From the NCBI GenBank assembly GCA_013792075.1, contig VMSR01000301.1, positions 1 through 62,303 on the forward strand: a stretch of DNA of 62,303 bases, given 5' to 3'. Source of the stretch: Desulfobacula sp. GTDB taxonomy: Bacteria; Desulfobacterota; Desulfobacteria; Desulfobacterales; Desulfobacteraceae. A program made the position numbers and the translations under genes. Shown here piece after piece: positions 1-62,303 of the stretch; within the stretch, counting starts at the first letter, position 1, and each line of letters starts with the position of its first letter. The notes beneath the pieces are model-generated. The model did not search any database. It was not told the DNA's origin and saw only the letters and a list, made by a program, of their open reading frames with translations.

Positions 1-1
1 A

Positions 2-196
2 TTTACTGGACTTCACTTGAGGTGGCCTCCTGGGTTTGGTTATTTTTTGTCTCGACAACTTATTATAACCTTTATTCATGGGGCTCCTCAAGCTTTTTCT
101 ATACTAAATTCCTACTTTTTTTATGCAACGACAGGGTTTATCCTCCTTGAATGGATTAAATTTCATATTCAAATTAGAATACTGGGTAAAGGGTAG
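2..196 (+). CDS. C-terminal end of a membrane protein (partial)
   Basis: The frame beginning at base 2 is open for 64 codons and ends at TAG 194-196. The 5' part lies outside the window. The encoded tail is hydrophobic, with two likely membrane stretches (around GYFLSRQLIITF and SYFFYATTGFILLEW), and ends in a short basic segment, KFHIQIRILGKG. The composition looks like the last helices of a polytopic inner-membrane protein. I cannot name the family from so little, and no start codon can be judged. Confidence 0.4.
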   Translation, partial: FTGLHLRWPPGFGYFLSRQLIITFIHGAPQAFSILNSYFFYATTGFILLEWIKFHIQIRILGKG

Positions 197-346
197 GTTC
201 TTTTAAAAAAAAGTTCTTGATCATTGGCACAAAAGAATTGATTTTTCACGCGAATTTGTCCTAAGTTTACAAACATCTGTGGCATTCTAAGACATTGATA
301 CTCAAGAAAATGGATACCAAAAGATATTCATGGAGAATGTTAAGAT

Positions 347-1435
347 ATGACATACCAGAGAACCAATACCGTTTCTATCGGGATGGTTAGAATACTAAAA
401 TCCTATGCCCACTCAGTTGGGGTGGATTTCAATACCGCTGCCAGGTCATTGGCGTTTGATACCGGATTATTCGTAGACGATGCAGCCAGGATATCAGCCC
501 ATCTGTTTGATGCCCTATGGCAAACCATTATTGTTTCGAGCAAAGATCAGATCCCGGGATTAAATTTCGGACAACAGATGACACACCTCTATCCCGGAGG
601 CAGCCTTCTTTTTACAATGATGATAAATTGCTCAACTATTGGTGATGCACTAAAGATCTTCACACGATACCACAAAATCATGGCTGATGTTATTCAACCC
701 ATTGTTAAAATTAATAAAGATCTCACCATTTTATCCTGGGAGACACCTGATTTACTTGTCCAAAACCACACCACCCTGTCGGAGGCACTGATATGTGCCT
801 TTCAGATGATTCTTACCCATCTTTCCCAGGGAACAATTGTTCCTGTTCGCGTTTGTTTTGCCCATAAACAGCCAAAAAATATTTTGGCGTATAATAATTT
901 TTTCAAATGTCCTGTAAGCTTTGGATCAACCCAAAATGATTTGGTCATTCATACCAGCGATCTTGATATTAAAATCCATCTGGCAAACAAAGAATTGTTT
1001 AAAATCCTTGAAACGCATGCAATTAAGCTTTCTAAGACAATTGATAAAAACAAGCTGTGGTCAAATAAAGTGGTTGAGCAAATTAATGATACGCTCATTT
1101 CAGGAAAAAGAGCTGACATTGCCTTGACAGCCTATAATCTGGCTGTAAGTAAAAGAAGTCTTCAAGAAAAATTGAAATCAGAGAAAACATGTTTTCGTGA
1201 TCTTCTCGAGTCTGTTCGAAAACAGATAGCCATCGAAAACCTTTCATCAGACAAGCTTGCCATTTGCGATATCGCCTTTTTACTTGGCTATTCAGATCAA
1301 AGCGCATTCAACCATGCATTTAAACGCTGGACCGGAAAAACACCAAAGGCCTATATCCATTGCAAAGGATCTGTCCTGCGGATGAACCACGTCACCAGGG
1401 CGAGGATTAATGGTATTAGTGGGGATTGCCGCTGA
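347..1435 (+). CDS. AraC-family transcriptional regulator
   Basis: This 362-residue protein has the layout of the OruR/ArgR-type AraC subfamily. An N-terminal arabinose_bd-like effector domain (about residues 20-205) is followed by a C-terminal double helix-turn-helix (about 245-345). The second HTH carries the family signature IAFLLGYSDQSAFNHAFKRW followed by TGKTP. It is expected to bind DNA and respond to a small ligand, which the sequence does not identify. GGAG at 332-335 lies 11 bases before the ATG. It converges on the hybrid-kinase gene, with no obvious operon partner on its own strand, so its target is unknown. Family assignment is firm; the regulon is not inferable. Confidence 0.85.
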   Translation: MTYQRTNTVSIGMVRILKSYAHSVGVDFNTAARSLAFDTGLFVDDAARISAHLFDALWQTIIVSSKDQIPGLNFGQQMTHLYPGGSLLFTMMINCSTIGDALKIFTRYHKIMADVIQPIVKINKDLTILSWETPDLLVQNHTTLSEALICAFQMILTHLSQGTIVPVRVCFAHKQPKNILAYNNFFKCPVSFGSTQNDLVIHTSDLDIKIHLANKELFKILETHAIKLSKTIDKNKLWSNKVVEQINDTLISGKRADIALTAYNLAVSKRSLQEKLKSEKTCFRDLLESVRKQIAIENLSSDKLAICDIAFLLGYSDQSAFNHAFKRWTGKTPKAYIHCKGSVLRMNHVTRARINGISGDCR

Positions 1436-1513
1436 TTTTGAAAAAGCCCTGAATAACAGAAGCAATGTTGGGTGGTGCCGGATTTTCGAATAATTATCCC
1501 TTTACGAACTATA

Positions 1514-1925
1514 TTAGTTGTTGTCCAAAACCTTGCGGACAGTATACGCCAATTGATTTTTATTAAGCGGTTTTTCAATATAGCGTTTAGCGCCAATCAT
1601 GATAGCGCCTTCACTATCAATTTTATTGCTAAAACCAGTGCATAGGATAACAGGCATTTCAGGATTTATTTTTAATATTTCTTTAATTAACTGGTCTCCT
1701 GAAAGATGCGGCATTGTCATATCCGTTATAATCAAATCAAACCTGGAAGGATCGGATCGGATATAATCTAATGCTTCGGCCGGGTCTGTTTTGGTCTCGA
1801 CTTTATAACCGAGTCGCTTCAGGAGGCTGCTTCCAATTTCTACCAATCCTGCCTCATCATCAATAAATAAAATTGTTTCATTTCCCTTTGGTAATTCCTT
1901 TGAAATCGACTCACCTTTAATTGTA
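1514..1925 (-). CDS. Receiver domain of the hybrid histidine kinase, separated by a frameshift
   Basis: This is a CheY-like receiver of about 120 residues. ILFIDDE carries the acidic pocket, IITDMTMP holds the phospho-accepting Asp, LCTGF the conserved Thr, and EKPLN the Lys-Pro. It has no convincing start of its own. The frame runs back into a 10-base A run (minus strand; plus T 1926-1935) at the end of the kinase. Removing one A reads kinase ...FPVAKKNTIKGES... straight into the receiver, so this is best read as the C-terminal domain of the hybrid kinase. Alternatives are a sequencing error, a natural disruption, or slippage-mediated fusion. Confidence 0.75.
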
Positions 1926-3392
1926 TTTTTTTTTTGCCACTGGAAACAAAACTTTAAAAGTCGTCCCATTGCCTGGTTCACTATACACTGAAATCGCACC
2001 ATTGTGATTTTGAACGATCCCAAGTACAACGGCCAAACCCATTCCTGTTCCTTTTCCAACCTCTTTGGTCGTAAAATAAGGATCAAATATTTTTGTTTTG
2101 ATTGTCGGATCAACTCCATGTCCCGTGTCACTTATTGCCAACTGAACAAACTGCCCTGCACTTATTTTTTGAAATTGTGCTGCAGCGATATTGTCCAATT
2201 CAACTTCGGACAAATCAATTTTCAGGATACCGCCGCCTTCTTCCATGGCATGTGCCGCATTGGTGCACAAATTAATCAATACCTGATGAATCTGAGTAGG
2301 GTCAGCCATAATTGGTTTTATGCCATCCGGGAGATTCAGTTGAATATCAATGGAAGTTGGGAGTGATGAACGCAACAACTTTATTGCCTCTTTAATCATC
2401 GGATTGATATCAATGATTTTTTTAGTCTGTTCTGTCTTTCTGCTGAAATGTAAAAGCTGTCTGACAATATCACTTGCCCTTAAACCAGCCTTTTTAATTT
2501 CCTTCAGATTTGATTGAGCCGGTCTCCATTCTTCGATATCATCCATGGCCAATTCTGCATTTCCAATAATAATTCCAAGGATATTGTTAAAATCATGGGC
2601 AATCCCTCCGGATATCGTACCAATTGCTTCCATTTTATGAGATTGGCGAAGCTGGCCCTCTAACCTTTTTCTTTCTTCCTCCGCCTGCTTGCGTTCCGTA
2701 ATATCCCTGGCAATACCCAATACACCGATAAGTTGGCCACCGCTTTCATACAATGGTGTTTTTATGGTTTCGAGAATTTCATGATGCCCATCATCGGCAT
2801 AAATAACTTCTTCTTCATTAATGTTGAGTCCGCCTTTGGCCATGGCAAATTTGTCATGCTCCCGGAAAAAATCAGCTAATTTTTTGTCGACAAAATCATA
2901 ATCTGTTTTTCCGATTATTTTTTCTTTTTTTTCACCAAAAAATCGTTCGAATTTGGTATTGCAAAAAAGATAGACACCATGTGCATCTTTTAACCAGATC
3001 AGATCGGGAATCGTGTGAATCAAAGTCTGGAGGTAGGTTTCGCTTTTTATCAGGGCATTCTCCACCTTCTCACGTTCGGTTATCTCTTTTTTTAAATCCA
3101 GATTGTTTTTTTTCAAGGTATTATAGGAATTGTTCAAATTTTCTTGCATCCGATTAAATGATTTGACCAGTTGGTCTAGTTCATCGGGCTTCTCCGAATT
3201 GGCCTTTCGATTTATTTGAAGCAGTTGATCCATTGAGTCAAAACGTATTGCCTCGGCCCAAGATGACATGGAAATAATGTGCCTACCTATCAGTTGATAA
3301 AAAATAACAAAAATAAACATGGACACTAAAAATGTTTTAATTGTCTGGATGCTCAGGATCACCAGTACTTGGTCAAAAAGTCGAGCATACAC
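1917..3392 (-). CDS. PAS sensor histidine kinase core of the hybrid kinase
   Basis: In order the reading frame has a transmembrane helix (about residues 10-35), a HAMP-like and coiled-coil linker (40-115), a PAS domain ending in GIARDITERK (120-235), a HisKA dimerisation domain with the phospho-His in GGIAHDFNN, and an HATPase_c domain with N box (NLCTNAAHAMEEGG), G1 (DTGHGVD) and G2 (GTGMGLAV). It autophosphorylates on His and should pass phosphate to the receiver encoded just downstream. The frame opens at a GTG that is probably not a real start: the upstream frame (3373-3825) supplies the first membrane helix and periplasmic part, and dropping one base near 3390 joins them. A poly-A shift cuts it at the 3' end. 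Confidence 0.85.
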   Translation of the reverse strand: MYARLFDQVLVILSIQTIKTFLVSMFIFVIFYQLIGRHIISMSSWAEAIRFDSMDQLLQINRKANSEKPDELDQLVKSFNRMQENLNNSYNTLKKNNLDLKKEITEREKVENALIKSETYLQTLIHTIPDLIWLKDAHGVYLFCNTKFERFFGEKKEKIIGKTDYDFVDKKLADFFREHDKFAMAKGGLNINEEEVIYADDGHHEILETIKTPLYESGGQLIGVLGIARDITERKQAEEERKRLEGQLRQSHKMEAIGTISGGIAHDFNNILGIIIGNAELAMDDIEEWRPAQSNLKEIKKAGLRASDIVRQLLHFSRKTEQTKKIIDINPMIKEAIKLLRSSLPTSIDIQLNLPDGIKPIMADPTQIHQVLINLCTNAAHAMEEGGGILKIDLSEVELDNIAAAQFQKISAGQFVQLAISDTGHGVDPTIKTKIFDPYFTTKEVGKGTGMGLAVVLGIVQNHNGAISVYSEPGNGTTFKVLFPVAKKKYN

Positions 3393-3825
3393 CGTTCAAT
3401 GAGGTGACGACATGCAGTTCCCCTAAATCGATAGCCCTACCATTGTAGGGATAGACCAACGGCAGGGTCCTTTCGATGGTGTTTTTAAATTGAGGGGTGC
3501 CGACTGCCTGCAAAACGTCTTTTCCCTTGCGAATCGCTATGAATTGAACATCCGGCAATCGCAATATCCCTTCGAGTTGTATCCGAAGAAATTCATCATC
3601 CGTTACCCATAGGCTATTGGTTATGCTATACAGATAACTCGACTCGATTTGCTTCAATGTATTGTGAATCGATCTTATGTCTTTTTTATAGTCCAGGTAT
3701 AGTTGCAGGCCAGTTCCAATAAAAGTGATCATGGAGCTGAATAGCAATATATAGACAATCAACTTTCGACCGATTCCAGAACGTAATCCCGGCATTTTTT
3801 TAATAAATTCTATCACTGTACACAA
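3373..3825 (-). CDS. N-terminal sensor part of the hybrid histidine kinase, frameshifted
   Basis: The 150-residue frame has an inner-membrane helix (KLIVYILLFSSMITFIGTGL, about residues 22-41) followed by an extracytoplasmic stretch with a YxDYKKDI...L..S.. pattern seen in sensor kinases that carry a periplasmic loop. It ends abruptly (GVCSTF). The next frame continues with VYARLFDQVLVIL and a second helix, so one deleted base at about 3388-3390 restores a two-helix sensor joined to HAMP-PAS-kinase. The frame opens at TTG 3825, overlapping the end of the binding-protein gene; GTG or a downstream ATG at 3795 are alternatives. The sensed signal is unknown. Confidence 0.6.
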   Translation of the reverse strand: MCTVIEFIKKMPGLRSGIGRKLIVYILLFSSMITFIGTGLQLYLDYKKDIRSIHNTLKQIESSYLYSITNSLWVTDDEFLRIQLEGILRLPDVQFIAIRKGKDVLQAVGTPQFKNTIERTLPLVYPYNGRAIDLGELHVVTSLNGVCSTF

Positions 3826-4556
3826 TTCATTAAATAGGGTTTTAGTGTTTTCTCAATAATCTGTTCAAACGAACCGTCTTGTTTCATAATTTGGAGATGC
3901 TTTGTTATTGCAGGCACCAGCAAACGATGCCTTTTATTAAGATATAAAAACATTTCCCTGGTTGCCAAAGGCGGTTCCAGCACTCGAACCGTTTTCAAAT
4001 TGAGCTGATTTATCATTTCATATCCTTCGAAACGTGAGTAAACTACAATATCAGTACGTTGCTTGGCCAACATGGCAAAGAGAAGTCTCTGGTCTTTAAC
4101 CTTTACCAGGGAGCTTACATCCTCCAGATTGGTTTCTAAAATTTTCCATCCTCTTACAATAGCAACATTATACGGTTTGCAACTGCTCCAGTCTTTAATT
4201 TGTATATCAGGTCTCCACGTAAAGGCAACAAATTCGAAATCGGTAATTTTTTCTGGAACTTCAAGAAGATTGGGATAACGACTATTTAAGCCCGATATTC
4301 GTACAAAGTCACCGTCCGTGATTCCTGTGTCGGCATTGGTCAGAGATCTTTCTGCAGGTAGATGTGAAATAATTACATTACGTCCGGCGCGGCGAAAGGC
4401 TTCTATCAAGACAAGATCGTAAAACCCAGTCTGGTCTTGTTTAGAAAGAGGTGATCCAATAAAAGTAGTCAACATTAAAGGTTCTTGGGCATACCCTCTG
4501 TCAGAAAGAAATAAGAAACCCAATATGAAGAGAATAAATGTAATTTGCTTATGCAT
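3813..4556 (-). CDS. Periplasmic amino-acid-type substrate-binding protein, likely sensor partner
   Basis: This 247-residue protein starts with a signal peptide (MHKQITFILFILGFLFLSDRGYAQ, cleavage after YAQ likely). It then has an SBP_bac_3-like fold with two lobes (GFYDLVLIEAFRRAGRNV near residue 45 and a C-terminal DGSFEQIIEKTLKPY segment). No permease or ATPase gene is adjacent. The next gene on the same strand, overlapping by about 13 bases, is the hybrid kinase. I infer that it presents a ligand to the kinase instead of feeding a transporter, as in other orphan binding proteins paired with sensors. GAGG lies shortly before the ATG. The ligand is unknown. Confidence 0.7.
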   Translation of the reverse strand: MHKQITFILFILGFLFLSDRGYAQEPLMLTTFIGSPLSKQDQTGFYDLVLIEAFRRAGRNVIISHLPAERSLTNADTGITDGDFVRISGLNSRYPNLLEVPEKITDFEFVAFTWRPDIQIKDWSSCKPYNVAIVRGWKILETNLEDVSSLVKVKDQRLLFAMLAKQRTDIVVYSRFEGYEMINQLNLKTVRVLEPPLATREMFLYLNKRHRLLVPAITKHLQIMKQDGSFEQIIEKTLKPYLMNCVQ

Positions 4557-4768
4557 AGGAAAAATGTCCTCTGAACCTAAGCTAAGATAAAACCAATGTT
4601 TTTGATCTGTTTCAGGTGACCACTGTATAATTTTGAAAAATACAATGCAAGTTGCATCTTTACCGAATGTCGGGTCAATTTACTCATAATTTAAACGAAC
4701 TTGCTTCTTAAATAATTTGCCTGTAAGATTTTTTATCCAGAACAATGAAACAAAAGGAGGCCTGTAAG

Positions 4769-5788
4769 ATGTTGCGCAATGCCATAATTGTATCCGTCCT
4801 TGTTGGATTGTATCTTACAACATTCATCAATTATCTGTTATTTCACAGCCTTGCCGAGATCTTCAGTATTGTTGTTGCGATTTCATTTTTCACGATCACA
4901 TGGAATTCAAAAGCGTATATCAAAAATCAGTACCTATTGTTTATCGGCATTGCCTATCCTTTCATTGCCTTTATAGATCTGCTGCACACGCTTTCATACA
5001 AGGGAATGCCAATTTTTACAGACTATGATTTTTATGCAAATCAGTTATGGATTGGCGCAAGGTATTTGGAGAGTATAACGCTTGTAGTGGCTTTTTACTT
5101 CCTGGAAAAAAACAAGCAAATCAAGCTAAACCTTCTGTTTTTAATCTATGCTGTAATAACAACATTGCTGATATTAAGCATTTTTACCTGGAAAATATTC
5201 CCGATCTGTTTTGTGGAAGGTTCAGGACTGACAGCGTTCAAGAAGATAAGTGAATACATCATCTGCGGAATTCTGTTAGCAGGGACAGGGCTTTTGTTCA
5301 AAAATCGTCATCTATTTGAACCCTACGTGTATAAACTGTTAATACTGTCCATAATCTGTACGATGATTTCTGAGCTGGCTTTTACCTTCTATATTTCAAA
5401 TTATGGATTTTCAAATTTGGTGGGACATTATTTTAAACTCTTCTCCTTTTATTTAATTTACAAATCAATTGTTGAAGTCGGAATTAAATCTCCTTATGAA
5501 TTAATTTTCAGGGAACTGGAGACGACCATTCGTGATTTGAGCGCTGAAATTGAGAGAAGGAAAAAGGTAGAAGAAGACAGAGAGCAGATAATTATAAAAT
5601 TGCAGAATACGTTGCTTCAAGTAAAGACCTTGAGCGGCCTGATTCCGATCTGTGCGCACTGCAAAAAAATCAGAGATGACAAGGGTTTCTGGAATCAACT
5701 CGAAATGTATATCAGCGAACACTCAGACGCAAAATTGAGCCATGGTATTTGTCCGGATTGCATAAAAAAGCATTATTCTGAAATTTAA
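4769..5788 (+). CDS. MASE3-domain membrane sensor with coiled coil and CxxC-CxxC tail
   Basis: The protein has about seven hydrophobic helices typical of the MASE3 sensor domain (roughly residues 5-235), then a charged coiled coil (ELETTIRDLSAEIERRKKVEE), and ends with a short tail in which C295/C298 (PICAHCKKIRDDKGFW) and C328/C331 (GICPDC) could bind a metal. That tail also occurs at the ends of receivers and sensors in Deltaproteobacteria; its function is not known to me. No kinase, GGDEF or phosphatase domain is present. I chose the ATG at 4769 because AAAGGAGG sits 8 bases before it; an earlier in-frame ATG at 4745 would place that motif inside the gene. Confidence 0.75.
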   Translation: MLRNAIIVSVLVGLYLTTFINYLLFHSLAEIFSIVVAISFFTITWNSKAYIKNQYLLFIGIAYPFIAFIDLLHTLSYKGMPIFTDYDFYANQLWIGARYLESITLVVAFYFLEKNKQIKLNLLFLIYAVITTLLILSIFTWKIFPICFVEGSGLTAFKKISEYIICGILLAGTGLLFKNRHLFEPYVYKLLILSIICTMISELAFTFYISNYGFSNLVGHYFKLFSFYLIYKSIVEVGIKSPYELIFRELETTIRDLSAEIERRKKVEEDREQIIIKLQNTLLQVKTLSGLIPICAHCKKIRDDKGFWNQLEMYISEHSDAKLSHGICPDCIKKHYSEI

Positions 5789-5820
5789 TTTATCTAAAAA
5801 GAATAACACAGGGAAAGCCA

Positions 5821-5849
5821 GTTGGATTAGATCAAACCAACCTTTTTTT
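5821..5849 (+). terminator. Intrinsic terminator after the MASE3 gene
   Basis: GTTGG (5821-5825) can pair with CCAAC (5837-5841), followed by C and seven T on the plus strand. The stem is short, so strength is doubtful. It lies 33 bases after the MASE3 stop and overlaps the 3' end of the opposing GNAT frame. Confidence 0.4.
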
Positions 5850-6128
5850 CATATAGAGTTTGGAATGTTTTTTATAATAATTCTCTAAAATACCAAAAAT
5901 GCTGTATCCATGTTTTTCATAAAATGCGGGTGCTTGAAAACTGTAGGTGTAAAGGCATGCGCTATGGCAGCCTTTCTTTTTTGCAGTTCTTTCGGCTTTA
6001 AACAACAACCTCTCACCAATTTGTTTTTTCCGATTCTCTTCTGATACCCACAAACTGATCATTTCGACCCATCCCCCCCCAATCCTACACTCTATCCCGG
6101 CAATGATTAAACCTGATTCATCGGTCAA
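5832..6128 (-). CDS. GNAT-family N-acetyltransferase, N-terminally incomplete
   Basis: The 98 residues shown from a TTG contain the C-terminal two-thirds of a GNAT fold: strand 4 (VEMISLWVSEENR), the acetyl-CoA loop RKKQIGERLL, helix AERTAKKKGC, and the FYEKHGYSIFG closing motif. The frame extends upstream to the TAA that ends plsC (plsC stop 6183-6185), adding plausible residues (DPVKNRICVLYKL) but no standard start and no Shine-Dalgarno before the TTG. Full-length relatives are about 140 residues, so the first strand and helix appear to be missing. It may be a fragment, may initiate at a rare codon such as CTG 6176, or may result from a sequence error. Substrate unknown. Confidence 0.55.
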   Translation of the reverse strand: MTDESGLIIAGIECRIGGGWVEMISLWVSEENRKKQIGERLLFKAERTAKKKGCHSACLYTYSFQAPAFYEKHGYSIFGILENYYKKHSKLYMKKRLV

Positions 6129-6182
6129 TTTGTATAGGACGCAGATTCTATTCTTGACAGGGTCTGGGATTGGCAGTGAGAT

Positions 6183-6956
6183 TTATTCTCCCAAAGAGGC
6201 CAAAGGGATCGTTTCATGTTCTTTTACATGGGAGGCGATAAGGATTCTGACCATTTGGGAAATTTCCTTTGGGTCCATGTGTTCAAACCGGGAAAAAGGG
6301 ATTTCGTCCAGCACCTTTACTTCCATGCAGTGCCGGCCCTCAATTTTCAGGGAATATTTGGGCAGGGCATTTTTTGTATGATTGAGCACCACAGGCAAAA
6401 TGGGCACCCGGGCTTTTTGGGCAAGGATAAAGGCCCCGGTTTTAAAGGGACGAACAAGGCCATCGGGAGACCGTGTGCCTTCGGGAAAGAAAAAAATGGA
6501 ATTGTTTTTTTTGAGCAGATCTTCGCAGGTGGCCATCATCTGTTTAATGCTCTCTTTGTCCTTTCGTTTCAGTTTTATATACCCGTTGAGCACCATGTTC
6601 CACCCAATGAACGGCAGATTGAAAACCGCGGCCTTGGACACCCAGCGAAAGGGGAAAAACAGGCGGTAAAGGACCAGAATATCCAATTGGGACTGGTGAT
6701 TGGACACTATTACATAATTTTTTTTCAGGGTCAATTTATGCCGGCCAATCACCCGGACAGACCAGGGGGGCATACACCAGGTATACAGTGAGGCCCAGAA
6801 AGCGGAAAAAAGGTTGGAAACGATTCTGCGCCTGTCAAAGGGGGCGGTGACCAGCCGGATGATACAGGCAATGCAGAAAAACACAGCAGAACTGATGCCC
6901 ATGCCGACGATGAAAAAGAAAGAATAGCCATAGCCCAGAAACGCTTTATAGGTCAT
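6183..6956 (-). CDS. plsC: 1-acyl-sn-glycerol-3-phosphate acyltransferase
   Basis: This 257-residue PlsC-type enzyme adds the second acyl chain to lysophosphatidic acid, giving phosphatidic acid at the inner membrane. Motif I is NHQSQLD (His-x4-Asp charge relay, about residue 88), motif III is FFPEGTRS (about 155), and a hydrophobic N-terminal anchor spans about residues 8-35. The ATG overlaps the end of map by 11 bases (ATGACCTATAA), so translation is probably coupled. Length fits the family. It belongs to the miaB-map-plsC run. Other acyl acceptors are possible because paralogues share these motifs. Confidence 0.88.
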   Translation of the reverse strand: MTYKAFLGYGYSFFFIVGMGISSAVFFCIACIIRLVTAPFDRRRIVSNLFSAFWASLYTWCMPPWSVRVIGRHKLTLKKNYVIVSNHQSQLDILVLYRLFFPFRWVSKAAVFNLPFIGWNMVLNGYIKLKRKDKESIKQMMATCEDLLKKNNSIFFFPEGTRSPDGLVRPFKTGAFILAQKARVPILPVVLNHTKNALPKYSLKIEGRHCMEVKVLDEIPFSRFEHMDPKEISQMVRILIASHVKEHETIPLASLGE

Positions 6957-7827
6957 AGGGCGTCAGACTCTCATACCCCTCTTGTGTAACGAGGAGGGTC
7001 TGTTCAAACTGTGCAGACAGTGATCCGTCACTGGTCACGGCCGTCCACTTATCCTCCAGGACATAGAGCTCTTTTTTTCCCAGGTTGATCATGGGTTCGA
7101 TGGTGAGAACCATCCCCGGTACCAGGACAACTCCCTTGCCCGGGCTTCCAAAATGCAGCACCTGGGGCTGTTCATGGAAATCAATCCCCACACCGTGGCC
7201 CACAAATTCCCGGACAACCGAACAGCCCTGGGCCTCTGCATACCGCTGGATGGCATGGCCGATATCCCCCACGGTGGCGCCCGGGACGATAGCTTCAATC
7301 CCCCGTTTTAAAGACTCGGCTGCCACGGCGACGATTTTCCGGGCATTGGGTCCGGGTGTTCCCACAAAAAAGGTCTTGCTGGCATCGGCATAATATCCGT
7401 CCAGGATAGGGGTGATATCCACATTGACAATATCTCCGTCCGCAAGAACACGCTCTCCGGGAATCCCGTGGCAGATCACCTCATTGATGGAGATGCACAC
7501 GCTTTTGGGAAATCCCCGGTAGTTGAGCGGTGCGGGAATGGCTCCGGCTTTAAGGGTTTCCTCGTGGACAAAGGTATTGATATCGTCTGTCTTTAGTCCG
7601 GGTTTGATCATTTGTTCAACCCGGTTCATGATGGACATGAGCAGATCTCCGGCTCGTTTAATGCCGGCTATCTGTTCCGGGGTTTTTAAAATAATATCAT
7701 ACCGGTTTTTATATTCATCCCGAATGGAAATTTCTTTTTTCCCATTCCGACAGCAATTTTTATATTTATTCCCGCTGCCACAGGGACAATCGTCGTTTCT
7801 ACCGATCTTTACGGACTTGTTTTTCAT
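6946..7827 (-). CDS. map: Methionine aminopeptidase type I with N-terminal SEC-C zinc motif
   Basis: The enzyme removes the initiator Met from nascent proteins. An N-terminal SEC-C motif (C14, C16, C25, C26; NDDCPCGSGNKYKNCC) probably binds zinc and helps ribosome or protein contact. The pita-bread catalytic domain follows, with metal ligands D137, D148, H211, E244 and E275, and H120 in the active site. The 293-residue length equals MetAP-I (about 250) plus the SEC-C extension. The start overlaps the miaB stop by four bases (ATGA), and the 3' end overlaps plsC, so all three are likely co-translated. Confidence 0.95.
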   Translation of the reverse strand: MKNKSVKIGRNDDCPCGSGNKYKNCCRNGKKEISIRDEYKNRYDIILKTPEQIAGIKRAGDLLMSIMNRVEQMIKPGLKTDDINTFVHEETLKAGAIPAPLNYRGFPKSVCISINEVICHGIPGERVLADGDIVNVDITPILDGYYADASKTFFVGTPGPNARKIVAVAAESLKRGIEAIVPGATVGDIGHAIQRYAEAQGCSVVREFVGHGVGIDFHEQPQVLHFGSPGKGVVLVPGMVLTIEPMINLGKKELYVLEDKWTAVTSDGSLSAQFEQTLLVTQEGYESLTPYDL

Positions 7828-9194
7828 TGGTTTTCAGCTCCCAGGGTCAGTCCCCATAGTGAATGGGGGTATGCATTTTCAATCCGGACCTTTACAAGAT
7901 CGCCAGTGGCACAGCTTTCTGACGGGAAATGAACCACTTTGTTGGAAGCGCTTCTTCCGGTCATTTGCCGCATTTGATCCGATGTCTTGATGAATCCGTC
8001 ATGGAGTTTCTGGCTTTCTCCCTCCACCAGAACCTCAAGGACCTTTCCGATCAATGCCTTGTTTTTCTTTTCTGCAAGAAGGTCCTGGAAATCCAGCAGC
8101 CGGTTTAACCGACTCATTTTTTCCTGTTCATCCACCTGGTCGGAAAACTTGGCAGCCGGTGCCGAAGACCTGTCAGAATAGGCAAAGGCAAATATGGAAT
8201 CAAACTCAATGGTCTTGAGCAATTCCATGGTATCATTGAAATCTTCCGGGGTTTCTCCGGGAAATCCCACAATAATGTCCGAGGAGAGCGCAATCCCGGG
8301 GCAGGCCTTTTTAAGGTCGACAATTCTTGAAATATAGGTTTCTCTTGTATATCCCCGGTTCATCCTTCTTAAAATAGCATTGGAACCCGATTGCACCGGC
8401 AGATGAAGGTGGTTGCACACCTTGTCGATATCCCGGATGGCATGGATCAGCTCCATGGACAAATCCTTGGGATGGGAGGTGGCAAACCTGATCCTGGCAA
8501 TCCCCTCTATCTGACTAACCTTTTCCAGTAATTGGGGAAAGGATATCCCCTCTTCTTTTACCCCATAGCTGTTAACGTTCTGGCCCAACAGGGTGATTTC
8601 CCGGATACCGGAATTGGCAAGAATTTTAATTTCATCCACAATGGCATTGTGACTCCGGCTTCTTTCCCGGCCCCGGACATATGGCACCACACAATAGGTA
8701 CAATAATTATCACACCCCTGCATGATGGTGATAAATTTTGAAATCCTGCTCCCGTCCATGACGGCTTCATCGGGAAGGGCTTCAAAAATACAATCTGATT
8801 TTTCAATGTCCACAATCTTTTGTTTGCCGGATTTCACGGCATCCAGATGCTGGCCGAACCTTGCAAATGCCTGGGTGCCCAAAACGATGTCCAGATGGGG
8901 AACCCTGACAAAGGCCTTCTCCCCTTCCTGCTGGGCCACACAACCGGCCATTACGAGGATCAGATGGGGCCGCTTTTTCTTTTCCCTGGCAAATTTCCCC
9001 AGAAAACTAAAGGCCTTTTCCTCGGCTTTGTGCCGGATGGAGCAGGTGTTGCAGACCACAATATCCGCACTGTCCATCTCATGGCTTATTTCATATCCAT
9101 AGGCAGCCAAAATACCGGCAAGCTTTTCTGAATCATAGACATTCATCTGACAGCCAATGGTATTGATATAGGCAGTTTTTTTATATGGCTTCAA
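7824..9194 (-). CDS. miaB: tRNA-2-methylthio-N6-dimethylallyladenosine synthase MiaB
   Basis: This radical-SAM methylthiotransferase converts i6A37 to ms2i6A37 in tRNAs reading UNN codons. The N-terminal UPF0004 domain has cluster cysteines C15 (IGCQMN), C51 (NTCSIR) and C85 (AGCVAQ). The radical-SAM CxxxCxxC is C160, C164 and C167 (GCDNYCTYC). A TRAM domain ends the 456 residues and probably grips tRNA. The best start is TTG 9194, with AAGGA eight bases upstream inside the preceding DUF4911 gene, which it overlaps by 14 bases. First large gene of a miaB-map-plsC run. Confidence 0.95.
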   Translation of the reverse strand: MKPYKKTAYINTIGCQMNVYDSEKLAGILAAYGYEISHEMDSADIVVCNTCSIRHKAEEKAFSFLGKFAREKKKRPHLILVMAGCVAQQEGEKAFVRVPHLDIVLGTQAFARFGQHLDAVKSGKQKIVDIEKSDCIFEALPDEAVMDGSRISKFITIMQGCDNYCTYCVVPYVRGRERSRSHNAIVDEIKILANSGIREITLLGQNVNSYGVKEEGISFPQLLEKVSQIEGIARIRFATSHPKDLSMELIHAIRDIDKVCNHLHLPVQSGSNAILRRMNRGYTRETYISRIVDLKKACPGIALSSDIIVGFPGETPEDFNDTMELLKTIEFDSIFAFAYSDRSSAPAAKFSDQVDEQEKMSRLNRLLDFQDLLAEKKNKALIGKVLEVLVEGESQKLHDGFIKTSDQMRQMTGRSASNKVVHFPSESCATGDLVKVRIENAYPHSLWGLTLGAENQ

Positions 9195-9390
9195 ACAAAA
9201 AATCCTTTTTCAGGTCCTCAATGATTCTGAATGCGGATTCGGTTCGATCCGGTGCGATGGCAATTCGGATATGGCCTGTTTTCGGATCCAGGGTGGTGGC
9301 CACTGCAATGCCTTCATGGGCTTCAAAAATAAACTTGATAAAACCGATTCTGGTTTTATCAACCCGGTATTCTTTGAGTATGGTCTTCAT
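9181..9390 (-). CDS. DUF4911 domain small protein
   Basis: This 69-residue protein resembles the DUF4911 family of small proteins found beside miaB in Deltaproteobacteria. The sequence predicts a compact alpha/beta fold: strand RIGFIKFIFEAHEGIAVATTL, strand HIRIAIAPD, then helix TESAFRIIEDLKKDF. No catalytic residues are evident and no function is known to me. It is the first gene of the miaB run and overlaps miaB by 14 bases, its last codons carrying the miaB ribosome-binding site, so its translation probably sets miaB translation. Confidence 0.65.
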   Translation of the reverse strand: MKTILKEYRVDKTRIGFIKFIFEAHEGIAVATTLDPKTGHIRIAIAPDRTESAFRIIEDLKKDFLFEAI

Positions 9391-9468
9391 TTACAATCCA
9401 GTTTGGTTCTTAAATTTAACTATATATCATTATTAACCTTGATTCCTCAAATGAATTTTTATTTCATT

Positions 9469-9496
9469 TTGACTTTGGCCGTATAGCCGATATATA
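9469..9496 (+). promoter_or_regulatory. Sigma-70-like promoter of recJ
   Basis: TTGACT (9469-9474), a 16-base spacer and TATATA (9491-9496) match the -35/-10 pattern. Transcription would start near 9503, only about 9 bases before the recJ ATG, leaving almost no leader. The promoter is inferred from sequence alone. Confidence 0.45.
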
Positions 9497-9511
9497 ACCG
9501 AACCTGACCCA

Positions 9512-11221
9512 ATGGAAACCAAACTCACATATACCACCCCGGACCTTGAACAGGTAACAACTCTTTCCCAGAAGATTGGGTGTCATCCTGTCCTTGCGGC
9601 CCTGCTCTGCGACAGGGGAATTCAAACCCCTGAAGCGGCACACTTTTTTCTTCATCCCACCTTTCAGCAATTAAAAGATCCTTTCAGCCTAAAGGATATG
9701 GACAAGGCTGTCCACCGAATCCATACCGCTGTGGTCAACAAAGAAAAAATCCTGATTTTCGGGGATTTTGATGCTGACGGGGTGACCGCTACCTCCCTTT
9801 TGCATGAGTTTCTCACCCATGCGGATGCCGATGTAACCTGGTATATCCCCCATCGGATAAAGGAGGGATACAGCCTTAATTTGCCCCATATTGACCTGGC
9901 CGTTCAATTGGCAGTTGACCTGATCATAACAGTGGATTGCGGCGTCGGCTCAATTGATGCCGTAAAAGCGGCCCTGCTTGAAGACATTGATGTTATCATC
10001 ACCGACCACCATGAACCGGGAGACGTTTTACCCCCTGCCCTGGCAATCGTCAATCCCAAAAGAAAGGATTGTCCTTCAGGACTTGAATATCTTGCCGGTG
10101 TGGGGGTGGCCTTTTATCTGGTCATGGCCCTGAGAAAATATTTCAGAGACCAAGGGGTATGGCAAGAGATCGATGAGCCCAGTCTTCTGGGATACCTGGA
10201 TCTGTTTGCCATTGGAACAATAGGCGACATGGTGCCTTTAATCGATGACAATCGGGTGCTGTGCCTGGCCGGATTAAAACAGATGCAAGCCGGCAGGCGG
10301 CCCGGGCTTGTCTCCCTGGCCAACACCTGCAGACTTGACGTAAAGCAGCTGGATTCCGATGATATTTCCTATAAACTGGTTCCCAGGATAAATGCAGCAG
10401 GACGGATTGCCCATGCCAGAATCTGTGTAAGCCATTTAACGGCAGCCACTCTCCATGATGCCCAGACAACAGCCGGCCTCCTGGATGAACTCAACCTGAA
10501 ACGCCAGCAGATAGAAAAAGAAATTGTCCTGGACATCGAACACCGCATTTTCCGGGATCCGTCTCTTCTGGACCATCATTTGCTGGTATTGTGTGATGGC
10601 CGATGGAATCCTTCTGTTCTGGGCATAGCCGCATCCAGACTCGCCAGAAAATATGTCTGCCCGGTTGTCCTGCTGTCCCATTCAGACCCCTTGGCAATCG
10701 GGTCCTGCAGAAGCATCAACAATATCAATATTCACCAGGCCCTGGCTGAAAATTCCCATTTGCTTGAGCGCTTTGGCGGCCATACCATGGCGGCAGGCCT
10801 TGCCCTGAAAAAAGAAAACATTGACTTGCTGAGATCCGGAATTGCCGCCCACCTGAAAACCCACTATATTGAAGAAGATTTTTCAAAAACCCTTACCATT
10901 GATGCCCGGCTGGATATTCAAGACATCACCATTGATCTTGCCAGACAAATTGACCAATTGCGACCCTTTGGCACAGCCAACCCGGAACCTGTTTTTGTCT
11001 GCCAAAATCTTAAGGTGATCTCTTCCCATATCATTGGCAATCTTCACAGGAAAATGATATTGCAAAACGCCGACACGCCATCCGGTTATTGCGTCGAAGC
11101 CTTTCATTTTAATTGCAGCAACACAAAGAATCCGCCTGAATACTATATTAAGATTGCGTTTAAGCTAAAAATCAATAAATTTAAACCTGCTGCCGTACAA
11201 ATAATTATCCAGGATTTTTAG
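9512..11221 (+). CDS. recJ: Single-stranded-DNA-specific 5'-3' exonuclease RecJ
   Basis: RecJ degrades 5' single-stranded tails in recombinational and mismatch repair. The DHH phosphoesterase core shows motif I DFDADG (85-90), motif III DHHEPG (165-170) and DHHA1 motif GGHTMAAG (422-429), followed by the OB-fold nucleic-acid-binding region (about 450-569). Its 569 residues are normal for RecJ. The ATG has no recognisable Shine-Dalgarno and lies just after a good promoter, so the message may be nearly leaderless. An unknown conserved gene follows on the same strand after 86 bases. Confidence 0.95.
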   Translation: METKLTYTTPDLEQVTTLSQKIGCHPVLAALLCDRGIQTPEAAHFFLHPTFQQLKDPFSLKDMDKAVHRIHTAVVNKEKILIFGDFDADGVTATSLLHEFLTHADADVTWYIPHRIKEGYSLNLPHIDLAVQLAVDLIITVDCGVGSIDAVKAALLEDIDVIITDHHEPGDVLPPALAIVNPKRKDCPSGLEYLAGVGVAFYLVMALRKYFRDQGVWQEIDEPSLLGYLDLFAIGTIGDMVPLIDDNRVLCLAGLKQMQAGRRPGLVSLANTCRLDVKQLDSDDISYKLVPRINAAGRIAHARICVSHLTAATLHDAQTTAGLLDELNLKRQQIEKEIVLDIEHRIFRDPSLLDHHLLVLCDGRWNPSVLGIAASRLARKYVCPVVLLSHSDPLAIGSCRSINNINIHQALAENSHLLERFGGHTMAAGLALKKENIDLLRSGIAAHLKTHYIEEDFSKTLTIDARLDIQDITIDLARQIDQLRPFGTANPEPVFVCQNLKVISSHIIGNLHRKMILQNADTPSGYCVEAFHFNCSNTKNPPEYYIKIAFKLKINKFKPAAVQIIIQDF

Positions 11222-11307
11222 ATTTTTAACTTGAAAACACACCTGATTTCGTACTATAATATCTGCTTAGCATTTAATATTTTTTTGTTTACTTTAAGGA
11301 TACATCA

Positions 11308-11733
11308 ATGGCCAAAATATTTTATACCGGAAACAGAGAAGCCAAGCTTCTTTCTAAAATCGAATCCTCAAAAGAACGGGAAAGAATCAAAACCATCAGC
11401 ATTATCCGGGATAACATTGATGTGTTCAGCAACAAAGTATCCATGAAGCTCATTGAATCCGGACTGGTTGAAACCGTCAGCAAATCAAGTGTCCAGAACC
11501 AGATTGTCCGCTGCCTGGATAATTTGTGCAAGTCAGAAGATTTTGATGTTGATTATATGGTGGCACCCTTTCGAACCCTTATCTCCAATCCCAACATCGC
11601 AAGTCTTTATCTGACGGCTTTTATCGTGGAAAAATTGCTGGATCACAAAGATGTTGTTGATGTCTATGGCAGCGATGAAGACATTTACTTCTGCATCCAA
11701 AAAGAGCTGAACAAACTCATGACAGACGTCTAG
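11308..11733 (+). CDS. Conserved hypothetical protein downstream of recJ
   Basis: This 141-residue protein is soluble, mostly helical and acidic near the C-terminus (DVYGSDEDIYFCIQKEL), with no signal peptide or membrane segment. I do not recognise the family. AAGGA ten bases before the ATG supports the start. It is 86 bases downstream of recJ on the same strand, possibly co-transcribed. The segment KVSMKLIESGLVETVSKSS followed by a second helix-rich half suggests an alpha-helical repeat or four-helix fold, but nothing fixes a function. Confidence 0.65.
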   Translation: MAKIFYTGNREAKLLSKIESSKERERIKTISIIRDNIDVFSNKVSMKLIESGLVETVSKSSVQNQIVRCLDNLCKSEDFDVDYMVAPFRTLISNPNIASLYLTAFIVEKLLDHKDVVDVYGSDEDIYFCIQKELNKLMTDV

Positions 11734-11757
11734 TCCCCGGCTTTTCCCCCCAGGGAC
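11733..11757. terminator. Weak hairpin between convergent genes
   Basis: GTCCC (11733-11737) and GGGAC (11753-11757) can pair around a C-rich loop, followed by a T-rich stretch (CTTTCCTTTT) on the plus strand. It separates the plus-strand hypothetical gene from the minus-strand nikO end. A short stem makes it only a candidate terminator. Confidence 0.25.
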
Positions 11758-11791
11758 GCTTTCCTTTTAAACAAGCTATAATTTAGCGGGT

Positions 11792-12555
11792 CTATTTATG
11801 AACGTGGGGATGTTTCCCATGTTTATGGATGTGTTCATGGCGATGGATATGGATTTCATCGTCTGTTAAGATTCTACCGTTTTCCATGGAAAAAACCTTG
11901 TCCGTCACAGCATTGAGAAAATCAAACTCGTGGGAAATCACAAAATACGTAATATCCAGATGATTTAAAATGTAAACCAGTTTTTGTTTAACCGCTGCAT
12001 CCAGGCCTGCCGTGGGTTCGTCCAGCAGCAGAATCGCAGGGGACATGGCCAGAACGGCCGCCAGGGCCACCAACCGTTTTTGCCCTCCGCTCAACCGATG
12101 GGTCACACTCTGTTCAAACTCCTCAATACCAAGATCTTTAAGAATTTTTCTGGAGGCATCAATGGCCTGCTGGCGTGAATATCCCAGGTTCAGCGGTCCA
12201 AACGCAACATCGTCCAGAACCGTGGGGCAAAAAGCTGATCATCCGAATCCTGAAACAAAAGCCCTACCTTGGTTCGGATACGGGTAAAATCCCTTTGGGT
12301 TTCCATGGGGCTCCCCAACACCTCAATAACCCCATGTTCGGGTTTACAAAGCCCCATAATGGTATGCAGCAGCGTCGTTTTGCCGCTGCCGTTGGGTGCC
12401 ATCATCCCGATCCGGTCTTTTGCCTTTATATCAAGGTTGAGGCCATCCAATACCTTATTGTTGGATCCGGGGTATGAAAATGAAATATTTTCAAGCCGGA
12501 TAATGCTGGGTCTGTTTTCGGGCGTCTCAGGCATCATTTGTGTCCAGGAATTCAA
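11792..12555 (-). pseudogene. nikO: Nickel/cobalt ECF transporter ATPase NikO (CbiO), frameshifted
   Basis: Two frames together make one ECF-type ATPase. The 5' frame (12190-12555) has Walker A GMMAPNGSGKTTLL and Q-loop LLFQDSDDQLFAP. The 3' frame (11792-12106 and its upstream extension) has LSGGQKRLVALA, Walker B ILLLDEPTAGLD and switch His ISHEFD. They join if one C is added to the CCCC at minus 12224-12227, giving the normal QLFAPTVLDDVAFGPLNLGYS run. The C-terminus is a histidine-rich tail (nine His in the last 22 residues), typical of nickel-handling proteins. The frame opens at TTG 12555 overlapping the nikQ stop; ATG 12537 is an alternative. Sequence error is likelier than decay, because everything around it is intact. 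Confidence 0.85.
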
Positions 12556-13307
12556 CTTAAGGTTAGTTCAATTGCGACAAGCCCTGTGCCTGCCAGTATC
12601 ATTACACTTAAAAATACATAGTTTAGCGCAGTGGGCGGGTAGACGTCAAGGCTATGGAACCTTTGGTTAAACCCGCGGCAGCGCATGGCCTGATAAACCC
12701 GTTTGGCCCTCAAGGAGGCCCTGACAAAAAGCATACCCGCAAGAAATGCATAGGTCCTATAGGAATGGAGATTGGTTTTGGGTGTAAACCCCCTGAGATT
12801 TGCCGCCCGCAGCAATCGTATATATTCTTCCTGGATCACGGCAATATAGCGATAGGTCATGAGCAGCAAAAAAACCAGCTTGTCCGGTACCTTCAGCTGG
12901 TGAAGGCCGGATCCAAGCGCTGCAATCGGCATGGTGGCCAGCAATGCTGAAAACACCAATAAAATGGCAGTGGATTTAAGGGTGATCTTGGCGCTGAGCA
13001 GGATGCCAGGATAGGAAACAGCCAAAAATTTATACTCAAAAACAAGTGTCCCGCCAAAGGTCAGCGGAAGAAAAATCCAGATCATCAAAAGAAACCAGAA
13101 CAAAGGGTTCAGCCTTTTGAAAACCTCCTTTGGTGGCAATTGTGCAACAAGAATCAACACACAAGCAAGCGCCAGATACCCGGCTGCAACAACAAGATTG
13201 TCACACAATGCCACGGCAACAGATATAAAAACGGCTGCCAGAATCCGGATTTTCGGGTCCAGGCCATGAATAAGGGAGCTGCCGTCGCCAAGGGTATTCT
13301 CAAGCAT
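12552..13307 (-). CDS. nikQ: Nickel/cobalt ECF transporter transmembrane protein NikQ (CbiQ)
   Basis: This 251-residue EcfT-type membrane protein couples the ATPase NikO to the metal-binding NikM. It shows about five to six helices and the two cytoplasmic coupling motifs, AANLRGF (about residue 170) and AMRCRGF (about 207), the Ala-Arg-Gly signatures that contact the ATPase grooves. It overlaps nikL upstream and nikO downstream by a few bases, so the operon is tightly translated. Metal choice is inferred from neighbours NikK, NikL and the His-rich NikO tail rather than from this protein. Confidence 0.9.
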   Translation of the reverse strand: MLENTLGDGSSLIHGLDPKIRILAAVFISVAVALCDNLVVAAGYLALACVLILVAQLPPKEVFKRLNPLFWFLLMIWIFLPLTFGGTLVFEYKFLAVSYPGILLSAKITLKSTAILLVFSALLATMPIAALGSGLHQLKVPDKLVFLLLMTYRYIAVIQEEYIRLLRAANLRGFTPKTNLHSYRTYAFLAGMLFVRASLRAKRVYQAMRCRGFNQRFHSLDVYPPTALNYVFLSVMILAGTGLVAIELTLS

Positions 13308-13785
13308 TATGCCGGCCTTTTTTTCTTTTTTTCACAAAAGACACCAAAAATGCCAGTATAAATATTACGGCAATGCCGGCTGCTATCCTTACCAGGGAGG
13401 GACTTTTTTCAAGGGATTGTTTTTGAGCCATCTTGTTCTTTAAATTTTCAGGACTGGATTCCAGGGAAAGTTCATCTTTGGGAAGGGTCCACTGGCCCGA
13501 ATGGCCGGTTCCGGCATTCAGTTCCAGGATCAGGTCGGAATCCAGGCCCTCGGGAAGTGCAAAGGAATACAGACCCTGGGTGTCGGTGATACCCTGGTGA
13601 ACAAGAATTCCCTCGGGCGTCTTCACAGTGATGGTACAATTTTTGGCCGGCCGGTCGGACCCGAAACTGCCTTCCACATGGATCTGCCCTTGTTCCACCC
13701 AGGCAAAAACAATGACCTTGTGGGCCAGGGCAGCTGTGGCGGGCATGAAAAAGACCAGGGCAATGAGGATAATAATTTTTTTCAT
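13300..13785 (-). CDS. nikL: Nickel transporter accessory protein NikL (periplasmic domain with C-terminal anchor)
   Basis: Signal peptide MKKIIILIALVFFMPATAALA is followed by a periplasmic beta domain of about 95 residues resembling a carboxypeptidase-regulatory fold (ITDTQGLYSFALP), a helical spacer and one C-terminal membrane helix ending KKRKKGRHNA. This matches the NikL component that replaces NikN in nickel ECF systems of Deltaproteobacteria. The true start is ATG 13785: AAGG precedes it, and it lies five bases after the nikM stop. A longer frame to 13851 reads into nikM and is not used. It probably assists delivery of Ni2+ to NikM. Confidence 0.8.
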   Translation of the reverse strand: MKKIIILIALVFFMPATAALAHKVIVFAWVEQGQIHVEGSFGSDRPAKNCTITVKTPEGILVHQGITDTQGLYSFALPEGLDSDLILELNAGTGHSGQWTLPKDELSLESSPENLKNKMAQKQSLEKSPSLVRIAAGIAVIFILAFLVSFVKKRKKGRHNA

Positions 13786-13790
13786 TTGCG

Positions 13791-14399
13791 TTACCTTGAT
13801 TTTCTGAGCGGTATAATTTCCGGGTATACTTTCAAAAGAAAAGAGACACAAAACCCGGTTATGATCCCCTCAATTACCATTACCGGCACATGGGCAGAGA
13901 TGATGGCAATACAGGTTTTTAAAAAATCTTCATTGGTAAACCACAGGGCGAGTGCCATGAGCAATGAAGACAATCCTATTGAGACAAATCCTGCCAAAAA
14001 TCCACCGACAAAGGTCAGGCGTGGTGATTTGCCCAATAACGGCAAAAACAAAAAGTGAACCAACACCGCAGGAACCGCCATAACCACGGCATTGGCCCCC
14101 AGGGCGGTTAACCCGCCGTATTGAAAGAACAAGGATTGCAAAACCAGGGCTGTCACAATTGCCGGAAAAGCGGCCATCCCCAGCAGCAGTCCCACCACTC
14201 CGTTTAAGATCAAATGCACACTCACAGGCCCGATATTCACATGGATCAAGGATGCCACAAAAAAAGCCGACGCCAGAATGGCCACATGAACCATTTGGTC
14301 ATAATCGATTTTTTTCAAGCCCATGGCTGTGCCGACAATGGTAATGGCAGCACCGGCTGCCAGTACCTGACCGGATAAAATGCCTTCGGAAATATGCAT
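13791..14399 (-). CDS. nikM: Nickel/cobalt ECF transporter substrate-binding membrane protein NikM (CbiM)
   Basis: The protein begins MHISEG. In this family the N-terminal amine, His2 and a later His (probably H62 in VHLILNG) form the square-planar metal site, so the start codon is certain. The 202 residues give about six to seven helices, normal for NikM/CbiM. It captures Ni2+ (or Co2+) and delivers it with NikQ and NikO. It starts three bases after the nikK stop. No CbiN gene is present; NikL and NikK take its place, favouring nickel over cobalt. Confidence 0.92.
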   Translation of the reverse strand: MHISEGILSGQVLAAGAAITIVGTAMGLKKIDYDQMVHVAILASAFFVASLIHVNIGPVSVHLILNGVVGLLLGMAAFPAIVTALVLQSLFFQYGGLTALGANAVVMAVPAVLVHFLFLPLLGKSPRLTFVGGFLAGFVSIGLSSLLMALALWFTNEDFLKTCIAIISAHVPVMVIEGIITGFCVSFLLKVYPEIIPLRKSR

Positions 14400-14402
14400 A
14401 AT

Positions 14403-15203
14403 TTATTTCTTTTCCTGCCAGTTTTCAAACTTTACCCAAAGAACTGCTCCGAGCTCTATATCCTTTTTTTCCCCATTGTGCATCATTTTTTTGTCCGATG
14501 TGGAAAGGGCGGCAAAGCCCCACCAGCCGGAAACAGGCGCACAATAAGAAAAAACACCATTTTGATCGGCCTTGATGGTCTGGGTAATCATATAATCTGT
14601 AGGGGCCACAGCTGTTTTGTTTTGATTATAAAATTCTATCTCTACCTCGGCATGGGGAACGGGCTTGCCATCCAGCTTGACGATCCCCTGGAACAGATTC
14701 CCGGCATAGAGGCCAAAGGGTCTGGTCAACGGAAGAATCTCGGTCTTTAACCCCAGTTCTTCATCCCAACCGCTGTCATCGCCAAAGGCGGCCACAATGG
14801 TTTTGGTCGTGTGAATGATAAAACAATCTTCAGCAGGTTCCCAATAGGCTTCGGGTTCCATGACAAAAACATGGGCCCCCGGTCTTTTAACCGGAAAGCT
14901 CAGGGTCCAGGCCGGTTTGTCCATGATGGTTAAAGGCGTAAGGGTTTCGATCAGGTCCTGGTTCTTTCCATTCATGACCACAAAAAAAGCCTTGGGCTTG
15001 ACCAATTCAATGCCAATGGTTTCAAAGGGATGGGAAAAGGAAAGGTCCAATTTTATCTCCCGTTTCTCGTTCTGCATAATCATATTGTCCGAGGGAATCA
15101 CCATCCCGTAATGGGCCAGGCTATTTTCGGCAAAAACGAAGGCCAGGGCCAGGGTCACTAGTGTTATTTTCGCAATCTTGGATCTCATTTTTAGAAATTT
15201 CAT
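14403..15203 (-). CDS. nikK: DUF4198 periplasmic nickel-transport component NikK
   Basis: A 266-residue exported protein with a signal peptide (residues 1-30, ending NSLAH) and DUF4198 features: early HYGMVIPSD, FSHPFE, GAHVFVMEPEAYWEPAED, and the C-terminal WWGFAALS. His residues after the cleavage site could bind metal. DUF4198 proteins next to NikM/L/Q/O have been named NikK and are thought to bind nickel in the periplasm. AAGGAG seven bases before ATG marks the start. It is the first gene of nikKMLQO and is preceded by a leader with a terminator-like hairpin. Confidence 0.85.
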   Translation of the reverse strand: MKFLKMRSKIAKITLVTLALAFVFAENSLAHYGMVIPSDNMIMQNEKREIKLDLSFSHPFETIGIELVKPKAFFVVMNGKNQDLIETLTPLTIMDKPAWTLSFPVKRPGAHVFVMEPEAYWEPAEDCFIIHTTKTIVAAFGDDSGWDEELGLKTEILPLTRPFGLYAGNLFQGIVKLDGKPVPHAEVEIEFYNQNKTAVAPTDYMITQTIKADQNGVFSYCAPVSGWWGFAALSTSDKKMMHNGEKKDIELGAVLWVKFENWQEKK

Positions 15204-15372
15204 TTTTTTCTCCTTAAAAATAAAAAAACCACAAAGGTTAGGACAAAAACGTCCGTGTTAACCTTCGTGGTTTTATTAATCTAGGTATTGTTCCAATGGT
15301 CACCCGGAGGTAAGTCATCGGCAGTGTATTTTTCTTTGGTTTGACACCCTGTCGGACTTCAGTCCGAATTAT
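15204..15372 (-). promoter_or_regulatory. Structured leader of the nik operon with terminator-like hairpin (candidate attenuator or riboswitch)
   Basis: The predicted transcript leader is about 170 bases. Near its 5' end is a perfect 16-bp palindrome, TCGGACTTCAGTCCGA (15352-15367). Near its 3' end is a long hairpin (15225-15274; arms AAAACCACAAAGGTTA/GGAC and GTCC/TTAACCTTCGTGGTTTT with small mismatches) followed on the minus strand by TTTTTTTATTTTT. The U-rich tract ends just before the nikK AAGGAG. A terminator placed directly before the first gene suggests control by attenuation. I could not match the sensing half to the cobalamin B12-box or another class I know. Confidence 0.45.
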
Positions 15373-15379
15373 TTGGTTT

Positions 15380-15408
15380 TATCTATCCTGTTATTGTTGT
15401 TCTGTCAA
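15380..15408 (-). promoter_or_regulatory. Sigma-70-like promoter of the nik operon
   Basis: On the minus strand TTGACA (15403-15408), a 17-base spacer and TAGATA (15380-15385) form a promoter with an ideal -35 and a weak -10. Initiation near 15373 would put the 16-bp palindrome at the very start of the transcript, where it could act as operator or as a 5' stem. Confidence 0.4.
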
Positions 15409-15440
15409 TATGGAATCTGGTGCTGTTTATTTTATTTGGC

Positions 15441-15812
15441 CTATTTTTTCATCCATGATCCGTCAGCCTTCTGGATGTATTCTCCTGGAATTGCCCGCTC
15501 GGCAAGGGTTATTGCCCGGCGTTTTTCCACCAAATCCATGGTAGTGGACTGCTGTTGGGCTATCTGGGCATAGACGGCTTTTCTGTCAGCATTTTCACTG
15601 GCCACAATCTCTTCCTGACTCTTCTGGCCTGTGACAAAGGCAAGATAACCCTGGTTATCTTCCCCCACAAGACCCTGGGCTTTGAGCTCAACAATGGCAG
15701 GCAGACGCTGTTTCATGCGTTCTTTAATGCCTTCGGCCCCGGATGTGGCAACAAACACCACCAAACTGAGAAAAACCAGTATCATTGCAGAGCGTGTGAT
15801 TTTATTTTTCAT
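15441..15812 (-). CDS. ydbL: YdbL-family (DUF1318) periplasmic protein
   Basis: This 123-residue protein has a signal peptide (about residues 1-26, ending SGA) and the DUF1318 pattern: RLPAIVELKAQGLVGEDNQGYL, then ENADRKAVYAQIA, then a C-terminal GEYIQKADGSWMKK. YdbL acts with YdbH and YnbE in E. coli, where YdbH-YnbE bridges inner and outer membranes and YdbL modulates assembly. The same three genes are adjacent here (ydbH-ynbE-ydbL), supporting the call. AGGAGG precedes the ATG. It is the last gene of its operon; a promoter for nik lies within 70 bases downstream. Confidence 0.85.
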   Translation of the reverse strand: MKNKITRSAMILVFLSLVVFVATSGAEGIKERMKQRLPAIVELKAQGLVGEDNQGYLAFVTGQKSQEEIVASENADRKAVYAQIAQQQSTTMDLVEKRRAITLAERAIPGEYIQKADGSWMKK

Positions 15813-15820
15813 TTTTCCTC

Positions 15821-16024
15821 CTAGTCTTTTTTTATTTTATCTTCAGCTGCATCAATATCGTTAAAAAAGTTATCCAGGGCCCGGTCCACTTTTACGTTCA
15901 CATCAATGGTGATATGAATGGGCTTAATTTCCACAGGCTTAACCTCAACCTGATGGCTGGATTGGCACCCTGAAAGGACCAACAGAACAAGGAACATTGT
16001 TATGAAACTCAATTGTCGCGCCAT
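15821..16024 (-). CDS. ynbE: YnbE-like outer-membrane lipoprotein
   Basis: A 67-residue lipoprotein. The signal peptide ends in lipobox LSGC with Cys at about residue 20, and the mature part carries alternating PVEIKPIHITIDVNVKVD, a beta strand typical of YnbE, which stacks onto the open end of YdbH at the outer membrane. It lies 29 bases after ydbH and 8 before ydbL. Length and order agree with the E. coli ydbH-ynbE-ydbL set. Confidence 0.85.
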   Translation of the reverse strand: MARQLSFITMFLVLLVLSGCQSSHQVEVKPVEIKPIHITIDVNVKVDRALDNFFNDIDAAEDKIKKD

Positions 16025-16053
16025 ACCCTCTCCTTATGTTTTGTCTAATTTGT

Positions 16054-18642
16054 TTAATTAAACATCTTCTTTATATTATTACCAAATTTTAGGACCTGAT
16101 TAAAGGGAAGTTTTAAATTTACATTAAGTTTAATTCCCTGGAACCGTGATCCGGGACTTGCGGCATCCACCCGGACAAAGGAACCGATTTCCTTTTGATA
16201 GGCAAAGGGCAGAAGCCGGGCCGGTTTTCCATCCAGCTCCATGTTCATGTACAAGGTGTCATTTTGGGTGTTCAATTCCAATTTTGCCCAGGTGTAGTCA
16301 AAATCTTTTAAGGCCTCCCTTGCCAGATCCAATTGGGCAAATTCCGGGGTATCCATGGGAATGCCGGCAATCAGATTTTGTGTGTTCTCAATAACTACCC
16401 TCCCGCCTTTCCCGGGTGTGGAAAATAAAAATCCCTTATCAAAGGAAATATTGCCATCGGAATAGACCACGGGTATCCGTCCGTTTAAAGCGCCTTCCCC
16501 CTCTGCATGGAAGGCCCCCATCTGTTTTAACAAGGCTGCCAGTTCAAGTCTATCACAATAGAGGGTCAATGACAGGATATTGTTTTTGGCCGGCAGCCGG
16601 ATTGATTCTGTTGAGACAAGCCCGTTGCACCAGTTAAAGTGCATATTTTCAATGTTGATGGATTTCCCGTCTTCGATGCTGAACCGGGCCGCGGCTTTCG
16701 TAAATTCAAACTGGCCGGAAGTGATCCTGTCAATGGTCAGTACCTGGCCGGGTAAGGATTCGGGCACCAAAAGATCATTAAATTCAACAACACCGGCAAT
16801 ATTGTTCAAGGTCAGGTTCATATTTGGAATTGAAATATTCCCCTTGTCAATGGAAACCTGTGCCCACGTCTTGAAAGCATTGTTTGTGTATTCAACGCCA
16901 CCCTTTGATGAAAACGGCAGTGCAGAATCGGCTGACAATGATAATTGCGGCAAAAATTTTTTCATTCCGGCAGGGATGAGCACAAAGGGGTCTGTCCTAA
17001 ACGCAATTCGGGTATGGGGATCTGCCCCCCATTTTGCAATTCCGTCAAACAAAAGATGAAACCCGTCCAATTGTGCAAGGGTTCCCAATCCCGAAATCGA
17101 AACTGCCGAAACATCCTCCTGTACAATCTTTCCCTTGAGACCTGCCGTAATCCGTGTGTCATAAACAATTTTATCAACAAAAAAACTACCGGATTGATCT
17201 TTGTTTTTAAAGGGAAAAACAAAGGGGAACTTTGCCTTGATGCCCGAAGCTGTCACCTTGAATTTTGGAGAGAGGATCTTTCCATTTTGTATACGGGCAT
17301 CCAGATGAACCAGAGGATCCCATGATTTTGTGACCTGAGCCTTGCCTGTCAAACTTGCGGTTTTAAATAGTGCCTGGCCCAGGTCTGATGTGGCTGCCAT
17401 GCCGGACAACTGTGATTGAATATCAAAGGAAAGGCCGTCTCCTGTATCTGTGAAATCCCCTTGAATCCCTGTTTTTACCAGAATATTTTCAATGGTCATC
17501 CGCTCCCCGCCACGGGTTGCCTCAAAATTGCTGCAATCAAAAAGAAAATGACCTGTCTGGCGGGCCGGGTCTCCTTTTAATGAGAATAAAACCCTGGGCT
17601 GGCCCAAATCCATTTTTACGGGACCTGCGGCAAGGGCGATTGAATTGTCCTGCCTGTTGTTGACTGTCAGTTCAAAAGAAGGCGGCATTCCTTGTTCCCG
17701 GCCCAGTTTAAACCCAAAGGCAAGACCTGTTTCCGGAACAGAAGAACCCGATATATCAAATTGGCCCATGGCCGTCAGCAGGTCTGTTTCTTTTCCTTTT
17801 GTCCCCACAGAGGCCTTGAAATCACGAATTTTCACATCCAAAAAGTTTGGTGCATCCAGCTCCAATTGGGATATGGACAATTGCCAGTCTGTGTCTGGAC
17901 GTTTTAAAAGATCAATATCCATGGGACCGGAAAAGAGTATCCGGGTTTGCCCTGGCAGAAGACCGGATAAAAATTCGGGACGAAAGGACCTGGCCGTAAG
18001 CTTTACCGACTGGATACCTGAACTCAAATCTCCGGAAACCTGTGTGTTAACCGTTTGCCCAAAGGGATGAAACCGGGCGTCCAACACTAAATTTTTCTGT
18101 TGGGCATCCAGGGAGGCCGTCCCCCCAAAGGGAAGCGAAATTTTCCGGTCTGGAGTGGAAACAGACAAAACGGCGTCCTTTATCACCACCTGGTGTGGTA
18201 GAAGAGTGGCAAAGGGTGCCAGAAAGGACAGATTGGAATCCCCGGCGTCTTTGGGGGCCTCTTTTGCCTTGATCGGAAAGGGTTTTCCGTTAAACAGCAA
18301 TTGGTTCTCGGCATCAAGCCGGGCATGGAGGGTCAGTCCGGAAATTGTCACCCGGTCAAACTGAAACCGCGCAAAATCCCTGATACGATATTCAAACGCC
18401 ACAAGGTCTGCAGACATTTCCTGGCCCAGATGAATATGGGTCACAAGGGCATGACCCAAACCGATCTTCTCTATCTTGAACCCCAGATCGGAGGGGGTCA
18501 GGCCCTGGGGCAAATCCTTAGGCAACTGCCTTTTCACAATGGTTTCAACCACCATGGGCAAGGAAAAAAACAATGCCTGGGACAGGATAACCAGGCCCAG
18601 AACCAGGAAAAACAAATATTTAACAGAAATTTTAAATCGCAT
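16054..18642 (-). CDS. ydbH: YdbH-family AsmA-like intermembrane lipid-transport protein
   Basis: This 862-residue protein has one N-terminal membrane helix (YLFFLVLGLVILSQALFFSL, about residues 9-28). The rest is a long periplasmic repeat of beta strands and a conserved C-terminal block (NGRIPVVYSDGNISFDKGFLF; LKLPFNQVLKFGNN) seen in YdbH/DctA-YdbH proteins. The AsmA-like family forms a hydrophobic groove for phospholipid movement to the outer membrane, redundantly with TamB and YhdP in enterobacteria. It overlaps the rhomboid gene by 11 bases, and ynbE follows. Role here is inferred from family and synteny. Confidence 0.85.
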   Translation of the reverse strand: MRFKISVKYLFFLVLGLVILSQALFFSLPMVVETIVKRQLPKDLPQGLTPSDLGFKIEKIGLGHALVTHIHLGQEMSADLVAFEYRIRDFARFQFDRVTISGLTLHARLDAENQLLFNGKPFPIKAKEAPKDAGDSNLSFLAPFATLLPHQVVIKDAVLSVSTPDRKISLPFGGTASLDAQQKNLVLDARFHPFGQTVNTQVSGDLSSGIQSVKLTARSFRPEFLSGLLPGQTRILFSGPMDIDLLKRPDTDWQLSISQLELDAPNFLDVKIRDFKASVGTKGKETDLLTAMGQFDISGSSVPETGLAFGFKLGREQGMPPSFELTVNNRQDNSIALAAGPVKMDLGQPRVLFSLKGDPARQTGHFLFDCSNFEATRGGERMTIENILVKTGIQGDFTDTGDGLSFDIQSQLSGMAATSDLGQALFKTASLTGKAQVTKSWDPLVHLDARIQNGKILSPKFKVTASGIKAKFPFVFPFKNKDQSGSFFVDKIVYDTRITAGLKGKIVQEDVSAVSISGLGTLAQLDGFHLLFDGIAKWGADPHTRIAFRTDPFVLIPAGMKKFLPQLSLSADSALPFSSKGGVEYTNNAFKTWAQVSIDKGNISIPNMNLTLNNIAGVVEFNDLLVPESLPGQVLTIDRITSGQFEFTKAAARFSIEDGKSINIENMHFNWCNGLVSTESIRLPAKNNILSLTLYCDRLELAALLKQMGAFHAEGEGALNGRIPVVYSDGNISFDKGFLFSTPGKGGRVVIENTQNLIAGIPMDTPEFAQLDLAREALKDFDYTWAKLELNTQNDTLYMNMELDGKPARLLPFAYQKEIGSFVRVDAASPGSRFQGIKLNVNLKLPFNQVLKFGNNIKKMFN

Positions 18643-19606
18643 TTTTAATCTGAATCGTTAAAAACAGATCCCCCTTTTCGTGGTTGGGAATCGTTTTTCC
18701 CATTCCGGCCAGTCGCAAGCGAGTACCTTTTTTAACCCCCGGAGGAACATTCACCCGATACAAAGGTTTATAAAAGCCCCAGGGAATACTGACCAGTTTT
18801 TTGGTTCCCGTCAATGCTTCCAGGGAAGAGACTTCCATCTGGCCATAAAGATCAGGACCGTGGTCCTGGGATTGGGTCATAATCACCTGGAGCCTGGGCG
18901 TATGCTTTTTTTGGGTCAATCGATTGAGTCGTTCACGAACCCCTGTTTCCGGCAACCGATTGTTTAGCTTCACCAGTACAACCCCGGCAACAAACCCGCC
19001 AATATGTGCCCACCATGCAATGCCGGACCCTGATCCCGAGCCTGTGGCATTTAAAAACTGCATCAAAAACCAGAACCCCAGAAAAATAAAGGCTGGGATC
19101 TCAATGAGCCAGGGAATAATAATAATGGGAATCAAGGTGAGAATTTTGGCGCCGGGGTAGAGCAGAAAATAGGCGCCCATAACCCCGGCAATCGCCCCGC
19201 TTGCCCCAATGGTCGGAACAAGGGATACTGGATTTAACAAAAAATGAAACCCGCCGGAAATCAGGCCGCAGAGAATGTAAAACCCAATAAACCGGACAGA
19301 TCCGAAATGGGCTTCGATATTGTCCCCAAAAATATATAAAAACCACATATTCCCCAAAAAATGCCAGACACCCCCATGGAAAAACATGTAGGTAAACAAG
19401 GAAAAAATCTGGTTTAACAGGGAAAAATGCCGGGACAAATCCCATACAGTGTATTTTCCCGGCACCAATCCATACAGATAAAAAACCGCCTCATTGTCCA
19501 GACCCCATTGAAGCTGGAACAAAAACACCACAAGGTTTGTTCCCATCAGTGCATAGGTGGCAACGGGAAAACTGCTTGTGGGCTGGTTGTCTCGAATGGG
19601 AATCAT
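18632..19606 (-). CDS. Rhomboid intramembrane serine protease fused to a DnaJ-like C-terminal domain
   Basis: Residues 1-215 form a six-helix rhomboid core: H82/N86 in WHFLGN (oxyanion region), Ser136 in GASGAIAG and His201 in AHIGG form the catalytic set. After a linker, residues 258-324 match the second C-terminal beta domain of DnaJ/CbpA: an EALTGTKKLVSIPWG strand pair, VNVPPGVKKGTRLRLAGMG and GDLFLTIQI. No J-domain is present. The tail probably binds polypeptide on the cytoplasmic side, presenting substrates or holding an orphan partner. It overlaps ydbH by 11 bases and the upstream SLOG gene by four, so all are in one operon. Substrate unknown. Confidence 0.85.
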   Translation of the reverse strand: MIPIRDNQPTSSFPVATYALMGTNLVVFLFQLQWGLDNEAVFYLYGLVPGKYTVWDLSRHFSLLNQIFSLFTYMFFHGGVWHFLGNMWFLYIFGDNIEAHFGSVRFIGFYILCGLISGGFHFLLNPVSLVPTIGASGAIAGVMGAYFLLYPGAKILTLIPIIIIPWLIEIPAFIFLGFWFLMQFLNATGSGSGSGIAWWAHIGGFVAGVVLVKLNNRLPETGVRERLNRLTQKKHTPRLQVIMTQSQDHGPDLYGQMEVSSLEALTGTKKLVSIPWGFYKPLYRVNVPPGVKKGTRLRLAGMGKTIPNHEKGDLFLTIQIKNAI

Positions 19607-20421
19607 TTTACAATCCGGAGCGTGTAATTTTTTTTAAACCTTTGTTTCAATGATTTGACAATCTCCATCACCCCGTCTTCAATGGTAAACAGCAAGGGGT
19701 CTCTCTCCTTGCGAAGCCGGGAGAAAAGCGCCTGGTTTCCTGAATCGAAACCGAGCCGTCTTTTTAGATAATCCAGCCATCCAAAATACAGGCATTGAAC
19801 CCTTGTATCCTCCAGCTTGGCAATAAATATTTTTGTTTTAAGGGGCAATTCTGATTCAATCAAAGAAATGGCCTGGTCTTTTGTTTCCGGAAAATCCTCT
19901 TCTATGGTCCCTTCGGGCACCAAAGCCCTTATTTTTTCCTCGTCTTTTGAGTCAAGGAACATCAGGTAAAACACGGCTTCCAGTATGGATCGGACATCCG
20001 AATAAATTTCCGGGTCATGGCTGGCCCGGGGGCCTGCCACATTTAATATTTCAATCTGGTTTTCCAGGACAAAAGACTGGAGGATAATGGCGGCCTCAAA
20101 CGCATCATTATTGAGAAGATCAATATGGCAGTTGGGTCTGCCGGACACCTTTGCAAAGGATTGGGTCAACAAAGACCCGCCGGTAAGCGGCCCCCTTGAC
20201 AGGATGACCGTGCCGTGGGAATCAAGAACGTTGTGTTTTGTCCGGGTTTGATAGTCCGGGGTATCCAATTCCTTAAGCTTGTATTTTAAGGGCAATGGAC
20301 CGGACTCGGTCTTTCTGCCCTTGGGAATCCAGCCGCCGTGGGAAACGTTTAGTTTTATGGCAAGATCAAGGGCACCATGGTCTGCTCCGGTCTGACCGCC
20401 GGAGATTATTTTTTTTAACAT
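19603..20421 (-). CDS. SLOG-type putative molybdenum carrier protein with C-terminal helical extension
   Basis: The N-terminal 160 residues are a putative-molybdenum-carrier/SLOG Rossmann domain: KIISGGQTGADHGALDLAI, GWIPKGR, DSHGTVILSRGPLTGGS and NVAGPRAS match family signatures for nucleotide or cofactor binding. The remaining 110 residues are charged and helical with no domain I can name (a faint resemblance to DUF6794). Family members are named from a structural similarity and a molybdenum role is unproven. It heads the operon with rhomboid and ydbH (ATGA overlap), which suggests envelope-stress or ligand sensing, but this is inference. Confidence 0.7.
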   Translation of the reverse strand: MLKKIISGGQTGADHGALDLAIKLNVSHGGWIPKGRKTESGPLPLKYKLKELDTPDYQTRTKHNVLDSHGTVILSRGPLTGGSLLTQSFAKVSGRPNCHIDLLNNDAFEAAIILQSFVLENQIEILNVAGPRASHDPEIYSDVRSILEAVFYLMFLDSKDEEKIRALVPEGTIEEDFPETKDQAISLIESELPLKTKIFIAKLEDTRVQCLYFGWLDYLKRRLGFDSGNQALFSRLRKERDPLLFTIEDGVMEIVKSLKQRFKKNYTLRIVK

Positions 20422-20526
20422 ATAAAAATCCTGAAAATTTGTAAAAATTACTTTTTAATAATACCAGTAAAGGGTATAACTTCAATACAATTTTTTATGT
20501 TTAATACAGGATATACTGCCGATTGC

Positions 20527-21087
20527 ATGAATATACCGACTAGAGAGGAATGTTTCAAGCTTATCCGCCAGATGGATATGATGGACCACATCATTGACCA
20601 TTCGATTATGGTCAGCAATGTGGCCTTGTGTCTTTGCCGACACCTGGAAGAAAACTTCCCCCATATCCATATTGACCGTGTCATTTGCGCAGCCCTTCTC
20701 CACGATATCACAAAAACAAGAAGTTTCAGCACAGGAGAGGTGCATTCTGCAACCGGCGGACTTCTTCTCAAAAGCATGGGATATCCCGAGATAGGAGATA
20801 TCATCCGCCAGCATGTCATTCTTGATATCTGCCCGGGCGGTCCGAAGATTTCAGAACAGGAAATTGTCAATTATGCAGACAAACGCGTATTGCATGACCA
20901 GGTGGTTTCCCTGGAAAGACGGCTGGAATATATTCAGGTCCGCTATGGCACAAAGCCTGAATTTATGACCCGGATTCAGACCATGTGGGAGAACACGCTG
21001 GATCTTGAAGAAAAAATATTTAAACACTTGCCCTTTAAACCGTCACAGCTATCGGACAAGGTCCCCTCGGCCATCAAAAAACAATAA
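20527..21087 (+). CDS. HD-domain metal-dependent phosphohydrolase
   Basis: The protein carries an HDIG-type HD domain: H in DHSIMVSNVA, the HD pair in LLHDITKTR, a further His in HSATGG, His in IIRQHV and D in YADKRV. These are the metal ligands of small HD phosphohydrolases acting on nucleotides or phosphate esters. At about 186 residues it is a stand-alone domain. The frame is also open from ATG 20497; I prefer ATG 20527 (MNIPTREEC) because similar proteins begin close to this helix, though neither start has a good ribosome-binding site. It converges on the response-regulator gene with four bases between stops. Substrate unknown. Confidence 0.75.
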   Translation: MNIPTREECFKLIRQMDMMDHIIDHSIMVSNVALCLCRHLEENFPHIHIDRVICAALLHDITKTRSFSTGEVHSATGGLLLKSMGYPEIGDIIRQHVILDICPGGPKISEQEIVNYADKRVLHDQVVSLERRLEYIQVRYGTKPEFMTRIQTMWENTLDLEEKIFKHLPFKPSQLSDKVPSAIKKQ

Positions 21088-21091
21088 AAAG

Positions 21092-21463
21092 CTATCCATC
21101 AACAACATAGCATTGCACAATGTCGAACAGATCATTTATGGAAAAGGGTTTTCCCAGGAACGCATCGGCACCGGCAGTCTCGGCTTTTTTTTCGTTGGCA
21201 GCCACACCGGACATGATAATGAAAATTTTTCCAGGATGCACTTGTTTTACATTTGCCAGAAGTTCAAACCCGTTCATATCCGGCATGTCAACATCGCAGA
21301 TCACAACATCTGCCTCTCCCCCCTCCTCCAGGTATTGCCATGCAGACAGGCCGTTTTCAAAGGCCAATACTTGCCGGTTCACGCAATAGGTCAATGCGTT
21401 TACCATCAGGTCACGGATTCCGGGATCATCATCCACCACCAGTATTTTAACGTTCTCAATAAT
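21092..21463 (-). CDS. Single-domain response regulator, apparent AUU start
   Basis: This is a CheY-like receiver: acidic pocket VVDDDPG, phospho-Asp in ICDVDMPDMNG, Thr/Ser in IIMSGV, KP in GKPFS. No output domain. The first conventional start in frame is GTG 21439, but that removes the first beta strand. Extending upstream gives KILVVDDDP, and an ATT at 21463 lies seven bases after a perfect GGAGG, so AUU is the likely start, giving IIENVKILVVDDDP. The upstream gene's stop is in the same frame ten codons before. No cognate kinase is adjacent; the 134-residue gene directly upstream is its probable operon partner. Confidence 0.75.
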   Translation of the reverse strand: MIENVKILVVDDDPGIRDLMVNALTYCVNRQVLAFENGLSAWQYLEEGGEADVVICDVDMPDMNGFELLANVKQVHPGKIFIIMSGVAANEKKAETAGADAFLGKPFSINDLFDIVQCYVVDG

Positions 21464-21490
21464 GGGGTTTCCTCCGCAGGGGTGTCGGCA

Positions 21491-21895
21491 TCAAGCTGCC
21501 ATCAATACTTCATGGAACAAGGATATCTTTTGTCTGGGGAATACGGTTTCAATAATGATTTCCATATTATCAAGAACGGCTTCCCGGCGGTGAATTCCCA
21601 ACGGATAGTCGTTACTGATAATGGCAATGGCCATAACACTTAATAACTTAACCCGTTCCTTGAAAAGATGGGAAGAGATATTGGATCCGAGAAAACCGAT
21701 ATTTAGATGGGGAAGGGTCTTAAAAAGACCGGCAGTGTTTTCCAGTACTGCTTCTTTTCTGAAATCGCCTGTGGGATACCCTTTGAGTTTGGCTTTTACC
21801 ATCACAATCAATAAATGGAGTTTCATGAGAAAAAGCTGGGTCTCATCCATTTTTTTGCCGTCTGTATGTGTGGAACCAAATCGTTTCATCTGCAT
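21491..21895 (-). CDS. Hypothetical protein with internal duplication
   Basis: This 134-residue soluble protein is not one I recognise. It contains two related segments: GYPTGDFRKEAVLENTAGLF at about residues 39-58 and DYPLGIHRREAVLDNMEIII at about 96-115, each preceded by a hydrophobic helix (FLMKLHLLIVMVKAKLK and LLSVMAIAIISN). This points to a duplicated helical hairpin, perhaps a dimer-like four-helix protein. It is followed by a single-domain response regulator with a strong Shine-Dalgarno, suggesting a regulatory partnership. No signal peptide. Confidence 0.6.
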   Translation of the reverse strand: MQMKRFGSTHTDGKKMDETQLFLMKLHLLIVMVKAKLKGYPTGDFRKEAVLENTAGLFKTLPHLNIGFLGSNISSHLFKERVKLLSVMAIAIISNDYPLGIHRREAVLDNMEIIIETVFPRQKISLFHEVLMAA

Positions 21896-22006
21896 TCTCG
21901 AAAAAGGTGAACCTTAAAAGCCATGCGCCGAAAGAAACCTGTCCATGAAAAAACAATAGGCTCCTCATATCATACCTGGATGAAAATTCAATAGTTTTTT
22001 AAGACT

Positions 22007-24235
22007 TTAAGACGGATAATCCAGTGAAAACTCATTCAAGTCATTGATAATTTTATGAATCTTTTCCTGAATTATTTGAACCTTATCTTTCTGGGACTGT
22101 TTTTCTTTCTGGTTTAAAGAAAAGAGATGTTCCATATCTGCATTAAAAGCGTCATACAAGGCAAATCGCTGGTAAATTTTGTCCTTAAAATCCCGGGTGA
22201 CCGCATCTATCAGGGGCATAAAATACAACGTGTTCACACGCTCGTGGTACAGGTCTGTCTGACTTTGAATGGACACAAGGGTTTGTTTTTTGATGAGTGC
22301 AGCCGCCCTGTTAAATCCAGGAGTAAATGAAAAACGGGTGTGTTTGTCCAGCAGGGAGGAAATAAGTGCGATGGCCGATTGGAATCCAAGACCCGTTAGG
22401 GCATTGGCCCTCATTTTGGTGGTATATCTTGCCGTAAACAGGACTTCGGGCAATTTCAGGCCCAAAATTTTTTTAATTGCCGGGATATCAACAGCCGCCA
22501 TGGCCCTGGAATCTTTTTTTCCCAATTGTTCGGAAAAAAAATGGGGTTCTGATCCAAGATGCCCCCCCAGCTTTAAAAAATCAATCTGATATGAGGTGAG
22601 CAGAGATTGGAAATAACCATGGATTCGGTTTTCCTGGATTTCGATCAGTTTCTTTACTTCAGGGAGAATCTGTTCCAGGGCAAACAAGTCCAGCTTTCGT
22701 TTAAAATCCTGGAACATCAGGTACAGGATCTGTCGGAAACCAGCCTCTTTCAGCTGGGATCGATAGGGTCTGGGATCAATGGCAGTCTGGTGTACAAATT
22801 TGCGCACCTGTTTGCCGATGTTGATTGAATCCCCGGCAAATGCTTTTATCAGGTTCGATTGTATCTCTTTTGTCAGACCGGACACGGCCCCTTCAATTGA
22901 ATTGTCCACAATGGATTTAAGACGGGAGGCGTTTTCCTGGAGTTCCCCCAGCTGGATTTTTGTCTTTTTTTCTCCATCCATTTCCGAACAAAGGACCTGG
23001 GTAAACAATTGTGTTTTTTTACCCAGTCCGTCCGCCATTATCCGTATTCGTTCCAAATGATTGGACAACAGCAGGTCATAATGTTTTTTTTCCAGCAGAT
23101 GATCCAGCATCTGCTGGAAAGCCTGGTGGCTGTCATTGCAATACCCGACCATTTGCTCATCTTCCTGCCATAAGTTAAACCGGATGCCGTCCTTTGGGGA
23201 CAAGCGCGATCCCATGGCCGAAAACAGGTTATATAAGGCTGAAAAAGAATATATCCTGGGGTCAGGCGTCAAAAAAACCAGCTCCTGGCGTATTTTCGAT
23301 TCAATCTGCACAAGATCGGCAAGGTTCTCATGTTCGGTCAGATCACAATTGTTTATGAATACGATGTTTTCAAGCAGCCCCAGCCGTTGTATGATTTTTA
23401 AAAACGCCATATCCGACTGCCTGAGGCCGATTCTGGAACTGATGCAATATACGATGAGGTTGGCCGATTCAATATAGTTAACAATCTGATTCAATTGGGC
23501 GGGATCCGTCGAGTCAGCCCCCTGGCAATCTGCCAGCTCAATATTCGAATCAATCAGCTTGCCGAACAGATTCAGACAGACATCCTTCACATAAAAGGCC
23601 CTGGCAGGGTCGGATGTAAATGTCTTATGGTTTTCAAAGGCTTTGGATGAAAAGACAAGGGTCCCCTGGTCGGCACCGACAATATCCTTACATGCTTCAT
23701 ATCCCCCAAGGGCATTGCGGATCAAAAGGGCTTCGGGCCGGATGCCGGAACTTGTGACCGGAAATTCCTTTACAAGCCTGTCATAGACCTGACCCAGGTA
23801 GTCCCGGTCTTTTTTTCGCCTCAGATCGAATTGGTCGCCCAGACCCGCCCCCTGGCCGTTGTCGGGAAACAGATCCAGGGTGGCCCGGATAAGATGGTTA
23901 ATTTCATCCCAGGACCTCAGCTGGAGAATTGCTTCGTTTTTTTTCCCTTTTCGGATCCGGGTGGTAATGGCGGTGATGACCCCTGCCCCTCTTTTTACCA
24001 GTTCTTTTTTGACCAAAGAATTAATAAAGGTACTTTTCCCGGATTTGATCACCCCCACAACCGCAATCTTGATCAGGCCGGACTGGATCTGGCCGGGAAT
24101 TTTAAGACAGCCGTTTTTATAGGCTGTCAATGCGGCATCGCCCATGTGGGGGATCTGTTCCATCATCTCGATGACTGACAGGGTCTGAGCGACAATGGTC
24201 TCTAAGGTCTCTATCCTCTGTGTGTGTGTTGTCAT
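22007..24235 (-). CDS. Dynamin-family GTPase
   Basis: A 742-residue bacterial dynamin-like protein. G1 P-loop GVIKSGKST (61-69), G2 Thr region TAITTR (about 88-93), G3 DCQG (236-239) and G4 NNCD (295-298) define the GTPase head. The remaining 400 residues are helical stalk, with coiled coil at the end (KEKQSQKDKVQIIQEKIHKII). There is no obvious transmembrane paddle, although LTGLGFQSAIALISSLL (about residue 620) could insert in membrane. Bacterial dynamins remodel or protect membranes. It lies 22 bases downstream of yqgE, the only apparent operon partner. Partner and precise role unknown. Confidence 0.8.
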   Translation of the reverse strand: MTTHTQRIETLETIVAQTLSVIEMMEQIPHMGDAALTAYKNGCLKIPGQIQSGLIKIAVVGVIKSGKSTFINSLVKKELVKRGAGVITAITTRIRKGKKNEAILQLRSWDEINHLIRATLDLFPDNGQGAGLGDQFDLRRKKDRDYLGQVYDRLVKEFPVTSSGIRPEALLIRNALGGYEACKDIVGADQGTLVFSSKAFENHKTFTSDPARAFYVKDVCLNLFGKLIDSNIELADCQGADSTDPAQLNQIVNYIESANLIVYCISSRIGLRQSDMAFLKIIQRLGLLENIVFINNCDLTEHENLADLVQIESKIRQELVFLTPDPRIYSFSALYNLFSAMGSRLSPKDGIRFNLWQEDEQMVGYCNDSHQAFQQMLDHLLEKKHYDLLLSNHLERIRIMADGLGKKTQLFTQVLCSEMDGEKKTKIQLGELQENASRLKSIVDNSIEGAVSGLTKEIQSNLIKAFAGDSINIGKQVRKFVHQTAIDPRPYRSQLKEAGFRQILYLMFQDFKRKLDLFALEQILPEVKKLIEIQENRIHGYFQSLLTSYQIDFLKLGGHLGSEPHFFSEQLGKKDSRAMAAVDIPAIKKILGLKLPEVLFTARYTTKMRANALTGLGFQSAIALISSLLDKHTRFSFTPGFNRAAALIKKQTLVSIQSQTDLYHERVNTLYFMPLIDAVTRDFKDKIYQRFALYDAFNADMEHLFSLNQKEKQSQKDKVQIIQEKIHKIINDLNEFSLDYPS

Positions 24236-24257
24236 AGTCTGGCAGCAATATGGAAGG

Positions 24258-24788
24258 TCAATAAATCAGCATCATGGCTTTTTCGTATTTAACGGCCGGG
24301 TTGGTTGAAAACAAGAGGTCCGGTGACAAATCACAGGTAAGCCAGGCACTGTCATGGAGTTCATTGTCCAGTTGCAAGGGTCCCCAACCGGCACATCCGA
24401 GCAGAATCATAAAATCCTCCGGCCCTTCATCAACAGCAATGGCTTCCAGGATATCCCTGGAATTGCTCAGGTAAAGCCAGTCTGTCACCCTGAGACTTTC
24501 ATTCCAGTCAAAAGGAGGACCATGGAGCACAAACACACCGCTTGGCTGCACAGGTCCTCCAAGGTAGATATGCAGCGTGTCCACACTGGCATTGCAGTCG
24601 ATTTTCAGGTCTTCGAACAATTCCCTGCCCGTGAGCAGGGGATGAACTTTGTTGACAATAAATCCCAGTGCACCGGAATCATTGTGTTCACACATACAGG
24701 TAAGTGTCTGGGAAAAATTGGGATCCGGAAGTCCCGGCATTGCCAAAAGAAACTTGCCCTTCACGCTTTCCGAAAGTTCATCACTCAT
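24258..24788 (-). CDS. yqgE: YqgE/AlgH family protein
   Basis: A 176-residue protein with the family hallmarks: GKFLLAMPGLPDPNF at the start, GALGFIVNK, YLGGPVQPSGVFVLH and the GCAGWGPLQLDNEL signature. The family (also called AlgH in Pseudomonas) has no settled biochemical role. It ends ...YEKAMMLIY, about ten residues shorter than usual; the neighbouring frame reads FIDLPYCCQ, which looks like a normal ending, so a late frameshift is possible. Start ATG 24788 has GGAGCGGG before it. Probably co-transcribed with the dynamin-like gene. Confidence 0.85.
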   Translation of the reverse strand: MSDELSESVKGKFLLAMPGLPDPNFSQTLTCMCEHNDSGALGFIVNKVHPLLTGRELFEDLKIDCNASVDTLHIYLGGPVQPSGVFVLHGPPFDWNESLRVTDWLYLSNSRDILEAIAVDEGPEDFMILLGCAGWGPLQLDNELHDSAWLTCDLSPDLLFSTNPAVKYEKAMMLIY

Positions 24789-24809
24789 ACACCCGCTCCG
24801 TATTTAATC

Positions 24810-24839
24810 TTGACATTCCAATTCCTGTACCCGTATATA
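24810..24839 (+). promoter_or_regulatory. Sigma-70-like promoter for the 24.9 kb gene
   Basis: TTGACA (24810-24815), an 18-base spacer and TATATA (24834-24839) predict initiation near 24846, leaving a leader of about 60 bases before ATG 24909. It sits in the divergent gap with yqgE. Confidence 0.45.
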
Positions 24840-24908
24840 TTCGGTTACTGCGTAATCTTAAATATTTTTGGTTGATTTGCAATACTTTTATTCTGTGAGA
24901 ATCGATTT

Positions 24909-25397
24909 ATGAAAGAAATCCCAGGAAAACCTGAAAAAGTTCATCCACTCCCCGGGAACACCTCCCCTTATCCCCAAGAGAAAAAAATCGGCGGGCAAAG
25001 AGAGGCTTTTGGAAAAATTCTTTCAGAACACCTTACCCCCTCCCCTGGAAGTTCCGGTTCATCTTCTGTTTCCAAGGGGTTACCTGAATTGGAAAGTGTA
25101 TATGCATCCGCCCTTGTCCACCTTCAGGAAAATGGCGCCGCCCTTGCCGAAAAAACCAATATCTCCCTGGACCTTCTGGAAACCTATGCCACCCTGCTTT
25201 CCAACCCGCAAAAAACATTAAAACAAGCCCACAAGCTCCTTGAAAGCCTGGCCGAACAAACACACCGGCTAAATCAGGAACTTGACCAGTCCCCAAAAAC
25301 CGATGATCGCCTCAAACAGATCATCACCCAGTTGACCGCAATGGTTCAGGTGGAACAGATCAAACTCACCCGGGGAGATTATACGGATCTGACCTAA
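24909..25397 (+). CDS. Hypothetical helical protein
   Basis: This 162-residue protein is not recognised. The first 55 residues are Pro/Ser-rich and probably disordered. The rest is alpha-helical (SVYASALVHLQENGAALAE; LLETYATLLSNPQKTLKQAHKLLESLAEQ; RLKQIITQLTAMVQVEQIKL) and could form a helical bundle of the kind seen in small chaperones or flagellar/secretion accessory proteins. No signal peptide. It has its own promoter and stands alone between divergent yqgE and convergent manC, with 9 bases to the manC stop. Confidence 0.55.
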   Translation: MKEIPGKPEKVHPLPGNTSPYPQEKKIGGQREAFGKILSEHLTPSPGSSGSSSVSKGLPELESVYASALVHLQENGAALAEKTNISLDLLETYATLLSNPQKTLKQAHKLLESLAEQTHRLNQELDQSPKTDDRLKQIITQLTAMVQVEQIKLTRGDYTDLT

Positions 25398-25406
25398 ACC
25401 CGGGAC

Positions 25407-26828
25407 CTACTTTTTTTTCCTGCCATACACATCATCAAGCCGCACAATGTCGTCTTCTCCCAGGTAGGAGCCGGACTGCACCTCAATCAATTCCAGGGGA
25501 ATGGTTCCCGGATTTTCCAGCCGGTGCACCGTACCAAGGGGGATATAGGTGGATTCATTTTCCTGGAGCAAAATTTCTCTGTCGCCCTTGGTTACAAGTC
25601 CGGTACCGGATACCACCGTCCAGTGTTCCGCACGATGGTAGTGTTTTTGCAAAGAAAGTTTGGCACCCGGTTTGACCGTGATGCGCTTCACCTGATACCG
25701 AAGGGAGCAATCAATGGTTTCATAATTTCCCCAGGGACGGTAAACCATTCTATGGGTAACGGATTCTTCTCTTTTCTTTGCTTTGAGTTGGAGAACAATT
25801 TTTTTAACATCCTGGACCCGGTCCCGGGGAGAGACCAGGATGGCATCGCTTGTTTCAACAATGACAAATTTTTCAAGGCCCACCGCAGCCACAAGGCGAC
25901 TTTCTGCATGGATATAGGAATCCGTGACATCCTGGGTTAAAACATCTCCCTTGAGCACATTGCGGTGTCCATCCTTACCACCTGTCTGCCACAGGGCATC
26001 AAAGGACCCCAGATCATTCCAGCCGGCATCCAGGGAAATCATAACCCCTTTAGCGGTTTTTTCCATAACCGCATAGTCAATGGAATCAGATGTCGCCCGA
26101 CCAAAACTATCCTTGTCAACCCGCAGAAAATCAAGATCCTGTATTCCCGATGCAATGGCCTGCTGGCAGCAGGCCAATGTCTCGGGCGCAAATTTTTCCA
26201 GTTCTCTGATGATGACAGATGCCTTGAACATGAACATCCCGGAATTCCAGCAATATGCGCCTGAATCCAGATACTGGCGGGCATGTTTTTCGTCTGGTTT
26301 TTCAACAAAGCACTCGATTTCACAGGCCTGGGAAGGGCCATTGATTTTCAAGCCTTTTTTAATATATCCATACCCGGTTTCAGGTGAAGACGGGACAATC
26401 CCAAAGGTGATTAAAAATCCATCTGCCGCCAAATCATTTCCCTGGGATATTTTTTCATGGAAAAGGCCAATATCTTCAATCACGTGATCTGCCGGCAAGA
26501 CCAGCATGACCGGATCATCCCCTTTTTCAAGCAGCTTCACAGCAGCCAGGGCGATGGCAGGGGCGGTATTTCTTCCCACGGGTTCTAAAATAATGCAATG
26601 GGGTTCAATCCCGATCTGTTGTAATTGTTCGGCGGTCATAAACCGATGGACCTCATTGCAGACCACAACCGGGGCTGCCAGGTCATCCATACCCCTAAGC
26701 CGCAAAAGGGTATTTTGCAACAGGGTGTTTTCATTGTAGATATCAATTAATTGTTTGGGGTACAACTCCCTGGATAAAGGCCAAAGACGCGTGCCCGACC
26801 CGCCGGCAAGTACTAGTGGAACGATCAT
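25407..26828 (-). CDS. manC: Mannose-1-phosphate guanylyltransferase/mannose-6-phosphate isomerase
   Basis: A 473-residue bifunctional enzyme for GDP-mannose supply. The nucleotidyltransferase domain starts LAGGSGTRLWPLSRE followed by YPKQ, has VLPADHVI for metal binding and FVEKPD for sugar binding. A cupin phosphomannose-isomerase domain near the C-terminus has QKHYHRAEHWTVVSGTG. I take ATG 26828 as the start: AAAGGAG precedes it and it aligns with the family; the longer frame from 27083 is read-through of the upstream methyltransferase gene. Follows that gene by 10 bases, likely one transcript. Products probably feed polysaccharide synthesis. Confidence 0.93.
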   Translation of the reverse strand: MIVPLVLAGGSGTRLWPLSRELYPKQLIDIYNENTLLQNTLLRLRGMDDLAAPVVVCNEVHRFMTAEQLQQIGIEPHCIILEPVGRNTAPAIALAAVKLLEKGDDPVMLVLPADHVIEDIGLFHEKISQGNDLAADGFLITFGIVPSSPETGYGYIKKGLKINGPSQACEIECFVEKPDEKHARQYLDSGAYCWNSGMFMFKASVIIRELEKFAPETLACCQQAIASGIQDLDFLRVDKDSFGRATSDSIDYAVMEKTAKGVMISLDAGWNDLGSFDALWQTGGKDGHRNVLKGDVLTQDVTDSYIHAESRLVAAVGLEKFVIVETSDAILVSPRDRVQDVKKIVLQLKAKKREESVTHRMVYRPWGNYETIDCSLRYQVKRITVKPGAKLSLQKHYHRAEHWTVVSGTGLVTKGDREILLQENESTYIPLGTVHRLENPGTIPLELIEVQSGSYLGEDDIVRLDDVYGRKKK

Positions 26829-26838
26829 AGGAGCTCCT

Positions 26839-27786
26839 TTATTTTTCCGCAACATAGAGATTAATGCACAGATTTTTTTCAACCCCGTACCGGTCAAAGG
26901 ATTTGAGAGAAAAACCGCAGGAAGACAACCAGGACAGGATTTGGGCTTTTTCAAAGCCAAGCCATGATCCGCCGATAATTTTCTTGATATTTTCCTGGTC
27001 ATGCCTTTGGAAATCTGCCAGTAAAAAGATTCCCCCTGGCTTGAGCACCCGAAAGACTTCGTGTATTGATTTTTCAGGTTCAAAAATATGGTAAAGCACC
27101 ATACTCATGATCACAGTATCAACCTCCATATCTTTCATGGGTAAATTTTCAAGCTCTCCCAGACGCAGGTCAATGGCACCGGGATTTGGCAATTTCAATC
27201 GGGCCTGCTCCAGCATTTCAGGAGAAGAGTCCACGCCGATCAAAATTTTTTTCTTTTCCGGGTACAGGGTGCCCAGCATTTCCCCGGTACCGCACCCCAA
27301 ATCGGCCACCCTCTCCCCTGCCATTACCTTTTGCTTTAAAAGTAAATTTAACTCAAACTCTCCCAACACTTCTTTTTTCAACCGATCCCATTGGGGGGCA
27401 ACGGTTTTAAAGAACCGCTTGGTTCTGTTTTTTCGGATGGTAATACTTTGTTTGGCCTTTTGAAGGTCCATGGCACAGATTGTTTCTTTTTCAATACAGG
27501 CACAGGCCAGGTCAATCAATGAATGGGTTTCCAGGGTCTTCTCAGCTGAATAATAAATAAAACTGCCATCTTTGCGGGATACCAGCAAACCCGATTCCAG
27601 AAGAATCTTCAAATGGCGGGAGATCCCTGACTGAATCATGTCAACCACAGATACAATCTCGTTCACATTCAATTCATAATGATTGAGAATATTCAATAAC
27701 CGAAGCCGCGTAGGGTCTGACAGTGCTTTAAACTTTCTTATAATTTCCATATCAATCGGATTCACCTGAGGGGTTACTGGTTTCAA
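26839..27786 (-). CDS. ArsR-type regulator fused to a SAM-dependent methyltransferase
   Basis: Residues 1-95 are a winged helix of the ArsR class (FKALSDPTRLRLLNIL, then SRHLKILLESGLLVSRKDG). Residues about 135-315 are a class I methyltransferase: motif I VADLGCGTGEMLG, motif II IGVDSSPEML, a post-I DTVIMSMVLYHI, and GGIFLLADFQRHD. Such fusions in Deltaproteobacteria usually sit near S-adenosylhomocysteine or methionine recycling genes and are thought to sense methyl metabolism; here the neighbour is manC, so the target is unclear. It does not carry the CxxC metal pairs of arsenic sensors in the wing region. Its upstream gap holds a possible operator (27834-27859). Confidence 0.85.
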   Translation of the reverse strand: MKPVTPQVNPIDMEIIRKFKALSDPTRLRLLNILNHYELNVNEIVSVVDMIQSGISRHLKILLESGLLVSRKDGSFIYYSAEKTLETHSLIDLACACIEKETICAMDLQKAKQSITIRKNRTKRFFKTVAPQWDRLKKEVLGEFELNLLLKQKVMAGERVADLGCGTGEMLGTLYPEKKKILIGVDSSPEMLEQARLKLPNPGAIDLRLGELENLPMKDMEVDTVIMSMVLYHIFEPEKSIHEVFRVLKPGGIFLLADFQRHDQENIKKIIGGSWLGFEKAQILSWLSSCGFSLKSFDRYGVEKNLCINLYVAEK

Positions 27787-27833
27787 TCGCCTGAATCGTT
27801 TTCTTTTCTTTTATCACAACCACATGAAATCTC

Positions 27834-27859
27834 AACCCGGATATTGATGATTCCAGGTT
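27834..27859. promoter_or_regulatory. Inverted repeat upstream of the ArsR-methyltransferase gene
   Basis: AACCCGGA (27834-27841) and TCCAGGTT (27852-27859) are inverted copies with one mismatch and a 10-base spacer, 48 bases before the ATG of the ArsR-methyltransferase gene. It suits an ArsR-type dimer site for autoregulation; no direct evidence. Confidence 0.3.
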
Positions 27860-27940
27860 CTCCTAACGGGCATGGCGCTACACGTAAAAATCCAAGGGGT
27901 TGCCTATCCCATTGTTTCGGATATAAACAAAACCATCAAA

Positions 27941-27974
27941 GGGGGCCGGATAAACTTTCCTGCCCCCTCTTTTT
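27941..27974. terminator. GC-rich hairpin after uspA, T tract on the plus strand
   Basis: GGGGGC (27941-27946) and GCCCCC (27962-27967) form a strong stem. On the minus strand, downstream of uspA, it is followed by TTTGATGGTTTTG; on the plus strand by TCTTTTT. No plus-strand gene precedes it. I read it as the uspA terminator, probably working both ways. Confidence 0.5.
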
Positions 27975-27996
27975 AGATCATTTTATGTCTGAACAA

Positions 27997-28389
27997 TTAT
28001 CTTACAGTGAGTACCGGGCAATCCGCCTGGAGTATAACGGCCTGGGCCGTGGACCCGAAAAGCAGTTTCCCCACCTTGGACCGGCTTTTTACCCCGATAA
28101 TGATTTCACCAACTTGTTTTTCCCTGGCAAAACTGACAATATCTTCACCCGCCTCAAGACCCCTCACCAGTAGATGCGTTTTGCAGGGGACCTCTTTTTC
28201 GTCAAAAAAAGCTTTAACTTTTTCCAGATTTTCTTCTGCTTCTTGAACGTTTAGCTGTTCGTCCTTTCCGCCCCCGACCATTGAGGTAACAATCAGCACT
28301 TCGCCCTTAAATGCCCTTGCGTGTTCCAGGGCAATTTTCAACAAATCCGCCCCCAGATTGACGCCCTTATACCCGACCAGAATTTTCAT
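27997..28389 (-). CDS. Universal stress protein (UspA family)
   Basis: A 130-residue single UspA domain starting at ATG 28389 (MKILVGYKGVNLG), with AAGGGG upstream. The C-terminal ATP-binding signature is present as IIIGVKSRSKVGKLLFGSTAQAVI (G-2x-G-9x-G(S/T) pattern), so nucleotide binding is likely. The longer frame to 28500 lacks a plausible start and is not used. Divergent from the cNMP/SpoIIE gene across a 164-base gap. Role: general stress response, target unknown. Confidence 0.88.
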   Translation of the reverse strand: MKILVGYKGVNLGADLLKIALEHARAFKGEVLIVTSMVGGGKDEQLNVQEAEENLEKVKAFFDEKEVPCKTHLLVRGLEAGEDIVSFAREKQVGEIIIGVKSRSKVGKLLFGSTAQAVILQADCPVLTVR

Positions 28390-28553
28390 TGTCACCCCTT
28401 TTTTCAGAATTAATCGATATTTTTCATCTAGGTTTTGTAGATACATAAAAGATTTGTCCTCCATGTTCAAGAAAAAAATGATATAAACACTTAGAAACAC
28501 CTGTTGAAAAAAATCACAAGAGACTCTCCTTACAAGATGTATAAAGGAAGCCT

Positions 28554-29741
28554 ATGGAACCCACTAAAAATAGGGATTTTATTTTCCGTCTTCTGAAAAA
28601 ATCCCGTTATTTAAAAAACATTGCTGACCCCAAAATATACAAATTGGCCCAGATATCCCAATTCCAGAAATTAGGGAAAGGTCAAACCCTTCTTCGCCAG
28701 AATGAAAAAAATCAGGAGGTATATATTCTCTTAAAGGGGTCTGTCTGTGTTTCCATAGACAAAGAACATATCTACACCCTGTGCCGTGCCGGAGATGTTT
28801 TCGGAGAAATGAGCGTGATCACAGGAGCCCCATCCAATGCCACGGTTACGGCAGACAAGGATATAGACCTGATCCGGATACCGTCCGTGACCCTTCGGGA
28901 TATCCATGGCAACAAAGAACACGAACTCCATTCGGCATTTTATCAATGGTTTTCAAATATCCTGGCAGACAAGCTTTCCAAAACCTCCGAAAAGGCAAAA
29001 CAATTTGAAACGGTAAACCGCCAGCTTCAATGGGATCTGGCCGATGCAAAATCCGTCCAGGACCGGATTTTTTCATCCCACACCCATCCCATTCAAATCC
29101 TTCCTTTGACAATGAAATGTGAATTTTCCAATATTCTGGGCGGGGACCTTTATGCGGTATTCCCGGTGGATGAGACTTGTTACGGAATTCTCATCGGAGA
29201 TGTCGCAGGTCATGGTACAGGCGCCTGCCTCATTTCCATGATGGTCCTTAATCTGTTCATGACCGTTTCTTCAAGGATTCATTCCTCTCAAAAAGTGATG
29301 GAAGCTGTTAACAAGACAAGCCTACACTTCATGCACCAGGGAAAATTTGTAACCGCTTTTTATGGTATTTATGACACAAAAACCAACACCATCACTTACA
29401 CCAATGCCGGCCATCATCCGGCCCTGGTTTTAAGGGCCGGTCATGTCCATGTGTTAACGCCCACCAGTGGAATTCCCATTGGTATTCTGGACAACACGGC
29501 AGCAGAATATACTGAAAACAAATTTTTGCTCCAAACAGATGATCGCTTGATTTTATTTACCGATGCCGTGTTCGAAGACCCGAAACCGTCAAATGGATTT
29601 CAGGGCATTGTTGATCACATCCGCCATTTCCACCAGGCCTCTTCCCAGCAATTGGTTGAAACCCTCTATGAATTGAGCATGAAAACCACACATAATCAAC
29701 TCAGGGATGACTTTACACTGATGATTTTCCAGCAGAAATAG
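28554..29741 (+). CDS. cNMP-binding domain fused to a SpoIIE-type PP2C phosphatase
   Basis: Residues about 25-125 are a cyclic-nucleotide-binding beta roll (QEVYILLKGSVCVSI; GDVFGEMSVITGAPSNATVTA is its phosphate-binding-cassette-like region, without the consensus Arg). A helical linker leads to a PP2C/SpoIIE domain (about 180-393): GGDLYAVF, GDVAGHGTGACLIS, NAGHHPAL and RDDFTLMIF, the metal-binding acid motifs. It should dephosphorylate a serine-phosphorylated partner, often an anti-sigma-factor antagonist, under control of a ligand. No such partner gene is nearby. AAGGAAG precedes the ATG. Confidence 0.85.
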   Translation: MEPTKNRDFIFRLLKKSRYLKNIADPKIYKLAQISQFQKLGKGQTLLRQNEKNQEVYILLKGSVCVSIDKEHIYTLCRAGDVFGEMSVITGAPSNATVTADKDIDLIRIPSVTLRDIHGNKEHELHSAFYQWFSNILADKLSKTSEKAKQFETVNRQLQWDLADAKSVQDRIFSSHTHPIQILPLTMKCEFSNILGGDLYAVFPVDETCYGILIGDVAGHGTGACLISMMVLNLFMTVSSRIHSSQKVMEAVNKTSLHFMHQGKFVTAFYGIYDTKTNTITYTNAGHHPALVLRAGHVHVLTPTSGIPIGILDNTAAEYTENKFLLQTDDRLILFTDAVFEDPKPSNGFQGIVDHIRHFHQASSQQLVETLYELSMKTTHNQLRDDFTLMIFQQK

Positions 29742-29813
29742 TTTTACATGGGGTCAGGTTTTCTTTATTGCATTTTATTCTTTCTGATAATGAAATCTTG
29801 ATAAAAAGCACCA

Positions 29814-29849
29814 TAAAAAAAGGGTTTCGGAAAAACTTCCGAAACCCTT
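29814..29849 (-). terminator. Intrinsic terminator of the tRNA operon
   Basis: On the minus strand a 13-base stem (AAGGGTTTCGGAA/TTCCGAAACCCTT with a short loop, 29820-29849) is followed by a run of T (plus A 29814-29820). It lies 12 bases after the tRNA-Cys 3' end. On the plus strand it follows the SpoIIE gene but lacks a T tract there. Confidence 0.85.
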
Positions 29850-29860
29850 GAATTTATTAA

Positions 29861-29935
29861 TGGAGGCGGCTTCCAGATTTGAACTGGAGAATGTCGGCTT
29901 TGCAGGCCGATGCCTTACCACTTGGCCAAGCCGCC
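29861..29935 (-). tRNA. tRNA-Cys (GCA)
   Basis: 75 bases including encoded CCA. Acceptor GGCGGCT pairs with AGCCGCC, the discriminator is T, D-loop GGTAAGG, anticodon GCA in CCTGCAAAG, T-loop TTCAAATC. The stem pairs are complete. Second gene of a tRNA-Gly/tRNA-Cys transcript. Confidence 0.95.
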
Positions 29936-29942
29936 TGATGAC

Positions 29943-30017
29943 TGGAGCGGGAAACGGGAGTTGAACCCGCGACTTCGACCTTGGCAAGGTCGCACTCTAC
30001 CACTGAGTTATTCCCGC
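29943..30017 (-). tRNA. tRNA-Gly (GCC)
   Basis: 75 bases including encoded CCA. Acceptor GCGGGAA pairs with TTCCCGC, discriminator T, D-loop CAGTGGTAGAGTG, anticodon GCC in CTTGCCAAG, T-loop TTCAACTC. It is first after a strong promoter, seven bases before tRNA-Cys. Confidence 0.95.
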
Positions 30018-30034
30018 TCAGCAAACAAAAGTGA

Positions 30035-30063
30035 TTTATATAGGTGTGAGGCTATTTTGTCAA
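30035..30063 (-). promoter_or_regulatory. Strong sigma-70 promoter of the tRNA operon
   Basis: On the minus strand TTGACA (30058-30063), a 17-base spacer and TATAAA (30035-30040) are near-consensus. Initiation near 30028 would put the tRNA-Gly 5' end about 11 bases downstream. Independent of the pgsA gene upstream. Confidence 0.75.
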
Positions 30064-30074
30064 TAAAAAATAAC

Positions 30075-30644
30075 TCAAAAAAGGAATTTTTTTGCCTTGA
30101 TAAAATAATCAAACCCGGACCAGATCGTGAATATGAGTGCCCCATAGAGGAAAAAAACCCCAATGGCATTGAAGTTGATTCCCAGGTAGGAATAATGCAG
30201 GGTCAAGGGGATAATGGCGGCTATCTGAAAGCCGACCTTATACTTACCAAGCCATGAGGCTGCCACATCCTGTCCATTTTCAATGAGCACACACCGCAAC
30301 CCGGTTACCGCCAATTCCCTGCCGATGATCACACAGGCAATCCAGCCCGGCATAAACCCTAAGGATACCAGCATCACCAATGTGGAAGAGACCAGCAGTT
30401 TATCGGCAAGGGGGTCGATAATTTTACCCAGCCGTGTTTCAAGGCCCCGGGTTCTTGCCAGATATCCGTCAAAATAGTCTGTGATGGATGCCAGGGCAAA
30501 TAGCGCGGCAGCCATAAAGGTGCATATCCGGGATTCATGCATCAGGAGCAGCACGATCACAGGCACGGTGACAATTCTGGACACCGTCATAAAATTCGGG
30601 GTCAGGACCATTTGTTTAATTTTTTGGGACCAGGTCTTAGTCAT
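30075..30644 (-). CDS. pgsA: CDP-diacylglycerol-glycerol-3-phosphate 3-phosphatidyltransferase
   Basis: The enzyme forms phosphatidylglycerol phosphate from CDP-diacylglycerol and glycerol-3-phosphate at the inner membrane, the committed step to phosphatidylglycerol. The CDP-alcohol phosphatidyltransferase motif is complete: D56, D59, G60, R64, G73, D77, D81 ([23 protein letters not shown]). 189 residues and about five helices are normal. The ATG overlaps the transaldolase stop by four bases (ATGA). Substrate choice among CDP-alcohol enzymes is inferred from length and N-terminal [10 protein letters not shown]. Confidence 0.92.
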
Positions 30645-31288
30645 TGTCCATTCTTTTTATTCCAGTCGGCCATAAATGCAGCAATACCCTTATCGGTCAT
30701 ATGATGGGCAGCAAGCTTCTTGAGCACCCCATGGGGGATGGTCGCAATATCCGCCCCGATCAATGCGGCATTCAATACATGCAAGGGATTTCTTACGCTG
30801 GCCACGATGATCTGGGTATCAAAATCATAATTGGTATAAATCTGGACAATCTCTTCAACCAGGTCCATGCCGTCCTGTGACAGGTCATCCAGGCGTCCCA
30901 CAAAAGGGGACACATAGGTTGCCCCTGCTTTGGCTGCCATCAATGCCTGCAACGCGGAAAAAACAAGGGTCACATTGGTCTTAATCCCTTCGTCAGTCAG
31001 GGTTTTTACAGCTTTCAGGCCTTCAATTGTCATGGGAATTTTAACGGTGATATTATCGGCTATCTGGGCAAGCTCCCTGGCTTCGGTTACCATGCCGTCG
31101 TATTCAAGACTGATGACTTCGGCGCTCACAGGCCCGTCCACAATTTCACAGATTTGGGCAATGATATCCTTGAACTCCCCTTTTTCCCTGGCAATCAAGG
31201 TCGGGTTGGTGGTAACCCCATCCACCATGCCCATGTCACTGGCATCTTTGATCTGATCAATGTTGGCTGTATCAATAAAAAATTTCAT
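30641..31288 (-). CDS. tal: Transaldolase of the TalC/fructose-6-phosphate aldolase subfamily
   Basis: A 215-residue single-domain TIM-barrel transaldolase. The Schiff-base lysine is K83 in VKIP. The residues that distinguish transaldolase from fructose-6-phosphate aldolase are E57 (VSAEVIS) and F129 (YVSPFVGR), the transaldolase pair; the aldolase carries Gln and Tyr. So I predict transfer of dihydroxyacetone between sedoheptulose-7-P and glyceraldehyde-3-P. It overlaps pgsA by four bases and follows folK by 9. No other pentose-phosphate gene is in the window. Confidence 0.85.
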
Positions 31289-31297
31289 GTAGGCCTC

Positions 31298-31807
31298 CTA
31301 GTCCAGAAGGATAACCTTCTGGCTCTCTTGTTTTTCAATTTCCATCAGCAATTGCCGTGGTGTTTTATGGAACACCGGATGAAGTGTATCTGCACCTATA
31401 TCACACATGGGTCTGAGCACAAAACATCTTTCCTGCATCCTGGGATGGGGAATTTCAAGAAGATCTGTTTTCAAAACCCTGTTTTCAAATAAAATAATAT
31501 CCAGATCAATTTTTCTGGGCCCAAACCGAAAGGCTTTTCCCTCAGGATCAAGAGATCTTTCAATTTGTTTTAAAATATCCAGCAATTCTGCAGGTTCGAC
31601 CGGGGTTTGTATTTTTACGGCGGCATTTACAAACCAGTCCTGATCTTCAAAATTCTGGGGCTCTGTTCGGTAAAAAAAAGAGACCGCAGCAACCTGGATC
31701 AGGTCGTGCTGGTTCAGGCAATCAATGGCCTGCTTAAGGTTCCCGGCTTTGTCTCCTTTGTTTGATCCAATGCTCAAATAGGCTATAGAAGGGGGATCCG
31801 TCATCAT
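31298..31807 (-). CDS. folK: 2-amino-4-hydroxy-6-hydroxymethyldihydropteridine diphosphokinase
   Basis: A 169-residue HPPK, which transfers pyrophosphate from ATP to the pterin in folate synthesis. Key signature: RFGPRKIDLDIILF with the two metal-binding Asp, plus SIGSNKGDKAGNL near the N-terminus and HPRMQERCFVLRP. It starts at ATG 31807 inside the ATGATGA end of the lipoprotein gene (four-base overlap). FolK stands apart from the rest of folate synthesis here. Length normal. Confidence 0.92.
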   Translation of the reverse strand: MMTDPPSIAYLSIGSNKGDKAGNLKQAIDCLNQHDLIQVAAVSFFYRTEPQNFEDQDWFVNAAVKIQTPVEPAELLDILKQIERSLDPEGKAFRFGPRKIDLDIILFENRVLKTDLLEIPHPRMQERCFVLRPMCDIGADTLHPVFHKTPRQLLMEIEKQESQKVILLD

Positions 31808-32232
31808 TCAAAATCAAGGTACAGGGTTTTGGAATACCCGCTTCTGACCTCATTTTTTCCAAGGGCCTGGATTCTAAAATAATAATAGAATCCGGGTTCC
31901 AGGGTGTGTTGATAGAACATGGCGGGAAGTGACACCGTTCCTATTGATTTGAAAACAAAGGGACAGCCTTCGCAACCGTCTTTGGTTTTGGTGGCCATAA
32001 AGACCTCAAAGGCTTCGGGTTCAAGTTTTGCCGCTACCGGATCACTGGCATGGGTCCATGCCAGTGTCACCTGGTTTCCTGCCAAAGAAGAGGTCAGGTC
32101 TTCCGGGGCTGCCAGGATATTTCCGTCTTTAACCGGAGGCAGAGGAGGCCCTTTTTTGCCGCAGGCAGTCACCAGAAACACGCCCGCAAGACAGACAAGC
32201 CCGATGGATATGAATTGTTTCATCCTTTTCAC
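31804..32232 (-). CDS. LptM-like lipoprotein with fibronectin type III domain
   Basis: The signal peptide ends at lipobox VTAC, followed by GKKGPPLPP, a proline-rich opening typical of the LptM/YifL small lipoproteins and of the segment often encoded after argH/lysA. Residues 45-142 then form an FN3-like beta domain (VTLAWTHASD; FEVFMATK; GFYYYFRIQALGKNEV). It overlaps argH by four bases. GTG 32232 is the likely start, since AAGGAG lies 8 bases before it; ATG 32223 lacks spacing. Probably an outer-membrane lipoprotein with a binding module. Role unknown. Confidence 0.75.
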   Translation of the reverse strand: MKRMKQFISIGLVCLAGVFLVTACGKKGPPLPPVKDGNILAAPEDLTSSLAGNQVTLAWTHASDPVAAKLEPEAFEVFMATKTKDGCEGCPFVFKSIGTVSLPAMFYQHTLEPGFYYYFRIQALGKNEVRSGYSKTLYLDFE

Positions 32233-33608
32233 GAATTAAGCTCCTTTTCAGCTCTTTGCACGGCCTTTTCCACATTGTCAAAACCGGTGCCGCCATAGGA
32301 TATACGACGGGCAATCATTTGATCAAGGCAGATAAAATGATAGATGTCCTGGTTGATCAAATCGCTAAACGAGCGCAATTCTTCCAGGCTTAAATCATCC
32401 AGCTCCTTGCCTTGGCTTAAGGCCACGGCAACCGCTTTTCCGGCAACCGAATGGGCCTGCCTGAAGGCCATGCCCCGTCCCACCAGGTAATCGGCAAAAT
32501 CAGTGGCATTTAAAAACCCCTGTTTACAGGCCGCCTTCATCCTGTCCCTGTGAACCATAATATTGGGCAGCATCCGGGTATAGACCTCGATACAGATTTT
32601 TAAGGTGTCAACGGTATCAAAAAGGGGCTCCTTGTCCTCCTGCATGTCCTTGTTATAGGCCATGGGAAGGGATTTCATCACCGTAAGAATGGCCACAAGG
32701 TTTCCCACCACGCGCCCTGTTTTACCCCGGACAAGTTCTGCCACATCCGGGTTCTTCTTCTGGGGCATGATACTGGATCCTGTGGTAAAGGCATCCGAGA
32801 TGGTGATAAAAGCAAATTCAGAAGACGACCATAGAATCAGCTCTTCGGAAAGCCTTGACAAATGAATCATACAGATGCTGGCGTGGGCGATGAACTCCAT
32901 GACAAAATCCCGGTCTGAAACAGAATCAATACTGTTTTCCGAAACCTTTCCAAACCCAAGTACCTGGCGTGTATACTCCCGGTTCACAGGATAGGTGGTT
33001 CCGGCAAGGGCAGCAGCGCCCAGGGGCATCACGTCCACCCGTTTAAGGGAATCCTGGAACCGCTGGATATCCCGGCCCATCATTTCGTAATAGGCCATGA
33101 GATGGTGGGCGAATAAAACAGGCTGGGCACGCTGCATATGGGTGTACCCGGGCATGACCACATCCATGTGTTTCCTGGCCATGGCCACCAGGGCCCGTTG
33201 AAACCCTGTCAGCATCCGGATGATGGTCAGGGTTTCTTCTTTCAGATAGATCCGGACATCAAGGGCCACCTGGTCATTTCGGCTTCGCCCGGTGTGAAGT
33301 TTTTTTGCAAGGTCACCCGTTTCTTTCCCCAGGGCCTCTTCCACATGCATGTGGATGTCTTCCAGGCTGTCGGAAAATGCAATCTCACCCTTGTCCATTC
33401 CAGCTTTTACCCTACCAAGGCCGGCAATCAGGGTATCGGCCTCATCTTTGGGGATGATCCCTTCATGGGCCATCATTTTTAAATGGGCGATGCTGCCGCA
33501 AATATCACTGGCATACAGCCGTTTATCCACATCAATGGATGCATTGAATTTTTCAACCAAGGTGTCCGTGTCCTGGGAAAACCGTCCTCCCCAAAGTTTT
33601 TCACTCAT
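32229..33608 (-). CDS. argH: Argininosuccinate lyase
   Basis: The last step of arginine synthesis, splitting argininosuccinate into arginine and fumarate. The fumarase/aspartase signature GSSIMPQKKNPD is intact, as are TGRSRNDQVALD and MQRAQPVLFAHH. 459 residues, normal. It follows argF by 57 bases, but argG (argininosuccinate synthase), which usually separates argF and argH in this group, is not in the window. 3' end overlaps the FN3 lipoprotein gene. Confidence 0.97.
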   Translation of the reverse strand: MSEKLWGGRFSQDTDTLVEKFNASIDVDKRLYASDICGSIAHLKMMAHEGIIPKDEADTLIAGLGRVKAGMDKGEIAFSDSLEDIHMHVEEALGKETGDLAKKLHTGRSRNDQVALDVRIYLKEETLTIIRMLTGFQRALVAMARKHMDVVMPGYTHMQRAQPVLFAHHLMAYYEMMGRDIQRFQDSLKRVDVMPLGAAALAGTTYPVNREYTRQVLGFGKVSENSIDSVSDRDFVMEFIAHASICMIHLSRLSEELILWSSSEFAFITISDAFTTGSSIMPQKKNPDVAELVRGKTGRVVGNLVAILTVMKSLPMAYNKDMQEDKEPLFDTVDTLKICIEVYTRMLPNIMVHRDRMKAACKQGFLNATDFADYLVGRGMAFRQAHSVAGKAVAVALSQGKELDDLSLEELRSFSDLINQDIYHFICLDQMIARRISYGGTGFDNVEKAVQRAEKELNS

Positions 33609-33665
33609 AGTGCCGCCTGTCTTTCTTGTTTATTCCTGGTTATTTCCTGTAAAATAAAGCGCAAA

Positions 33666-34592
33666 TCACCCCAGAATAAGGCTCTCCAAAATGGCTTTGT
33701 GCATATGCCGTTTGTTTTCTGCCTGGTCCCAGAAAGCGGCCCCATTTGCCTCAAGAACCTGTTCGGAAATTTCTTCTCCCCTGTGTGCGGGCAGGCAATG
33801 GAGGACCAGAACATCCGCTTTGGCATGTGCCAGCAGATCATGGTTCACCTGGAACCCTTCAAAGGTCTTAAGCCGGCCCTCCAGCTCATCTTCTTCCCCC
33901 ATGCTGGCCCAGACATCTGTGTAGACCACATCGGCATTTTTCACCGCTTCTCGGGGATCATTTGTAAATACAATATTGTCCATAGTATCGGCCCCGGAAC
34001 TTACAATAATATCCGGGCGAATCCCATGGCCGTCCGGGCAGGCAAGTTTCAGGTCAAGCCCCAGAACGCTGGCAGCATTCACCCAGGAATTGGCCACATT
34101 GTTGCCGTCGCCCACCCAGGCAATCTTTACATCCTTATATCCGCCCTTGTGCTCGATAATGGTCATAAGATCACTTAAAATCTGGCAGGGATGGAAAGAG
34201 TCGGTCAGGGCATTGATCACGGGAATGCTCGAGCTTCTGGCAAATTCTTCAACCAGTTCATGGTCAAAGGTTCTCATGGCCAGGCAATCGATATAACGGG
34301 ACAAAACCCTTGCCGTATCTTTGGCAGGTTCATTCCGTGAAATCTGGGTATCCTGGGTGCTCATGTAAATGGGATGCCCTCCCAGCTGGATCATGGCAGT
34401 TTCAAAAGCAATGCGGGTCCGGGTTGATTTTTTATCAAAAATCAGTCCCAGGGTTTTCCCGGTTAAGAGGGAATCAAAAATCCCCTTTGCATAGCGCTCT
34501 TTAAGCTGTATGGCCCGCTTAAAAAGATGTTCAAAATCCGCTTGTTCAAGGTCCAGCAATGATAATAAATCTTTTTTCAATCTGTTCTCCAT
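33666..34592 (-). CDS. argF: Ornithine carbamoyltransferase
   Basis: Makes citrulline from ornithine and carbamoyl phosphate. The phosphate-binding loop STRTR (S56-R60) and the ornithine-binding HCLP (265-268) are both present; KDTARVLSRYIDCLAMRT and DSFHPCQ complete the active site. 308 residues, normal. Middle of the argB-argD-argF-argH run, 18 bases after argD. A trimeric cytoplasmic enzyme by family. Confidence 0.97.
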   Translation of the reverse strand: MENRLKKDLLSLLDLEQADFEHLFKRAIQLKERYAKGIFDSLLTGKTLGLIFDKKSTRTRIAFETAMIQLGGHPIYMSTQDTQISRNEPAKDTARVLSRYIDCLAMRTFDHELVEEFARSSSIPVINALTDSFHPCQILSDLMTIIEHKGGYKDVKIAWVGDGNNVANSWVNAASVLGLDLKLACPDGHGIRPDIIVSSGADTMDNIVFTNDPREAVKNADVVYTDVWASMGEEDELEGRLKTFEGFQVNHDLLAHAKADVLVLHCLPAHRGEEISEQVLEANGAAFWDQAENKRHMHKAILESLILG

Positions 34593-34610
34593 AGTACGGG
34601 TATCCGGGTA

Positions 34611-35795
34611 CTATAATCCGGCCTGAAACAGGCTGTCCAAAACAGCCACCAGCCTGTCTATTTCATTTTTTTCAACAATTAAAGGCGGTGCAAATCTTAG
34701 AACTTTATCTTGAATCCCGTTAATAATAAAGCCTTTTTTAAAACAATCTGCCACAAAAGATCCGGCATCCTGATCAATTTCCATTCCCACCAAAAGCCCT
34801 TTGCCCCGGACATCTATAATCCGTGGATATTTTTCTTTGAGCGCTAAAAGTTTTCCCCGAAAATAAGCCCCCTTCTCAACAACCTCATCCAGAAAGGCTT
34901 TGTCAGAGATGATTTTGACCACTTCGAGAGCTGCAGCCGTGGCAAGGGGGGTCCCGCCGAAAGTGGAGCCGTGGCTGCCGAAATCAAACCCTGTGGCCGC
35001 CTCTTTCGTGGCCAGCATGGCACCAATGGGTATCCCGTTGGCCAAGGCCTTTGCCAGGGTCATGATATCCGGAAAAATGTTGTACCCTTCATGGGCGAAC
35101 AGGGTGCCGCACCGCCCCATGCCGGTCTGGATTTCATCAAAGATGAGCAAGGTGCCGGTTTCATCACAAAGGGACCTGACCTGGGACAGATAGGAAGGGT
35201 CCACCGGTATCACCCCGCCCTCCCCCTGGATGGGTTCCATCATCACGGCGCACACGGTCTCATCCAGGACCGCTTTCAGGGCATCGATATCATTGAAGGG
35301 CACATGGATAAACCCCTCCAGCAAAGGATAAAACCCCTGCTTGATCTTGTCCTGGCCCGTTGCCGACAGGGTGGCCATGGTCCTGCCGTGGAAAGATTGT
35401 TCCATGGTGATAATCTTATACCGATTGGTATGCCCCTTTGACTGAAAATAGCGCCGGGCAAGCTTTATGGCTGCCTCATTGGCTTCTGCACCGGAATTTG
35501 CAAAAAAAACGCGGTCGGCAAAGCTTTTATCCACAAGCATTGCCGCAAGGTCAGCCTGGGGAGCCGTATAAAAAAGGTTGGATACATGGACCAGGGTTTG
35601 GGCCTGATGCGCAATGGCCCGGGTAACACTTGGGTGGCAATGGCCCAGATTGCAGACCGAAATGCCGGCCAGAAAATCCGTATAAACCGTCCCATCTTCA
35701 TCGGTCAAACAGGTTCCTTGGCCGCTTACAAATGCCTTTCCCTGGCGAACATAGGTTTGAAAAACAAAAGCCTTGGTTTTTTCAATAGAAGTCAC
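34611..35795 (-). CDS. argD: Acetylornithine aminotransferase
   Basis: PLP-dependent class III aminotransferase converting N-acetylglutamate semialdehyde to N-acetylornithine. PLP lysine K249 (TLAKALANG), D220 in FDEIQTGMGR contacts the pyridine nitrogen, and NSGAEANEAA binds phosphate. 394 residues, normal. Follows argB on the minus strand after 24 bases. It may also act on succinyl-diaminopimelate as many ArgD do. Confidence 0.96.
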   Translation of the reverse strand: MTSIEKTKAFVFQTYVRQGKAFVSGQGTCLTDEDGTVYTDFLAGISVCNLGHCHPSVTRAIAHQAQTLVHVSNLFYTAPQADLAAMLVDKSFADRVFFANSGAEANEAAIKLARRYFQSKGHTNRYKIITMEQSFHGRTMATLSATGQDKIKQGFYPLLEGFIHVPFNDIDALKAVLDETVCAVMMEPIQGEGGVIPVDPSYLSQVRSLCDETGTLLIFDEIQTGMGRCGTLFAHEGYNIFPDIMTLAKALANGIPIGAMLATKEAATGFDFGSHGSTFGGTPLATAAALEVVKIISDKAFLDEVVEKGAYFRGKLLALKEKYPRIIDVRGKGLLVGMEIDQDAGSFVADCFKKGFIINGIQDKVLRFAPPLIVEKNEIDRLVAVLDSLFQAGL

Positions 35796-35819
35796 GTTTG
35801 TCCTCTTTAAGCATTAATT

Positions 35820-36701
35820 TCAGTCGTCCAGAAACACCTGGGTGCCGATGCCCGAATCCGTAAACAATTCCAGCAGAACAGCATGGGGTGTTTTGCCATT
35901 GATAATATGTGATTTTTTTACACCGTTTTTCAAGGCTTCCAGGGCACACTCCACCTTGGGGATCATGCCCCCTTTGATACGGCCGTCCGCTATCTGCTCG
36001 GCGATTTGCCTGTCGGAGATGGAAGATATGAGTCTTTGATCCCCGTCAAGGACCCCGTCCACATCGGTCACCAGAATCAGGCGTTCGGCATTTAAGGCAG
36101 CGGCAATTTTTGCGGCCACCACATCGGCATTGATATTATAGGTTTCGCCGTTTTCCCCAATGCCCACCGGTGCAATAATGGGAATAAATCCGTGGTTGGT
36201 CAGGGTATGGATAATTTCCGGATTGATCTGGGTCACATTTCCCACCATACCCGGATCAATGATCTCGGGTGGTGTATTTTCATCCACCTGGTGATAAATT
36301 TTCATTTTATCGGCCGTAATAAGCCCCCCGTCTTTTCCGGTAAGCCCCACGGCTTTCCCCCCTTCCCGGTTGATCCTGGCCACAATATCCTTGTTCACCT
36401 TTCCGCCCAGGACCATTTCCACCACATCCATGGTGGCATCATCGGTGTAGCGCATGCCCCGGATAAAGGTGGAGGTAATCCCCATGGCAGAGAGCACCCG
36501 GTTGATCTGGGGACCGCCGCCATGGACCACCACCGGGTTGATGCCGATCACTTTCAACAGGGTAATATCACTGGCAAAATCCCGTTTCAATTTATCGTCC
36601 ACCATGGCGTGCCCCCCGTATTTGATCACAATGGTCCTGGTGGAAAATTGCTGGATATAGGGAAGGGCCTCTATCAGTATGTCTGCAACATTCTGGCTCA
36701 T
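35820..36701 (-). CDS. argB: Acetylglutamate kinase
   Basis: Phosphorylates N-acetylglutamate, the usual feedback point of arginine synthesis. Amino-acid-kinase motifs: [10 protein letters not shown] (nucleotide), VHGGGPQI, and the C-terminal DVDGVLDGD. The N-terminal extension before IVIKYGG, forming a long helix, is the type found in arginine-inhibited hexameric NAGK, so feedback inhibition is plausible but not shown. 293 residues. Its ATG overlaps hslU's stop by four bases (ATGA). Confidence 0.96.
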
Positions 36702-38068
36702 AGGATATACCTGCTCAAATCTTGGTTTTCAACAATATCCATCAGCTGGCGGGTAACAAAGGCAGCATCAATGGTAATGGTTTTTTCATCCATGTCCGGT
36801 GCTTCGAACAAAATCTCTTCCAGCAATTTTTCCATGAGGGTGTGCAGCCGTCTTGCCCCGATATTTTCCGTTGTTGAATTGACTTCCACAGCAATATCGG
36901 CAATTTTCTCCACTGCATCCTGGGTAAAGGAAATGACCACCCCTTCGGTCCTGAGCAGGGCAATATACTGGAGCACCAGGGCATTCTTGGGTTCGGTCAG
37001 AATCCGGGTAAACTCATGGGCCCCAAGGGAGGTCAGCTCCACACGGATGGGGAACCGGCCCTGGAGTTCGGGAATCAGGTCAGAGGGTTTTGACACATGG
37101 AAGGCCCCGGATGCAATGAACAAAATATGATCGGTTTTCACGGTGCCGTATTTGGTGGGAACGGAACTGCCCTCCACAATGGGCAGCAGATCCCGCTGCA
37201 CCCCCTCCTTTGACACCTCAGGGCCATGGCTTTGTCCCTTGCCCGCAATCTTATCGATTTCATCAATAAAAATGATACCCGATTGTTCCACCAGTTCAAT
37301 GGCTTCGGTTTTCACCTTTTCCATATCCACCAGGTGGGCGGCTTCTTCCTGGGTAAGGATCTTCATGGCCTCTTTTACGCTGACCTTGCGGCGCTTGGTG
37401 TTTTTCGGCATGAAATTTCCCAGCATGTCCTTGATATTGATGCCCATTTCCTCCATTCCCGTATTGGAAAAAATCTCCACCATGGGGGAAGTTTGGGCCG
37501 TGACATCCAGGTCTATATCCCGGCTGTCCAGTTTCCCATTTTGGAGCATGGTGCGAAGTTTTTCCCGGGTGGACACACCGGGAAGCGGATCTGATACCCC
37601 ATGGTCTACCGGGGGGACTGCCCCGGCCGCAGAAAAGGCCGGTTTGGGAGCAGTCGGCGGCAAAAGAATATCCAGAATTCGTTCTTCGGCCATTTTGGCA
37701 GCCTTCTCCTGTACCGCGTCCTGCTGTCTGAGCCGAAGATTGTTCACCGTCAATTCCACAATATCCCGGATCATGGATTCCACATCCCGTCCCACATATC
37801 CGACTTCGGTAAATTTGGAGGCTTCCACCTTATAAAAGGGAGAATCGGTCAGGTTGGCCAGGCGCCTTGCAATTTCTGTTTTCCCCACTCCGGTAGGTCC
37901 GATGAGAATAATATTTTTCGGGGCAATCTCTTCCTGGAGGTCTTTATCCAGCTGGCGTCTTCGCCACCGATTCCGCAGGGCAATGGCCACTGATTTTTTG
38001 GCATCTTTCTGGCCGATGATATATTTATCCAGTTCAATGACTATCTCTTTGGGTTTTAAATCTTTCAT
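36698..38068 (-). CDS. hslU: ATP-dependent protease ATPase subunit HslU
   Basis: AAA+ unfoldase that feeds HslV. Walker [10 protein letters not shown] (57-65), Walker [13 protein letters not shown], and the C-terminal hydrophobic tail (DLSRYIL) that docks into HslV. The variable I-domain (about residues 110-235) is present. 456 residues, normal. Overlaps hslV by four bases. The gene order xerC-hslV-hslU matches that in Firmicutes. Confidence 0.97.
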
Positions 38069-38622
38069 AGGGGCGTCTCGTTTTTGATTTCCTCAATGGT
38101 CACGTGGTGATTGGTGTATATGCAAAGATCTCCGGCTATTTTCATGGCTTTTTCAACAACCTGTCTGGGAGTAAGGTCCGTATTTTCCATCAGGGCAATG
38201 GCAGCAGACTGGGCAGAGGTACTGCCGGACCCGATACTGATGACCCCCTCATCCGGCTCGATCACATCCCCGTTCCCGGACAATAAATAGGTATTTTCCC
38301 TGTCTGCTGCAATCATCATGGCCTCAAGCCTACGCAGATATTTATCGGTTCTCCATTCCCTTGCCAGTTCCACACAGGCCCGGGTCAGGCTTCCGTTATA
38401 CCGCTCCAGTTTTTCTTCCAGTTTTTCCGAAAGGGTCAGGGCATCGGCGGTGGCACCGGCAAAGCCTGTAATAATCTTATCGTTGTATATTCTTCGAACC
38501 TTTTTGGCCCTGTGTTTTGTCACGATGTTCCCCAGGGTCACCTGGCCGTCTCCGGCCACAACAACCGTCCCCATCTTGCGCAATGCCAGGATGGTGGTGC
38601 CGTGAAATATTTCCATACTCAT
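38065..38622 (-). CDS. hslV: ATP-dependent protease peptidase subunit HslV
   Basis: Threonine peptidase of the HslUV proteasome-like complex. The N-terminal nucleophile is the first Thr of [11 protein letters not shown] after a short propeptide MSMEIFHG. I take ATG 38622 as start: AAGGAG is eight bases upstream; an earlier in-frame start at 38652 would lie inside xerC. 185 residues after correction. K of [10 protein letters not shown]-like core and [11 protein letters not shown] are conserved. Confidence 0.95.
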
Positions 38623-38626
38623 ATTT

Positions 38627-39601
38627 TTAACTCCTTGGATGCGCCTTGTCATACACCTGCATCAACCGATCCATGCTCACATGGGTATACACCTGGGTTG
38701 TTGAAAGGCTGGCATGGCCCAGTATTTCCTGAATTCCCCTTAAATCCGCACCGGAATCCAGCATATGGGTTGCAAAGGAATGGCGGAGGGTGTGCGGTGA
38801 AACAGGGACATTCAACCCGCATTCGTTTACAATTTTATCCAGTATCCGTCCGATGGACCGGATGCTGATTCTTGAATACGCCTTGTTCAAAAATACCGGT
38901 GCAGCTTTTTGATTTATGGCCGCCCGATAGGCACCAATGGCATCAAGGGCCCTTTTGCCCGCTGGGACCACCCGCTCCTTGCTGCCTTTGCCAAAGACTC
39001 TAATCATTTGGTTTTTAAAGTCAACATCATTCATATCCAGGCCGTGAATTTCCGAAATTCTCATGCCTGTGGAATAAAATGTCTCAAACATGGCCAGATT
39101 CCGTTTGTCCGCCCAGGTATCGGTTTTAATGGAATCCAACAACCGGAACAGGTCATCAATATTCAAAAACCGGGGAATGGTTTTGTCCAGCTTGGGAAAG
39201 GGTATGGTATCCGCCGGGTTCAGCCGGATATGGCCTGCCCTCACAAGAAAATCAAAAAAGGATTTCAGGGCTGACAGCCTTCTTGCAATGGTGCGTTTGC
39301 TCTTTTTGGCCCGGACCAGGCAGGATAGATATGTTCTTATGCTGTTTTTGTCCAGCCCGTCAATCCCGGCCAAAAACCTTTCCTGGCTTTCGAGGGAAAT
39401 GGTGTTCTCCGCATCTTTCGGATCAACCAAAGCCTTCGGGTCGGCCAGAAAGAACCGGATAAAATCCAGAATATCCGATTGGTAGGCCCTTTGGGTATGG
39501 GAGGAATATCCTTTTTCCGCATGAAGTATCCGGATAAATGAATCGAGTATTCCGTCAGAAGCGCTGTCGGATAAGGTATAAGTCGTTTTATCAGCGCCCA
39601 T
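38627..39601 (-). CDS. xerC: Tyrosine recombinase XerC
   Basis: Chromosome-dimer resolution recombinase. The catalytic set is R181 (TGMRISE), K205 (FGKGSKE), H270/R273 (PHTLRHS), H296 (LGHASL) and Tyr305 (TQVYTHV). The N-terminal SAM-like domain binds DNA (about residues 15-125). 324 residues, slightly longer than typical at the N-terminus. The 11-base overlap with the UDG-like gene implies coupling. In this position before hslV it matches the Firmicutes CodV/XerC neighbour of clpQ-clpY. Confidence 0.92.
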
Positions 39602-40171
39602 GGGACAGCCCTGCCTGGCTCATGACCTGCTGCATATCTTCCCACACTTTACGTTTCAGTCCCGGCTGTTCCAGCAAGGTTGACGGGTGGAAAGTGGGCA
39701 TCACCCGAATTCCTTCATGAAAATGAAATTTTCCCTGGAAGTGTTCAAGGGGGAACTCAAGGTTTAACAATAACTGACCTGCCTTCTGCCCCAGGGTGAT
39801 CACAATTGCGGGTTTGTTTATTTTTATCTGGTCATGAAGGGATCTTGCATCTGTGGCATTGCAGACAAATATTGATTCCGGCCCAAGTTTCATGGCCCCA
39901 AGAATTTTGACAAACAAGGCACCGGCTTCTCCGTTAAAAAAACTGCCTTCACTGTCCACAAAAAACAAAGGCGCATCCAGGGGGCCCTGAAAAAAAAATG
40001 CTGAAATTTTGGGGGGGGTTTTCCCCAGGAATCCATGGTTTTCCGGCAGGGTTCAGAAAGTGTCAGGTCTGTATTTCCCAATGCCCTTTGATGGGAAACA
40101 TACTGGGAAAAATCCTGAATTGTCCGGATAAAGGCCAGGGAAATAGACTGAATCGTGTTGTTTTCCCCCAT
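39591..40171 (-). pseudogene. Uracil-DNA glycosylase-like protein, frameshifted
   Basis: Two frames make one gene. The 5' frame (39890-40171) is MGENNTIQSISLAF...EPCRKTMDSWG. The 3' frame (39591-39968) holds a UDG-superfamily core: PLFFVDSEGSFFNGEAGALFVKIL, then IFVCNATDAR, then MPTFHPSTLLEQPGLKRKVWEDMQ, the family-4-like HPS motif. A one-base change in the C8 run or the T9 run near 39991-40012 joins them. The four iron-sulphur cysteines of family 4 UDGs are not visible. Start is 6 bases after coaBC. It may be a sequencing error in an intact gene. Repair of uracil or another role is unproven. Confidence 0.65.
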
Positions 40172-40176
40172 AATCC

Positions 40177-41376
40177 TTATCCTGTCTGTTCAATAATGGT
40201 GTCCAGCAGAATATGGGCGACCTTGTGCTTGTCCATCAGGGGAATGTCCTTTGAAGACCCGTCCTTGAAGAAGAGCTTGACCTTGTTGGTATTGGTTTTA
40301 AATCCGGAATCACCTGTTCCCACAAGGTTGGCAGCGATCATGTCCAGGTTCTTTTTTTTGATTTTTGCCAGGGCATGTTTTTCAAGGTCATTGGTTTCGG
40401 CTGCAAACCCCACCAGAAATTGCCTGTCGGTTTTCAGTTCACCAATGCGGTTGAGGATGTCCATGTTTTCTGTCATGGCAATGGTAATCTCTTTTGAAGC
40501 CTGATTTTTCTTAATTTTGCGGGTGCCCGGATCAATTGGCCTGTAATCGGCCACAGCCGCTACTTTTACAATGATATCAGCTGCCGCCAGGTGTGAAAAC
40601 ACGGCCGCTGCCATCTGCTCACAGCTCTCCACAAAAATACATTCCACACCCACCGGCGGATCAAGGCTGACAGGTCCGGATATCAAGGTGACCCTGGCCC
40701 CTCTTTGTTCAGCCGCTTCTGCAATGGCATATCCCATTTTACCCGAACTATGGTTGCTGACATACCGGACCGGATCTATGGCTTCAATTGTGGGGCCTGC
40801 AGTCACAAGGATTTGCCTGCCCACAAGGTCTTTTGGGGTTAACAGTTTACAAAGCCTGTCAAAGATAAACCAGGGGTCCGGCAGCCTTCCTGCACCAACG
40901 GTTTTGCAGGCCAGCACGCCGTCGTCGGGATCAAGGATATGGATACCATCCTGTTCCAGGATATCCAAATTTCGCTGGACCCGGATATTCTGATACATGT
41001 CCGTGTTCATGGAAGGACAAATCATCACAGGACTTGTCACGGCCAGCAGGGTTGTTAAAAGGGCATCATCGGCAATCCCATGGGCATATTTGCCGATAAA
41101 ATTGGCAGTGGCCGGTGCAATAATGGCCGCGTCAATGCTTGTGGCAATATCAATGTGGGTGACCGAACTTGCGGTATCCTTCCACAGGTTTGTCAGCACA
41201 CAATTTTCACTGAGCACCTCAAAGGTGGTCCTGCCAACAAACTGCAGGGCCGCTTCGGTCATTGCCACATGGACATCAGCCCCTGCCTTTTTCAACAGGC
41301 GCAGCAATTCCACGGATTTATAGGCGGCAATGCCGCCGGTAATGCCCAGAAGGATATGTCGGTCTTTGAATTCCAT
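40177..41376 (-). CDS. coaBC: Bifunctional phosphopantothenoylcysteine decarboxylase/synthase
   Basis: Two coenzyme A steps. The CoaC flavin domain (residues 1-175) has active His74 (THIDIA) and the substrate clamp PSMNTDMY. The CoaB domain (about 185-399) has ILVTAGPTIEAIDPVRYVSN, and KIKKNQ. Its start overlaps the preceding lipoprotein stop by one base (TAATG), so translation is coupled. 399 residues, normal length for CoaBC. Confidence 0.95.
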   Translation of the reverse strand: MEFKDRHILLGITGGIAAYKSVELLRLLKKAGADVHVAMTEAALQFVGRTTFEVLSENCVLTNLWKDTASSVTHIDIATSIDAAIIAPATANFIGKYAHGIADDALLTTLLAVTSPVMICPSMNTDMYQNIRVQRNLDILEQDGIHILDPDDGVLACKTVGAGRLPDPWFIFDRLCKLLTPKDLVGRQILVTAGPTIEAIDPVRYVSNHSSGKMGYAIAEAAEQRGARVTLISGPVSLDPPVGVECIFVESCEQMAAAVFSHLAAADIIVKVAAVADYRPIDPGTRKIKKNQASKEITIAMTENMDILNRIGELKTDRQFLVGFAAETNDLEKHALAKIKKKNLDMIAANLVGTGDSGFKTNTNKVKLFFKDGSSKDIPLMDKHKVAHILLDTIIEQTG

Positions 41377-41951
41377 TAGTCGGTTAAATTATTCTGGGTC
41401 ATTTCACTGTTTCCGCTTCCACTCGTTCCGCTTCCACTGTTTCCGCTTCCGCTGTATCCACTTCCAGTTGTTCCGCCCCCGTTGTTCAGGGTCGGGGCCA
41501 CGCCGATCTCCACGTAGGTATACACCTGGCTTTCCCTGATGGTGATAACGGCACACCGGGATGTTTTCTGGAACACCATTATTGTGTTGTCCGGGGATTT
41601 GATTTTGCTGATCACATTCCAATTGTCTTTTGACATATTGTTGCTGAAAAAATTAAACAAGGCAGTGGAATCTACTCTTCCCCTCAAAGCAAGGATACCG
41701 GACCTGAAACCCGGGGTGGAGACCACAACGGTTTTGTCCTTCATGACCGAAAGCTCCATGGGGACCAGGATATCTTCAAAATCATGGTAAACCGCGGTTG
41801 TCTTCTTTGATTTTTCAAGTGTTTCCGACGAAGAGGCTTTTGTATCAGCCGGCTTAGAACCCAGGTTTGCCCAACACCCGGAAACACAGAGGCCCAGCAA
41901 AAGAATTAGCCCAAATTTTAGCAAGACCCTACCATATGTATTGGATTTCAT
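41376..41951 (-). CDS. Lipoprotein with conserved C-terminal domain and Gly/Ser repeat
   Basis: Signal peptide with lipobox VSGC at about residues 23-26, then a domain with the pattern VPMELSVMKDKTVVVSTPGF, LRGRVDSTALFNFFSNNMSKDNWNV, and VFQKTSRCAVITI (one of the recurring lipoprotein domains in Deltaproteobacteria; I cannot name a DUF). The end is a low-complexity GSG tail encoded by four copies of a 15-base unit. Lies directly before coaBC, which is odd for a lipoprotein; the pair likely shares a promoter near 42000. Confidence 0.65.
   Translation of the reverse strand: MKSNTYGRVLLKFGLILLLGLCVSGCWANLGSKPADTKASSSETLEKSKKTTAVYHDFEDILVPMELSVMKDKTVVVSTPGFRSGILALRGRVDSTALFNFFSNNMSKDNWNVISKIKSPDNTIMVFQKTSRCAVITIRESQVYTYVEIGVAPTLNNGGGTTGSGYSGSGNSGSGTSGSGNSEMTQNNLTD
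41406..41465 (-). repeat. Four 15-bp tandem units in the lipoprotein gene
   Basis: Units 41406-41420, 41421-41435, 41436-41450 and 41451-41465 (GGAAGCGGAAACAGT-like on the coding strand) encode four GSGxS pentapeptides. Copies are 80-100% identical, so copy number may vary between strains. Confidence 0.85.
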
Positions 41952-42137
41952 CTCTCCTCCATAATTTCAGTTTATCGTCAACCTGTAACCCGTTTCTTCT
42001 AAAACTATTTGGGAAAAAAGTCAATCAAGAGAAGTCTTTCCCAACTCCATTGTTTCAGGGTTTTATGGCGGCTGGGTTGATAATGCGGTTCCTATATAAA
42101 AATGTTTCCACAATGTTCTATGGAATGGAAACGCTTA

Positions 42138-42701
42138 TTAGAGCTTATTCTCTTGAACCTCATTGGTCAATCTTTTCAGGTAGGATTGTTTTTTTGACTC
42201 ATAAGCTTTAATACGATCATTGAGATCTGAGGCCTTTTGATTAAACGCTTGGACAGCTGCCTTATTCGTGATCTTTTTTCGTTCCATGGCCAGATCATCC
42301 CGTTCCTTGTTCAACAGTTCGAACTCCCGATCAAGTGATTCCTTCAGTGCTTTGAATTCCTGCTGAGCCGTTTCTTCATCAATCCCGGGTTTGTCCTGGG
42401 AATCCGAAGGTTCTTCATCTATTGGCGCTTGTTTTTCCATATCAAAATTTTGATCTGTTTTCTGTTTTTCACTGACAAAGGCTTTGAGATCAATCCGTTG
42501 TTTCTTCGGGATTTTTGAAAGGTCATCCGTATAGGAGACAACACCGTTGTCATCCACATAACGAAAATATTCTCCATGAACCGGTACAACCATCACCAGG
42601 ACGGCAACGACAATAAGACAAAAACCCAACCATATATCGTTTCTCCTGAACAAACCAAGATACTTCTTGGTTTTAGCACAAAAAAAGGTATCAAAAACCA
42701 T
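42138..42701 (-). CDS. DUF4124 protein with N-terminal membrane helix and coiled coil
   Basis: This 187-residue protein starts with a hydrophobic segment (WLGFCLIVVAVLVMVVPVHG), followed by the DUF4124 strand pattern GEYFRYVDDNGVVSYTDDLSKIPKKQR, an acidic spacer and a long heptad helix (EFKALKESLDREFELLNKER...). DUF4124 proteins accompany type IV pilus minor-pilin clusters and are probably periplasmic. It is the last gene of the cluster here. It could anchor or scaffold PilY1 or a pilin; function not shown. Start ATG 42701 has GGAG about eight bases upstream. Confidence 0.65.
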   Translation of the reverse strand: MVFDTFFCAKTKKYLGLFRRNDIWLGFCLIVVAVLVMVVPVHGEYFRYVDDNGVVSYTDDLSKIPKKQRIDLKAFVSEKQKTDQNFDMEKQAPIDEEPSDSQDKPGIDEETAQQEFKALKESLDREFELLNKERDDLAMERKKITNKAAVQAFNQKASDLNDRIKAYESKKQSYLKRLTNEVQENKL

Positions 42702-42705
42702 TCCT

Positions 42706-43074
42706 TTACTCCAATTTATAGAGAGCTGTTATTTCATTGTTTTTGTTTTTCAGGTATCCGACCATATCCCCTTCTTGAAATTGGTTGCGACTACCGACTT
42801 TACCCTGTTTGGTATAGAACACGGTTAGGACTGCAAATTTTTTAAGCCTGTCTCCCACAACGATTTCCATTCCATCAACCCTGTCGATACGCCCTTTCCC
42901 GTCAAAGATCATTGGAATAATGGCACCTTCCTGTGGCGACACCGGTGAAATTTCAAGAAGTTCAACCGGCTTCTCCTGGGCCAACACGACCGGATGTGTG
43001 CCTGCCAGACACGCCAAAGAGAGCAGGCCAACAAGGCATTGATTTATGATGCTTTTTTTTATATCCAAATTCAT
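42706..43074 (-). CDS. Small exported protein of the pilY1 cluster
   Basis: Signal peptide (residues 1-32, ending VVLAQ) and a C-terminal beta-rich domain (GKGRIDRVDGMEIVVGDRLKKF; VGSRNQFQEGDMVGYL) of the small barrel type. I do not recognise a named family. It lies between pilY1 and the DUF4124 gene, which ties it to type IV pilus biogenesis in this locus. 122 residues. Confidence 0.55.
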   Translation of the reverse strand: MNLDIKKSIINQCLVGLLSLACLAGTHPVVLAQEKPVELLEISPVSPQEGAIIPMIFDGKGRIDRVDGMEIVVGDRLKKFAVLTVFYTKQGKVGSRNQFQEGDMVGYLKNKNNEITALYKLE

Positions 43075-43114
43075 ATCCTCCCCCTATGTGTATCAACGCC
43101 CCCCATCCAATTTA

Positions 43115-46100
43115 TCAGTCTAACTGTCGCCAATAAAACAAACCGCGTTGTTCTGCTGTTTCCCTGACAATGGGAATGGAACCCGAGGTGGAACTAAAGT
43201 ATTTTGCTTCAATATCCGGACCGGTCGTACGCGGTATGGTTACAATCACAGGGCTGAACAATCGCCCGGGAATATATAGCCCTGTTGGCGGTACCAGAAT
43301 CGGGTCCTCGGGCGTGCCGATGTTTATCAAATCATCATCATCAATGAAGCCATCATTGTCAATATCAAACTGCGCTTGGGAAAGCCTGGAACCGGAACAG
43401 GCATTGAGTTCATGAACAATGGAACTGCCGCCCGCGGAACAGGGGGTATCCCTGTTGGGTCTGAAGGTGATGGCAATGACATTGCCGGACCGGATAATCA
43501 CATCGGATATGATCCGTTCATGTCCAGCAGCGCCCTGGTTTATGGGCAAATCAAAATACCAGCCGGCATCTGCCATGGTGCCGGCAGTGGCAGAACCCGG
43601 ATTGGGCTGCTGCCCTGTGGTTGCATCGTCCAGGGTCTCCCAGTTGGCAGAATTGTTGCTCAGGGTTCTGAAATCATTTCCGTTTAAGGTTCTCCAGTCC
43701 ACCTGGGTCTGGGACAACAGCTTAACCGAAGAAGGCTGGTTGGAAAGCCCGGGCCGGTTGAAAGTGCCCAGGTACTCTGTGTTGTCTGCGTCATCTCCAT
43801 AATCCCAGATGCCATAGAGGGTCTGGGAAGAAACATCGGTAAAATCAACATCGCCCATATACCGTCCCGTGCCAAAAACTACCATGTACCCATTTTTTGA
43901 GCAATGCCGCATCACATCCGGCTTGGAGGTGATGGGTTGGGTAAAACCGCTGGCATCCTTTGCCTGGAAAAGAGGCATGGGAGTTATACCATCTTTATAG
44001 GCCACCCCCCAGTCGCTGCTGGAACTTCCCGAAAAATTGAATTTCCATAAATTGCCCTTTAAATCGCCTGCATAGACATAATCCACCCTCAGGTCACCGT
44101 CCACGTCAATGGGGACAGGCGTTGACAGGCCATTGCAGGAATTGACACCCGTATCAATGGTTTTAATCAGTTCACCCGTGGCGGCATTGAGCACAATCAA
44201 CATTGCATGGCCACTGGCACTATTATAACCATTGCCGAAAATCACCACCCACCCGTTTCCCGAAATGGTATCATCATTGGACCGGACCAAAAAGGCTTTG
44301 CTGAAACTATATCCCAGATTGTTCAGTTCGGCCCCAGGAGTGCTGGCCTTGGGATACTCCCATTTCACCCAAGAGCTTGTATTGGCCTCTGTATTGGCTG
44401 CAGGAGAAGTGATATCCAGCATATAATAGCCCCGTCCGCCCTTGCCCAGGCCGCCGACAAGATAGGTATTGTTCCCGATTCTGCCGGCAGAGGGGGTCAG
44501 ATCAACAAAAAATTTATGGGTATAGCTGGTTTCTGTGAGCCGCTTCAAATTGTTGAATACCAGGTTTGGCACATAGGCAAACAGCTCAGCGCCGGTGTTG
44601 GCATCAAAAGCATGGACCATGCCGTCGTTGCTGCCCACATACAGCACATTATTTTCATACAGGGGCGCTGAATGGACAATGTCCCCCAATTGGGAGAATC
44701 GATTCCTGAAGCTGCCACCGTTCTGTGCTTCCAGGGAAGAATCTCCCCTCAGATAGTTGACTTCATTTTCAGTAAGCACTGTCTTTTGGGCTGCGGTGAG
44801 GCTGTTGTACATAAAGGGTATTCCCGAAGATCCGTTAAAGGTGGCAATCTTCCGGCCGGTATTCCAATGCTGGTCTTCCAGCTTGTCTGCTGCCGACCAC
44901 ACAGCTGTATCCCGGATCACTTCCCCGCTGGTTTGATTGATGGCATAGGCTTTTACATCCCCCACCCATCCGTCGGAAGAATAACTGGATTGAAAGATTC
45001 GGGTCCCTGCCTGGAGCTCTTCGCCGTTTACGGAAACGGATGCGTCGGACACGGTTCTGGAATCAATGTTCTGCATCACGGATATCAGCGAATTAACCAG
45101 CTCCTGGGGGTTGGAGGCATTCAGAAAACTGCCCCGGCCATTGACACTGGCATGCCACATGTCATCGATCTTTTGTCGGTCCCCATCCGTGGGGTTCGGC
45201 CAGGTGGGATATACCCGGTTGGCAGGATCGATATTGTACAAATCAAAGTTTGCAGGATTCAGGGTGCCGGTCACCCCAAAGGAAACCGTATAGGTAATCA
45301 TGTGTTGGTAGGTAGCAGGGTCAATAAAACTACTGGGCACCATATTGGCAATGGTATCGGCCAGGTCTTCTTTATAGTATTTCATGGCCACATCGCCCAA
45401 GGTATTTGAATAGGTATCGGCAAAGGGTGCTCCTTCGGTTCCGTCCTGATTCCCCACGTCGGGACTATTGCCATTATAGAACCCATCGGTCATCAATATG
45501 GCAAAACTCTGCTGACAGCCCCCCCCGTCCGCTTCACTGGCGTAGGGAGAGTTGCCCAGGCCTCCGGTGGCACCGTCATCCTTGTCATAGTAGCGCCCCA
45601 CATTTTTAAGGGCCAGGCGCAGCGGGGTTCCGCCTTCGGAGTTGTAATTGTCGTAGAGGCTGGTCAGCAGGCCGGCAGAATTATCCACCGTAACGCCCCC
45701 CTCCTGAACTTTCACCTTCAGGACTGTTTGTATCAGACGGTTTTGGATGGACAAATATCCGATCTGAACCCCCTGCATTAAACTTACAACATTGGCCACA
45801 GCTGCCTTGGCGGCATACTCCCGCCTGCGGTAGTAGGAAAACCAATTGGCAAAATTCTGAAGTTCCTGGGTATAGGTGCGGGCCGTCCCATCTGTATTTT
45901 TCGGAACAATTGCACTTGGAGGAGAACTGACAAGGGTGACTTCCGAAGCAGACATTTTAGGCCCCTCCCCATTCCAGCGGTAATATTTTATGGCCGAACC
46001 TTCAAGGTTCACCAGATAAATCTCGTTGGGATCCGCATCATTGCCCGGATCTGTCTCATCAATCCAGTTGCCGTCTCCATCCGCATCATACCACACGTAA

Positions 46101-47821
46101 TAATGGGCATTTTTGATGGATAAAGAGCCGTCCAATGCATATTGACTGGTCATATCGAGTGTGTTGCTGGAACTCTGGGGATTGGATCTGGCCGATGTGG
46201 GAGAGGCATTTGTCTTGTTGGGCCAGGGAACATACTCCGATGAAGGGTTGTAATACATTTTGTTGTAAATATAAAACTGGGATTTCCAATATTGTTTGTA
46301 ATCACCGGATAAGGCCACCGTGCCTGTACTGGAAGCCTTATTATCCGCCATGTTGAACACATAGGCATAGTCGGACGAGCCCACATTAAAAATCCCATCG
46401 CTCTCATTGGTCATCATCTCCCAGTCCATGGAGCCTGAATCGTCAAGGATAAACATGACATTGGCAGGTGCTGCCTGGATCTGACTGCTCAGCGGCGTGT
46501 CCGCGATATCCACGCAGCTTGTGGGAGGCAACACACTTGAAAAAGTGACCCGGATGGTATGATCGGCGTTCACGGCAGAAAAGGTATGGGAATCAACAGC
46601 TCCCACTGAGGTGCCGTCCACCAGGACATCGGCCACCTGATACCCGGATGCCGGGGTCATGGTAAAAAGTTGATCCGTGCCCCCCAGCACTGAAACCGCT
46701 CCGGTGGGGGAAATGATACCATCGCCTCCGGAACTGGCCGTGATGGTGTACAAAACAGGAATGATGGCAAATCTGGCCAAAATCGTATGGTCCTGGTTGA
46801 CATTGGCAAAAGTATAGGTGGTTATGGCCCCCTGGGAGACACCGTCCACCAGTACATCAGCCACTTCATAGGTCAGATCCGGGGTGATGGTAAAAGTTTG
46901 GCTCTCTTCAAACAACACCGCCACACTGCCTGCAGGAGAGATGCTCCCCCCGGAGTCGGCGCCTGCCGAAATGATATAGGGTCTTTTCTCAAACACGACC
47001 GATATGGCATGGTCTGATCCGATATTGTTAAAGGTATAACTGGTGACAGCCCCCTGGGGGGCTCCGTCCACCAGGACATTTGCCACCTGATACCCGGTAG
47101 CCGGTACCATTGTAAAGGTGTGATCATCCCCCTGGTAAACGGTCTGGCTGCCGGAAGGCGAAATACTGCCATGATCGCCGGCAGTGGCCGTAAGAATATA
47201 AGTGGGAAGGGGTCTGAACGTGACCGAGATACTATGGTCTGCCGCGACATTATTAAAGGTGTAACTGGTGACAGCCCCTGCGGAAACGCCGTCCACCAGA
47301 ACATTATCCACCGTAAATCCCCCGTCCGGAACAATGGTAAAACTCTGGTTATCCCCCTGGGTCACCCGCACGGTGCCGCTGGGGGAAATACTGCCGTTAC
47401 TGCCTGCGGAAGCGGAAATGGTATACTCAACCACTGCACAAGAGTACACTCCGGTCTTGGAGGGTGTCAGATCCCGGCCCTCACCATAAATGGTATAAGG
47501 AGTGGTGCAACCACCGACAGTCTTGAATACGATTGCATAAAAACTATTGTTATTGACATTATAGCTGGTGTTGTGGTTTCTCCAACTGTCCATCAGATCC
47601 CAGCCGCCTCCCGTCCATTTGAAAATCAACCACTGGGCCCCGGCATCCCTCGCTGCCTGGGGTTCAATGTAAACCCTCAGGGTTGCGGCATTCACCTCCC
47701 CTCCAAAGCCGACACACAACACTACCAGCCAGAAAAACAAGATGGATACAAACTTTGCATTCAAATGGCCGGCAGAAGATTTTTTTGATCCTATAGTCTT
47801 GTTCTCTCTGCCTGTATCCAT
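43115..47821 (-). CDS. pilY1: Type IV pilus tip/assembly protein PilY1 with N-terminal repeats
   Basis: A very large (about 1570 residues) exported protein. In order: signal peptide; a beta domain with a GAQWLIFKW motif; four about 70-residue InlB-like repeats (roughly residues 133-427 from this start); a VWA domain with MIDAS D-x-S-x-S in FILDDSGSMD; a beta-propeller C-terminal domain of PilY1 type; and Ca2+ loops IDVDGDLRVD and DIDNDGFIDDDD. PilY1 sits at the pilus tip and controls extension/retraction, often adhesive and Ca-dependent. I favour ATG 47821; ATG 47845, which overlaps the pilX stop (TGATG), is possible. Confidence 0.88.
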   Translation of the reverse strand: MDTGRENKTIGSKKSSAGHLNAKFVSILFFWLVVLCVGFGGEVNAATLRVYIEPQAARDAGAQWLIFKWTGGGWDLMDSWRNHNTSYNVNNNSFYAIVFKTVGGCTTPYTIYGEGRDLTPSKTGVYSCAVVEYTISASAGSNGSISPSGTVRVTQGDNQSFTIVPDGGFTVDNVLVDGVSAGAVTSYTFNNVAADHSISVTFRPLPTYILTATAGDHGSISPSGSQTVYQGDDHTFTMVPATGYQVANVLVDGAPQGAVTSYTFNNIGSDHAISVVFEKRPYIISAGADSGGSISPAGSVAVLFEESQTFTITPDLTYEVADVLVDGVSQGAITTYTFANVNQDHTILARFAIIPVLYTITASSGGDGIISPTGAVSVLGGTDQLFTMTPASGYQVADVLVDGTSVGAVDSHTFSAVNADHTIRVTFSSVLPPTSCVDIADTPLSSQIQAAPANVMFILDDSGSMDWEMMTNESDGIFNVGSSDYAYVFNMADNKASSTGTVALSGDYKQYWKSQFYIYNKMYYNPSSEYVPWPNKTNASPTSARSNPQSSSNTLDMTSQYALDGSLSIKNAHYYVWYDADGDGNWIDETDPGNDADPNEIYLVNLEGSAIKYYRWNGEGPKMSASEVTLVSSPPSAIVPKNTDGTARTYTQELQNFANWFSYYRRREYAAKAAVANVVSLMQGVQIGYLSIQNRLIQTVLKVKVQEGGVTVDNSAGLLTSLYDNYNSEGGTPLRLALKNVGRYYDKDDGATGGLGNSPYASEADGGGCQQSFAILMTDGFYNGNSPDVGNQDGTEGAPFADTYSNTLGDVAMKYYKEDLADTIANMVPSSFIDPATYQHMITYTVSFGVTGTLNPANFDLYNIDPANRVYPTWPNPTDGDRQKIDDMWHASVNGRGSFLNASNPQELVNSLISVMQNIDSRTVSDASVSVNGEELQAGTRIFQSSYSSDGWVGDVKAYAINQTSGEVIRDTAVWSAADKLEDQHWNTGRKIATFNGSSGIPFMYNSLTAAQKTVLTENEVNYLRGDSSLEAQNGGSFRNRFSQLGDIVHSAPLYENNVLYVGSNDGMVHAFDANTGAELFAYVPNLVFNNLKRLTETSYTHKFFVDLTPSAGRIGNNTYLVGGLGKGGRGYYMLDITSPAANTEANTSSWVKWEYPKASTPGAELNNLGYSFSKAFLVRSNDDTISGNGWVVIFGNGYNSASGHAMLIVLNAATGELIKTIDTGVNSCNGLSTPVPIDVDGDLRVDYVYAGDLKGNLWKFNFSGSSSSDWGVAYKDGITPMPLFQAKDASGFTQPITSKPDVMRHCSKNGYMVVFGTGRYMGDVDFTDVSSQTLYGIWDYGDDADNTEYLGTFNRPGLSNQPSSVKLLSQTQVDWRTLNGNDFRTLSNNSANWETLDDATTGQQPNPGSATAGTMADAGWYFDLPINQGAAGHERIISDVIIRSGNVIAITFRPNRDTPCSAGGSSIVHELNACSGSRLSQAQFDIDNDGFIDDDDLINIGTPEDPILVPPTGLYIPGRLFSPVIVTIPRTTGPDIEAKYFSSTSGSIPIVRETAEQRGLFYWRQLD
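46541..47425 (-). repeat. Four imperfect tandem repeats inside pilY1
   Basis: Four units of roughly 210-225 bases encode YTISA-ATAG-DGSISP-(S/T)G...GYQVADVLVDG(V/A)SxGA-YTFxNVxxDHxI-VxF. Protein identity between units is high enough that recent unequal crossing-over is likely. The pattern resembles InlB B-repeats (sugar-binding or stalk modules). Confidence 0.75.
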
Positions 47822-47844
47822 TGTCCTTCCCCCTTTTTTTTCCA

Positions 47845-48399
47845 TCAATGTCGTTTCTTATATCCAACCTCAATGATAACATACCCGTTGCCGTTGGTAG
47901 TATCATCGCTCATCCCGCGAACCGTATAGTCATACAGATTGCTTCCCTGGCTCATGTCCAATGAAGCGCCCTGGGCAATACCCCCTTCCAACACCGAAAA
48001 TTGTATGGTTCCCCTCAGGCCCGCACTGATGACAGATGCCGAGGAATTGGTGCCCACACTCCAGGCCGTTGGAACGGTCATACTCGGCACCGTATAATTG
48101 TTTACATCTGCCAGTGTTTCTGATTTCAACCAGCTTAATTGAAAATCACGATCGTCCAGTATGGTTTCAGCCGTAATTTCCAATTGCTGTGCCCCTTCCT
48201 GGGCTGCAGATTCTGCCTGGTAAAAATTTTCCTGGAAGAGACGTTCGTTCCGGACGATTGTCAGCTCTGTTGAGGTGTTGTTGACGGAAGAAATACCGAT
48301 GATACTCAGAACCGCCATTATGATCATTACCAGGACCAGGGCGGATCCCCGCTCGTTTTCCAGGATATTTTCACTCTTCATGCCCGTCATTGTTATCAT
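47845..48399 (-). CDS. pilX: Minor pilin assembly protein PilX-like
   Basis: 184 residues. The N-terminus NERGSALVLVMIIMAVLSIIGISS is the PilX_N motif, replacing the usual Phe+1 prepilin start. C-terminal half is beta-rich (SVLEGGIAQGASLDMSQ; YVIIEVGYKKRH). PilX-like proteins help form the initiating minor-pilin complex with PilV, PilW, FimT and PilY1, all found here in order. ATG 48399 overlaps the pilV stop by four bases. Confidence 0.85.
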   Translation of the reverse strand: MITMTGMKSENILENERGSALVLVMIIMAVLSIIGISSVNNTSTELTIVRNERLFQENFYQAESAAQEGAQQLEITAETILDDRDFQLSWLKSETLADVNNYTVPSMTVPTAWSVGTNSSASVISAGLRGTIQFSVLEGGIAQGASLDMSQGSNLYDYTVRGMSDDTTNGNGYVIIEVGYKKRH

Positions 48400-48827
48400 C
48401 CCCTTGCCTTGGTAAAGGTAATATCGGAACGGATTTTCCCAAAAACATCCCGTACGCGTACACGGATCTCTTTTAAATCAATGACCGCGTCTGCAGGGCT
48501 CAGATCAATATCCTGAATCACCCGCCATTCCAGCAAGTAACCGACCGGGATAGCCGGCATGCCGGCGGATGTCACAACCGTGTAGCCGTCTGCTGTGGTT
48601 GCACTTGCATTGGTAATGGAGGCAAAGGGCCCCATGAGAAAGGACTCGATCTGACTCTGTGCCCCCAGCTGGGCCTCGGTAAACTTAACGGCATTGGCAT
48701 TTCCCTGGGTTGAAGAGATCTGCATGCCGGCAATCCCCAGAATACCAATGGCCAGGATCGCCAGGGCAATCATGACCTCCAGCAGTGTAAATCCTTTTTG
48801 GTTTGGATTAAAATTCATTTCATTCAT
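48396..48827 (-). CDS. pilV: Minor pilin PilV-like
   Basis: Prepilin with the leader/TM motif KGFTLLEVMIALAILAIGILGIAG (cleavage before F; E5 in position +5). 143 residues after start correction: ATG 48827 has GGAGGA seven bases upstream, while the frame start at 48845 lacks a ribosome site. The body is beta-rich. Part of fimT-pilW-pilV-pilX-pilY1. Confidence 0.85.
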   Translation of the reverse strand: MNEMNFNPNQKGFTLLEVMIALAILAIGILGIAGMQISSTQGNANAVKFTEAQLGAQSQIESFLMGPFASITNASATTADGYTVVTSAGMPAIPVGYLLEWRVIQDIDLSPADAVIDLKEIRVRVRDVFGKIRSDITFTKARG

Positions 48828-48852
48828 TAAAAAATCCTCCCCCATGCATAGT

Positions 48853-49566
48853 CTATAGATTCAAATTCCGGCATTGAACAATGGTCGAAACGGTTCGCGT
48901 TGCGTTCTGGATGGTATGGTCAACCTCCCCTGTATCCACCTGGGCCGTGATGTTGATCTGGATGGCTGCAATGCTATTGACGTTAACGGGCGGGGCCAGA
49001 ACAGTTCCTGCGGAATTCAGGTATACAAAAGAAAATCCGGCAGGCAGGATATTCTCGGCAATGGCCTGGACATTGCCAGACCCGATTCTCATTCCAAGGT
49101 TATTTAGCCCTAACACCGCAGAGTCATACAGGTAAAAAGAAATACTTTTTAATTCCCCTGATTCGTCAACCGTGCCGTCAGCCGTGTCTGCAAACCCGTC
49201 ACCATTCGTATCCTGTGCATTGTCCTGACCGTCGTCATCGGCCACCAAGGTAAAGGTCAGGGGACTTGCACTGCTTGCGCCGGTGCCGGCACTGACAATA
49301 CCGGCACCGGAAGAGCCGCCATAGGGATCATAGCCTGCCATGCGGATTTCCCGGGCCATGATATAGAGTCCGGCCCGGATATGCTGCTGCATCTCCACCA
49401 CCTGTTTCTGGGAAAGATGGGCTTCCTGTTGCCCGGTATAGGAGGAAATGATGCCGGCAATCACAATACCGACCAGGGCCATGGCCACCATGAGCTCGAT
49501 AAGGGTAAATCCCCTATTGCCGATCCCTCTGGTTTTTATGCTTGTTGTGTCCATTTGTGATACCAT
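48853..49566 (-). CDS. pilW: Minor pilin PilW-like
   Basis: Prepilin with RGFTLIELMVAMALVGIVIAGIISSY and E+5, 237 residues. The body contains an acidic loop DTNGDGFADTADGTVDES that could bind calcium. ATG overlaps the fimT stop (TAATG). By family it joins the tip minor-pilin complex. Confidence 0.85.
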   Translation of the reverse strand: MVSQMDTTSIKTRGIGNRGFTLIELMVAMALVGIVIAGIISSYTGQQEAHLSQKQVVEMQQHIRAGLYIMAREIRMAGYDPYGGSSGAGIVSAGTGASSASPLTFTLVADDDGQDNAQDTNGDGFADTADGTVDESGELKSISFYLYDSAVLGLNNLGMRIGSGNVQAIAENILPAGFSFVYLNSAGTVLAPPVNVNSIAAIQINITAQVDTGEVDHTIQNATRTVSTIVQCRNLNL

Positions 49567-50051
49567 TACTCCACCCTGATATTGCCAAGAGTATTGAGCA
49601 CAATTTTCTTTGACCGGGTTGCATCTTTTGTAAGGATGATCTCACCACCGGTTATGGGTTCCAGAAACCCCCTGTTGTCAAACCCGAATGTATTGGAACC
49701 AAAATTACTGCTGATTTCAAGCCCCTCATCCCTTACATTCGTTTTACTTATGAGTTCGGGTAAATCCAGGGCCCAGTTTCTCGGACTATTGTCCACAAAT
49801 GTCGTATAGATATCAAGAACCGGGTCTATGATCATAACGGTTCTGGCATTTTCTTTGATGGCCCGGAGCTTTAAATTCTGCAAACTTGAAACCACTGCCC
49901 TGCAGCCACTCCTGAGTTTGTATTCTTTTATCATATCACCCATGCTCGGGATTGCCAGGACCGAAACAATACCAATGACGGCCACAACCACCATCAGTTC
50001 GATCAATGTGAATCCTGCTTCGGACCTATTTACACCCATAACCATCCCCAT
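49566..50051 (-). CDS. GspH/FimT-type pseudopilin
   Basis: 161-residue prepilin, AGFTLIELMVVVAVIGIVSVLAIPSM, with E+5 and the GspH domain body (GCRAVVSSLQNLKLRAIKEN; GFDNRGFLEPITGGEI). FimT/GspH is the first protein of the minor-pilin operon, downstream of a sigma-54-like promoter. Start at 50051 is the first of three nearby ATG codons; exact choice unclear. Confidence 0.85.
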   Translation of the reverse strand: MGMVMGVNRSEAGFTLIELMVVVAVIGIVSVLAIPSMGDMIKEYKLRSGCRAVVSSLQNLKLRAIKENARTVMIIDPVLDIYTTFVDNSPRNWALDLPELISKTNVRDEGLEISSNFGSNTFGFDNRGFLEPITGGEIILTKDATRSKKIVLNTLGNIRVE

Positions 50052-50094
50052 GGATTTCTTCGGCTTAATTGTTTAAAAACAATAAAAATAAACT

Positions 50095-50110
50095 TGCAAG
50101 AACAATGCTA
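50095..50110 (-). promoter_or_regulatory. Sigma-54-like promoter of the minor-pilin operon
   Basis: The minus strand reads TAGCATTGTTCTTGCA: GCA near -24 and TTGCA near -12, with the required spacing, against consensus TGGCAC-N5-TTGC (one mismatch in the -24 GG). Initiation near 50083 leaves a leader of about 30 bases before fimT. Pilin genes of many bacteria are sigma-54 dependent. Confidence 0.45.
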
Positions 50111-50420
50111 TGATAACAATATATAGTCAAAATCCATAAAAACACAAGGTGATTGTATACAAAACAAGGGATCTGACAGGTGTTGAACATTTTGAACCAT
50201 CGATTTCCATGGACAAGACCACTGATGAAATAACACCACAATCTGTGAAATAAAACAGCTTTTTATGGGTGTGCATCGTTTTTGTTTGTGTTAAGAATAC
50301 TGTAAAATGTTATCGACAAGACAATTCTTGTCAATGTTCCGGGTTTTTCCCCATGGTAATCCAAACACAAGATAGAACACCAGTACATGGAAAAAGTGCT
50401 TACACAAAAACGATTGCCCG

Positions 50421-50450
50421 TTGACAAACACAATTTGAACATCGTATTGA
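50421..50450 (+). promoter_or_regulatory. Sigma-70-like promoter for the polysaccharide operon
   Basis: TTGACA (50421-50426), 18-base spacer and TATTGA (50445-50450), which is a weak -10. Initiation near 50457 leaves a leader of about 79 bases before the first gene. Confidence 0.35.
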
Positions 50451-50535
50451 AGCCTTATCTTTGCTTTTCTTTCCTGGCATGGATTCTGCTGTTATTTTTT
50501 AAAAACAGCAGAACAATAAATAAAGAGGAGACTCA

Positions 50536-51492
50536 GTGTATAAAAACCAGACAATTTGCGTTGTGGTTCCGGCATATAATGAAGCCACCCAAATAGGATC
50601 AGTGATTGAAACCATGCCGGAATATGTGGATGCCATCATGATAGTTGATGATGCCAGTACAGATGACACCCTATCTGTCGTCAAAACATGCCAGAAGAAA
50701 ACGGCGGCGCTGTTTCTGATCGGGCACAAGACAAACCAGGGGTGTGGCGGTGCACTGGTCAGCGGATACCAGTGGGCAAAAGAGAACCATTATGACATAA
50801 CGGTCCGGATGGACGGTGACGGGCAGATGAATCCGGATGACCTTGAAGCACTTTTAAATCCAGTTGCTGACGGCACGGCAGATTATTCAAAGGGCAATCG
50901 ATTTTTTTCCGGAAAGGCCTATGAGATAATGCCCAAACTCAGATTTTTTGGAACGGCCTTTTTATCCCTTTTAACAAAAATAGTATCCGGATACTGGCAT
51001 GTGTCGGATTTCCAATCCGGCTTTACGGCCATTAACAAAAAAGCCCTGCACGCCATTGACTGGACCCAAATGTACAAAGGCTATGGCCAGCCCAATGACC
51101 AGCTCATTTTATTAAATGTCCACAATTTTAAAGTTGCAGATGTACCGGTTGATCCTATCTACAATGTGGGAGAGGTTTCCGGCATCAAAATTAAAAAGGT
51201 CATTTTCACCTTAAGCTGGCTTTTGTTCAAACGCTTTTTCTGGCGGTTAAAAGAAAAATATATTATCCGGGATTTTCATCCTTTGGTATTTTTTTATGGC
51301 CTGGGCATTTTCCTTGGCGGCTTTTCCTTTCTTCTTTTCATCCGCGTGTTTTACATCTGGGTCCTGACATCCCATATTCCTGCAATTAACGCTTTGGCAG
51401 CCTTTTCCTCTTTTATGGCATCTGCTCAGTTTTCCCTGTTTGCCATGTGGTTTGACATGGAGGCCAATAAACATTTAAAAATGGAGCAATGA
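50536..51492 (+). CDS. Family 2 glycosyltransferase with two C-terminal membrane helices
   Basis: GT-A fold: VVVPAYNEATQIGSVI, IVDDASTDDT, GHKTNQGCGGAL and the DxD-like VRMDGDGQM. Two membrane helices near residues 245-305. Resembles dolichyl-phosphate or undecaprenyl-phosphate sugar transferases. GTG 50536 is the start: GGAG five bases before it. 318 residues. First gene of the sugar locus; abuts rfbF directly. Confidence 0.88.
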   Translation: MYKNQTICVVVPAYNEATQIGSVIETMPEYVDAIMIVDDASTDDTLSVVKTCQKKTAALFLIGHKTNQGCGGALVSGYQWAKENHYDITVRMDGDGQMNPDDLEALLNPVADGTADYSKGNRFFSGKAYEIMPKLRFFGTAFLSLLTKIVSGYWHVSDFQSGFTAINKKALHAIDWTQMYKGYGQPNDQLILLNVHNFKVADVPVDPIYNVGEVSGIKIKKVIFTLSWLLFKRFFWRLKEKYIIRDFHPLVFFYGLGIFLGGFSFLLFIRVFYIWVLTSHIPAINALAAFSSFMASAQFSLFAMWFDMEANKHLKMEQ

Positions 51493-52272
51493 ATGACAAC
51501 CAAGGTCGTAATTTTGTGCGGCGGGATGGGAACCCGACTTAAGGAAGAAACAGAATATCGCCCCAAACCGATGGTTCAAATCGGCGGCAGACCCATCCTG
51601 TGGCATATCATGAATATCTTTGCTTCCCATGGGTTAAAAGAATTTGTTTTATGCCTTGGGTATAAAGGTGAAATGATAAAAGAATATTTTCAAAATTTTG
51701 GAATACACAACAATGATTTTACCATCAAAATGTCCCACCCCCAAGACATTACCTATCATAGCGACAATACCATAGACTGGACCATAACCCTTGCGGATAC
51801 AGGCGCCGCCTCCCTGAAGGGCGCTCGTTTAAAAAAGATAGAAAAATATATAGATGATGATATTTTCCTCACCTCATATGGGGACAGCCTTGGAAATATT
51901 GATGTTTCATCTTTGATCGATTTCCATAAACGCCATGGCAAAATTGCCACCATCACTGGCATCAATCCCACTTCCCGTTTTGGTGAAATTAAATTCAAAG
52001 GGGACAAGGTCATCAGCTTCCGGGAAAAACCGAAATCCCTAAAAACCCTTGTCAATGGAGGTTTCATGGTTTTTCGCAAGGAAATATTCAATTATTTGAC
52101 AGATGCGGATACCTGTGACCTGGAATACGGCCCCCTTGAAAAATTAGCCAGAGACGGACAATTGATGATTTTCAAGCATGAAGGATTCTGGGCTTGCATG
52201 GATACCATACGGGACATGGAATATTTAAATGAATTGTGGAATTCCAATAATGCAGGATGGGTTTTGCATTGA
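51493..52272 (+). CDS. rfbF: Glucose-1-phosphate cytidylyltransferase
   Basis: Makes CDP-glucose from glucose-1-phosphate and CTP. Begins VVILCGGMGTRLKEETEYRPKPMV, the class signature; YGDSLGNIDV carries the metal-binding Asp and NGGFMVF the base contact. 259 residues, normal. Start directly after the previous stop; end overlaps rfbG by 16 bases. Committed step to CDP-deoxysugars. Confidence 0.95.
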   Translation: MTTKVVILCGGMGTRLKEETEYRPKPMVQIGGRPILWHIMNIFASHGLKEFVLCLGYKGEMIKEYFQNFGIHNNDFTIKMSHPQDITYHSDNTIDWTITLADTGAASLKGARLKKIEKYIDDDIFLTSYGDSLGNIDVSSLIDFHKRHGKIATITGINPTSRFGEIKFKGDKVISFREKPKSLKTLVNGGFMVFRKEIFNYLTDADTCDLEYGPLEKLARDGQLMIFKHEGFWACMDTIRDMEYLNELWNSNNAGWVLH

Positions 52273-53351
52273 TCACACAAATTTCAAATTTTTTTAAAAA
52301 CAAAAAAGTGCTGATTACCGGACACACCGGGTTTAAAGGCACATGGCTGACCATCTGGCTCAACGCCATGGGCGCCAAGATATGCGGATTTTCATTGGCA
52401 CCCCCGCATACGGACAATTTTTTCGCACTCTCCGGGATAGAAACAGCAATTTTCTCCATAACCGGTGATATCCGGGATTTTGACGCCCTTAACAAAGCGT
52501 GTCAAAATTTTAAACCCGAGATTATCCTCCATCTGGCCGCCCAGGCATTGGTGAAACAATCCTACCGAGACCCGGTCGAAACCTATTCTACCAATATAAT
52601 GGGAACGGTGAATCTTCTTGAAGCGGTGCGGTTAAACCCAGGCATAAAAGCCGTGATAAATGTTACAAGCGATAAATGCTACGAGAACCGGAACTGGCTG
52701 AAAGGATATACAGAATCCGATCCCATGGGAGGCCATGATCCCTATTCCAGCAGCAAAGCGTGTTCTGAGCTTGTAACTTCAGCCTATATGCGCTCCTTTT
52801 TTAATTTAGATGCTGAGGCCTTTAACCCGGCCATCGCATCGGCACGTTCCGGGAATATCATCGGCGGCGGAGATTTTGCAGAAAACAGACTGATTCCGGA
52901 TATGGTCAGAGCGTTTGCAAAAAACAAAAAAGTGCATATCCGCTATCCCAATGCAACCAGACCCTGGCAGTATGTTCTTGAACCCCTTTTGGGTTATATG
53001 ATGCTGGCATTGAATCTGGTTGACAATGGGTCACAATTTAACGGCGCGTGGAACTTTGGTCCCAAACCGGAAGATACGAGGGAGGTGGGTTACATCGTTG
53101 ACAAATTTTCCTCATTTATGGATTGTCATGACATGTGGAACCTGGATCCGGAAAAACATCCCCATGAAGCCGGATTGTTAATGCTGGATTCTTCCAAGGC
53201 TCACACCCTGCTCGGCTGGCATACAAGATTAAGTGTTGATACGGCCATAGAATGGACGGCAAACTGGTATAAATTTTTCCAAAAGGACCCGCGAAGAATA
53301 TTGGCGTTTTCTCAAAACCAAATCACGTCTTATGAGACATTGTTAAAATGA
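52257..53351 (+). CDS. rfbG: CDP-glucose 4,6-dehydratase
   Basis: NAD-dependent SDR enzyme giving CDP-4-keto-6-deoxyglucose. GHTGFKG (22-28), SDKCYENRNW (CDP-glucose family signature) and the catalytic YSSSK. 364 residues, normal. Partners rfbF directly upstream. An early ATG at 52257 reads MGFALITQ; the conserved part starts about residue 12. Confidence 0.95.
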   Translation: MGFALITQISNFFKNKKVLITGHTGFKGTWLTIWLNAMGAKICGFSLAPPHTDNFFALSGIETAIFSITGDIRDFDALNKACQNFKPEIILHLAAQALVKQSYRDPVETYSTNIMGTVNLLEAVRLNPGIKAVINVTSDKCYENRNWLKGYTESDPMGGHDPYSSSKACSELVTSAYMRSFFNLDAEAFNPAIASARSGNIIGGGDFAENRLIPDMVRAFAKNKKVHIRYPNATRPWQYVLEPLLGYMMLALNLVDNGSQFNGAWNFGPKPEDTREVGYIVDKFSSFMDCHDMWNLDPEKHPHEAGLLMLDSSKAHTLLGWHTRLSVDTAIEWTANWYKFFQKDPRRILAFSQNQITSYETLLK

Positions 53352-53899
53352 ACTTTATGGACACTGAATTGGAGGGTGCTTTTATTATTGAACATGCAAA
53401 GGTCGAAGACAATAGAGGATATTTCTCCAGGCTGATCTGCACAAAAGAACTCAAGAAAATAGGGCTTGCTGAAAATTTTGTACAGATAAACCAATCCCAT
53501 ACCATTCAGCCGGGTTCTGTCAGGGGAATGCACTTCCAGGTGCCGCCTGCTGCTGAAATAAAGATCGTCAAGTGTGTTAAAGGTTCTGTTTTTGATGTTA
53601 TTGTTGATATCCGCCGTAAATCTCCTACATTCCTATGTTGGTTTGGCCGAAATCTTTCTGAAGTGAATATGAAAATGATGTATGTTCCCAAAGGGTTTGC
53701 CCACGGATTTCAAACCTTAACGAAAAACAGCGAGTTGATTTATTTTCACTCGGAATACCATAGCCCTGATCACGAAGGCGCCTTGGCCTATAATGACCCA
53801 AAACTTTCAATAAACTGGCCTCTGGCTGTGACCGATATTTCAGAACGCGATGCTTCCCATCCGTTTCTTGATGAAACATTTGAGGGGGTGGATATATGA
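53348..53899 (+). CDS. NDP-4-keto-6-deoxysugar 3,5-epimerase (RfbC family)
   Basis: Cupin epimerase of the dTDP-4-dehydrorhamnose 3,5-epimerase family: RGYFSRL, SVRGMHFQ with the active His, VFDVIVDIR, and YVPKGFAHGFQTL. 183 residues, normal. Since it follows CDP-sugar enzymes and no dTDP genes (rmlA/B/D) are nearby, a CDP-4-keto-6-deoxy substrate is likely. Start overlaps rfbG's stop by four bases. Confidence 0.85.
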   Translation: MNFMDTELEGAFIIEHAKVEDNRGYFSRLICTKELKKIGLAENFVQINQSHTIQPGSVRGMHFQVPPAAEIKIVKCVKGSVFDVIVDIRRKSPTFLCWFGRNLSEVNMKMMYVPKGFAHGFQTLTKNSELIYFHSEYHSPDHEGALAYNDPKLSINWPLAVTDISERDASHPFLDETFEGVDI

Positions 53900-55122
53900 A
53901 ATGCAGGTCCTGTAAAAATGAATTAACCCATGTCTTTGCTGACTTGATGAATGCACCCTTATCGAACGGTTATTTAACAAAAAATCAGCTGAAAGACCCT
54001 GAAATCTATTATCCCTTGAAAACTTTTGTTTGTGAGCACTGCTGGCTGGTGCAGACAGATGATCACAAAAAATCTGAAGAAATTTTTGATAAACACTACG
54101 CATATTTCAGTTCATTTTCAAGCTCATGGCTTGTGCACTCCCAAAAATTTGTCACCATGATAATTGAAAAACTTGGTCTGCACAAATCCTCACTGGTGGC
54201 CGAAATAGCGTCCAATGACGGATATCTCCTCCAGTTTTTTCAAAAAACAGGTATCCCCTGCTTCGGCATTGAACCGACCGAAAGCACAGCCATTGCCGCA
54301 AGGCACAAAGGGATTGAAACCATTCAGCGCTTTTTTTCGGCTTCACTTGCAAAACAGCTTGCCGCCGAGGATCGAAAAGTTGATTTGATAATTGGGAACA
54401 ACGTTCTTGCCCATATTCCGGATCTCAATAATTTTGTTGAAGGCCTCGGGATATTATTAAATGAAAGGGGAACCATCACCATGGAGTTTCCCCACCTGAT
54501 GAACCTGATTGAACACAATCAGTTTGATACAATTTACCATGAACATTTTTCATATTTATCCTTTCAAACCGTCTGCACTATATTCAAGTCACACCAGCTT
54601 ACCGTCTATGATGTAACCGAACTGTCGACCCATGGCGGTTCGCTTCGAATTTTCGCAAGGCACAGCCAAAACAAAGATCTGCCTATTTCCGGGAATGTCC
54701 AACGCGTTTTAGAGCAGGAAAAAGCATCTGGCCTGTTTTGTCTTGAAACCTACAAACACTTTCAAAACAGAATTGAACAAGTAAGTTGTGGGTTTTTGAA
54801 ATTTCTTCTGGACACAAAAACAAAGGGCAAAACCATTGTCGGCTATGGTGCCGCTGCCAAAGGCAATACCCTTCTCAATTATTGCGGAATAAAAAACAAT
54901 TTAATCGATTTTGTGGCAGATGCTTCGCCGCATAAACAGGGAAAATATCTGCCTGGCAGCCATATCCCCATTGTTTTAGAACAAAAAATCAAAGAGACAA
55001 AACCGGATTTTGTTGTTTTGTTCCCCTGGAATCTTCAGGAGGAACTGATACCCAAACTGAGTTACATTTATAACTGGGGGGGGAAATTTGTAACGGCTAT
55101 CCCCGCACTGGAGATCTTTTGA
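53896..55122 (+). CDS. NDP-sugar C-methyltransferase-type SAM enzyme
   Basis: 408 residues in three parts: an N-terminal zinc-binding motif (CRSCKNEL...CEHCWLVQTD, about residues 3-50); a SAM domain (VAEIASNDGYLLQFF near residue 100; NNVLAHIPDLNNFVEG); and a C-terminal half (VGYGAAAKGNTLLNYCG; GSHIPI), the layout of C-3 sugar C-methyltransferases such as TylC3-type. So it probably adds a branch methyl to the CDP-ketosugar. Start overlaps the epimerase gene by four bases. Position on the ring unknown. Confidence 0.8.
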   Translation: MKCRSCKNELTHVFADLMNAPLSNGYLTKNQLKDPEIYYPLKTFVCEHCWLVQTDDHKKSEEIFDKHYAYFSSFSSSWLVHSQKFVTMIIEKLGLHKSSLVAEIASNDGYLLQFFQKTGIPCFGIEPTESTAIAARHKGIETIQRFFSASLAKQLAAEDRKVDLIIGNNVLAHIPDLNNFVEGLGILLNERGTITMEFPHLMNLIEHNQFDTIYHEHFSYLSFQTVCTIFKSHQLTVYDVTELSTHGGSLRIFARHSQNKDLPISGNVQRVLEQEKASGLFCLETYKHFQNRIEQVSCGFLKFLLDTKTKGKTIVGYGAAAKGNTLLNYCGIKNNLIDFVADASPHKQGKYLPGSHIPIVLEQKIKETKPDFVVLFPWNLQEELIPKLSYIYNWGGKFVTAIPALEIF

Positions 55123-55198
55123 TGATACATATCACAACAGCCATGCAATTTATAATTAGTTGGTGTTGTAAAAACCTTCAAACGGAATTTGCCAACTC

Positions 55199-56041
55199 AT
55201 GAAGGTTGCAGTCACAGGAGCAACTGGCTTTATTGGAAAGCATGTCCTTTCCGAGTTGGCAAAATATCCCGTAGAAATTGTTGCAATTTCAAGACAGGCG
55301 TCGGTTGATCTGACGCCATCCCAACGAATGAAAGTGATTCGATTTGATTTGGAGAACGCATCACCCGATTCTATAAAGCAGATAGGAAATCCCGACGTGC
55401 TCATTCACCTGGCATGGGGAGGCTTGCCTAATTACAGCTCTATGCACCATTTTGAACGTGAACTTCCCATGCATTATTTTTTTCTAAAAACCATGATCAA
55501 AGCAGGCCTTAAATCTCTCTTTGTTGCAGGCACTTGTTTTGAATATGGCATGCAATCCGGACCCTTGAGTGAAAGTATGATCCCCCGTCCCAATAATTCC
55601 TATGGTTTTGCCAAAGATACACTTCGGCGCCAGCTGGAATACTTGAAGACACATATGCCATTCTCTCTGACATGGGGAAGACTTTTTTATCTATACGGCC
55701 ATGGGCAATCCGACACTTCCCTCTTGCCACAATTGCGAAGAGCCGTTCAACGCGGTGACAGCATATTTCATATGTCCAGCGGAGAACAATTGCGGGATTA
55801 TCTATCGGTTACCGATGCTGCCAGAGATATCGTTTCATTGGCGTTGCAATCAAAGGACATCGGTATTGTGAACATTTGTTCCGGAAAACCTGTTTCTGTT
55901 CGAAAACAGGTCGAAAACTGGATTGCAGAAAACGCCTGGAAAATCAAACTGGATCTTGGCTATTATCCATATCCGGATTATGAACCCATGGCTTTTTGGG
56001 GTGACCGACGAAAGATTGATAGCTGTATGGAACCATTATGA
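55199..56041 (+). CDS. NAD(P)-dependent epimerase/reductase of nucleotide sugars
   Basis: Extended SDR: GATGFIG (Rossmann), HLAWGGLPNYS, GTCFEYG, and catalytic Tyr/Lys in NSYGFAK. 280 residues. Similar enzymes reduce or epimerise the 4-keto group of CDP-6-deoxyhexoses. Start at 55199 after a 76-base gap; end overlaps the next gene by four bases. Which of the two reactions it performs is not decidable here. Confidence 0.8.
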   Translation: MKVAVTGATGFIGKHVLSELAKYPVEIVAISRQASVDLTPSQRMKVIRFDLENASPDSIKQIGNPDVLIHLAWGGLPNYSSMHHFERELPMHYFFLKTMIKAGLKSLFVAGTCFEYGMQSGPLSESMIPRPNNSYGFAKDTLRRQLEYLKTHMPFSLTWGRLFYLYGHGQSDTSLLPQLRRAVQRGDSIFHMSSGEQLRDYLSVTDAARDIVSLALQSKDIGIVNICSGKPVSVRKQVENWIAENAWKIKLDLGYYPYPDYEPMAFWGDRRKIDSCMEPL

Positions 56042-57114
56042 ATTATGACAAAGAACTATACAGGGCGGAACAATTGCCCATATTTCAAAACCGCATGTAC
56101 CGCACACAAACCGAGGGAAAGGCATGCCCTAAGGGTGATGTTATTTTGGTCCAAGACATGGACACAGGCTTGATTTTTAATCGAGCGTTCAGACCAGACC
56201 TTGTTCAATATGATGCTGACTATCAGAATGAGCAAGCTGTCAGTTCTATTTTCAAGGCGCACCTGGAAAATGTTTCAAAAATAATTCACAACAATTTTCA
56301 AAATTATCGCCTCATTGAAGTCGGCTGTGGCAAGGGGTTTTTCCTTGAATATCTTCAAAAGCTTGGTTTTGATGTTTTCGGAATAGATCCAGCTTACGAG
56401 GGGAAAAATCCTTACATTATCAAAAAACACTTTACCTTGGATCTGGGGTTGCAGGCTGATGGCATTATTTTGAGACATGTGCTTGAACATGTCCAAAACC
56501 CGTTTGAATTTCTCGACAATATACGAAAAGTAAATAATGGGATAGGGAAAATTTATATTGAAGTTCCCTGTCTTGATTGGATTTGCAGTCACCATGCATG
56601 GTTTGATATTTTTTATGAACATGTGAACTATTTTAGGATCAATGACTTGATTCGTTTTTTTGGAACGAGTTATGAATACGGACACCTCTTTGGTGGGCAG
56701 TATTTTTATATTGTTGCTGACCTTTCAACCCTTCAAAAACCGATTTATGATGACCGGTCCCATTTTGAATTTCCAAAGAACTTTCTTGCTTCTGTTGATC
56801 GTCATACAAACCGACTGAATGACAAGACAAAAACAAAATCTGTCATCTGGGGCGGTGCTTCCAAGGGCGTTATCTTTGCTATCTTCATGGAGCGAGCCGG
56901 CATTAATTTTGATTTCGTGATTGACATCAACTCGGCCAAACAAGGCAAATATCTGCCCGGAACAGGTATGCGGGTTCATTCACCAGAAGATGTGATCAGC
57001 CGACTTGACACCTTCACGGACATTTTTGTTATGAATAGCAATTATCTCGACGAAATCAGGACCCTGACGAATAATCGTTTTAGTTATATCACGGTGGAAT
57101 ATGAAAAAATTTGA
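56038..57114 (+). CDS. SAM-dependent methyltransferase of the surface-sugar locus
   Basis: 358 residues. Motif I IEVGCGKGFFLEYL, an acidic VFGIDPAYEG, and LRHVLEHVQNPFEFL, then a C-terminal part (VIWGGASKGVIFAIFMERAGINFDFVIDINSAKQGKYLPGTGM) akin to the one ending the C-methyltransferase upstream (SPHKQGKYLPGSHIP). So two related enzymes stand in one locus. N-terminal zinc cysteines are not conserved here. Target sugar unknown. Confidence 0.75.
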   Translation: MNYDKELYRAEQLPIFQNRMYRTQTEGKACPKGDVILVQDMDTGLIFNRAFRPDLVQYDADYQNEQAVSSIFKAHLENVSKIIHNNFQNYRLIEVGCGKGFFLEYLQKLGFDVFGIDPAYEGKNPYIIKKHFTLDLGLQADGIILRHVLEHVQNPFEFLDNIRKVNNGIGKIYIEVPCLDWICSHHAWFDIFYEHVNYFRINDLIRFFGTSYEYGHLFGGQYFYIVADLSTLQKPIYDDRSHFEFPKNFLASVDRHTNRLNDKTKTKSVIWGGASKGVIFAIFMERAGINFDFVIDINSAKQGKYLPGTGMRVHSPEDVISRLDTFTDIFVMNSNYLDEIRTLTNNRFSYITVEYEKI

Positions 57115-57829
57115 ACAAGAAGTAAAAAAGCGGATAGCTGACAATCGTCAGAATAAAACCCTTCGTAAAGACGCAGACAATTTTATGATGACTTCTCTGG
57201 TTTCCAAATACTCATATAATTTTTCCTGGCTGGGTCGCCCGATCATTCAGTATCCACAGGATATCATTGCCATGCAGGAGCTAATCTGGGAAACCAAGCC
57301 TGATTTAATTATCGAAACCGGTATCGCCCATGGCGGTTCTCTGATTATGTATGCTTCCTTTTTAGAAATGATTGGACACGGACATGTTTTGGGAATAGAC
57401 ATTGATATTCGAAAGCATAACCGAAATGAAATTGAAAAACACCCAATGTTCAAGAGAATAACCCTGCTAGAAGGGTCATCCATCTCCGATGAAATAGCAG
57501 ATAAAGTGGTTGTTTTTGCCAGGGACCATAAAAAAATTTTGGTTGTATTGGATTCAAATCATACCCATGAACATGTTTTAAAGGAACTTAATTTGTATTC
57601 GCCATTGGTATCAAAAGGCAGTTATATTGTTGTATTTGATACCATTGTGGAAGATATGCCCAATGAATCCTTCCTTGACAGGCCATGGGGAAAAGGAAAT
57701 AATCCCAAAACGGCTGTATGGAAATTTTTGGAAACCAATGACCGATTCGCCATTGATAAACAAATTGAAAATAAACTATTAATTACCGTTTCTCCCGATG
57801 GATTTCTTAAATGCATAAAAAATCTGTAA
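57101..57829 (+). CDS. Cephalosporin-hydroxylase-like (CmcI) methyltransferase
   Basis: 242 residues. CmcI/rhamnosyl O-methyltransferase features: LIIETGIAHGGSLIMYAS (motif I), GIDIDIR, VVLDSNHTHEHVLKEL, and SKGSYIVVFDTI. Members O-methylate sugars in polysaccharides. Start overlaps the preceding gene by 14 bases. SAM-dependent, metal probably required (Asp/His in DSNHTH). Substrate unknown. Confidence 0.8.
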   Translation: MKKFEQEVKKRIADNRQNKTLRKDADNFMMTSLVSKYSYNFSWLGRPIIQYPQDIIAMQELIWETKPDLIIETGIAHGGSLIMYASFLEMIGHGHVLGIDIDIRKHNRNEIEKHPMFKRITLLEGSSISDEIADKVVVFARDHKKILVVLDSNHTHEHVLKELNLYSPLVSKGSYIVVFDTIVEDMPNESFLDRPWGKGNNPKTAVWKFLETNDRFAIDKQIENKLLITVSPDGFLKCIKNL

Positions 57830-57848
57830 GCCTAAAAGGAAGAATGCT

Positions 57849-58688
57849 TTGAAACCGCTTATCAGTATCGGAATGCCTGTATATAACGAAGAAATATTTA
57901 TAGAAGCAAGTGTAGCATCCATCCTAAGTCAGGACTACGAAAATTTCGAACTGATAATATCCGATAATGCATCCTCTGACAAAACACAACAGATCTGCCT
58001 TGAACTGGCTCAAAAAGACAGGAGGATCCGGTATATCAGAAGTAATACCAATATGGGTGCCCTGGCAAATTTCTGCAAAACCTTTGATTCTGCAACCGGA
58101 AAATACTTCATGTTTGCCGGTGGGCATGATTTATGGTCTTCAAATTTTATTAACACTTGTTTAAGGACACTGCAAACTTTTCCTTCCTCGGTTCTGGCAT
58201 TCCCGGCTACCAGTTGGATCAATGAAAGAAACCAACCTGTAATCAAAGAAACCCCCTTTTATGACACAAAGGGATTAGACGTCATCAGCCGATACCTCTT
58301 TGTTTTATGGGGACCGATGAATCCTGTTTATGGGCTGATTCGAATGGATGCATTGAAAAAGGTCAGAATGAAAATTCAGATGCTTGGCTGGGATCTCATC
58401 ATCTTGACAGAATTGTCATTTTTAGGACAATTCGCCTATACAAAAGAGGCAGTCTGGTACCGACGGATTAAAAATGGTGAAGAATCACGAAAACAAAAAA
58501 TGCAGCGTTATAAAGGCACTCTGTTTTCAAAATCAAATCTATTGTCTGGAATTATGCTCAACATAAGGATTCCTTTTGAACTGGTCCGGTCAATTTTAAA
58601 GGCCAAAATAAATTTCATTGATAAGATATCCGTTCTTCTTATCATGCTGGTCTCAGCACCCATCAAATATTATATCTCAACCAAATGA
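57849..58688 (+). CDS. Family 2 glycosyltransferase
   Basis: 279 residues. SIGMPVYNEEIFIEASVASIL, LIISDNASSDKTQQIC, YIRSNTNMG, and GGHDLW in place of a strict DxD. TTG 57849 is the likely start with GGAAG six bases upstream. Probably adds one residue to a lipid-linked or capsular glycan. Ends overlap the next gene by four bases. Confidence 0.85.
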   Translation: MKPLISIGMPVYNEEIFIEASVASILSQDYENFELIISDNASSDKTQQICLELAQKDRRIRYIRSNTNMGALANFCKTFDSATGKYFMFAGGHDLWSSNFINTCLRTLQTFPSSVLAFPATSWINERNQPVIKETPFYDTKGLDVISRYLFVLWGPMNPVYGLIRMDALKKVRMKIQMLGWDLIILTELSFLGQFAYTKEAVWYRRIKNGEESRKQKMQRYKGTLFSKSNLLSGIMLNIRIPFELVRSILKAKINFIDKISVLLIMLVSAPIKYYISTK

Positions 58689-59613
58689 CATCCAATAAAA
58701 AGACAAAGCGTATCGGCTGGTTTCTGGTGTTCCTGTTTTTTGCTATACTCTATTATTTAAATCCAGATCTCTTCAAAGAAATTTCCAGAGTGAAAGATAT
58801 CCGCTTCATTAACTTTCTCATGCTCTCGGTGTTATGTGTTTCCAATCAATTTCTACTTGGACTTGAAATAAAAATCCTTTGCCAACCATTTGATATTCAC
58901 CTTGGTGTTATTGAAAGTTTTGGGTTATCGTCCATTCGTTCCATTGCAAATCACCTTCCCATGGGGGCTGGGGTTATCTCAAACGCCTTGTACCTGAAAA
59001 ACCAGAAGAAGCTCTCCATAGCGAACTTCACCTCTTCTCTCACAGTCAGTATCGTTTTAATGTTTCTGATTGCCGGGTTTTTGGGTTTTATAACATCCGT
59101 ATATCTAACCATGAGCACAGGTTCAACCGGGTTAAACTTGGTCATCCTTTTTTTCAGCGTTTTTCTCACAAGCCTGCTCCTGATCACAATTCGACTGCCC
59201 ATCCTTAAATCCAAAAACTTTATTGCAGAATTCATCAGAAATTTTCAGCAAGGATATACATTGCTAAAAAAAATAGGACAGCAATCCAAAAACTGATCGC
59301 CCTTAAATCACTATTGTTGTTGCTGTTAATCATCAAAATGAAGCTGTTATTTGTATCCGTCGGATATGATCTTAATTTGGGCAGCATAATTTTAATTGTC
59401 GCGGGTGTTGTGACGTTTAGAATCGCCACAATATTGCCGGGAAATATCGGTTTGACAGAAAGTATCTCCGGTTTTATAGCGATAGCTTCCGGCAGTACAT
59501 TTGAAAATGGATTTGTTGGAATGGCAGTGGATCGAATTATTCAGACCATATGGATTTTTTTATTGGGGATATTTTTCCTGTTTTATTTCAAAAATAAGAT
59601 TTTAGATTCTTAA
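58685..59613 (+). pseudogene. LPG-synthase-TM/UPF0104 membrane protein, frameshifted
   Basis: Two frames make one protein of about 305 residues: 58685-59296 (six hydrophobic helices, GLSSIRSIANHLPMGAGVISNALYLK) and 59314-59613 (three helices, LPGNIGLTESISGFIA). Adding one A to the A8 run 59266-59273 gives LLKKNRTAIQKLIALK and joins them. The LPG_synthase_TM fold without the lysyl-transfer domain is found in glycan loci and may be a lipid-sugar flippase or transporter. In a real genome the break could be phase variable, but a homopolymer error is likelier. Confidence 0.7.
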
Positions 59614-61273
59614 TTCGTATAAGGAAAATCCCTTTTTATCGAATTTAATCTTCATAAATCGATATATAAACTCTTTTAGCAATATTTCCTCCTGGGTATT
59701 CAAATCAATTTTCATCTGCTGTCTGAACAATCTATTGCTTATAAGTATATGGGTAATACCCTGACTTTTTATTTCAGAAACAACCCTGGCAGCACTCTGA
59801 TCTTTTTGAGATATAGAATACAACAAGCGGATATTGTTTCCGTTATCCGGGATATAGTCCCTATCACAATAATACCCCCGTTTTCCAATATAGATAAAAA
59901 GAATCTTTGCATCTTCCGACAGGTTCTCATTGATATATTCAAATGCAAAATTCTCAGGTCTATAGGATGAAATATAATCCTGCCTGCTTATTTTTCCCAA
60001 CAAATATGGAAAAGGCTGGACATAGTTATATTGATTGACCAAATAGTTGATACAAAAGACTACCTGAAAAATAAAAACGAACAGAATAAATATCGTTCCT
60101 GCCTTGTTTGCAATGTGCCGGGTTGGATTCTCTTTCATAAAACAGACGATTCCATGAATCCCGAAGATTGACAGAATCACCAGCGCAGGTATCGCGGGGG
60201 CCAAATACCGAATTCTCGCCACTGTGGCTGAAAGGGAAATTAAAATAAAGAATACTGCATATCCCAATAAAACGATTTTTTCATGCTTTATAGAGTTCCT
60301 TGTCTTCAGGATACCCACAAATGCAAACATTGGTAGAAAAAACAATACAGGTGTTAACTTCCCGTCAAAATATTTAAAATCATTGTCCTTTCCCTCAAAA
60401 AAAATACGTACCGGTATTAAGAGGATCTCCCACCAACTCTCATGATCGATCAATCTCCGGTATTCAAGGGGGCTCAAATTTTGATTTTCCCCATTTTTAA
60501 GTTCCAGGGAATTAATACACGTATTTTCAGAATTAATATTAAAAGCTGAATTGTATAATGGATAAACCGGATTACCCGTCCATATATAATTGCGGACACC
60601 CCATGGAGAGTAAACTGCTGCAGCGCTTAGGACAAACAGCATAAGCCCGATTAATAATCGTGAGACACCCTTTTTCTTCCCAGGGTCTTTGAAAAACAGA
60701 TAAAATATGGAAAAAATCAATAAGATAAAGGTAATGAACCCGTTGTATTTTGTTCCCATTGCCATTCCGCAAAAAAAACCGGAAATCAAAAGATGCCTAT
60801 AATTAAATTTCGAATCCCTCCATTTAAACAGAGCGAACAGAGCCGCTGTTGAAAAAAACACCAGTCCTAGATCCACATAGGCGGTGATACACAGTTTAAT
60901 GATGATGGGAATTGTAAAAAACAGAAGCACCCCAAAAAGTGCATATACCCTGTCGAGTCTTGCCGTAAGGTAGTTAAAAATAAAAACAGAAGTCAGTATC
61001 CCGAAAAAAAAAATGGATAAATTTAGGAGCGATATCCGACCCCAGGTACAGGGCGATGCCGAACAAAATTTCCAGGTTCATTGGAAAATACGAATAGATC
61101 ATACAGGGAAGTTCTATAATCCTTGTCTGGGAAATATATATTTTTGGAATGGCAAGATGATGAACAAGCGCATCCCGACTGATGGGAGGGACCAGACACA
61201 GAATGGCAATCAACAGCAGGAGAAACATTAAAAGAATCCAACAGGCCCAAATCATATGCCTCTTATAATTCAT
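59602..61273 (-). pseudogene. GT39-like membrane glycosyltransferase, frameshifted
   Basis: Two frames: 60974-61273 (N-terminal, PPISRDALVHHLAIPKIY, with acidic catalytic-like Asp) and 59602-60930 (about ten membrane helices, GTKYNGF, PWGVRNYIWTGNPVYPLYN, and a C-terminal periplasmic domain). One base too many or too few in the A10 run 61004-61013 separates FIHFFFRDTDF from FFFGILTSVFIF. Together about 550 residues, matching ArnT/PMT-type (GT39/GT83) glycosyltransferases that use lipid-linked sugars. Convergent with the LPG-TM gene; 12 bases overlap. Confidence 0.75.
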
Positions 61274-61327
61274 TTTTTTGTTGTTCTCTTCCCGCGTGTT
61301 GATACATCAGCATAACCCCAAAAAAAA

Positions 61328-62302
61328 TTATGTGCCGGATCTTTGAATCATCTCTTTAAGGCTGATATCTATCTTTTTTGCAATGATTGCCTCAATTTTC
61401 TTATATGACAGCCTCACCAAAGGGTGTTTTTCCATTTCCAGTTGCTTGAGTTTGGTTTGAATTTCTTTAACACTTAACCCATCGATCAGCTCTTGCACAT
61501 AGCGATCCATATCGGTTTTATTGCCACGGCGAATACTGTTTTCAATCAAGGCAATGAGAACAAAAACCCGCATTCGTTCAGACCCCTTATCCTTGGCCTG
61601 ATTTAAAATCCGATCTGCTTTGATAAAATTGTCTTTTCTGAGAAAATCGATTCCAAAATATATCAAAGTGTCCCTATCAAATGGTAAATACTGAACAGAT
61701 TTTAAAAAACAATTGTCTTCTGGATCATCTAATCCCAATTGCAATAGAATCTGGCTTTTAAGTTTTAATACTGAAATATTTTTATCTTCCCGTTGCCTTA
61801 GGATATTTATCTGATCCAGCGCCTGATCCAGTTTCCCGGCATCCACCAGGCTGAGTGCATAATTGAATCTGGCCACATTCCCTTCCGGAAGGGCTTCAAC
61901 CGCTTTTTCACCGTAAAAAACAGCTGTTTCGTATTCTTTTTTCATCATATAGAGGGATCTTAAATTGTCATAGGAAATCATCCGTGAAAAATTTGGATAG
62001 GGATCCTGAAATTTAAGCGCCTTTTTATAAAGGGAAATGGCCTCATCATATGCCCCTGTTTTCTGACAATAATAAAATGCATAGTTCTGATAGGGCCGCG
62101 CTCTTTCAGGTGCTTTTTCAATTGCATCCCGCCAAAAACTTTCCTCTGTTATCCAGACAAAATTGCGGGTATAGGTTGCAAATCCCAATAAAAAGACAAG
62201 GCTGGTAACGGCAGCAACAAAAAAATAAAAAAGCATCTTTTTCGTTGCCTGGTGTTGATAAAAATCAAGTCCCTTTAGTACCCCGGCTGAAATTGGAACA
62301 AA
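61328..62302 (-). CDS. TPR-repeat membrane protein (partial, N-terminus beyond the window)
   Basis: The frame is open to the right edge, upstream of the ATG at 62236 (reading FVPISAGVLKGLDFYQHQATKK before it), so the protein is N-terminally truncated by the window. It has a membrane helix (FYFFVAAVTSLVFLLGFATY) and about eight TPR-like repeats (ARPYQNYAFYYCQKTGAYDEA; VARFNYALSLVDAGKLDQA). It resembles the C-terminal half of O-mannosyltransferase/TMTC-like proteins. In the polysaccharide region, it may assist glycan or pilus assembly. Function not shown. Confidence 0.75.
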   Translation of the reverse strand, partial: FVPISAGVLKGLDFYQHQATKKMLFYFFVAAVTSLVFLLGFATYTRNFVWITEESFWRDAIEKAPERARPYQNYAFYYCQKTGAYDEAISLYKKALKFQDPYPNFSRMISYDNLRSLYMMKKEYETAVFYGEKAVEALPEGNVARFNYALSLVDAGKLDQALDQINILRQREDKNISVLKLKSQILLQLGLDDPEDNCFLKSVQYLPFDRDTLIYFGIDFLRKDNFIKADRILNQAKDKGSERMRVFVLIALIENSIRRGNKTDMDRYVQELIDGLSVKEIQTKLKQLEMEKHPLVRLSYKKIEAIIAKKIDISLKEMIQRSGT

Positions 62303-62303
62303 C

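Follow-up and report, generated by a model that had tools for sequence, protein, structure and literature searches.

The gene analyzed here encodes a 324-amino-acid protein that consists of two real domains, a rhomboid protease core followed by one DnaJ C-terminal beta domain (CTD). It lies in a stretch of 62,303 nucleotides of Desulfobacula sp. (GCA_013792075.1, contig VMSR01000301.1), called the window below, and its reading frame runs on the minus strand from an ATG at 19606 to a stop at 18632. A sequence-only reading had proposed a fusion of this kind at 18632-19606; the coordinates were right, and the fusion itself is upheld by the Pfam matches, by the fold matches of the two parts, and by the 39 orthologs picked as full-length, every one of which matched both families at E ≤ 0.01, excluding a chance match. 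The AlphaFold2 model of the full protein has a pLDDT of 87.1. The gene and its parts are the following.

18632..19606, minus strand: rhomboid protease with a C-terminal DnaJ CTD-like domain, 324 aa; both Pfam families above cut-off
18971..19414, minus strand: rhomboid core, residues 65-212
19349..19363, minus strand: His82...Asn86 motif (HFLGN)
19199..19201, minus strand: codon of the catalytic Ser136, in GASGA
19004..19006, minus strand: codon of the catalytic His201, in AWWAHIGGF
18863..18970, minus strand: Lys/Arg-rich linker, residues 213-248, with the conserved TPRLQVI motif
18644..18862, minus strand: single DnaJ CTD, residues 249-321
18797..18799, minus strand: codon of Lys270, unchanged in all 128 aligned orthologs, which by alignment is in the strand bordering the CTD I client pocket

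The core matched Pfam Rhomboid (PF01694) over residues 65-212 with an E-value of 1.1e-32 (113.7 bits against a cut-off of 22.6), and the modelled residues 12-219 superposed on E. coli GlpG with a best Z of 18.3 (rmsd 3.1 Å over 172 residues). The two proteins have the six-helix fold, the Ser-His dyad and the oxyanion residues in common, although their sequence identity is only ~20% and GlpG has no DnaJ-like domain; the extra domain of GlpG is an unrelated, N-terminal cytosolic one. For the conservation analysis, 149 distinct proteins were collected from 174 loci, and 128 of them entered the table, the other 21 falling beyond the length range of 310-345 or lacking a MIP start. Ser136 and His201, proposed earlier as the catalytic dyad, were both invariant in the 128 aligned orthologs, as were His82 and Asn86, which we take to be the equivalents of His150 and Asn154 of the GlpG oxyanion site. 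The protein looks like an active rhomboid protease with six helices, of the 'MIPLRD' type. Membership of the rhombosortases (TIGR03902) was rejected, the score being 24.2 bits against a curated cut-off of 84.

The tail is a DnaJ CTD by profile and by model comparison. Pfam DnaJ_C (PF01556) matched residues 256-321 at 36.6 bits (E 5.9e-9), above its curated cut-off of 26.6 bits, and the score rose to 41.7 bits when the tail (residues 236-324) was searched by itself. The top PDB sequence matches of the tail were Thermus DnaJ2 chains (E 6.6e-9), and a 32-sequence profile reached E 9.8e-17. With the model of the tail (pLDDT 87.3), Foldseek listed 42 structures at E ≤ 0.001, of which 37 are titled DnaJ/Hsp40 and five belong to axonemal complexes; with VIA-align, the DnaJ-type entries scored Z 6.6 to 11.8 and unrelated proteins came next at 3.4 or below. 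The earlier range of 258-324 does hold a DnaJ-type domain, but its start was placed too late, the domain beginning at about residue 249. The protein ends three residues past the last strand of the CTD.

Pfam scans of the window protein (E ≤ 1) and of the 39 orthologs (E ≤ 0.01) found no J-domain, as had been claimed, and the only families detected were Rhomboid, DnaJ_C and DUF1751. Pfam and the model agree that the tail is a single unit of ~73 residues, the second CTD and the dimerisation segment being absent. The tail has one beta domain of the fold and sequence family of the two-CTD Hsp40 proteins DnaJ and CbpA, but it is joined to a membrane protease, and strict membership of DnaJ/CbpA is ruled out by the absent J-domain and by the presence of only one CTD.

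The tail had been called the second beta domain, and the sequence comparisons contradict this. A CTD I profile outscored a CTD II profile for 146 of the 149 distinct tails, and in a domain tree of 72 columns, in which the bootstrap had not settled and sJ_L216 and sJ_L222 were left out, CTD II was separated from the tails, CTD I and the single-CTD J-proteins with a support of 100/98. On the other hand, the VIA-align alignments fell mostly on ranges that we take to be CTD II, and the Pfam half-profile assigned to the tail varied between runs, falling on either half of the CTD. The assignment to CTD I thus comes from the profiles and the tree made for this analysis. Some J-proteins of the same phylum (e.g. 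L215, L218, L224 and L225) likewise have a single CTD of similar type at their end, but these lack a rhomboid and have a J-domain at the N-terminus, detected as PF00226 in the two tested and by eye in the rest. The profile of these single-CTD J-proteins, which was the broadest and was built from eight diverse sequences, was the best one for 146 of the 149 distinct tails. The tail may descend from such proteins rather than from CTD I of CbpA-type proteins: the AU test did not reject a common clade of the tails and the single-CTD J-proteins (p 0.506), but the tree does not favor one origin over the other. The CTD set lacks L239, L247, L252 and L253, which had no usable frame, so that the CbpA-type protein of the window's own genome is missing from it.

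The linker has eight Lys or Arg within residues 213-240, and in its TPRLQVI motif, modelled as a short strand at residues 239-241, L239 and Q240 are conserved in 94% and 93% of the 128 aligned orthologs. Linker and tail probably face the cytosol, considering this positive charge and the topology of GlpG. Ten tail columns are listed as conserved at 95% or above (G255, E263, G267, K270, P288, L299, G303, G312, D313 and L316), many of which may just maintain the fold. Four of the ten fall in the strand1-helix-strand2 unit, the equivalent, by published passages and an alignment by eye, of the unit that in Sis1 CTDI is described as forming client pocket II, between strands 1 and 2 (passages of PMC11722011). 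Purifying selection acts on the tail: its omega was 0.08-0.21 in seven of nine ortholog pairs, which share sequences, while the two closest pairs had values of 0.025 and 0; for the core it was 0.04-0.09. In five of the seven computable pairs, omega was higher for residues 213-246 than for the tail.

The fusion is widespread in the window's own phylum, which was the scope of the survey. Of the 117 class genomes sampled, which all come from a single order, 101 had a near-full-length match, as did 28 genomes from other parts of the phylum. At the level of the family, 75 of 86 genomes had a match over at least 300 query residues, and at the level of the order 119 of 144 did; the family, order and class samples overlap, and loci and genomes partly repeat between scans. 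Among the best 80 of 564 loci in the scan of genome contigs, the titles were of Desulfobacterales type, generic (Deltaproteobacteria, Proteobacteria) or, in one case, Syntrophobacterales. Thirteen of the 117 class genomes had no match at 1e-40; one of these, G013, had a partial match at 7.1e-35, and the other twelve may reflect losses or assembly gaps. Searched against plasmids, the tail gave no match, and the full protein matched 39 records, in all of which less than 80% of the query was covered; in the 15 records listed, the match ended at query residue 208-237.

Most of the other matches listed in the phylum end near residue 214. They are tail-less 'MIPLRD' rhomboids, which in the rows listed belong to the same core family (~42-54% identity over residues 1 to ~214) but mostly have open frames of ~220-290 aa, and all 26 that were read for the core tree had no CTD. 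In this tree, which did not include L256 or the other rhomboids of the window's own genome (L002 and L003), 29 fused cores formed one clade with a support of 98/94, with one tail-less row (G277/L228) nested inside. The tree requires two changes, which we read as one gain of the tail and one nested loss; G277/L228 is a core only, so the tail was dispensable at least once. The CTD was presumably gained rather than lost elsewhere, apparently once, in the ancestor of the order and some other lineages of the phylum, and it has mostly been retained since.

In our preferred reading, whose chances we put at about even, the protease would serve in membrane quality control, and its DnaJ module, on the cytosolic side, would catch exposed stretches of polypeptide while having no J-domain of its own. 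It was suggested earlier that the fusion presents substrates or deals with unfolded membrane proteins, which is plausible by analogy: the cited papers describe membrane quality control by bacterial rhomboids (PMC7232013, PMC7231995), including clearance of orphan respiratory-complex components by GlpG, in Shigella, and by Rhom7 (PMC7232013), and binding of clients by DnaJ CTDs (PMC11722011, PMC8437434). The CTD would act as a built-in holdase, its pocket binding extended, hydrophobic polypeptide such as the tails or loops that reach into the cytosol from membrane proteins that are orphaned, misfolded or partly degraded. This capture would raise the local concentration of substrate near the slow intramembrane active site, and the tail would keep hold of the cut pieces until DnaK/DnaJ, or a processive protease like FtsH, takes over. 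Client binding by the tail could go either way in our judgement, and the hand-off and the quality-control role are similarly conjectural. Because a J-domain is absent, the fusion alone cannot drive the Hsp70 cycle, and the chaperone module would be coupled to cutting rather than refolding. As the tail has only one CTD and no dimerisation segment, it would have the avidity of dimeric DnaJ only if the rhomboid formed oligomers. Counting against capture by the tail, substrate choice by rhomboids is held, in passages of PMC12615303, to be driven mainly within the membrane.

Alternatively, the tail may be a docking site not for substrates but for a partner, either a chaperone (DnaK, DnaJ/CbpA) or a protease (FtsH), the rhomboid thereby recruiting the machinery that receives the cut products; we consider this unlikely, while ranking it first among the rivals. 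The invariant Lys270, presumably at the position of Sis1 Lys199 (aligned by eye), would suit docking, but ordinary CTD I domains also commonly have a lysine at this place. Counting against docking, the EEVD ending belongs to the cytosolic Hsp70 of eukaryotes. According to passages of PMC11722011, it is CTD I that in class B J-proteins binds the C-terminal EEVD peptide of Hsp70, at the client pocket, whereas the T. thermophilus J-protein does so via CTDII, and the tail is of CTD I type by sequence; YqgP, which binds and serves FtsH (passages of PMC7231995), again favors docking.

Less probable still is a structural or regulatory role, in which the tail dimerises the protease, stabilises it or shuts it off on the cytosolic side; the TPRLQVI strand might then lie in the client groove and act as a pseudo-substrate. 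This would fit the conserved, strand-forming linker motif and the CTD-type domains known from assemblies among the Foldseek matches, e.g. radial spoke and cylindrical DNAJA2 structures, but relatives matching only up to the tail are common in the phylum, so the 'MIPLRD'-type core does not need it.

The neighboring genes raise a further alternative.

19603..20421, minus strand: upstream gene, cpYpsA (SLOG) protein (PF12694, 177.2 bits), overlapping the rhomboid start by 4 bases
16054..18642, minus strand: downstream gene, YdbH-like protein of the intermembrane phospholipid transport family (PF11739, 66.4 bits), overlapping the rhomboid end by 11 bases
15821..16024, minus strand: small YnbE-looking lipoprotein, read by eye, with no Pfam match
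15441..15812, minus strand: DUF1318 protein (PF07027, 90.8 bits), which we take to be YdbL

Because of the two overlaps, the rhomboid, cpYpsA and ydbH are probably co-translated, and the rhomboid might serve its operon in maturation or quality control of a YdbH-YnbE-YdbL intermembrane lipid bridge. In 17 of 74 loci the YdbH-like cluster is the next thing after the gene, but many other loci have the same fusion with different neighbors and the cluster not adjacent, which rules the link out as a general explanation and leaves this role very improbable. Upstream neighbors elsewhere, read by eye, included NadC in 19 of 75 loci and, at the second place, ValS in 20 of 70; the neighbors vary between groups, and the survey of them gave no proteostasis partner. 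The modest score of the single half-domain (36.6 bits) might point to a tail in decay or to an artefact of assembly or annotation. Both are refuted, as is a chance match, given the sharing of the fusion by most class genomes, the double Pfam matches of all 39 full-length members and the selection on the tail.

The preferred reading, a protease with a built-in holdase, has partial parallels. Bacillus YqgP, an FtsH adaptor, also joins a rhomboid to a cytosolic accessory domain that aids substrate cleavage and hand-on, but in YqgP that domain sits at the N-terminus, is folded like an endonuclease and binds Mn/Zn (passages of PMC7231995). In derlins, a rhomboid fold is tied to the handling of misfolded proteins (passages of PMC12615303 and PMC7231995), and the core model matched Derlin-1 at Z 11.6; derlins are eukaryotic pseudoproteases, whereas the window's rhomboid core retains the catalytic residues. 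No published account of a rhomboid-DnaJ CTD fusion was found among the titles and abstract beginnings of the top-ranked literature matches.

A common rhomboid type in a large Desulfobacter-related group carries one DnaJ client-binding domain without the part that drives Hsp70, and this bears on two open questions, how rhomboids find their substrates and what bacterial rhomboids are for. Since a DnaJ CTD, whose binding chemistry is partly understood, is joined to the protease and retained in most sampled genomes of the order, the fusion makes the hypothesis of substrate delivery directly testable. More tentatively, and with the balance somewhat against it, the protein could be a 'chaperone-protease' of the bacterial membrane in one polypeptide, its Hsp40 client-recognition domain released from the Hsp70 cycle and coupled to cleavage within the membrane. 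For the whole order and its kin it would provide a self-contained first step, needing no ATP, in the degradation of membrane proteins, as a primitive ERAD-like device. The fusion protein may grip damaged or unassembled membrane proteins unaided; if true, this would be a J-protein client domain working without any J-domain in the same chain.

The window encodes a rhomboid protease that carries a DnaJ-type domain at its C-terminus, and it is near certain, as far as the domain facts go, that this architecture is real and conserved.

19606 down to 18632, minus strand: gene for the rhomboid plus DnaJ_C protein, 324 aa, ATG start

Pfam matches to Rhomboid (residues 65-212, 113.7 bits) and DnaJ_C (residues 256-321, 36.6 bits against a cut-off of 26.6) bear out the fusion proposed in the sequence-only reading, and the C-terminal domain (hereafter the tail) scored 41.7 bits for DnaJ_C when scanned alone. 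The top phmmer match of the tail among PDB sequences was Thermus DnaJ2 (E 6.6e-9), which strengthened to E 9.8e-17 when a profile of 32 tails was used. Both families were matched in all 39 orthologs picked as full-length, and none of the 39 has a J-domain match (Pfam, E ≤ 0.01). In the rhomboid core, the residues Ser136, His201, His82 and Asn86 are invariant across 128 aligned orthologs. The window's own genome holds only three DnaJ_C matches, the fused rhomboid being one of them.

The full-length AlphaFold2 model has a mean pLDDT of 87.1, and the tail modelled alone 87.3. Using VIA-align, E. coli GlpG aligned with model residues 12-219 (best Z 18.3), and residues 243 to 321-324 aligned on DnaJ C-terminal domains (Z 9.9-11.2). 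The tail-alone model aligned on DnaJ/Hsp40 entries, some of them axonemal or radial-spoke, at Z 6.6-11.8, and the first unrelated entries followed at Z of at most 3.4. The tail is taken as probably cytosolic, given that GlpG has its two ends in the cytosol and that the segment behind the last helix (residues 213-240) contains eight Lys/Arg. A conserved TPRLQVI motif (residues 236-244; 18875-18901, minus strand) separates the final membrane helix from the tail and could be a pseudo-substrate strand.

DnaJ/CbpA has two C-terminal beta domains, CTD I and CTD II, and the sequence-only reading had assigned the tail to the second; the sequence favours CTD I, though the structural alignments mostly favour CTD II. 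With profiles derived from 16 of the phylum's CbpA-type proteins, the mean tail score was 46.7 bits for CTD I versus 35.2 for CTD II (174 loci), and 146 of the 149 distinct tails preferred CTD I. In a tree of 63 domains (72 columns, bootstrap not settled), CTD II was split from the tails, CTD I and J-proteins having a single CTD with support of 100/98, and the 25 tails formed one clade (97/99). The alignment shows CTD I traits in the tail, namely the hairpin length and a lysine behind a conserved glycine. The majority of the VIA-align alignments of the tail fall on ranges that we take to be CTD II. The half of the Pfam profile matched varied by run, being the second (82-150) in one and the first (4-74) in another. 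We call the tail CTD I-type by sequence.

In 39 genomes of the phylum, a family search and a subsequent reading of the loci turned up the single-CTD J-proteins, which are ~220-295 aa long; by eye, their J-domain is followed by a linker and then by one CTD at or close to the end.

Single-CTD J-protein loci, assigned by eye: L215, L218, L219, L221, L222, L223, L224, L225

Both of the two tested by Pfam showed a J-domain and one DnaJ_C unit, and in several of the eight the middle stretch looks Gly/Phe-rich or hydrophobic. They are a compact Hsp40 type whose end module may be common with the rhomboid. Their profile was the top scorer for 146 of 149 tails, being also the broadest profile, and a clade of tails plus single-CTD J-proteins was not rejected (AU p 0.506). 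For these two reasons the rhomboid may have taken its CTD module from a single-CTD J-protein, which we regard as a lead.

In the family, 75 of 86 genomes have a match over at least 300 query residues; the remainder comprises six genomes with partial matches, one with a distant rhomboid only and four lacking any match at 1e-10. The order gave 119 of 144, five more having partial or tail-less matches only and 20 having no match at 1e-30. The class sample, in which every genome drawn was labelled same family or same order, gave 101 of 117, plus two split across contigs and one tail-less, with no match at 1e-40 in 13. Among the matches listed for 297 phylum genomes, 28 genomes with no closer label than 'same phylum' had full-length ones, and two further matches were cut off by a contig end; most others listed stop around residue 214, their open frames mostly spanning ~220-290 aa, and 84 genomes had no match at 1e-35. 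Among the best 80 of 564 loci, those with the fusion include loci of Desulfobacter, Desulfobacula, Desulfotignum, Desulfosarcina and Desulfatitalea. Second copies are rare; one genome of the class sample has a second partial match (G522:C118:111892-112404, query 107-276, 56% identity) beside its full-length fused gene. In-frame stop codons interrupt a small number of the orthologous matches (G046:C157; G210, G201, G179; G354, G347).

In an unrooted tree of rhomboid cores from 29 fused and 26 tail-less proteins, all the fused cores fell into one clade (98/94) with one tail-less protein inside, and the fused/tail-less label requires two changes. The simplest reading is that the tail was gained once and then lost once, the direction being presumed on an unrooted tree. 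The nested protein (locus L228, G277:C9) ends at 236 aa and is a natural deletion experiment. Among nine same-family pairs, in which some sequences were used repeatedly, omega (non-synonymous versus synonymous rates) was 0.04-0.09 for the core and 0.076-0.207 for the tail in seven pairs, the two closest pairs giving 0.025 and zero; the linker exceeded the tail in five of seven computable pairs. Since tail omega is low across these pairs, the tail is under purifying selection.

The rhomboid gene of the window overlaps genes on both sides.

cpYpsA gene: adjoins the rhomboid gene upstream, 4-base overlap
YdbH-like gene: adjoins it downstream, 11-base overlap
YnbE-like lipoprotein gene: after the YdbH-like gene, by eye
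DUF1318 (YdbL) protein gene: after the YnbE-like lipoprotein

The YdbH-, YnbE- and YdbL-like genes are consecutive (15441-18642, minus strand), overlap the rhomboid gene and likely form an intermembrane lipid-transport operon. The surroundings also include a 742-aa dynamin-like GTPase (22007-24235, minus strand; Dynamin_N 51.6 bits) and a cobalt/nickel-type uptake cluster (12552-15203, minus strand) of CbiQ, a small protein without a Pfam match, CbiM and a DUF4198 protein. When neighbours were surveyed at 80 named loci (the best 80 of 564), 77 of which could be anchored, the cpYpsA cluster was immediately upstream in 21/75 and the YdbH cluster immediately downstream in 17/74; other loci had, by eye, NadC upstream (19/75) and ValS before it (20/70 at the second place). 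No neighbour was universal among the 77 anchored loci, so the neighbourhood, which differs between loci, does not explain the fusion.

Among the titles and abstract openings of the papers listed, from a library with few subscription journals, we found no description of a rhomboid-DnaJ CTD fusion, and no paper was found that contains the Pfam accessions of Rhomboid and DnaJ_C together. DnaJ or Hsp40 is unmentioned in the main text of a 2025 rhomboid review (PMC12615303). The architecture is apparently undescribed before.

In published work, orphan respiratory-complex subunits are removed by the bacterial rhomboids GlpG and Rhom7 (PMC7232013), YqgP depends on its cytosolic domain and also serves as an FtsH adaptor (PMC7231995), J-proteins are able to work alone as holdases (PMC8437434), and DnaJ-type CTDs bind clients in a CTD I pocket that lies between its strands 1 and 2, where the Hsp70 tail is bound too in class B (PMC11722011). 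In the rhomboid tail, G255, E263, G267 and K270 are at least 96% conserved, V272 85% and I274 84%, and from these residues we predict that the strand 1-2 pocket unit is retained. Six tail columns outside this unit are also at least 95% conserved, and many conserved tail residues perhaps only hold the fold. Most likely, we infer, the tail would capture exposed polypeptide beside the intramembrane active site. What counts against capture is that the C-terminal domain of Rhom7 was dispensable for cleavage of an artificial substrate (PMC7232013). A chaperone-like function of the tail is our best guess, to which we give about an even chance. Polypeptide captured near the active site may be handed off, and the fused rhomboid may have a role in quality control.
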